DNA from: a virus
Virus record (IMG/VR): IMGVR_UViG_3300046010_005515
Span: 1 to 26,123 of that record
Reading direction: 5' to 3' (one strand)
Length of the DNA: 26,123 bases
Shown here: positions 1 to 26,123 of the stretch, one piece after another
Layout of the letters: each line of letters opens with the position of its first letter
Position numbering within the stretch: position 1 is the stretch's first letter
The notes under the pieces: model-generated
Databases searched by the model: none
Seen by the model: the letters and a program-made list of their open reading frames with translations, nothing else
Told to the model about the DNA's origin: nothing
Translations under genes and position numbers: made by a program

Positions 1-642
1 TGTCTTATCGCCTCTGTAATACTGATTTGTTGTCCCAGCAGTTATGGTATTCTCTTTCCCATTTAAAGCGGTTTGAGTCGTTGTTGAAATAGGCTTGTTT
101 AAATCGCTTGTGTTGTCCACGCTTCCAAGTCCAACGTCCCCCTTAGCAAGCGTTACAACACCTGTTTTACCTGCCACACTTGAAACGGCGTTACTCGTTA
201 AAAAACCGCTGTCATTTGTAAGTTGACTTGTCAACGTGGGAATCGTGGGCTTACCTGTTAAGTCTGAATATGCCCCAGTTGTGGCAACGGTAGCCAGCCC
301 TGTAATTGTTCCCACGGCTTGCGTGCCTGTATGATTCGCCCTTGCAAGCAAATAGGCGTCCGTGTTGTTTGCTGTCGCCCCTGTGGCGATGCCGTCCAAC
401 TTCGTTTTATGGGCTGGCGTCATCAAGCCTGCGTTCGTACCGTCGGCTAGGGGAATCGTGGCATCCGTGCCAGTGCTTGAAGCCACAATGCCATTCGTTG
501 GTGAAGCCGTGTAAGTCAAGTTCGTGGCTCCACCACCACCACCACCGCCACCAGTAATTACACCACCAGTAAAGACTTCAATCGTTTTACGATCGGCTGA
601 CACTTCAAGGGTTTTGTTGCTCAATGCGATTTCTACAATCAT
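1..642 (-). CDS. Tail fibre protein, N-terminal part (runs off the left edge)
   Basis: The minus-strand frame opens with ATG at 642 and stays open to base 1, so only the first 214 residues are present. Motifs common in phage tail fibres are visible: a glycine run at about residues 31-38, LLARANHTGTQA near 97-108, LTNDSGFLT near 140-148, a VTLAKGDVGLGSVDNTSDLN segment near 162-181, and QYYRGDKT at the window edge. Such proteins form trimeric fibres or side fibres that contact the host receptor. The start overlaps the previous stop as ATGA, implying translational coupling. Receptor-binding function is inferred from these motifs and from the position after J; the C-terminal tip that would decide specificity is outside the window. 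Confidence 0.8.
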   Translation of the reverse strand, partial: MIVEIALSNKTLEVSADRKTIEVFTGGVITGGGGGGGGATNLTYTASPTNGIVASSTGTDATIPLADGTNAGLMTPAHKTKLDGIATGATANNTDAYLLARANHTGTQAVGTITGLATVATTGAYSDLTGKPTIPTLTSQLTNDSGFLTSNAVSSVAGKTGVVTLAKGDVGLGSVDNTSDLNKPISTTTQTALNGKENTITAGTTNQYYRGDKT

Positions 643-1055
643 CGTGAAGTATCCTTCTCGATTAAAACATCCCCTTTAAATTGCGTGTCAACGACACCGC
701 TTGAATAGGTGAGCTGTAAATCGTACACGCCGATTTTGTAATAAGTGACTTCTTTGTCGTTCTCAATTTCTGTCACCAATGAAGTCGTACCGCTTGCCAT
801 TAAGGTGTCAATCGCTCCCCAATCCGCCTGTGGAATCGACAAGGTGATGATGTTACTAGCGATTGTAGTAGTAAATGTGTAAAGTGGAGAGCCTGTGGAT
901 GAAGGCGTGGCTCTTACTTGCATCAAAGCCGTTGCCCCTGTTAAATCTTGAAGCTGTCGGGGCTTAACGCTTTCGTCCCATATCTTCACAGTCCTAATCG
1001 CCGTGTCGCCACGGTAGAACTTTAAATCATGGTTTGGGACGTTGATAATAGACAT
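639..1055 (-). CDS. Small tail/fibre-associated beta protein, BppU-N-like
   Basis: This 138-residue protein shows the layout of the immunoglobulin-like N-terminal domain found in baseplate upper proteins (BppU type) and related fibre-base proteins: YRGDTA near residues 14-19, DLTGATALMQVR near 37-48, an LSIPQADW strand near 72-79, and a tyrosine-rich YDLQLTY strand near 111-117. The start follows the upstream stop directly, behind GGAGG. It lies between two fibre-module genes and is coupled to the next fibre by an ATGA overlap, so it probably links or anchors a fibre. The family assignment comes from the pattern only and is moderate; it could be another small beta-rich tail protein. Confidence 0.6.
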   Translation of the reverse strand: MSIINVPNHDLKFYRGDTAIRTVKIWDESVKPRQLQDLTGATALMQVRATPSSTGSPLYTFTTTIASNIITLSIPQADWGAIDTLMASGTTSLVTEIENDKEVTYYKIGVYDLQLTYSSGVVDTQFKGDVLIEKDTSR

Positions 1056-1427
1056 TTAAGCCTCCAGTATCGCTAAAACGGCTTGCTTCAAAGCGTCAAG
1101 CTGTGGGTCGCCTTGCGTGTCAATGCGATTCACCACAACAATAGCAACCCCCACTTGACCAGCGTTTAACGCCGTGGCAATGCCTGCCGATGCTGATAGG
1201 AAATCGGCTTGCGTTTCGTCATCAAGCGTCGAAATAAGGGCTGTAAGTTCACGGAGCTTGTCTTGTGGCGACTTTGGTAAAGTGGGGATTGCCTCACTGT
1301 AACCATCAAGGGAATCCGCTTCAACCAGCGTTTCATTCTCGCCTAGCTCCCAGTCTGCTTCCACCATGCGAAAGCCTGTGTAGGTGGCGTTGGCTTCATT
1401 AAAATTAGTGAATGCGTAAAACGGCAT
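1056..1427 (-). CDS. Hypothetical fibre-module protein
   Basis: This 123-residue acidic protein is predicted from an ATG behind AAGGA. The first 45 residues look beta-rich and aromatic (FYAFTNF, GFRMVEADW). The remainder looks helical: DKLRELTALISTLDDETQADF, followed by an alanine- and valine-rich segment ending LDALKQAVLAILEA. Small proteins of this shape are often coded next to tail fibres, sometimes as fibre-assembly factors, but I recognise no defined family. It sits between a fibre-like protein and a BppU-like protein in the same transcription unit. A fibre-chaperone role is only a guess from position. Confidence 0.6.
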   Translation of the reverse strand: MPFYAFTNFNEANATYTGFRMVEADWELGENETLVEADSLDGYSEAIPTLPKSPQDKLRELTALISTLDDETQADFLSASAGIATALNAGQVGVAIVVVNRIDTQGDPQLDALKQAVLAILEA

Positions 1428-1437
1428 AATGAAATCC

Positions 1438-2670
1438 TTATAAGTTGATTGTGTAGCCTGTAACGGCTAGGTCAAACCCACTGCTTGTGACTCGTGCATC
1501 AATACTTTGACTGCTATTAGTGAGGACAGTTAATTCTCTTGACAGTACTCCCCCACCTAAATCGTAGATGTATTCGTTTGTAGTCCCTGTTGTTCGGAGA
1601 AGACCAGCACCGCCACCTCTTGAATAGGCAAATAACGTGGCTACTGTTGACGGTGGTGGGACAAAAGAAGCAAGTGAAAACGCAGAATAAGTACCGCTTG
1701 AAACTAAACCGATTAAAGTCGGACTGCTAGTTAAACCTGCTGTAGCCCCATTTAATTGTGTTGAATAACGTGTATGTGAACTGCGTCCCGCCCAAGAAAC
1801 CATATAAAACGGCAGAATGTTTGCAGAACCGTCGGTTCTCAACGTCAACGGCAACTGCACGACCTTTTGAACCACTGTGCCGATCGTTAAGGTGCTGGCT
1901 CCGTTGGTGGTGGAAGCAACATAACCGCCTGAATAGGCGTAGACGTAGTACCATGTGTTATTAGCAACCGTTAAGCCGTCGGCGAGTCCGTTGGCTCCGT
2001 TGGTGGCAAGGTCAAGGTTTCGGCTGGCTGAACTCAAGATGATGTTTGCCGTGTTGTCTTGAGTTCGAGCGGTTAAGGCTCCGTTGAAGTTGACACGCTT
2101 GGGTTGAGCTGAATCGTAGGTGGGAACAGGGGCGTTCAGGTATCCGTTGGGGAGTGCCATTGTGTCTTCACTGCCTATTGTCGCCTTAAGCGTCCATAAT
2201 GAGCCATTGTTTGCGGTGTTTCTTAAGTAAAGCTTTGAATCCGTGATGCTTAAAATCAACTGGTCTACAACGCCACTGCCACGATTAACAACCAATACGG
2301 AGCCGTTGCCGTAAGTGTTGTTTGTCGTGCCTGTCGTGATCCGATAAAAGCCTGTTTGGTCGACGCTGTTTAAATCATCACCACTCTTTAAGGGAGCTGT
2401 GCCACCTAAACCATGAACCAGCACCAACTCGTTAATATAAGTGGAAAGGTTTTTATTTAAAGGAAACTGCGTGTACCAAGTGGTGTTTCCTGCGTCCCTC
2501 GTTTTAAAAAAGTTCGTGGTGGTATCCGCCCACCCCATAAACGCCTCTAAATCAGTGGGAGCGGTTGCACCTGAATTAAGCGTTTGAATGGCTAAATTGA
2601 TAGCGTTTTGATCCGCTGTAAAATCCGTTCCTGATTGTGACGCTGAATTGGTATAATCTGCTTGTGGCAT
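1438..2670 (-). CDS. Tail fibre-like minor structural protein
   Basis: This 410-residue protein is translated from an ATG behind AGGAGGTG. The N-terminus (about 1-70) contains a helical NAINLAIQTLNSG stretch and then FMGWADTTTNFFKTRDAGNTTW, a pattern widespread in phage fibre and tip proteins of the form W-A-D-T-T-T-x(3)-K-x-R-x-A. Residues about 85-165 (APLKSGDDLNSVDQTGFYRI and following strands) resemble the 'knob' domain found in pyocin and phage fibres. The rest is serine-, threonine- and glycine-rich beta sequence ending in YTINL. It follows J directly and is probably attached to the tail tip. The exact attachment point and receptor are unknown. Confidence 0.7.
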   Translation of the reverse strand: MPQADYTNSASQSGTDFTADQNAINLAIQTLNSGATAPTDLEAFMGWADTTTNFFKTRDAGNTTWYTQFPLNKNLSTYINELVLVHGLGGTAPLKSGDDLNSVDQTGFYRITTGTTNNTYGNGSVLVVNRGSGVVDQLILSITDSKLYLRNTANNGSLWTLKATIGSEDTMALPNGYLNAPVPTYDSAQPKRVNFNGALTARTQDNTANIILSSASRNLDLATNGANGLADGLTVANNTWYYVYAYSGGYVASTTNGASTLTIGTVVQKVVQLPLTLRTDGSANILPFYMVSWAGRSSHTRYSTQLNGATAGLTSSPTLIGLVSSGTYSAFSLASFVPPPSTVATLFAYSRGGGAGLLRTTGTTNEYIYDLGGGVLSRELTVLTNSSQSIDARVTSSGFDLAVTGYTINL

Positions 2671-2692
2671 TTATGACACCTCCTATTTTGAA

Positions 2693-5600
2693 TTATAAAG
2701 CTTTTCCATAGCCTCGTGCGAGCCAGTCGACTAAGTGAGTATGACTACCTCCGCCATGATGCACATAGACATCAAAGGATGAACTTGTGACATTGGTAAT
2801 TTCTAAGTATTCATTGGCTCGAAAGTTTAACGGCGTAACCTGAATGTTAGGACGTGCCTTAAACGGTACGCTAAACGTAACGGTGCTAGTCCCTGTTGGC
2901 AAATTTACCGCATTGGCAGATTCTAAGCGGTCGGGCATATCGCAAGTGACGCTTAACGTAGTAACCGTAGGGACTTTAGACTGCAAGAATGAACGCATCA
3001 CAAGGCGGAATCTAAACGCCCTCGCTTCATAATCCCCTGCGTTTAAGGTTGACCACGCTCCAAATGAGACGTTATCGGTGGATGTTGCCACTTGAAGCTC
3101 AAGCATCCCCTGCGTGTATTCAATGAAGCCGACATCAAGAACGCTAGACAAAGAAGCGAAATCGACGACATCGGCGATTGTGTCGCTATCCACTGTTGCC
3201 ATTGTTGGCTCAAGTGATATATTTGGCATGAAAGATACCCATGAAGAGGTATCGCCCATGACAAAATCAACAGTGCCTGTTAATCGTGAAACATAAACAT
3301 CGCCCAAGTCGATTGAATTATCAAACTCGTAATAAGCGGTATCCGTCACTAAGGGGTCGTCAATAATTAAGCCGTCAGGAATTACAATACACCCTGTTTT
3401 TGTGCCTGCAAACGTGGGATGCTCGTCTATTGTTTCCACGACGTTAATGTTAATATCGGGCGACGTGAACGTCACACGGCTTGCATCAATAGTGCTATAG
3501 GCTCCGTAAAAATCCTTTGCTTTAATAAAGAATGTTCCGTCTTGATAAGGAATTGTTAAAGTAGTATTCTGTGTAAATGTCAAGAAAGGCGTTAAATCCC
3601 ACGCCGTACTTACCTTGCTTGGTGTGTAGCGGATCTCGTAGCCGTCTAAGTCATTATCTAAAACGGCATCCCATGTAAAAATCAAATCCCCTCCAACGAT
3701 TGAGTAGTTGAAGTTCTGCACATTCGCAGGGGCTAGGTTATTTTCCGCAAAGTCAATCGTAGCGGTAACGCTTCCCATGGCTCTGTTTTCGCTGGCTGTG
3801 GCTTGAATGGCATCCACTCTAATATCAAGGAGATTGTCGGTAATGGCTAAATCATAGACGGAGCTTGCGGTCTCGCCTGCATAGGTGTAATTCTCGCTAG
3901 TGGGAAGCTTCCAATAAACCGCATACCGTGTGATGCGTCGATCGGGCGATGCCGTCCATGTAAGCAATAAACGCTTCACTCGCACGCCGTCTAAGTTCTC
4001 AAAGAAACCCACGCCCTTTAAGTTGCTATGTAGGTAAACTTCCTGACCGATTAAGGTTGTCGGTGTTTTGCCTGTGACGATGCCACGCTCGATGCGGTCG
4101 TACTTGGTGCGGTCGTACTCAATGGCGGATATTTCATACTGGAACTTTTCTTGATCCGTAAGCTCTCTTTTGCCAATGACGTAGAACTCTCGAGGGGCAA
4201 GGTTTGACGCATTAACCCCCCAAATGCTATGTAACGCAGGCGTGTTGTCGTCTAGGTCGGGTTCATCCCCTACACTAACGGTTAAGGGGGTATCAAAGCG
4301 GATATATTGCACATTGCCATAAGTAACAACGCCGTTTTGATTACACGGCTTGATAACACGCTCCCTTAGTGAGCCGTCACGCATCATAACGTACATGGTG
4401 TAAGTCTGCAAGGCGTCAAAGAACACATTGCTGTCTAAACGGATTCCTTCATAACCTGTTGAGCCTATGTCGTCATAAAAAGCTTTTAAACGTCCACTTT
4501 GACGCAGGGTTTGAAAACTGGGGTCGTAGATCCCGATAACGTCCCCAATGGTTATCTCTGCACCCTCTAAACCAGTGGTGAAGCCCACGGTTTGATACTG
4601 ATTCTTTTGAGTGTCTAACAACCAAGCCCCATAGCGTCGGGCTTGTCCTTCAGATGTACACCCAATAGAAGCGACGCTGGCTTGTTGATAGCCAAAAAGT
4701 TCAATCAAATAAGGATCTTCAACGGTAACGGTTGCCTGCTCGTATAGATTGCTAGGATCGTTCCACCGCACTTGAGCCACACTCGACGTAGTGTCAACGG
4801 ATGCCGTGGCATACTGAAACGTCACACCGTCCGAATTAACGACGTTTGCCTGTGAGAACACCGCTACAGGGTCTTTCGGCATATCCGCCGTTAGAATAAT
4901 AACATCGTTGGCACTGTAAACCATGCCATGAAAGACGGATGCCACCTTGTTGACAATATCGTAAAAGCTCTCGTTATTCGCAAACCAGTAATTAAACGTG
5001 TAGCGTGGCTCCATGGCTCTACGCCCTGCTACAGGCACCAGCTCATCGCAGTATTTTGCCACCTCGTAAAAGCTGTACTTGTCGATCTGTGACGCACTGA
5101 TAAAATGACCGCCACCATACCGCTGGTTTGTGAGGATGTCATAAAGCACCCATACAGGGTTATTCGTCCAAGCGGTTTGAAACGTGCCGTTCCAATAGCC
5201 TAGTGGCTCGTCATAAAGCCGTGTAATCGGGTCGTAAGTGATTGGGATTTTAACCTTTACGCCGTCGATTAAATAGCCACGCTTAGGAAGGTTATTGCCA
5301 AATAGGGAAGCGTCAATCTTAATGCCTGCAATGGCTCTATTCGCATAGGTGAGCTTGGTTTCCACGCCTTCGGCATACGCTGACCAATATAAATCGTTTT
5401 GCAAGTAGGGGCTGTTACTGTCTTCTGTTACCCTTGTCACCTTTATATCCCACGGACTGCCTCCATTGTCTTTAGGGAGCAATACCAAGTATTCACGCTC
5501 ATAGGTTGATGCGGTACGTCCTGAAATAACGGTGTCCTTGTTGACCAGTTCGTAAATCTCTGATACCGTCCAACCACTAGGGGGGGTGATGCGATACTGC

Positions 5601-6415
5601 CCTTGTGCAAGCCCTATAATTTCATCATCCAATTTGTACCATAAGCCGTATTGTGATTTTGTGGAGATCCCCCCACTTTCCATTTTAAGATTTTGGCTAA
5701 TGAAATTGACCGTGCCGTTGTAGCCTTGCGTCGGATTATAAACCGTGTATCCTGTCGGTTCAATGCTATAATTTTCAGTAACATTTGAGCCACTAGGCAT
5801 GAGCTTATAAACCAATGACGGCGTTTCTATATTGTCTAAAAAGTAATCTTGGCTAGGGCTATCAACACGCTTGGTAAGCACCACTCTAAAGCCCCTAGCG
5901 GTGCTAGATGTCAACCATTGACCAGCCGTTTGGTTGATGCGTTGCCACACACGCCCAAACTGCTTATAGCCTGTCTCGCTCTCGTTGACTTCGATTTTAA
6001 AGGCGACGCTCTGCCTCAATACATCACCAGTGCTTGTGTCTTGAAATTGCAAGGCAGGCACGGCGATTTTGATACGCACATAATCGGCATCGGGGTTTGT
6101 AATGGTGCGAATCACAGGGGAGGCTTGCAATACCTTAACGCCTACACTCACCAAGCTTTCCACACCGCCAAAGCCTTGTATTTCGGTTTGGTCTGTTTCG
6201 CCCAGCCGTGATTGAAACTCTACCCCCTGAAAGTTGAAGCTCCCATTGGCGTTTTGTAACGATGTGTCGTTAAAATAGACGCTGTTTAAGCCGTTGACCA
6301 AGCCTTTTATTTCGCCCTCTGAAATGACTTCAAGGATCCGTGCGACGTTATTCGCCTGTAAATCAATAGGCGACGATACAGGCGTTCTTGATTGTGGCTT
6401 GCTTGACCCACCCAT
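2693..6415 (-). CDS. J: Tail tip attachment / host specificity protein J
   Basis: This 1240-residue protein corresponds to lambda gpJ, the central tail tip protein that contacts the host receptor. The start MGGSSKPQ at 6415 is chosen because it overlaps the stop of gene I (TAATG) and lies behind AAGAGGTG; an in-frame ATG at 6466 lies inside gene I and lacks support. N-terminal signature: DLQANNVARILEVISEGEIK, about residues 18-37. Two fibronectin-type-III-like modules follow the middle, containing LLLTWTASPDRRITRYAVYW and DLIFTWDAVLDNDLDGYEIR. The C-terminus ends in VDWLARGYGKAL, an ending of the kind seen in tip proteins of siphophages. The length is close to lambda J (about 1130 residues). 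Identification is secure; receptor specificity cannot be read. Confidence 0.93.
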   Translation of the reverse strand: MGGSSKPQSRTPVSSPIDLQANNVARILEVISEGEIKGLVNGLNSVYFNDTSLQNANGSFNFQGVEFQSRLGETDQTEIQGFGGVESLVSVGVKVLQASPVIRTITNPDADYVRIKIAVPALQFQDTSTGDVLRQSVAFKIEVNESETGYKQFGRVWQRINQTAGQWLTSSTARGFRVVLTKRVDSPSQDYFLDNIETPSLVYKLMPSGSNVTENYSIEPTGYTVYNPTQGYNGTVNFISQNLKMESGGISTKSQYGLWYKLDDEIIGLAQGQYRITPPSGWTVSEIYELVNKDTVISGRTASTYEREYLVLLPKDNGGSPWDIKVTRVTEDSNSPYLQNDLYWSAYAEGVETKLTYANRAIAGIKIDASLFGNNLPKRGYLIDGVKVKIPITYDPITRLYDEPLGYWNGTFQTAWTNNPVWVLYDILTNQRYGGGHFISASQIDKYSFYEVAKYCDELVPVAGRRAMEPRYTFNYWFANNESFYDIVNKVASVFHGMVYSANDVIILTADMPKDPVAVFSQANVVNSDGVTFQYATASVDTTSSVAQVRWNDPSNLYEQATVTVEDPYLIELFGYQQASVASIGCTSEGQARRYGAWLLDTQKNQYQTVGFTTGLEGAEITIGDVIGIYDPSFQTLRQSGRLKAFYDDIGSTGYEGIRLDSNVFFDALQTYTMYVMMRDGSLRERVIKPCNQNGVVTYGNVQYIRFDTPLTVSVGDEPDLDDNTPALHSIWGVNASNLAPREFYVIGKRELTDQEKFQYEISAIEYDRTKYDRIERGIVTGKTPTTLIGQEVYLHSNLKGVGFFENLDGVRVKRLLLTWTASPDRRITRYAVYWKLPTSENYTYAGETASSVYDLAITDNLLDIRVDAIQATASENRAMGSVTATIDFAENNLAPANVQNFNYSIVGGDLIFTWDAVLDNDLDGYEIRYTPSKVSTAWDLTPFLTFTQNTTLTIPYQDGTFFIKAKDFYGAYSTIDASRVTFTSPDININVVETIDEHPTFAGTKTGCIVIPDGLIIDDPLVTDTAYYEFDNSIDLGDVYVSRLTGTVDFVMGDTSSWVSFMPNISLEPTMATVDSDTIADVVDFASLSSVLDVGFIEYTQGMLELQVATSTDNVSFGAWSTLNAGDYEARAFRFRLVMRSFLQSKVPTVTTLSVTCDMPDRLESANAVNLPTGTSTVTFSVPFKARPNIQVTPLNFRANEYLEITNVTSSSFDVYVHHGGGSHTHLVDWLARGYGKAL

Positions 6416-7035
6416 TACAACACCTCTTCCGTCGTGATTGATTGACTTATGACGTTTGACCCACAATAGAAACGCCCATACGTTACAGGCACACCCACGC
6501 CTTTACCTAGCCGATTCGTTGCACCAGTAAAAAGGGTACTTTGGCGATCTGCTGGATTGTCCCCTTGTTGCAAGTCGCCTACTTTGGGCGTGGGTGTGAA
6601 TAGCGTCACAATACCCCCTAGAACGGACGTAGCACCCCCCACAATTAAACCAACGCCGATACTTGCCAATTGAGTACCTGACAAGGTTCCTAAGCCTCCA
6701 GTCATAAACGTGAGAGCAATCCCTGCCCCAATTAGTAGCACACCTGCAATAATGCCGATAAACTTCTTTCCATAAACGCCCTCCACTGGCACAAGGTGAA
6801 TCGTATCGACGCCATCGGGCAAACTTACATCAAAACGTGAATCTTCTGAAAGCAAACGGCTTCTACCGTCACTCGTTAGGCTGAACCGATACCAACCACG
6901 TTTTAGCATTTGACGCATCCCTTTAAAGGTGCGTAAAAGAAAGGAAACCACTTGTTGAGCGGTTTCCGCATTTATCCGCAGGGGATTAGGGGAAAGGGTC
7001 TTTAATTTTCCGTGAAGCACAACCGATACAAGCAT
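6415..7035 (-). CDS. I: Tail assembly protein I
   Basis: This 206-residue protein is in the lambda I position between K and J. The N-terminal 90 residues form a ubiquitin-like beta domain with the family's terminal IHLVPVEG segment near 79-86. It is followed by two glycine-rich hydrophobic segments (about 93-115 and 120-145), as in other I proteins. The C-terminal part contains GVGVPVTYGRFYCGSNVISQ, typical of the family. It is needed for tip assembly together with J, K, L and M. It starts 14 bases after the K stop behind GGGGAGG, and its stop overlaps the J start. The hydrophobic segments resemble membrane spans but are a family feature. Confidence 0.85.
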   Translation of the reverse strand: MLVSVVLHGKLKTLSPNPLRINAETAQQVVSFLLRTFKGMRQMLKRGWYRFSLTSDGRSRLLSEDSRFDVSLPDGVDTIHLVPVEGVYGKKFIGIIAGVLLIGAGIALTFMTGGLGTLSGTQLASIGVGLIVGGATSVLGGIVTLFTPTPKVGDLQQGDNPADRQSTLFTGATNRLGKGVGVPVTYGRFYCGSNVISQSITTEEVL

Positions 7036-7049
7036 TTGACGCCCTCCCC

Positions 7050-7757
7050 TTACATTGTAACCTTTAAAAGCATGTGCAAGCGTTCCATGCTAGCGTGGAC
7101 TGGCGTTAATCGACTTACTCCGTTCATAGGATGATGAAGCATTAAACCGTCGCCCACATAAACGCCTGCGTGTTCACCTTGACGCCCTACACGAATCACA
7201 ATCAAGTCGCCATTTTCTAAAGGGCTGTCCAGTGCTTTAATCTCGCAAAGCCCTTGATGATTAAGTGTATAATAGTAACCATTTTTGTCGTAAAAATCTC
7301 TAGGAATAATAGGGAACTCATAACCCTTATTGAGTCTATACCAGTCGGCGATAATCGCAAAGCAATCGCCCTTTCCGTCGCTTCCATAATCACCCCAGCG
7401 ATACGAACGCCCTAGTAAGCTTTCCTCTGTCGCCTGAATCGACGAATGCCAAAATACAGGATTCACCACGTCGCTATGACTGCAATAGTTCATTATCCCC
7501 TGTGGCTTATCACTAGAAGCAAACATCTGCATATCAAGCATGGACGGCACTAAAGGCTGATGCGACGGTATGGGGTGCGTGTGCAAGTAAGCCTCTGCCC
7601 CTTCAATCATAGAGCCGTCTACAAACTCCTCATTACCTACTTTTACCAAATGCCACACGTCGCCGATTTTGGCGAATAAATGCTCGTTCTTTAAATCATC
7701 GGCGGATCGTGCCATAAGTTGCATGGTGACGTGTTGACGGTCTGCATCGTTAAACAT
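7050..7757 (-). CDS. K: Tail assembly protein K (JAB/Mov34 plus NlpC/P60 domains)
   Basis: This 235-residue protein is a two-domain homologue of lambda gpK. The N-terminal Mov34/JAB domain carries the metal-site pattern HTHP at residues 59-62 with Ser72 and Asp75 downstream (SMLD). The C-terminal NlpC/P60 domain has WGDYGSDGKGDCF with the likely catalytic Cys132, and GEHAGVYVGDG with the likely His196. In lambda-like tails this protein acts in tip assembly and may cleave peptidoglycan during DNA entry; the second role is inferred from the fold. It lies two bases downstream of the L stop. All expected catalytic residues appear intact. Confidence 0.9.
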   Translation of the reverse strand: MFNDADRQHVTMQLMARSADDLKNEHLFAKIGDVWHLVKVGNEEFVDGSMIEGAEAYLHTHPIPSHQPLVPSMLDMQMFASSDKPQGIMNYCSHSDVVNPVFWHSSIQATEESLLGRSYRWGDYGSDGKGDCFAIIADWYRLNKGYEFPIIPRDFYDKNGYYYTLNHQGLCEIKALDSPLENGDLIVIRVGRQGEHAGVYVGDGLMLHHPMNGVSRLTPVHASMERLHMLLKVTM

Positions 7758-7759
7758 GG

Positions 7760-8449
7760 TTACGCCTCACTAAAATTAGGGAACCCATTAAAGGGAACCG
7801 CCGTTTCAAAACGTGCCTCACAACCGCCTACCGTCTTACTACAGCGATCTAGGGCTTGCGTCGTGACTTCGTTAAACTCGTCGAAGTATTGCGTCCCTGC
7901 GTAAGGGCAAGGGTTGACATCGGCGATGACAAAGCTGGACGTATCCGCATTCCAACGGCGATAGATGTGATTGCAATAGTTCACCATTTGGTTTTTAGGG
8001 AACTGCTGACGGTTTGCTAGCTCCATTGCCGTTATTAGCTCGAACTCAATAGCGACGCTTGTTTGGCTTGTAATTTGGTTAATATAAAACGTGTCATAGT
8101 TCACGAACTCATCCGTAATTGTAGGGGTGATGTCGTCTAACTCATTTCGTCTTACACGAATCCTTGTAAACTTACAGTTCTGCAAGCCCCTGTATTCGTT
8201 GATGCCACCAATAAGCAACGCTTGCAAGTTCGACACTACAAACGTCGGACGTGGGGCTTTTCCGCTTTCAATCTCGAAGCCTTGAGCATCAATAGGAAAC
8301 GCCGTGTAAGTGTTGCCGTTAAACACAATGTTTGTACGGTTTTCGTGGCATGAAGGGCTTAGGTAAATAATCCCACCGCCATAAATAGCCGTGTCGATTT
8401 GGTACAGGGTGACAACAGAGCCAAAGCTAGGGAGTTGAGCATCAAGCAA
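7760..8449 (-). CDS. L: Minor tail protein L (iron-sulfur type)
   Basis: This is the lambda gpL homologue. The longest open frame reaches 8587, but that part overlaps M completely. The likely start is the TTG at 8449, nine bases after AGGGAGG, giving LDAQLPSFGS with initiator Met and 229 residues, close to lambda L (232). Family segments are YTAFPIDAQGFEIESGKAPRP and the following VSNL. Four cysteines in the C-terminal third, in the contexts YCNH, NPCPY, RCSK and GGCEARF, match the spacing class of the lambda L iron-sulfur cluster ligands. The gene overlaps the M stop by eight bases. The start is less certain than the gene itself. Confidence 0.88.
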   Translation of the reverse strand: MLDAQLPSFGSVVTLYQIDTAIYGGGIIYLSPSCHENRTNIVFNGNTYTAFPIDAQGFEIESGKAPRPTFVVSNLQALLIGGINEYRGLQNCKFTRIRVRRNELDDITPTITDEFVNYDTFYINQITSQTSVAIEFELITAMELANRQQFPKNQMVNYCNHIYRRWNADTSSFVIADVNPCPYAGTQYFDEFNEVTTQALDRCSKTVGGCEARFETAVPFNGFPNFSEA

Positions 8450-8798
8450 GGTCAAACACCTCCCTAAGCTTAAAGGTGACATTCCACAAGTTTGCATCCA
8501 TGCCTGTAACCTGTATCGGATCTTGACACACCCACAATCTAGCGGATGCTTCACTAGGAAGTGTGTAATAAAAAGATTCAACCCCACCGTATCCGTTTAA
8601 GTCGTCAACAAGATCGTTCTTTTCCGTGGCAGTCAATACGGCACACGTCAACGTCACGTTTAGAATCTTAAAGTTGATACCGTCCGCTACCCTTTGCTCG
8701 TAGCCGTCGCCAAACTTGGCGGTTTGCACACGGTACGCTGTTTCTTCGGTGTAGCCACTTTGGCTAGGGGTTACTGGTAAGGTGAGGGTTGAAGGCAT
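8442..8798 (-). CDS. M: Minor tail protein M
   Basis: This 118-residue protein carries the hallmark of lambda gpM, AKFGDGYEQRVADGIN, at about residues 27-42, and ends with NVTFKLREVFDLA, also typical of the family. M joins L, K, I and J in building the conical tail tip that meets the distal end of the tape measure protein. Its start overlaps the stop of the preceding small gene by one base, and its stop lies within the translation start region of L, so the M-L-K-I-J genes appear translationally coupled. Length and order agree with lambda. Identification is secure. Confidence 0.9.
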   Translation of the reverse strand: MPSTLTLPVTPSQSGYTEETAYRVQTAKFGDGYEQRVADGINFKILNVTLTCAVLTATEKNDLVDDLNGYGGVESFYYTLPSEASARLWVCQDPIQVTGMDANLWNVTFKLREVFDLA

Positions 8799-9139
8799 TA
8801 TTCACGCTCCAAAAGTAGCAATGATATTTTCAAATAATCCAATGGAGTGTCTTCACCTTCAAAGCTTGTGATATGTGCAAGCTCAACAACATCCCTGATA
8901 GGATGATACGGAGGATTAAAGGCAACCTCTGTGTATCTGTCTGTGGTTAATTCAGTTTGAAAAAACTCTACCGCTTTTTCATGTGATTCAAACGCCTGTG
9001 CTGTAATTGAGGTATAAATATCATCATATTTTACCCATACGTCAAAAGACCTTCCTTGCAAACTAAAATCTACTTCTGAAAGAATGTATTTTTTAAACCT
9101 TAATTGTGCTGGATTTTCGATGTTCATTCTCTTTTTCAT
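8798..9139 (-). CDS. Hypothetical protein between tape measure and M
   Basis: This 113-residue charged protein starts with ATG overlapping the tape measure stop (TAATG), behind AGGGGA. Its stop overlaps the M start by one base, so it is embedded in the translational chain. The sequence has alternating strands and helices (FKKYILSEVDFSLQGRSFDVW, then ESHEKAVEFFQTEL) and ends in an acidic-leucine stretch. I do not recognise the family. Lambda has no gene here (H is followed directly by M), so this is an insertion relative to lambda. It could be an accessory tail protein or an unrelated passenger. Confidence 0.7.
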   Translation of the reverse strand: MKKRMNIENPAQLRFKKYILSEVDFSLQGRSFDVWVKYDDIYTSITAQAFESHEKAVEFFQTELTTDRYTEVAFNPPYHPIRDVVELAHITSFEGEDTPLDYLKISLLLLERE

Positions 9140-11622
9140 TATGCGAATCCCCTTTGTAACATTCCGCCTTGACGGCTTTCCGTCTTAAGGACTTGTCTAA
9201 CCTTCATTTCAATCATTTCACTAATTGCCTTCCCTGCTTCTGCTAAGCCTTGATTATCGCCCTTGCCTCCGCCTTGCGTGTTAACCGTCACGTTGTTAAT
9301 GACTGTAATACCACCACCGCCACCACCGCTAGGCATAGCGTGGTTAGGGATGATGTTCCCTGCGGATCGTGGCACAAACATTTCACGCCCTGCCTCACCC
9401 ACCATGTAAGGCTTGTTTGCGGATACCGCTCCACCGCCTGCACGAGCACCAAAACCACCACTTAATTGAGGAGCATTTTTTGGTATTACTGGCACTTCAA
9501 AAACTTTACCTATTTTGTCAAAAACCCCTGTCAATTTACCGCCAAAGGCTCCTGAATTAGCTCCGCCTGTTTGACCACCGCCTACAATACCCATTAAAAG
9601 CTGTAACGTATAAACTTTAATTAACTGCACCGCCACTTGACGCAATAGCCCCACCATAATGTCCTTGAAGGAAGCTGTACCATTAACCATGTGTTCAATT
9701 GTATTATCAAACGCAGAACGTAAGGCATTGCGGATCCCCTCCCCTGCCTGCTTGGCACTTTCTACCATTTGATCCGTTGTGCTTTGATAATCCTTTAAGC
9801 CTTGCTCACGTTTTGCTTGCTCTTCCGCTTGCTTCTTCTGCTCATCCGTGGCGTTGGAACCTTTAAGCAAGTCACGTTTACGCTGTTCAATATCTAGTTC
9901 ACGCTGTTTGAGTTCAAGGGCTTTTTCACCACCTGCAAGGAACGCATCACGCAAGGCTTTCTGTTTCGCCTCTTCAATGTTTGCTTCTTCCATAGCCTGC
10001 TTTAAGCTTACACTCAATTCAAGCTGTTTCTTTTTGGCTTCGGTGTCCTGCTCACGCTTGACAATGCCTTGAGCCAGCAGTTCAAGCTCACGTTTACCCT
10101 TGCCTAAGTAATCGCCCATAAGCTCGTTGTAACGCCCTAAGCCCTCGTTTTGCTTAAGCTGTGCCTCGTAGGCTTTGATACCACCACTAGACAAGGCTTG
10201 AATGGCTTTATCCATGCCTTGCACTTCAAGCATGGCATCCCTAGCTTTTTCTTTTAAACCCTTGAGTGCATCGGCGTAACGCTCGGCTTCTTTTTGGGCT
10301 TCAGATTCACCCTCTTTTGCTTTCTTCCCCTTGCCTGTTTTACTTAAAGGGGTTTCAACTGTGCCTCGAATATCCCTAGGAATAGGCATCGATCTTTGCA
10401 CTTTAGGGGCTTTAAACTCATTTCCGATTTGCTGAAAGTCCGTGCCTGCGTCTTTAAAAAAGCCTTTTCTTGTATTCTTGGCAACATCTAAAGCAAACTC
10501 TAAGCCACCTGTGGGGACTGCAAGCTTGCCAAATGACAACGCTTTTAATATCTGATTCCCCTTGTTGGCAACACGCACAATAGAATCTAGCGTTGCCTCA
10601 ACAACAAAAGAGATAGCCCCCAAGATGCTACGAACCAATGCTTGTACAACGTTTACGGTGGATCTAAAGAACACAACCAAACCGCTACCCAATGCGACCC
10701 ACCCCTGTCTATTATCTTCTAAGCTCTTTAAAATAGAACCAAGCGACCGCAATAGTGAACCGCTAGCATCCGTTGATTTATCAATGTCCGCCACCAATGA
10801 TGCAAAGGTAATATCCGCCTGCGACTTCAACCGCCCAAACGTCATAGGCATTTTGTCGAACTCTTTGTTGACATCATCCGCCTGCTTGATGAGTACGTCG
10901 AACACGTCCTTTGAAAGGAGCTTGCCTTCAATAACCATAAGCCTTAACTTGCCTATTGAAATACCTAAGCCTTCAGCAATTTTAAGAGCAATTTCGGGCG
11001 TGTTTTCCACAATGGAGTTAAACTCTTCGGCTCGCACAATACCGCCAGCCATAGCCTGCGAGAACTGCACTAAGCTGTTTTTAATGGCTTCACCACTGGC
11101 TCCACTCAATACGCCAAGCTTTGAGACGGTATCCGTCAACACCAACATTTCGGCGTTCGTCGCACCGATGCTATTTTTTGTGTTAGATATTCTCTGAAAG
11201 ACGGTTACGATGCCTTCAAGGCTTGTACCTGTGCTAATGGCGACTTTCTTTAAGGCTTCAAAGTTTTGCGTGCCTAGTGCAATACCCTTGCTTGCGTTGA
11301 TCGTGCGTGCTTCTAATAGACGCATCTTGTCGGCTGTATCGGCTATGTATTTTACTGTATTGATAGAAACATAGGCGACAACTGCTTTTTTTAGATTATC
11401 CATTGCACCTGAAAGCATGGATGTTTCTTTTTTCGCTCTTCTTGTGGTATCTTCAACCTTCTTGGTTTGCTCGGCGATCTGTTGCAAGCGTAAGTTTGTT
11501 TGATTGCCACTTGCCACCAACGCATCAAGGGCTTTTTTAAAGTCGTTTGTTTGGGCTTTTGCCTGTTGTGTCCCCTTGGCTTCAACCTCAACGGTGACTT
11601 TAGGATTGTCCGCCATCATCAT
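9139..11622 (-). CDS. H: Tail tape measure protein
   Basis: This 827-residue protein sets tail length; at about 0.15 nm per residue it predicts a tail near 120 nm. Residues about 75-265 match the tape measure N-terminal domain (AISTGTSLEGIVTVFQRISN, then GGIVRAEEFNSIVENTPEIA). A hydrophobic stretch follows near 305-345. A long charged coiled coil spans roughly 430-645, and the C-terminal lambda H-like segment (FDNTIEHMVNGTASFKDIMV) lies near 660-680, followed by glycine-rich linkers. The start is the first of three consecutive ATGs, nine bases after AGGAGG, and overlaps the end of the T frame by 23 bases. In lambda H the C-terminus is processed; whether this happens here is unknown. Confidence 0.93.
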   Translation of the reverse strand: MMMADNPKVTVEVEAKGTQQAKAQTNDFKKALDALVASGNQTNLRLQQIAEQTKKVEDTTRRAKKETSMLSGAMDNLKKAVVAYVSINTVKYIADTADKMRLLEARTINASKGIALGTQNFEALKKVAISTGTSLEGIVTVFQRISNTKNSIGATNAEMLVLTDTVSKLGVLSGASGEAIKNSLVQFSQAMAGGIVRAEEFNSIVENTPEIALKIAEGLGISIGKLRLMVIEGKLLSKDVFDVLIKQADDVNKEFDKMPMTFGRLKSQADITFASLVADIDKSTDASGSLLRSLGSILKSLEDNRQGWVALGSGLVVFFRSTVNVVQALVRSILGAISFVVEATLDSIVRVANKGNQILKALSFGKLAVPTGGLEFALDVAKNTRKGFFKDAGTDFQQIGNEFKAPKVQRSMPIPRDIRGTVETPLSKTGKGKKAKEGESEAQKEAERYADALKGLKEKARDAMLEVQGMDKAIQALSSGGIKAYEAQLKQNEGLGRYNELMGDYLGKGKRELELLAQGIVKREQDTEAKKKQLELSVSLKQAMEEANIEEAKQKALRDAFLAGGEKALELKQRELDIEQRKRDLLKGSNATDEQKKQAEEQAKREQGLKDYQSTTDQMVESAKQAGEGIRNALRSAFDNTIEHMVNGTASFKDIMVGLLRQVAVQLIKVYTLQLLMGIVGGGQTGGANSGAFGGKLTGVFDKIGKVFEVPVIPKNAPQLSGGFGARAGGGAVSANKPYMVGEAGREMFVPRSAGNIIPNHAMPSGGGGGGITVINNVTVNTQGGGKGDNQGLAEAGKAISEMIEMKVRQVLKTESRQGGMLQRGFA

Positions 11623-12001
11623 GTTGTGAAGCCTCCTGCGTCATCATTAAACGGTCTATCAACATTATAAGCTTAAGCTCGTCTCGGTTGTATGCCACCC
11701 CAAACAAGCGATGCCACGCCTCAAGCTCCGTCCACTTCAAGGGGCTTGCTCCACCCATGCCATAATCCTTGCCGTGAAATGAAATCTCGTCGTAGACGTT
11801 GAATAAGTACCCATGACGACATTTCGGAGGCACTAGGGCAGGGCTAGAAGGGTTGTTGTGGTGGATTGTCTGCCATACGGTACACTTGCCTTTTGGTGGC
11901 ACATAACGCATCCAGCATAGCCATTTGGCGTAAGCGGTTATTTCTTCTTCTTGGCTGGCTTGGCTGGCTGTTCCTCTTTCACCACTGGAGGGGGAACCGT
12001 A
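11600..12001 (-). CDS. T: T extension of the tail assembly chaperone (made as the GT fusion)
   Basis: This frame is open without a stop from 12001 to 11600 in the -1 register of the preceding gene G. Its C-terminal half has the pattern of lambda-type T extensions: ASPLKWTELEAWHRLFGVAY, then DELKLIMLIDR. The only upstream ATG in frame (11911) lacks a ribosome binding site, which favours expression as a fusion. Slippage on a T_TTT_TTT heptamer at 12007-12001 would join 108 residues of G to 133 residues of T, giving a 241-residue GT. In lambda, GT binds tail tube protein through T and the tape measure through G. The 3' end overlaps the tape measure start. Confidence 0.8.
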   Translation of the reverse strand, partial: YGSPSSGERGTASQASQEEEITAYAKWLCWMRYVPPKGKCTVWQTIHHNNPSSPALVPPKCRHGYLFNVYDEISFHGKDYGMGGASPLKWTELEAWHRLFGVAYNRDELKLIMLIDRLMMTQEASQHDDGGQS

Positions 12002-12324
12002 AAAAAATTGCTTTTTTCCGTAAAGAACTCAACGATCTGATTGCCAATAAAAGCGGAGTTCTCGTCTTCAAGCAGTCCTTGAAATCCCTCGGGGGTGAAC
12101 TCGTAATCACCAATCACGCCGTCTTGCAATATCTCAAAAAAGGTTTCTGCGATGTCTTGAGATGTGTTCAAACCACCGCTTGCCACCTTGAGACTAAACT
12201 TCTCGTAAGCTTCAACATCTGAACGTGGCTTAAATGTGATTTTCACATCTTCAATAGGTTCACCATACACTGGATCAACCGCTTGAAAGACGGCTTGCTT
12301 TGCTTTAATATCCCCTAAACGCAT
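11938..12324 (-). CDS. G: Tail assembly chaperone G
   Basis: This 128-residue protein is in the lambda G position, between the tail tube and tape measure genes. It starts at an ATG behind GGGAG, ten bases after the tube protein stop. The protein is mostly acidic and helical, with DIAETFFEILQDGVIGDY near 57-74, and ends in a proline- and lysine-rich tail (KPAKPAKKKK). The slippery site falls at codons 106-108 (Asn-Phe-Phe), so the Pro/Lys tail exists only in the unshifted product. G-type chaperones coat the tape measure protein during assembly and are absent from the finished tail. Similarity to lambda G itself is in position and architecture rather than obvious sequence. Confidence 0.8.
   Translation of the reverse strand: MRLGDIKAKQAVFQAVDPVYGEPIEDVKITFKPRSDVEAYEKFSLKVASGGLNTSQDIAETFFEILQDGVIGDYEFTPEGFQGLLEDENSAFIGNQIVEFFTEKSNFFTVPPPVVKEEQPAKPAKKKK
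12001..12007 (-). other. Probable -1 programmed frameshift site (U_UUU_UUU)
   Basis: On the coding strand the G frame reads AAT TTT TTT ACG, giving the heptamer T TTT TTT in the X_XXY_YYZ register, where both the P-site and A-site codons re-pair perfectly after a -1 slip. From there the -1 frame is open to 11600 and encodes the T domain. The position, a short distance before the G stop (11938-11940), matches the G/GT arrangement known from lambda and conserved in many long-tailed phages. I did not identify a clear downstream stimulatory structure by eye. Confidence 0.8.
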
Positions 12325-12334
12325 AATCTACTCC

Positions 12335-13231
12335 CTATGCTTTCGTGATTTTTAACGTCGTCGCTTCTGTGGAATCATAAGTGGCACTGAATCCAGCCGT
12401 TATGATGATTGAGCCTTGCCCTGCTGGATTCTTTTCCGCACTCGATAACTTGACTTTTGGCATCAAGAAGGTGTAAGTATTCGTGCCGTCTGAAATGACG
12501 ATGCTTAAATCGTCTTCGACTTCATCTCTAAAATCGGTAGAGACACTTACATCTTGAACGTACAACTCCAAAGAGCCTGTTACGTCAATGAAACCCTTTG
12601 AGAAGGAATCGGCTAGGTTCGAGCCTAAAACAGGATTAGGCTCGAAGTTGTTGTTAATTGTCAACGACGCACTGCTTGCCTTGTAAGCGGAGCCTTTCCA
12701 GCTGACCGTCACTTCATGCCCTGCAAAAGGGGGTGTGTTAGACGATGCCGTCATTGTGGCATCAAATGATGTTCCGCTATCCACTTGGTCACGAGCCACA
12801 ATCGAAGCCGTACCAGTCACAAGGGCATCCAAAGACATATTTAATGTCAATTGATTGAAGATAGCCCCTTTGACAAGGCTATAATCCGTGTTGTCATTTT
12901 GTCGCCCCTCAATGTGATAGGAGCGAATGCCTGTGCCGTGCTTCAATACGCCAGCGGAAAATGTGGAGTGCATCACGCCTTCAAGGAATGTGTCGAAATC
13001 AGAATCGGCGAACTCAAAGCCAATATCCCCAGCCACTGACAAATTGCCGTGTCGTTGGAAGTTACGCTGACCAAGAGCATTAAAGGATTCGGACGTTAAA
13101 AGCGGTTTTGTGGGGTTAATGCCAAAACTTGTAACAGGGAAAGCCACTAAAGCAGGGATGGCAGGAGCCACGCCGTATGTTTCCTCTACCTGCATTCCTA
13201 CATCAAAACGTGAACCTTGAGCGAATGGCAT
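12335..13231 (-). CDS. Major tail tube protein
   Basis: This 298-residue beta-rich protein is the building block of the non-contractile tail tube. The N-terminus reads SRFDVGMQVEETYGVAPAIP. The middle alternates strands with glycine- and asparagine-rich loops (SVAGDIGFEFADSDFDTFLE, then SLTINNNFEPNPVLGS), a pattern common to siphophage tube proteins of about 300 residues. Its position between the tail terminator and chaperone G is the one expected. The start lies just past the terminator stop, with the ribosome binding site ATGGAGG inside that gene. The identity is supported by both sequence style and gene order. Confidence 0.85.
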   Translation of the reverse strand: MPFAQGSRFDVGMQVEETYGVAPAIPALVAFPVTSFGINPTKPLLTSESFNALGQRNFQRHGNLSVAGDIGFEFADSDFDTFLEGVMHSTFSAGVLKHGTGIRSYHIEGRQNDNTDYSLVKGAIFNQLTLNMSLDALVTGTASIVARDQVDSGTSFDATMTASSNTPPFAGHEVTVSWKGSAYKASSASLTINNNFEPNPVLGSNLADSFSKGFIDVTGSLELYVQDVSVSTDFRDEVEDDLSIVISDGTNTYTFLMPKVKLSSAEKNPAGQGSIIITAGFSATYDSTEATTLKITKA

Positions 13232-13234
13232 TGA

Positions 13235-13648
13235 TTAAACCTCCATGTGTGCCGTGAACGGTATCGTTATTGGCGTGTGTAAATAACTGTCTTCTAAAAG
13301 ATTTGTCGACTGATAGCCTACATTTATCATTATAACACCGCCTGTAAATGTAAGGCGGTCACCCTTCGGGAAGGCGTCTAGTATCAGCTTGGCGTAATCG
13401 TTGCTAGGCTTTGTCCCTGTGTTTCGTGCAGTAAAGATGCTCACCTGATAAACGCCACGCACGAAGTTTAAGCCATCACGTCCCAGTGTCGCCGATTCGG
13501 CAGAACCATAAAGCAATGAAGGACGCACCCAAATTGCCGTTTCTTGGCTGTCGTCGTAAATGATGTTAGGGTACTTAATTAAATTGGTCGTCACCACTGT
13601 CGCTAGGCGTGTGTGCAAAGCAAGCTCTAAAGCGTTGTAAGCGTTCAT
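13235..13648 (-). CDS. Tail terminator protein (U-like, DUF4128-like)
   Basis: This 137-residue protein has the pattern of the U/DUF4128 terminators: an N-terminal ALELALHTRL helix, IWVRPSLLYGSAESATLGRD near 39-58, GVYQVSIF near 65-72, and a final TPITIPFTAHMEV strand. These hexameric proteins cap the tail when it reaches its proper length and dock it to the head. The start overlaps the upstream stop as ATGA, showing translational coupling with the neck protein. The order neck - terminator - tube - chaperone matches lambda Z-U-V-G. Length is near the family norm. Confidence 0.82.
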   Translation of the reverse strand: MNAYNALELALHTRLATVVTTNLIKYPNIIYDDSQETAIWVRPSLLYGSAESATLGRDGLNFVRGVYQVSIFTARNTGTKPSNDYAKLILDAFPKGDRLTFTGGVIMINVGYQSTNLLEDSYLHTPITIPFTAHMEV

Positions 13649-14115
13649 CGGTTAGCCCTCGCTGTCGCTAGACGCTTTTTTGCAAGCTCCCAAAATCGGG
13701 GAGCCTCTGCAAGGGTGATGCGGATCATGCCGTCGCCTGCTTGTGATGAATGACCATATTCTAAACGTCTTATATAAGGAGCGTTATTGGCTAAATACGC
13801 TTTTTGTGTAAGCTTAACTTTTCCTAGCAGTTCTTCACTTGCCAAAGGATAATCAACCTCTTCACCCTCTTTCGCAGGGATTGGCTGGTTTGGATGTGAA
13901 CCCACACCGCCGATAGCCTTCCACCACGACGCACGAGCAAAGCCTGTTTTGAGAGGTGTCCCACTATGTGAAACCACCGTATCGGGGGCATCTTTCCCCA
14001 CAATAATGCTATTAAAAATCATGTCGCACCCTAACGAATAAATGGCTTCGGCGTCCTTCATTGCGTCTGCAACGGCTTTGTCGAAGTCGATAGTAAAGTT
14101 CTTATTGCGTCCCAT
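13645..14115 (-). CDS. Neck / tail completion protein (HK97 gp10- or lambda Z-like)
   Basis: The predicted protein has 156 residues from MGRNKNFT at 14115. This start is preferred over the in-frame ATG at 14154 because it has GGAGGG just upstream. Family signs are TGFARASWWKAIGGVGS near 58-74 and the conserved ANNAPYIRRLEYGHSSQAGD segment near 108-127, followed by MIRITLAEAPRFW. Proteins of this class sit at the head-tail joint and are needed to give tails that attach to heads. The stop overlaps the terminator start (ATGA). The choice between Z-like and gp10-like naming is a matter of convention. Confidence 0.82.
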   Translation of the reverse strand: MGRNKNFTIDFDKAVADAMKDAEAIYSLGCDMIFNSIIVGKDAPDTVVSHSGTPLKTGFARASWWKAIGGVGSHPNQPIPAKEGEEVDYPLASEELLGKVKLTQKAYLANNAPYIRRLEYGHSSQAGDGMIRITLAEAPRFWELAKKRLATARANR

Positions 14116-14181
14116 TACATCCCTCCATAGACAAGGGGGCGTGAATGTATCCACACCCCTTTATTCTTGCCTTATTCACTG

Positions 14182-15189
14182 CTAAACCGTGACGGTAAAC
14201 AAGTAGCCCAGCTCGGGGTACATGATTTTGAAGTCCGCAATGGCTTCACCAGCCACCTTGTACTCACCATGCCCTGTCTTAAAGGCGTCGAAGTTATCCG
14301 CTAAACGAATTGGGAAAGGAGCGACCCCTGCCATCGATCGAATAGATCCATTGACGCTCAATCCGTTAGGGATTGTGTTGTAAGCCCCAGCCAAGAAGGA
14401 AGCCTCTTCACCACCTAATGAAACCAAGGGGTTCAAGTAGCAAACAAGCAAGAAGCCTGTTGACAAGAAGGCGTTTGAAGCCGTGGCGTTTGCTCCTGCG
14501 GTGTTGGTGGCTCCGTCAAGGATGATGACGTTGGGTAATCCCAAAGCCTTAGCAATCCACTGCTCATCAATTTCACCCTGAACTCCAGTGTTACCGCCTG
14601 CGAATAAGGATTTCAACTCATCCTGTTTGAGCATTTGATAAAACACGTCGCCTGTCATAATGACCGTGTTGGGCTTTAACCCGCATTGAAGATGAATCGC
14701 TTTTTTTGCATCAATCACTTTGCCGATAACGTCGTTATCCGTCGCAGGGGCGGAAATGTTCATCGTGGCGTTGGTGACCGCATAAGAGCTAGCCGTTAGG
14801 ATCGTGGTTTGTAAGTCTTTCAACATATTAACCGCAACCGCCGTGGCTACACGAACACCTAAGCGTTGTTGGCTCAAAGCAAAACCTTCGTCATTCATGG
14901 TGTTAAAGGCGATGCCTGAAATACCCTTAGAGTCCGAATAAGATTCTAAGTTGAAATTGATGTAATCTTTGCTAACGCCAGTGGTTTTGATGTCTACACC
15001 AAAGGCTTTAGTACCAAATGCAACACGGCGTAATTCTGCCAAGTCTTGCTTTGCAAGTTTAACCGTGTCCGTCATTGTCTCAATCATGGGAACCTTTCGC
15101 ATAAAGGAAAGGGAATCTACAACCAGCTCATGTTGTGCGGTGTACTGCGACAACAAGGGGTTTGTGCTGTACTGGGGATCAAAAGGCAT
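14182..15189 (-). CDS. Major capsid protein
   Basis: This 335-residue protein is in the major capsid position, after the decoration protein and protease, behind a strong AAGGAGG site. The central part resembles HK97-fold capsid proteins that lack the long delta domain: QQRLGVRVATAVAVNMLKDL near 107-126, then KAIHLQCGLKPNTVIMTGDV near 164-183 and WIAKALGLPNVIILDGATN near 211-229. The C-terminus ends in YKVAGEAIADFKIMYPELGY and a short strand. No N-terminal propeptide is evident by eye. The protein would form the icosahedral shell after scaffold removal. Confidence 0.88.
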   Translation of the reverse strand: MPFDPQYSTNPLLSQYTAQHELVVDSLSFMRKVPMIETMTDTVKLAKQDLAELRRVAFGTKAFGVDIKTTGVSKDYINFNLESYSDSKGISGIAFNTMNDEGFALSQQRLGVRVATAVAVNMLKDLQTTILTASSYAVTNATMNISAPATDNDVIGKVIDAKKAIHLQCGLKPNTVIMTGDVFYQMLKQDELKSLFAGGNTGVQGEIDEQWIAKALGLPNVIILDGATNTAGANATASNAFLSTGFLLVCYLNPLVSLGGEEASFLAGAYNTIPNGLSVNGSIRSMAGVAPFPIRLADNFDAFKTGHGEYKVAGEAIADFKIMYPELGYLFTVTV

Positions 15190-15229
15190 CTTTAAGCCTC
15201 CTTTTAGTTATAGTAAAACAGGTTTAATA

Positions 15230-15616
15230 CTAAGGAGCAGGGACGTAGGCGGTCAATAATTGAACCGTCACAATTCCACCACTAGCACCAGCAGACAATG
15301 CACGCCCTAGGACGTAACCATCTGCAAACGCAACGGCTTTACCAGCGTTATTAGAGGCAACCAAGCCCCCTTTAACAATCGTTCCGCCTGCTTGAACGTC
15401 CACACGACCGCCGACAATAACGGCACATTGACCGCCACTCGCTACGTCGTTTTGAGGGGCGAATACACCCACGCAATAGCCTTTAGCTGTGGTGTTGACT
15501 GTAACCGTTCCAGTGCCACTTGCCACCAAAAACAAGCCTTGCTTGTCGCTCGTAATTGCTCCACCAGTGGTAAAGGATTCGACGTCTTTAACGCCTGTGT
15601 AAGAAGAAACCGTCAT
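15230..15616 (-). CDS. Head decoration / capsid stabilising protein (DUF2190-like)
   Basis: This 128-residue protein is alanine-, glycine- and valine-rich with a repeated beta pattern: VGGRVDVQAGGTIVKGGLVA near 68-87, then GRALSAGASGGIVTVQLL near 103-120. This is the appearance of DUF2190 proteins, small beta-barrel cement proteins that bind the outside of capsids and help hold the packaged DNA. It lies directly between protease/scaffold and major capsid genes, the standard place (compare lambda D between Nu3 and E). The start overlaps the protease stop (TAATG). Confidence 0.85.
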   Translation of the reverse strand: MTVSSYTGVKDVESFTTGGAITSDKQGLFLVASGTGTVTVNTTAKGYCVGVFAPQNDVASGGQCAVIVGGRVDVQAGGTIVKGGLVASNNAGKAVAFADGYVLGRALSAGASGGIVTVQLLTAYVPAP

Positions 15617-16143
15617 TACTTAAGCCCTCTTTTCTTATTTTGCTCGATCAACGCCTTGGTTGTCTCGTCAACCTTAGTACCTGAAACAGTATCGCCGTCT
15701 TCCTTGTCCTTAAAGCCTTTCGACATCTTGCCAAGCTTCAAAGCAACGGCTTCCTGCACGGACTCCACTTTGTCCGCAAGCCCTTTCATCGCAAGCACAA
15801 TGGCTCCACGATGCTCGCCTGCTTGTAGCAAGCCCAATGCGATAGCGGTTTGAGCGTCATCTTCACCACCAAGAAAAGCAATCTCTTCTTTAGCGTTCGA
15901 CAATGCCAAAGCCTGCTCATGCTTGGCAAGGGTTGCTTTCGCTTCCTCTGCCTGTGCTAAAGCTTGCTTGAGTACCGCCTGTGCATCTCCTTGTAATTGA
16001 GACAAGGCAAGCTCTGCCGTCATCTCAACCTTGGGGGACTCGTAAGCAGATAGCTTCAATTCTAGCTCCTGCTTTTCACCTGAAAGCTGGGTGACTTGCT
16101 TTTGCAATTCCTCCAACCGTTTGTTTTGTTCGTCTTGAGTCAT
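15616..16143 (-). CDS. Nested in-frame scaffold protein
   Basis: Inside the protease gene, the ATG at 16143 is preceded by AAGGAGG with a five-base spacer, as good a site as any in the window. Translation from there in the same frame gives MTQDEQNKRLEELQKQVTQL and a 175-residue product that corresponds exactly to the coiled-coil scaffold half and lacks the protease domain. This repeats the lambda C/Nu3 design, where the scaffold is made from an internal start of the protease gene in the same frame. Expression is inferred from the ribosome binding site and the domain boundary. Confidence 0.65.
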   Translation of the reverse strand: MTQDEQNKRLEELQKQVTQLSGEKQELELKLSAYESPKVEMTAELALSQLQGDAQAVLKQALAQAEEAKATLAKHEQALALSNAKEEIAFLGGEDDAQTAIALGLLQAGEHRGAIVLAMKGLADKVESVQEAVALKLGKMSKGFKDKEDGDTVSGTKVDETTKALIEQNKKRGLK

Positions 16144-16689
16144 GGTTTCCTCCTTATTCAAGACCATGGTAACATCACTAAACTGATTCGCAGGAGCGAA
16201 TACGAGGCTTAGTTCTTGGATGCTCAATTCAGTCACCAGTCGCACATCCTCAAAAGGAGCGTTTGGATCCTTGCTTAAGCGTTTAATCTCTTCTTCACCA
16301 GTAAGGATTTTGCTTGTCCCCCCTAGTGACAATCCTTTGATGAGTCCACTTTGCACCACTTGCCAAGCGTCATCATCCTGCACGTCAATTTCAACCGCCC
16401 AACCTTCACGGTCGGCTTGCAAGCCTAGGGCTTGTGCCATTTCGCTTTTGAGGACGAATGACTGCGACACGACGCCACGCTGTGGGTTATTCATGCCTTC
16501 GTGGTTGAAGTTGACACGACCACCGCCAGCCATGAAAGACTTAACGGCGGTGTCTAATACGTTAATTGGGATGTGATTCCCTTTTTGGTCAATAACAGGC
16601 ATTCCGTTCTTGGTTGCCACGTTACCCCAACCGTAAACCTTGCGTTTATCGGCGGATAGTTGGGTTTCTAAATCAAGTACAAAATCCAT
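15616..16689 (-). CDS. Prohead maturation protease with C-terminal scaffold (XkdF-like, S78 type)
   Basis: The start is placed at 16689 (MDFVLDLE), eight bases after GGAGG, giving 357 residues; in-frame ATGs at 16713 and 16785 lack a comparable site. Residues 1-170 resemble XkdF-type proteases: KVYGWGNVATKNGMPVIDQK near 17-36, NHEG with likely catalytic His63, and IKGLSLGGTSK with likely catalytic Ser121. After about residue 180 the protein becomes a long acidic coiled coil rich in Glu, Gln, Leu and Ala, as in scaffolding proteins. It would organise capsid assembly and then cleave scaffold and itself. An in-frame internal start at 16143 probably yields the scaffold alone. Confidence 0.87.
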   Translation of the reverse strand: MDFVLDLETQLSADKRKVYGWGNVATKNGMPVIDQKGNHIPINVLDTAVKSFMAGGGRVNFNHEGMNNPQRGVVSQSFVLKSEMAQALGLQADREGWAVEIDVQDDDAWQVVQSGLIKGLSLGGTSKILTGEEEIKRLSKDPNAPFEDVRLVTELSIQELSLVFAPANQFSDVTMVLNKEETMTQDEQNKRLEELQKQVTQLSGEKQELELKLSAYESPKVEMTAELALSQLQGDAQAVLKQALAQAEEAKATLAKHEQALALSNAKEEIAFLGGEDDAQTAIALGLLQAGEHRGAIVLAMKGLADKVESVQEAVALKLGKMSKGFKDKEDGDTVSGTKVDETTKALIEQNKKRGLK

Positions 16690-16742
16690 GCTGAAAACCT
16701 CCGTCTTCAACATAACATTTTTTGAAATGCTTTTGTTAGCCA

Positions 16743-17714
16743 CTAGAGGAAAGCGGATGCTTGCAACGCATAGATGACGACACAACGGCAGTTCACCGTA
16801 TTCCCTGCCGATGCCGTGGGGTCGTGGGGGTACATAATCCGCCCTAGTGTGCTGATAAACGGCTCGTTAATCGCTCGCCCTTCTTTGTTCATGCTGGGCA
16901 AGGTTAAATGAGCATCCCTTGTTTTGCTGTCACGACGTGGAACCCAATACTTGCGGTAATCATTCGCCCCAATACTCCCCTCTTCAATGGCGTTCTCATA
17001 AATATGTTGATTCGCCATATTCGTCATGCGTAAGGCTTCTGTGCGTGCAATGGTTTCCGCCCGATACTTGAGTTGTTTCTGCCTGTACCTATCCACACGC
17101 TTAATGATGTCGTCCTCTTTAAGGACTTTCTTTGTTAAGCGTTTATCTCGAAGCTTGTAGCTGGTTACGGATTCACCTGCCCTTAGCTTGACTTCGTAGT
17201 TCTGTACCGCCTTCACCTGTTGAAGTGTTAAGCCGATACTTCCTCTAATTGCCCTAGCACTTTGGAGTGGATTCACCCCCCTTAGTGTCGTTTTAGAAAG
17301 CTCAACACCGATGCCCTGAATCGTGGCTTGTGTCTCATTCGTGATGAGTGTATTCGTCCAGTTGTTGACGATGCCTGCAAGCCGTGGGTTCACTTGGTTG
17401 AAGTACACACCTGAAACGGTCACCTTCTTCGCAATCTGCACGCCCGATGTGGCATAGTGGTTCGTCATCGCATCTTTAAAGCCCTTGAGTCTCAACTGCA
17501 CGGCTTCGGGGCTAAACGCCCTTTGTATGGCATACACGTCGTTGTTCATTACCGCCACCGTTAATGCGTCAAGCGTCATCAAGTCCTTGACCTGCTGTAT
17601 GGCAAGAAGCCACTCATTCGCTAGGTAGAACTCTTTACTCTCGGCTATGGCGATAAGTTGCTGACGCTTGGCTTGCAAGCTTGCTTCACTCGGTATCATC
17701 TGCCAGCTCGTCAT
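16743..17714 (-). CDS. Minor head protein (Mu F / SPP1 gp7 family)
   Basis: This protein, up to 323 residues, has the conserved C-terminal region of the head morphogenesis family: RAETIARTEALRMTNMANQH near 218-237, then RRDSKTRDAHL, a MYPHDPTA segment near 293-300, and NTVNCRCVV near 304-312. Family members sit inside the portal region and are needed for infectious heads. It follows the portal gene and overlaps its end by 29 bases. The start is uncertain: ATGs at 17714 and 17699 both lack a strong ribosome binding site, so translation may depend on coupling to the portal gene. Confidence 0.85.
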   Translation of the reverse strand: MTSWQMIPSEASLQAKRQQLIAIAESKEFYLANEWLLAIQQVKDLMTLDALTVAVMNNDVYAIQRAFSPEAVQLRLKGFKDAMTNHYATSGVQIAKKVTVSGVYFNQVNPRLAGIVNNWTNTLITNETQATIQGIGVELSKTTLRGVNPLQSARAIRGSIGLTLQQVKAVQNYEVKLRAGESVTSYKLRDKRLTKKVLKEDDIIKRVDRYRQKQLKYRAETIARTEALRMTNMANQHIYENAIEEGSIGANDYRKYWVPRRDSKTRDAHLTLPSMNKEGRAINEPFISTLGRIMYPHDPTASAGNTVNCRCVVIYALQASAFL

Positions 17715-19035
17715 CTAAAGGGGGCTTAGGCGTGCCTATCATCGGATTCATCATTAAAGCGTCCTCCTGCATCTTCAACCGCTCTTCGGCTTCGGGCTTA
17801 GGCAATCCGCCGTATTCAAAGAGATAGTCTTCTTGGCTTTCCGTTAGCACGATACCTGCACCGCTTAAAGCGTTAATGAACGTCGCCATGCCGTCCAGCG
17901 TCAAGTCCACGCTGTCGTAAGTCAATTCAGGAAGGTACTCAAAAGGCTGTCCGTTTAGCACCCACAACGGCTTTATGACTTGGTGGTTGAACGTGTCGCA
18001 AAGATGTTGAGCAATGCCTTCGACAAGGAGCTTGAACATCGACGTGGTGTCCTTGCTTAGGGCATAGCTTCCTGAATCCTGCCCCACCATGACAAGGAAG
18101 CCAGCCATCAACGCCCTTGCGATGCTGTTCTCTTCACGTTGAATTAATGTGTTCGTGTCAATGAACTTAGAACCCTCGACGCTCATCAAACGCACGTCTT
18201 CACGCTTGATGTTTGACATCCTGCCCTCGTCGTCGGTATGCGGAGCAGATCCCATAATTAAGCCAGTTACCAATCCTGCTTTGTAGCGGTTAGCTTCTGC
18301 CATAAGCCGTGCTTTGTCTGCTTCAATGTTGTCCTTATTTTTTTTAGTGTTATCAAATGTGAAAATCGGCACCCCTTCCAAGTTGATTTGCACCTGACGG
18401 TTTTCTTTGGTCAAATAGAAACACTTGTTTTTAAAGTGGAAGTAAGCTGGTTTTAGCAAGGACTCGCCATAGGCGGAAATGTTAAAGTTGCCAATACCTT
18501 TGGCATAGACGGATTGCGATAGCTGGATCGTTTCTTGCGTGAGGAGTGAATCAAAACCTTCAAGCGTGTAAGAGTCTTTGAACTTAGCGGTTAAATACCG
18601 TTGAGGGTGAAAGCATAGATCGTCTACTTCGTAGCCTGTTTCGCCTTTTCGCAAAACCATTTCAAACAGGGAAAAGCCATAAAGGAACGTCGACACATAG
18701 TTTCGCAGGAAGTCCTTAAAGTCGCCACCAGCCCAATCGGTAAACATCTGCTCGGCGATCTCGTGGAAGCCGTCGCCGTCGTCTTCGTCGTTGGATTTAA
18801 TCTTAAACGTAAGGCTTGTAAGAAGCAACTGCAAGACGGTTGAGAACGCTCTCGTTATCGTGTCGGTTTCTAGCATATCGTAGTAACGCTGAATCCAACC
18901 CCTCGCATCCGTGGGGTTGTTAATCTGCGTCGTGGCTTCTGTACCCCATAGCCCCCAAGGCAAATAGGTTGATGCCGTTTGAATGTTTTGAGGCGTTGCC
19001 TGTGTTTGCTTGCGGTACTTTTTATTTTTTGCCAT
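17686..19035 (-). CDS. Portal protein (DUF935-like)
   Basis: This 449-residue protein is in the portal position immediately after the terminase large subunit (one-base gap, AGGA site). Portal-type segments include GWIQRYYDMLETDTITRAFS near 46-65, FLRNYVSTFLYGFSLFEMVL near 109-128, and IQREENSIARALMAGFLVMV near 298-317, resembling the DUF935/Mu gp29 class. The C-terminus is acidic and methionine-rich. Portals form the twelve-subunit ring through which DNA is packaged and ejected. The order TerL - portal - F-like protein supports the call. Subfamily assignment is from general pattern only. Confidence 0.88.
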   Translation of the reverse strand: MAKNKKYRKQTQATPQNIQTASTYLPWGLWGTEATTQINNPTDARGWIQRYYDMLETDTITRAFSTVLQLLLTSLTFKIKSNDEDDGDGFHEIAEQMFTDWAGGDFKDFLRNYVSTFLYGFSLFEMVLRKGETGYEVDDLCFHPQRYLTAKFKDSYTLEGFDSLLTQETIQLSQSVYAKGIGNFNISAYGESLLKPAYFHFKNKCFYLTKENRQVQINLEGVPIFTFDNTKKNKDNIEADKARLMAEANRYKAGLVTGLIMGSAPHTDDEGRMSNIKREDVRLMSVEGSKFIDTNTLIQREENSIARALMAGFLVMVGQDSGSYALSKDTTSMFKLLVEGIAQHLCDTFNHQVIKPLWVLNGQPFEYLPELTYDSVDLTLDGMATFINALSGAGIVLTESQEDYLFEYGGLPKPEAEERLKMQEDALMMNPMIGTPKPPLDDELADDTE

Positions 19036-19036
19036 T

Positions 19037-20497
19037 TTAGAATCCTATGCTTATGCCTTGGACGTCGGACTGTCTACGATTTAGTTTAGCATTGATGAAC
19101 TGTGTTAAGGCGTCCACCATGTCGTCATCCTTGCGATTTGGAAAGGCAATGGCTTGGTCGATTAAAGAATCCGTAAAGGGATTGTCTAAAAACTTGACGC
19201 TCCCTTGATTAAGGTAAATTGTAGAGGCTTCTGCCCTTGCCTCTTTGGACTCTTTCGGCGTTATGGCAAGCACGTTGTCGATACCATGCTGACGTAATAC
19301 CCTTATGATAGCGTCACCGTTGGCTTTCTTTTCAATTATAAGCGAATGAGGGCGGTACTCGTTCATCATCTGCTTGATGCTCGCTAGGGTTGCTAAGAAG
19401 TCCATTTGCTTGTTGATGCCATTGACGCAATACCACTCGCCCTTGTACCGTGCGAATACGATAATTGCCACGCAGTCGGAAAGCTCCGAATCGCTAAACG
19501 TGGCATCTACCGAAAGCAATACCTCTGTCGCACCATTAATAATGGCGTTGACGTTCTCATCCACAATGGGAAACATCTCCTCCTTGAAGATTTCGCCGTC
19601 TGCAACGCTTGGACGCTGTTGTAATTGGCTGTTGTAGTGCCTTGCCCCCTTGGCTTTCTCCTGTTGCACCCATACTTCACCAAAACGTGCCTCCCATAAC
19701 AGTTCCCCCTCCTGTGTGCGTGGGTCTTGAAAACCTAGCGATGAGACTGTCTTAATGGGGTGGTTTGAGTCATACAAGGCAGGGAAGCAAAGCACATCAT
19801 AATGGCGTGCGTAAGCTTCATCTGCTAAGATACGCCCTGCGATGTCGTCTTCGTGTAGCCGTTGATGAACCAACACTAAGGGGGTCTTTTCGGCTTTTGT
19901 TCCCCTTGTGGTGAAGGTGGAGTCGTACCAAAAGAAACAGGAATCACGCTTTACTTGGCTTCGTGCGTCCTGTGCCTCTAGCGGATCGTCGCATAAAAGG
20001 AAGTCCGCATCCTGACCAGTACCGCCTGACGTGGTAATGGGAAGGCGACTCCCCCCTTGCTCATTCTGATAATAGCTTGAACCCCACCGTGTCGCATGGG
20101 GCTTGCACACGTCGCCAAATAAACGCTGGTAGAAGGGGGAGGCAATCAAGTTTCTTGCTTTCACGGCGTCCCTCGTAGAGAGATTGTCTTTTGCGGATGC
20201 TGACACAAACCGCCGATGAGCTCGCACCGTCCAGTCCCACGCAGGCATGAACACGTTTACGATGATACTCTTTGCGTGTCGTGGGGGGAGGAATATCATC
20301 AAGCGGTTACGCTCTAGCCTGCCCTCTGCTAAGGCTTGCAAGTGATCGCATATCGCCTCAATGTGCCAGTTCTCCACGAACTCCCCTTGTTGAACCACGA
20401 CGTGCCAAAATGTCTTTACAAAGAAGTAAAGGGAGCCTTTGCATAAGCGACGCAAGGCTTCATCATGTGCGAGGCGTAACGCTTGAACGCTTGCCAT
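19037..20497 (-). CDS. terL: Terminase large subunit
   Basis: This 486-residue packaging motor has both expected domains. The ATPase domain shows a Walker A-like LPPRHAKS at residues 70-77, a Walker B FLLCDD at 166-171, and a coupling-motif-like VLVHQRLHEDD near 208-218. The nuclease domain has acidic candidates Asp331 (LLSVDATFS), Glu389 (LIIEKKANGD), and Asp459/Asp462 (DDMVDAL). It cuts concatemeric DNA and drives it through the portal using ATP. It starts directly after the upstream stop. The protein is complete and all motifs are intact. Whether packaging is headful or cohesive-end cannot be judged from the sequence. Confidence 0.95.
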   Translation of the reverse strand: MASVQALRLAHDEALRRLCKGSLYFFVKTFWHVVVQQGEFVENWHIEAICDHLQALAEGRLERNRLMIFLPPRHAKSIIVNVFMPAWDWTVRAHRRFVSASAKDNLSTRDAVKARNLIASPFYQRLFGDVCKPHATRWGSSYYQNEQGGSRLPITTSGGTGQDADFLLCDDPLEAQDARSQVKRDSCFFWYDSTFTTRGTKAEKTPLVLVHQRLHEDDIAGRILADEAYARHYDVLCFPALYDSNHPIKTVSSLGFQDPRTQEGELLWEARFGEVWVQQEKAKGARHYNSQLQQRPSVADGEIFKEEMFPIVDENVNAIINGATEVLLSVDATFSDSELSDCVAIIVFARYKGEWYCVNGINKQMDFLATLASIKQMMNEYRPHSLIIEKKANGDAIIRVLRQHGIDNVLAITPKESKEARAEASTIYLNQGSVKFLDNPFTDSLIDQAIAFPNRKDDDMVDALTQFINAKLNRRQSDVQGISIGF

Positions 20498-20827
20498 TTA
20501 TACCCCTATCTTCTGATAAGCCAGCCCCTCTGCTGGGCTGACCGTGTGAACTTGTAGCACCTGCTGATTTGTGTAGCCACTGTGAGTGATTAAGTCTTTG
20601 GGCTTTATGACGTAATCATCCGTCAATTGAACAATCAACACGGCACTAACGCTTGGATTTAATCCGCTGGTGTCCTTCATTGCCACTTGACGGTAAGCCT
20701 TGCCTGTGTGGGTCGTGGTCGTCGTTGTGACTGCTCCAGTCGTGGCATTGCGTGTCGTCGTTGCCACTTGTGACACCGTGCAAGCCGTGCCGAATCGTGC
20801 AAGCAAAGAGGCGACGGCTTTCTTCAT
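20498..20827 (-). CDS. Probable head-tail stopper (head closure) protein
   Basis: From the ATG at 20827, which overlaps the previous stop as ATGA, the protein has 109 residues; an alternative in-frame ATG at 20845 would add six. The pattern is that of small beta-barrel head closure proteins: an N-terminal helix with ASLLARFGTACTVS, threonine-rich strands, then DDYVIKPKDLITHSGYTNQQ near 71-90 and QVLQVHTVSPAEG near 90-102. Such proteins close the portal channel after packaging. It is coupled to the adaptor gene, its usual partner. The assignment is structural guesswork from sequence pattern and size. Confidence 0.6.
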   Translation of the reverse strand: MKKAVASLLARFGTACTVSQVATTTRNATTGAVTTTTTTHTGKAYRQVAMKDTSGLNPSVSAVLIVQLTDDYVIKPKDLITHSGYTNQQVLQVHTVSPAEGLAYQKIGV

Positions 20828-21213
20828 TGTGGCAAGCCCTGCCATGCGTATGTGGCATCGCTCACGATCATCGTCGTTGTGCTTGATGCGGTCGTGGCGG
20901 TTACTCCGTCAAACGTGGGGAGCGTGCCTGCTTGGCTCATTTCAGCGAATGAACGCTTAAGAGCTTCGTATTTAGCACCCATATTGCCCCATGTGACACT
21001 AAGCCCTTCAACAGCTTCATCCTGTGGCTTGCCTGCCGATTTAGCAACCAACGCAGTGCAAAGCATGGAAAGGGTTTTAGCCATATCGGAGCCTTGCAAA
21101 GCGTAAGAGTCCGTAAGCTCTTCATTGCTGAATAAGTAAGGGCTTACGGTGTCTTGTAGCAAAAATCGGAGCAAGTCCTTTGCTGAACTGGAGGGCGTGC
21201 CTGTGTAGCTCAT
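20824..21213 (-). CDS. Probable head-tail adaptor (connector) protein
   Basis: This 129-residue protein begins with a helical region typical of portal-binding adaptors: SSSAKDLLRFLLQDTVSPYL near 8-27, then FSNEELTDSYALQGSDMAKT near 28-47, an alanine-rich helix, and a C-terminal serine/threonine/glycine tail. HK97 gp6 and SPP1 gp15-like adaptors share this opening pattern of a helix followed by LxSxEEL. It would form a ring below the portal. It lies upstream of the probable stopper and between the two terminase genes, an uncommon position for a connector gene. Confidence 0.65.
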   Translation of the reverse strand: MSYTGTPSSSAKDLLRFLLQDTVSPYLFSNEELTDSYALQGSDMAKTLSMLCTALVAKSAGKPQDEAVEGLSVTWGNMGAKYEALKRSFAEMSQAGTLPTFDGVTATTASSTTTMIVSDATYAWQGLPQ

Positions 21214-21644
21214 TATTTGCCAGCCTTTTTGGGGGTTGCCTTACGCTTTGCTTTGGGCTTGGGTGTCTCGACGCTTACAGGCGTTTCTAGCGTTGGATCT
21301 ACGGCTTCTTCTTCAAGTGCTAGGGCGTCTTCTGTGGCTTCTTCAAGCACTTCGTCATCAACTACCGCATTTCCCTCGGAGGTTGCCTCTTCCTCTAAAG
21401 GCAATTCTTCCACCTCTTCAAGTGGGGATTCTTCAGCTACCGTAATTTCCTCGGTAACTTCTTCCGCTTCCCATTGTTGAGCTTCCAACGTTTCAGATGG
21501 CTTACTTGAAATCAAACCCCTTTTCTCAAGGATTCTAAACTTATGAAACGGTGTAAAGATAGGGAGTTTTGACCCCACTTCGTACCAGTCATTTTCGCCT
21601 GTAACATAAACGCCCTTGAGCAGTCTTTGTTTTAAACTAATCAT
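21213..21644 (-). CDS. Hypothetical protein with acidic middle and basic tail
   Basis: This 143-residue protein has three parts. Residues 1-48 form a short domain (RLLKGVYVTGENDWYEVGSK, then FHKFRILEKRGLIS). Residues about 50-122 are very rich in Glu, Val, Ala and Leu. The final 20 residues are basic (PKAKRKATPKKAGK). Its N-terminus resembles small phage proteins with an LLKxxxxxG...LExxG pattern whose role is unclear. The start overlaps the preceding stop (ATGA) and its stop overlaps the adaptor start (TAATG). The charge layout suggests a disordered linker between a binding domain and a nucleic-acid or protein contact; this is inference. Confidence 0.65.
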   Translation of the reverse strand: MISLKQRLLKGVYVTGENDWYEVGSKLPIFTPFHKFRILEKRGLISSKPSETLEAQQWEAEEVTEEITVAEESPLEEVEELPLEEEATSEGNAVVDDEVLEEATEDALALEEEAVDPTLETPVSVETPKPKAKRKATPKKAGK

Positions 21645-22039
21645 GTTAAGCCCCCTTTGCTAAGTGAGTAATATTTTAACGCTTTGTTGTCATCATAACA
21701 CGCCATGATGCGTGTCGTGGGAGCCAATAGGCTTATGCCCTTTGCTCTCAATTCCCCCTGAATGAATGCCCTTTGAATCGCTGGGGATGCCTTGCCCTGC
21801 TTGATGAGAGCGTGGGGACGTTCAAGGGTTTCGATGTATTCCAATAGCAGGTTTATGGTTTCTTTGAAATAGTCCTCGTTCTGTCCCACGAATCCGCTAG
21901 GCATACACACATGATTAACCACTTCGTGAATACGCTTGATTGTGGGATTGTCAAGCTCCGTGCCTGTCTGCACGCAAAGGCTTAAATGGCTTAAGGAGCC
22001 TACCAAGCGACTAAACAGAACGTCGTCACGAATCGGCAT
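21641..22039 (-). CDS. Hypothetical helical protein after the terminase small subunit
   Basis: This 132-residue protein starts three bases after the TerS stop codon begins (TAGATG arrangement), with GGAGGG upstream. It looks almost entirely helical: DDVLFSRLVGSLSHLSLCVQ near 5-24, then EDYFKETINLLLEYIETLER near 55-74. I recognise no family. The location between the terminase genes suggests a packaging or head-joining role, but nothing in the sequence proves it. The stop overlaps the next start (ATGA), so it belongs to the late operon. Confidence 0.65.
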   Translation of the reverse strand: MPIRDDVLFSRLVGSLSHLSLCVQTGTELDNPTIKRIHEVVNHVCMPSGFVGQNEDYFKETINLLLEYIETLERPHALIKQGKASPAIQRAFIQGELRAKGISLLAPTTRIMACYDDNKALKYYSLSKGGLT

Positions 22040-22483
22040 CTATTGACCCTCCAGCTTATCAAGCCCTTTGCCTAGTGCGATGATGTTGTCGAAGTCCATG
22101 TTTTTTATTTGCTCGACAAGGGCTTCATCGACGGTAAGGGTTGTGTTTTGGTCTACCTGTGCCTGTTGCTTCCAGCCACCTTTAGCATTAAGGAAGAACT
22201 GAACGGATTGAGCCACCGTGCGAGGATCCTTATCAAGCATTTCATCGTTAAACATAAATGCCTGCCTTAGGCGGTCTGTGGCTTTATTGATAAGCACTTC
22301 TTTGCCTGATGCCAGCTCTTTTGCGTAGTGCTTTCGCAAGGTGTCTTCACAGACATCAATAACGCTTGCAATTTGCTTGTGTGAAAAGCCGTTTAGCACG
22401 CCGTTTTGAACATAGCGACGTGATATTTCATCGGGTTCATGGGGTGGTAAACACTCACCTTTTTTTGGCGGTTTATGAGGCAC
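22040..22483 (-). CDS. terS: Terminase small subunit
   Basis: The likely start is the GTG at 22483, six bases after GGGGAGGG, giving 147 residues; an ATG at 22531 lies upstream of that site and near the predicted transcription start. Residues about 35-60 contain a helix-turn-helix: GFSHKQIASVIDVCEDTLRK. This is followed by a helical oligomerisation region (RLRQAFMFNDEMLDKDPRTV) and an acidic C-terminal tail. TerS rings recognise the packaging site and hand the DNA to TerL. It is the first gene of the late cluster. Position and domain order support the call. Confidence 0.82.
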   Translation of the reverse strand: MPHKPPKKGECLPPHEPDEISRRYVQNGVLNGFSHKQIASVIDVCEDTLRKHYAKELASGKEVLINKATDRLRQAFMFNDEMLDKDPRTVAQSVQFFLNAKGGWKQQAQVDQNTTLTVDEALVEQIKNMDFDNIIALGKGLDKLEGQ

Positions 22484-22521
22484 AAGGAACCCTCCCCAGA
22501 TTAGAGTTACTACACACTTGC

Positions 22522-22550
22522 ATGATGACACATTTAGGTGCTTACGTCAA
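22522..22550 (-). promoter_or_regulatory. Candidate promoter of the late (terminase-to-tail) cluster
   Basis: On the minus strand a -35 TTGACG (22550-22545) is followed after 17 bases by CATCAT (22527-22522) with a TG one base upstream, an extended -10 feature. The start of transcription would fall near 22515, about 30 bases before the terS GTG. The -10 matches consensus at only four of six positions, so it may need an activator, as late promoters often do. It is placed between the moron terminator and terS, where a late promoter would be expected. Confidence 0.45.
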
Positions 22551-22560
22551 TAGGTAACAC

Positions 22561-22590
22561 AAAAGCCCCCGATGATAAGTCGAGGGCTTT
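22561..22590 (-). terminator. Rho-independent terminator of the moron gene
   Basis: The arms AAAGCCC (22562-22568) and GGGCTTT (22584-22590) pair over seven bases, continued after one C/A mismatch by CGA/TCG around a seven-base loop. On the minus strand the stem is followed by a T-rich run (TTTTGTGTT). It lies about 50 bases beyond the stop of the minus-strand gene and directly before the candidate late promoter. Confidence 0.75.
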
Positions 22591-22638
22591 GTTGATAAAG
22601 AAAGGATAAACGATGAAAAAATTAGCAAAGTCATCTTA

Positions 22639-23238
22639 TCAGTTTTTCAAGCGGTTGTCAACAACAAAGCTTTCTCTCGTTGCTTGGTCTTCAATGGTAA
22701 GCTGAACGGCTGGTTTCTGAAAGTTGTACTTGGCGAGTTGAGATTTAAGCACTGGCTTCTTAGACTGACTAACAAGCGTCGCAAAAGTGAATGACTGCAG
22801 AGGGGGGACTTCCACATAAACGACTTGGTCTTTAAACTTGGATGTCATCATGCCGACTTCACGCTTGGCGTTGTTGTTTTCAATCACAACAAAAGGAGTC
22901 ATTACCAAAGCCCCAACAATACCACCACCAAACGTTACCAGACTAAGCGGTATTCCAACAGCCCACAACAAACCAACCCCTGAATGATCCAAGTCTAAAG
23001 CCGAATAAGCCCCTGTGCTATTAACGCCATTTTGCACCGATCCATTTAAGATGCGAACAGGATTCTTGGAATTATTGGAAACGGTAATCTTGTAAGCGTT
23101 GAATTGCCGTTTGACCTTGCCACTCTTAATCTCCACATCCTGCACATCAATCTTAATATCATCCTTGCCAGCCAAAGCCAAACACGGCGTGACAAGTAAA
23201 GCAAAAGCCAAGTAAAGGCTCATCAATCGTTTATTCAT
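22639..23238 (-). CDS. Moron: exported/membrane protein of unknown function
   Basis: The start at 23238 (MNKRLMSLYLAF) lies behind AAAGGA, giving 199 residues; the in-frame ATG at 23271 is at the predicted transcription start. Residues 1-23 form a Sec-type signal peptide (basic NKR, hydrophobic core, LALA before Gly24). The mature part begins with a Lys/Asp-rich beta region (IKIDVQDVEIKSGKVKRQ). A hydrophobic, glycine-rich segment near 86-118 with TFGGGIVGALV could be one or two membrane spans, and the C-terminal domain includes YVEVPPLQSFTFATLV. It has its own promoter and terminator and an orientation independent of the phage programme. Superinfection exclusion or lysogenic conversion is possible, but the family is unrecognised. 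Confidence 0.8.
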   Translation of the reverse strand: MNKRLMSLYLAFALLVTPCLALAGKDDIKIDVQDVEIKSGKVKRQFNAYKITVSNNSKNPVRILNGSVQNGVNSTGAYSALDLDHSGVGLLWAVGIPLSLVTFGGGIVGALVMTPFVVIENNNAKREVGMMTSKFKDQVVYVEVPPLQSFTFATLVSQSKKPVLKSQLAKYNFQKPAVQLTIEDQATRESFVVDNRLKN

Positions 23239-23279
23239 GGTATATCCTTTCCTATCGTTTGGCACTTCCAAGCTATACC

Positions 23280-23309
23280 ATTATAACCGAAACTACACCT
23301 TTTTGCCAA
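23280..23309 (-). promoter_or_regulatory. Sigma70-type promoter of the moron
   Basis: Reading the minus strand, TTGGCA (23309-23304) and a perfect TATAAT (23285-23280) are separated by 18 bases. Transcription would start near 23273, leaving a leader of about 35 bases with the AAAGGA ribosome binding site before the ATG at 23238. This is the best match to the vegetative promoter consensus that I found in the window. Confidence 0.82.
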
Positions 23310-23400
23310 GCTCGACAATATGCTACCGCCATTTGCATACCATTTCGTTGACGTCACCGATATGATACTGTTATTTGTTGCACAGAAAACTGATTAAAAA

Positions 23401-23467
23401 TTCACAACGCTTTTTTAACTTTTTTAAAAGACTGCTATATATATATTTATTTATAAATATATTTTAT
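23401..23467. other. AT-rich stretch with perfect palindrome
   Basis: This stretch is almost entirely A and T over about 60 bases, far more than its surroundings. At 23441-23462 the arms ATATATTTAT and ATAAATATAT form a perfect inverted repeat around TT. It adjoins the hexamer repeats and lies between leftward and rightward transcription units. Such easily melted DNA beside tandem repeats is typical of replication origins, and could also bind a regulator. No function is proven. Confidence 0.6.
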
Positions 23468-23474
23468 AACTTTT

Positions 23475-23516
23475 ACCATTACCATTACCATTACCATAAC
23501 TATTACTATTACTATT
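23475..23516. repeat. Tandem hexamer repeats (ACCATT / ACTATT)
   Basis: Seven consecutive six-base units are visible: three ACCATT, one ACCATA, then three ACTATT. The array is followed at once by ACTGCTAG, the start of a second repeat set. The two blocks of identical units suggest local expansion of a binding site. It lies just right of the AT-rich palindrome in a gene-free region, so an iteron or operator role is plausible. Confidence 0.8.
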
Positions 23517-23517
23517 A

Positions 23518-23553
23518 CTGCTAGATTTGCTAGGTTTTGCTACAGTTTGCTAG
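23518..23553. repeat. Helically phased GCTA repeats
   Basis: The core GCTA occurs at 23520, 23529, 23539 and 23549, the last three within TTTGCTAG, TTTGCTAC and TTTGCTAG. Spacing of 9, 10 and 10 bases places the sites on nearly the same face of the helix. This is expected for cooperative protein binding, for example by an initiator or repressor. The sequence itself is certain; the function is inference. Confidence 0.75.
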
Positions 23554-23617
23554 AAAAGCTGAAACTCCTCCAAATGATGTATTCTACAAATAAATGCTTC
23601 CCTTTTATAAACAAGTC

Positions 23618-23629
23618 TGTTATTATATT
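23618..23629 (+). promoter_or_regulatory. Extended -10 promoter for the structured RNA
   Basis: TG at 23618-23619 is followed after one base by TATTAT (23621-23626), with TATATT overlapping at 23624-23629. No convincing -35 lies at the right distance, which is normal for extended -10 promoters. Transcription would begin near 23633, just before the first hairpin of the downstream RNA. Confidence 0.5.
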
Positions 23630-23632
23630 CAT

Positions 23633-23757
23633 ATCGGTTGAAACAAGTCGACCCAATATATTTCCTCAAAACAATTTTGAAACACTTTGACCCGAAAGGG
23701 TTAGAGGGAATATATTAAATCACCTCTCTACCCAAAGTTCAGAGGTGACTTTTTTTG
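23633..23757 (+). ncRNA. Candidate structured small RNA, about 125 nt
   Basis: No meaningful reading frame is present, but the transcript from the upstream promoter would fold strongly. The first hairpin is GGTTGA/TCGACC (23636-23653). A long 13-bp helix with one G-U pair joins AATATATTTCCTC (23655-23667) to GAGGGAATATATT (23704-23716). It encloses a hairpin TGACCC-GAAA-GGGTTA (23688-23703), whose loop is a GNRA tetraloop and which stacks directly on the long helix. A terminator closes the unit. I could not match it to a known RNA family. The terminator arm includes ATCACCTC, identical to part of the 16S rRNA 3' tail. Antisense or protein-binding roles are both possible. Confidence 0.6.
23720..23756 (+). 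terminator. Rho-independent terminator of the structured RNA
   Basis: The arms TCACCTCT (23720-23727) and AGAGGTGA (23741-23748) are a perfect eight-base inverted repeat around a 13-base loop. The stem is followed by C and seven T residues (23750-23756). It reads rightward and ends the short unit that begins near 23633. Confidence 0.85.
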
Positions 23758-23809
23758 TTCTTTGACGTGTGAATAAAAAAACTTCCAGTTGATTTTAGCA
23801 AAAAGTGTA

Positions 23810-24010
23810 CTTAAAGCCTTGGGATTCTACGTTTGAATCGGGGGCTTAAAGGAGAGATATTGCATTTGGAAGGGCTTGACGTGACAAGCTAAATCTAACG
23901 GAAGAGTAGAAGTGGAGCATCCCTTGTTTATGAGGCATGGGGTGCGATGCTTTAAGCCTTCTCTACCCCTTTTTTAGCAGGTGTTCATTATAGTGACGTA
24001 CCACCCTGCT
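23810..24010 (+). promoter_or_regulatory. Candidate attenuator/antiterminator leader of the rightward operon
   Basis: Three related segments compete: A CTTAAAGCC (23810-23818), B GGCTTAAAG (23843-23851), and C CTTTAAGCC (23950-23958). A and B pair with one mismatch, in a hairpin closed by GATTC/GAATC. B and C pair perfectly over nine bases. C overlaps the 3' arm of the terminator-like hairpin at 23900-23967 that precedes six T residues, so B:C pairing would break it. A further hairpin AGCAGG/CCTGCT (23976-24010) follows. A 15-codon frame (23930-23977, MRHGVRC...) spans the terminator loop and could be a leader peptide. This is read by eye, without an energy calculation. Confidence 0.45.
23900..23975 (+). 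terminator. Probable intrinsic terminator within the leader
   Basis: GGAAGAG (23900-23906) pairs with CTCTACC (23961-23967) with one A/A mismatch. This is extended by AAG/CTT and, after an internal loop, by AGCATC (23916-23921) with GATGCT (23946-23951). CC and six T residues follow. An alternative inner stem, GCATCCC/GGGGTGC, is also possible. It lies about 110 bases before the first gene of the rightward operon, so read-through must occur if the operon is transcribed from further left. Confidence 0.5.
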
Positions 24011-24055
24011 ACTAAAGGGGGTAAAGAAGATTTTAGTTACAATAAAGAAAAGCGG

Positions 24056-24070
24056 TGCGAAAGTATCGCA
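24056..24070 (+). promoter_or_regulatory. Small hairpin next to a ribosome binding site
   Basis: TGCGA and TCGCA pair around the loop AAGTA, ending two bases before GGAGGG (24072-24077), the ribosome binding site of the gene at 24085. The hairpin leaves that site free and could mark or protect the mRNA 5' region. It may equally be bound by a phage protein. Confidence 0.5.
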
Positions 24071-24084
24071 TGGAGGGATGAATT

Positions 24085-24234
24085 ATGAGTATTGAACAAT
24101 GGAGCAGCGAAATCCAAGGCTTTATTTCGGGCTTGGAAAATCTTAAATCAGAGCATGACCGCTTGCTCGCAAGAAACAATCAATTGCTTGTAGAAAATGC
24201 CGAACTAGAAAAACGGATTGAGGAGCTTGAATAA
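24085..24234 (+). CDS. Small coiled-coil protein, 49 residues
   Basis: ATG at 24085 lies seven bases after GGAGGG. The product starts MSIEQWSSEIQGFISGLENL and ends in a regular heptad pattern rich in Leu, Glu and Asn (NNQLLVENAELEKRIEEL), as in short leucine-zipper coiled coils. It likely forms dimers or trimers. It overlaps the next gene by one base (TAATG). Its first 30 residues resemble the start of the gene at 25763, suggesting a shared partner. Too short to assign to a family; possibly a small regulator or adaptor. Confidence 0.7.
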   Translation: MSIEQWSSEIQGFISGLENLKSEHDRLLARNNQLLVENAELEKRIEELE

Positions 24235-24323
24235 TGCCTAACGACCCCCCTCCCTGTTACCCCTACGTCGCCATTATAACCATACTAGGCTTGCTCTTCA
24301 TGCTCGCCATTGCACCAAGTTAG
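24234..24323 (+). CDS. 29-residue single-span membrane peptide
   Basis: ATG at 24234 shares its first base with the preceding stop codon. The peptide is MPNDPPPCYPYVAII followed by a hydrophobic stretch (YVAIITILGLLFMLAIA, about residues 11-27) and a short APS tail, so it is almost entirely one membrane span with a proline-rich N-terminus. It lacks a typical cleavable signal layout. Translational coupling to the upstream gene supports expression. Function is unknown; small phage membrane peptides can act in host takeover, exclusion or lysis control. Confidence 0.55.
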   Translation: MPNDPPPCYPYVAIITILGLLFMLAIAPS

Positions 24324-24339
24324 AAAGGAAATGCACACC

Positions 24340-24555
24340 ATGAAATTAGAAAAAGTTATTAAAGTCTGCTTGAAATTAAAAGAAAGAGGTTTTAATTTTA
24401 GCAGTACAAAACAATGGGGCAACCTCAAGAGTAAACATAATCACTACGGCTATGGAAACGTCCGCTTAAACTATGTGTTACATCATCCAAACGCCCCTTA
24501 TATTGCAGTGTTTTGTGAACAACCTAGCGGTGAATATATTACAGAACTTCTTTAA
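24340..24555 (+). CDS. Hypothetical protein, 71 residues
   Basis: The start at 24340 (MKLEKVIKVCLKLKERGFNF) is ten bases after AAAGGA; ATGs at 24331 and 24310 are less well placed. The first half is a basic amphipathic helix followed by an aromatic and histidine-rich segment (SKHNHYGYGNVRLNYVLHH, about 36-54), ending GEYITELL. The net charge is positive, which could suit nucleic acid binding, but no motif is recognisable. It lies in the same rightward operon. Confidence 0.65.
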   Translation: MKLEKVIKVCLKLKERGFNFSSTKQWGNLKSKHNHYGYGNVRLNYVLHHPNAPYIAVFCEQPSGEYITELL

Positions 24556-24605
24556 CGTAAACCCACCCCTAAACTGCTTATTTTTAACCCATAAAGGAAC
24601 CCCCT

Positions 24606-24854
24606 ATGTCTAGTTACAATCAACGAGTAGACCGTTTGCAGATTGACCCTGTAAAGGCACTCCCTGCCCCAGCCCAACGCAATTATGACAACTTGCCTAG
24701 ACTGGTACAAAAGCAAGTGAAGCAAGAGTACACGCTTAATGTTAAAGCGAATAGCCGTGATGAGTATGTAAAAGCCCTAGATGAAGCACACGCTCAAGCC
24801 CTTATCAATCTAGGACGTGATGAAGCTTTTGAACAAGGAGGTTACGGTGTTTAG
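24606..24854 (+). CDS. Hypothetical protein, 82 residues
   Basis: The start MSSYNQRVDRLQIDPVKALP is preceded by AAAGGA at a normal distance. The protein looks helical with a proline-rich break (VKALPAPAQRNYDNLPRLVQ), then a charged helix (SRDEYVKALDEAHAQALINL). The end of the gene doubles as the ribosome binding site (AAGGAGG) of the next one, with an eight-base overlap, so the two are translationally coupled. I recognise no family. Confidence 0.7.
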   Translation: MSSYNQRVDRLQIDPVKALPAPAQRNYDNLPRLVQKQVKQEYTLNVKANSRDEYVKALDEAHAQALINLGRDEAFEQGGYGV

Positions 24855-25380
24855 TTTTTTCAAACCCAAAAAACAGCCCTTGACTTTCAAGCAAGGCTTT
24901 AAACATTGCCAGCTGGCTATTGATTACTGGCAAGGGCAAGGCAAAAGCTTAATTGAAGCCGTCGCTTTGCTTCAAGAGGCGTTAAGGTGTGATCCGCCTG
25001 AATCGCCCGAATATCAAAAAGGCTACGAAGCTTACCTTGAACAGTGCATCAAGGTTGTAATGACTCAACAGGAACAAATCCCAGTGAACACACCACCCGA
25101 TTTAGCGTGTGACCTGCTTGAGTTCTTAGACGACCCAGTGGTGGAGCCATACGACAACGGCTTCAGATTGGCGGAAAAACATTTTGATGGATTGCTTCAA
25201 GAAATGGAAGATGCTAAAGCCGTCCACGCTTACATGGTGCTTCACCGTCAACGTCTGAAAAAAGGGATGTCGACGGAGGAGCGATTCGGTTTTCATGCGT
25301 TTCTAGTCAAAGTTGCGGACAACCTAGACCGCCGTGAAGCCCTTGAAGCCCAATGGATGTATGGGCGTGAAAACGCCTAG
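24847..25380 (+). CDS. Hypothetical helical (TPR-like) protein, 177 residues
   Basis: The likely start is GTG at 24847, five bases after AAGGAGG; the upstream ATGs of the open frame (24817) lie inside the previous gene. The N-terminus is MFSFFKPKKQPLTFKQGFKH. A repeat-like helical segment follows (QLAIDYWQGQGKSLIEAVAL, then LQEALRCDPPESPEYQKGYE, about residues 22-61), reminiscent of tetratricopeptide or Sel1 repeats. The C-terminal half is charged helix (LLQEMEDAKAVHAYMVLHRQ). Repeats of this type usually mediate protein binding. The family match is weak and the function unknown. Confidence 0.72.
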   Translation: MFSFFKPKKQPLTFKQGFKHCQLAIDYWQGQGKSLIEAVALLQEALRCDPPESPEYQKGYEAYLEQCIKVVMTQQEQIPVNTPPDLACDLLEFLDDPVVEPYDNGFRLAEKHFDGLLQEMEDAKAVHAYMVLHRQRLKKGMSTEERFGFHAFLVKVADNLDRREALEAQWMYGRENA

Positions 25381-25406
25381 TTTACGAATAAAGAAAGAGG
25401 TAAAGC

Positions 25407-25766
25407 ATGGGGCGAAGTCAACAAAAACACCCACAATGCACACGCCTTCATTATGAAAGCTTGGTGAATCGTATTCAGTACCGCTTTCTTGACCACTACC
25501 ACCCCGACGACCCGATCCGCCAAGACGCTTTAAAACAAGCGATTGTAACGGAGCTTGTGTGGCTGATGAACCGCTACGAGAAAGGGCAGCCGGTTAGGGA
25601 GTGGTACTTAATGGGGCGACTGAAAGGCGGAATCAAGCTAAGGGGTCGCAAGCTTACCCAGTGGCAAAAAGACAAGATATATGACTTGCTACGGCTTGTG
25701 ATTCAGCCTGATGACGTGTTTAGAAAAGCCGATGTTATTTATGAAACGAAAAGGAATGAACTATGA
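25407..25766 (+). CDS. Hypothetical basic protein, 119 residues
   Basis: The start MGRSQQKHPQCTRLHYESLV lies behind AAAGAGG. The protein is basic and helical, with FLDHYHPDDPIRQDALKQAI near 28-47, and RLKGGIKLRGRKLTQWQKDK near 71-90. It is rich in Arg, Lys, Trp and Tyr, compatible with nucleic acid binding, though no helix-turn-helix stands out. The stop overlaps the next start (ATGA). Unknown family. Confidence 0.7.
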   Translation: MGRSQQKHPQCTRLHYESLVNRIQYRFLDHYHPDDPIRQDALKQAIVTELVWLMNRYEKGQPVREWYLMGRLKGGIKLRGRKLTQWQKDKIYDLLRLVIQPDDVFRKADVIYETKRNEL

Positions 25767-26123
25767 GTTTTGAAGAAATACTAGATTCTATTGAATCATC
25801 TTTAGAAGACCTAAAGTGTGAGCATGAAAAGCTTGAAAAAAAACATCAAGAACTAAAAAGAAAGGCTCACAACCTAGAGTTTTTGGAGCAACGCAAGTAC
25901 CTTGCAGACCTACTGGAAGAACCTTTAGACTCTGTTATAGGGATTATGGGGAGCGATAACACCGAGTTTTGGGTAAAGGCTTATGAAAAACTTACCTTTA
26001 ATTTGACCGACACGTCAAGAGGGAACTATGTCTCAAATAGCATATTTCATTTTGATGATTTAACGGAAAAACAGTTAGATGCCTATAGAAAATTAAAAAA
26101 TGGCAAGTTTTTTCGTGGAGATT
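25763..26123 (+). CDS. Coiled-coil protein, N-terminal part (runs off the right edge)
   Basis: ATG at 25763 overlaps the upstream stop (ATGA) and the frame is open to the window end (120 complete codons). The N-terminus MSFEEILDSIESSLEDLKCE continues as a long charged coiled coil to about residue 55. It is followed by a globular-looking segment with FWVKAYEKLTFNLTD and FHFDDLTEKQLDAYRKLKNG. The opening resembles that of the 49-residue protein at 24085 (MS-aromatic/aliphatic-E, then LExLKxEH). The C-terminus is outside the window, so length and function remain open. Confidence 0.7.
   Translation, partial: MSFEEILDSIESSLEDLKCEHEKLEKKHQELKRKAHNLEFLEQRKYLADLLEEPLDSVIGIMGSDNTEFWVKAYEKLTFNLTDTSRGNYVSNSIFHFDDLTEKQLDAYRKLKNGKFFRGD

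Follow-up and report, generated by a model that had tools for sequence, protein, structure and literature searches.

A folded RNA element ahead of a phage early operon and its possible role as a transcription attenuator

The stretch of DNA analysed here (the window) is a contig of an uncultured phage from IMG/VR, 26,123 bases long, in which the segment 23633-23757 separates a structural operon that runs leftward from an early operon that runs rightward. A preliminary description had taken this segment, which we call RNA1, for a free-standing RNA gene with its own promoter and terminator, and the question raised by the locus is whether such a unit is a gene in its own right or the beginning of the operon that follows it. 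The outcome of phage infection depends on leaders that halt RNA polymerase or let it go, as in lambda N/nut, HK022 put and P4 immunity, and a promoter-RNA-terminator unit spotted by eye may likewise be an attenuated leader. We consider that RNA1 is, by a narrow balance of probability, the first part of an untranslated leader that serves the rightward early operon and acts as a transcription attenuator; of the two readings, a stand-alone small RNA (sRNA) gene is the less likely, and an early leader of the attenuator type, having a second and larger structured domain, is the better one.

Folding of RNA1 and of the region 3' to it

The segment 23633-23757 is a real folded RNA element. Its MFE is -39.4 kcal/mol (z -5.64), a stability reached by none of 200 shuffles, and among 1,042 windows of 125 nt taken from both strands it was one of the top two structured sites, the other being 23908-24032. 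Adjoining the expected start site is a hairpin that the preliminary description had overlooked (H1, 23636-23653, plus strand; GGTTGA-AACAAG-TCGACC). This is followed by a core (23655-23716, plus strand), in which a helix formed by two 13-nt arms (23655-23667 and 23704-23716) surrounds a small hairpin (23666-23680) and a second hairpin (23686-23705) with the GAAA tetraloop that had been described, in the form GACCC-GAAA-GGGTT. The arms do pair, with one G-U among the pairs, as expected for the proposed 13-bp helix, but the MFE structure keeps only 11 bp of this outer helix, its last two pairs taking other partners, alongside an 8-bp GAAA hairpin. Similarly, the judgement that this organization is unlikely by chance holds for the fold as a whole but much less for the helix alone: helices of at least 13 pairs arose in 47 of 2,000 shuffles (p ~0.02), and helices of 15-17 bp occur elsewhere in the window, so that helix length by itself is weak evidence. 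A 26-codon frame beginning with TTG (23638-23718) spans the helix; having no Shine-Dalgarno sequence and a leader of only ~5 nt, it was rejected as a leader peptide.

The 3' end of the element is an intrinsic terminator (23720-23757, plus strand), which proved to be just as first described, with an 8-bp stem TCACCTCT/AGAGGTGA (23720-23727/23741-23748) followed by a C and seven T. The stem-loop has a free energy of -12.3 kcal/mol, and the terminator shows no sequence change across the three phages that carry it (see below). The 5' arm of the stem includes most of ATCACCTC (23719-23726), a sequence with a single occurrence in the window, which had been recognized as identical to the anti-Shine-Dalgarno tail of 16S rRNA and proposed to bind the GGAGG sites of this phage. 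The match is present in the terminator arm, but its availability for such sites is disfavoured because all but its first base are paired within the 8-bp stem, and we therefore rejected titration by the anti-Shine-Dalgarno match as the main function of the element.

The structure extends past 23757. A larger multibranched RNA (RNA2, 23758-24050, plus strand), which was missing from the preliminary description, occupies the space from the terminator to the ribosome-binding region ahead of the first early gene, and it contains 23908-24032, the other of the top two structured sites. The 327 nt from the terminator to the ATG at 24085 (23758-24084) fold with -107 kcal/mol (z -5.61), and none of 100 shuffles was as stable. 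The main part of RNA2 (23783-24046) has a free energy of -85.7 kcal/mol on the plus strand as against -67.7 kcal/mol on the minus strand, and RNA1 too folds better on the plus strand, which points to an RNA made in the rightward direction. The gene that follows RNA1 and RNA2, the first of the rightward early operon (24085-24234, plus strand), encodes a coiled-coil-like protein of 49 aa; in the relative L020 its place is taken by a related 73-aa gene.

The strand preference also bears on the notion that the locus works at the level of DNA, as a set of operator palindromes and/or as a portion of a replication origin, and that no RNA made from it is functional. The arms do overlap promoter-like hexamers, and an origin-like array, AT-rich and with iterons, is located immediately 5' (23432-23560) and is found again ahead of a replication-type gene in G003. 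However, the many G-U pairs, the advantage of the plus strand (~18 kcal/mol for RNA2, and present for RNA1 also) and the intrinsic terminator all argue for an RNA, and make a purely DNA-level role improbable.

Conservation and homologues

About a dozen close phages were gathered from IMG/VR by TerL, early-gene and pattern scans, and the element was found in only two of them, L020 (3300005805_000276) and L018 (3300035680_000102). RNA1 is 99-100% identical in these homologues: L020 has the same sequence throughout, and L018 differs by the single change G23650A, which converts a U-G pair of H1 into U-A and so keeps the pair. The core, comprising the helix and its enclosed hairpins, has the same sequence in both. 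In RNA2 there are 2-3 changes per homologue in 265 nt, none of them compensatory. The substitutions of L018 are few within RNA1 and RNA2 (4 in 390 nt) but frequent across the promoter plus linker (12 in 101 nt; Fisher p 3e-6), and the first early gene diverges from its second codon; the folded parts hence look constrained, though the high identity of three near-identical sequences could partly reflect recent exchange. Given this near-identity, no covariation signal can be obtained from them.

Wider searches yielded no further copies. A blastn search of 50,697 phage records and 72,556 plasmids returned no homologue, and in IMG/VR and GTDB genomes pattern scans, both exact and gapped, recovered L018 and L020 only, the remaining matches being due to chance. 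Five loci, L019 and L021-L024, have an 18-19-mer in common with the element in unrelated surroundings and were set aside. A covariance model of RNA1, run over ~1.2 Mb drawn from related and control loci, detected no copy beyond the three already known; a match in L038 (E 0.01) was rejected as a chance row of hairpins that stands at the end of a gene and has a terminator of its own. A scan of the window against Rfam 15 gave no match at the gathering score, including to the c4 antisense RNA family (RF01695), and the weak E-value matches in the region were to miRNA, snoRNA and similar families, far under their thresholds. The initial impression that the element fits no RNA family is thus borne out by the Rfam scan for RNA1, and applies equally to RNA2.

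The promoter module and its counterparts in relatives

The promoter ahead of RNA1 (23598-23626, plus strand) has the extended -10 that had been noted, TGtTATTAT (TG at 23618-23619 and TATTAT at 23621-23626), together with a weak -35, TTCCCT (23598-23603), at a spacing of 17, and would be expected to start transcription at ~23633. Its score of 9.1 ranks second within 23500-24085 and about tenth on the plus strand of the window; these scores measure matches to a sigma-70-type consensus, which phage promoters need not fit. By the same measure, no site scoring above 6.5 is present in 23758-24085, the interval that separates the terminator from the first early gene.

A natural comparison, which can tell what such a leader adds, is offered by close relatives that share the promoter but not the two RNA domains. 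Absence of RNA1 was counted only where the junction is visible (L005, L006, L007, L009 and L013), several of the contigs being fragments. In all five, a sigma-70-type promoter (score 9.8-13.8) is followed after 8-10 nt by a hairpin at the expected start of transcription and then by the early genes. L038, whose contig stops just past a second origin-like array, has the same layout of promoter and hairpin with a weaker promoter (score 5.4), and its hairpin has exactly the stem found in H1 of the window, GGTTGA/TCGACC. The promoter and first hairpin of the window (23598-23653) are accordingly the same module as in these relatives, where hairpins of the H1 kind occur in the early leaders without the rest of the element. 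Since the module stands directly before the early genes in the relatives, the promoter of the window would be the early-operon promoter, and since no good promoter is found in 23758-24085, the simplest interpretation is that early transcription starts at ~23633 and must pass the terminator. What sets the window apart is ~380 nt gained or kept between H1 and the early genes, namely the helix domain, the terminator and RNA2. The start-site hairpins of L005, L006, L007, L009, L013 and L038 have stems that differ in sequence, with equal placement, and are possibly mRNA-protecting 5' hairpins.

These observations tell against the free-standing RNA gene of the preliminary description, the supposed private promoter probably being that of the early operon, with none comparable recognised 3' of the terminator. 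A stand-alone sRNA could nevertheless be envisaged if RNA1 acted in trans, by base-pairing or on a protein, while the early genes used another, unrecognised promoter. The promoter-to-terminator layout, the very stable fold and the strict conservation would all suit such an RNA, and phage promoters can deviate from the sigma-70 consensus. In addition to the evidence of the module, however, the segment proposed for pairing, ATCACCTC, is sequestered within the stem of the terminator, and we regard a trans-acting sRNA as rather unlikely, though the most credible of the alternatives.

Several other sequence features were observed around the leader. A leftward promoter-like match (TCGACT-18-TATAAT, 23622-23651, minus strand) overlaps the rightward -10, and in L018 its -35 becomes TTGACT. 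A recurrent motif, GTT(T)AC..TAAAGAA, is seen just 5' of early genes at 24036-24049 and 25380-25395 in the window, and also in L006, L007 and L013. The structural operon is separated from the leader by a cassette (22559-22590 and 22639-23271) in which a terminator hairpin is combined with a gene for 210 aa, the latter being absent or replaced in L005, L006, L013 and L018. Pfam searches gave nothing useful for the leader genes or for this 210-aa gene on the left.

Proposed attenuation and comparison with known leaders

As an attenuator-type leader, the locus could work as follows. RNA polymerase would start at the early promoter near 23633 and make H1, and then the long helix with the GAAA hairpin. 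By default it would stop at the terminator (23757) and release a stable RNA of ~125 nt, most transcripts ending there, while read-through into RNA2 and the early genes would be partial or, in certain circumstances, complete. In this way the leader would probably set the frequency with which polymerase reaches these genes. The short RNA would then be at least a by-product of the attenuator. We infer such termination, read-through and regulation by the leader from the computed structure, terminator, promoter layout and conservation.

The most concrete candidate for a switch is a putative antiterminator (23698-23733, plus strand), in which GGG(U)UAGAGGG (23698-23708) would pair with CUCUCUACCC (23724-23733), breaking the 5' arm of the terminator and excluding both the helix and the terminator. 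This duplex has a predicted free energy of -15.4 kcal/mol; 21 of 2,000 shuffles gave one as good, and shuffling the core alone gave p 0.02. For the RNA folded in isolation, the terminator form (-39.4 kcal/mol) is more stable than the antiterminator form (-25.7 kcal/mol) by 13.7 kcal/mol, which counts against the attenuator. Under constrained folding, an antiterminator-like pairing was preferred only with 23655-23694 blocked from pairing, and with 23655-23689 blocked it already forms before the terminator is completed. A bound protein, a ribosome or an antisense RNA could conceivably keep 23655-23694 unpaired and so favour the antiterminator; no protein, ligand or leader peptide that would trigger the switch was identified. 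Also against the attenuator is a promoter-like match inside RNA1 (TTGACC-18-TATATT, 23687-23716), which outscores the early promoter (10.8 vs 9.1) and which, if used, would place the start of transcription inside the terminator hairpin.

Bacterial riboswitch and attenuator leaders combine an aptamer-like domain with a terminator and an antiterminator. The leader described here resembles them in its folded, aptamer-like domain, its terminator and its possible antiterminator, but differs in that RNA1 has no known ligand class, is negative in Rfam and lies in a phage early operon. By layout, the nearest working analogues appear to be Gifsy-1 IsrK, the P4 immunity leader and HK022 put. In Gifsy-1, the short RNA IsrK ends at a Rho-independent terminator and partial read-through produces a longer mRNA of the operon that follows (PMC4825925). 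A short phage RNA with an intrinsic terminator 5' of an operon is common to both, the likeness here being one of sequence layout only. There is no sequence or Rfam match between them, the gene that follows does not encode an antirepressor here, and IsrK has a proven activity, activation in trans of its own read-through mRNA.

The early operon of P4 is placed behind a structured untranslated leader (seqA, CI RNA, seqC) with premature termination (PMC4825925). This suggests a variant of the attenuator-type leader with an antisense trigger, in which terminated RNA1 or processed RNA2 would pair with the leader, in the manner of P4 CI RNA or IsrK, and set termination or translation. The order of the parts is the same, with an early promoter, a short terminated RNA, a second structured RNA and then the operon. 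As in P4, the leader is structured, premature termination is predicted and short segments are repeated with possible complements: TCTCTACCC is shared by the RNA1 terminator and RNA2, and near-complements to it occur as GGGUUAGAG in RNA1 and GGGGGUAAAG in RNA2. However, a shared 9-mer arises in 17.5% of shuffles, the RNA1-RNA2 duplex has p 0.17-0.18 against shuffles, and the longest exact complement is 7 nt where the shuffle mean is 7.8. In contrast to P4, then, the complementarity is at the level of chance, and we rejected P4-like pairing of RNA1 with RNA2. Moreover, neither RF01695 nor any other Rfam family is matched, and no tyrosine integrase that would point to lysogeny was found in the contigs of the relatives, which are fragments. 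An antisense mechanism of this kind hence appears doubtful.

HK022 put brings about antitermination in cis without a protein, in a manner dependent on the beta' zinc-binding domain. An equivalent here would require H1 and the long-helix domain to bind RNA polymerase and render it terminator-resistant. These two stem-loop domains, 1 nt apart and directly 3' of the early promoter, do recall putL, which has two stem-loops beside the early promoter that make polymerase resistant to terminators (PMC9378689). Unlike putL and putR, however, the element here is ~84 nt long and has a long A/U-rich helix, and a terminator follows it immediately, after only 4 nt. Two-hairpin layouts are common, and the relatives retain H1 alone, so that put-like antitermination seems very improbable.

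Under the preferred reading as an attenuator-type leader, the early operon of this phage would be preceded by two unclassified, strictly conserved RNA domains. The bolder proposition that RNA1 and RNA2 together represent a new class of two-domain early-leader RNA, ~420 nt long and deciding early-operon transcription in cis, is speculative and in our estimation unlikely. If it were true, the leader would be an RNA machine that perhaps senses a host factor or acts on RNA polymerase, and RNA2 would be a new ornate RNA, a switch or ribozyme-like, present so far in three phages.

The origin-like array upstream of the promoter (23432-23560) consists of an AT-rich palindrome, ACCATT/ACTATT repeats and then TTTGCTAG repeats. 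On the minus strand the ACCATT/ACTATT repeats read as TAA-TAG trinucleotides, resembling DnaA-trios, and the TTTGCTAG repeat has a different copy number in L018 and L020. The array repeats occur a second time in L016 (14708-14796, equivalent to G003 8074-8141), just 5' of a DUF6291 (PF19808) gene, which may be a replication gene.
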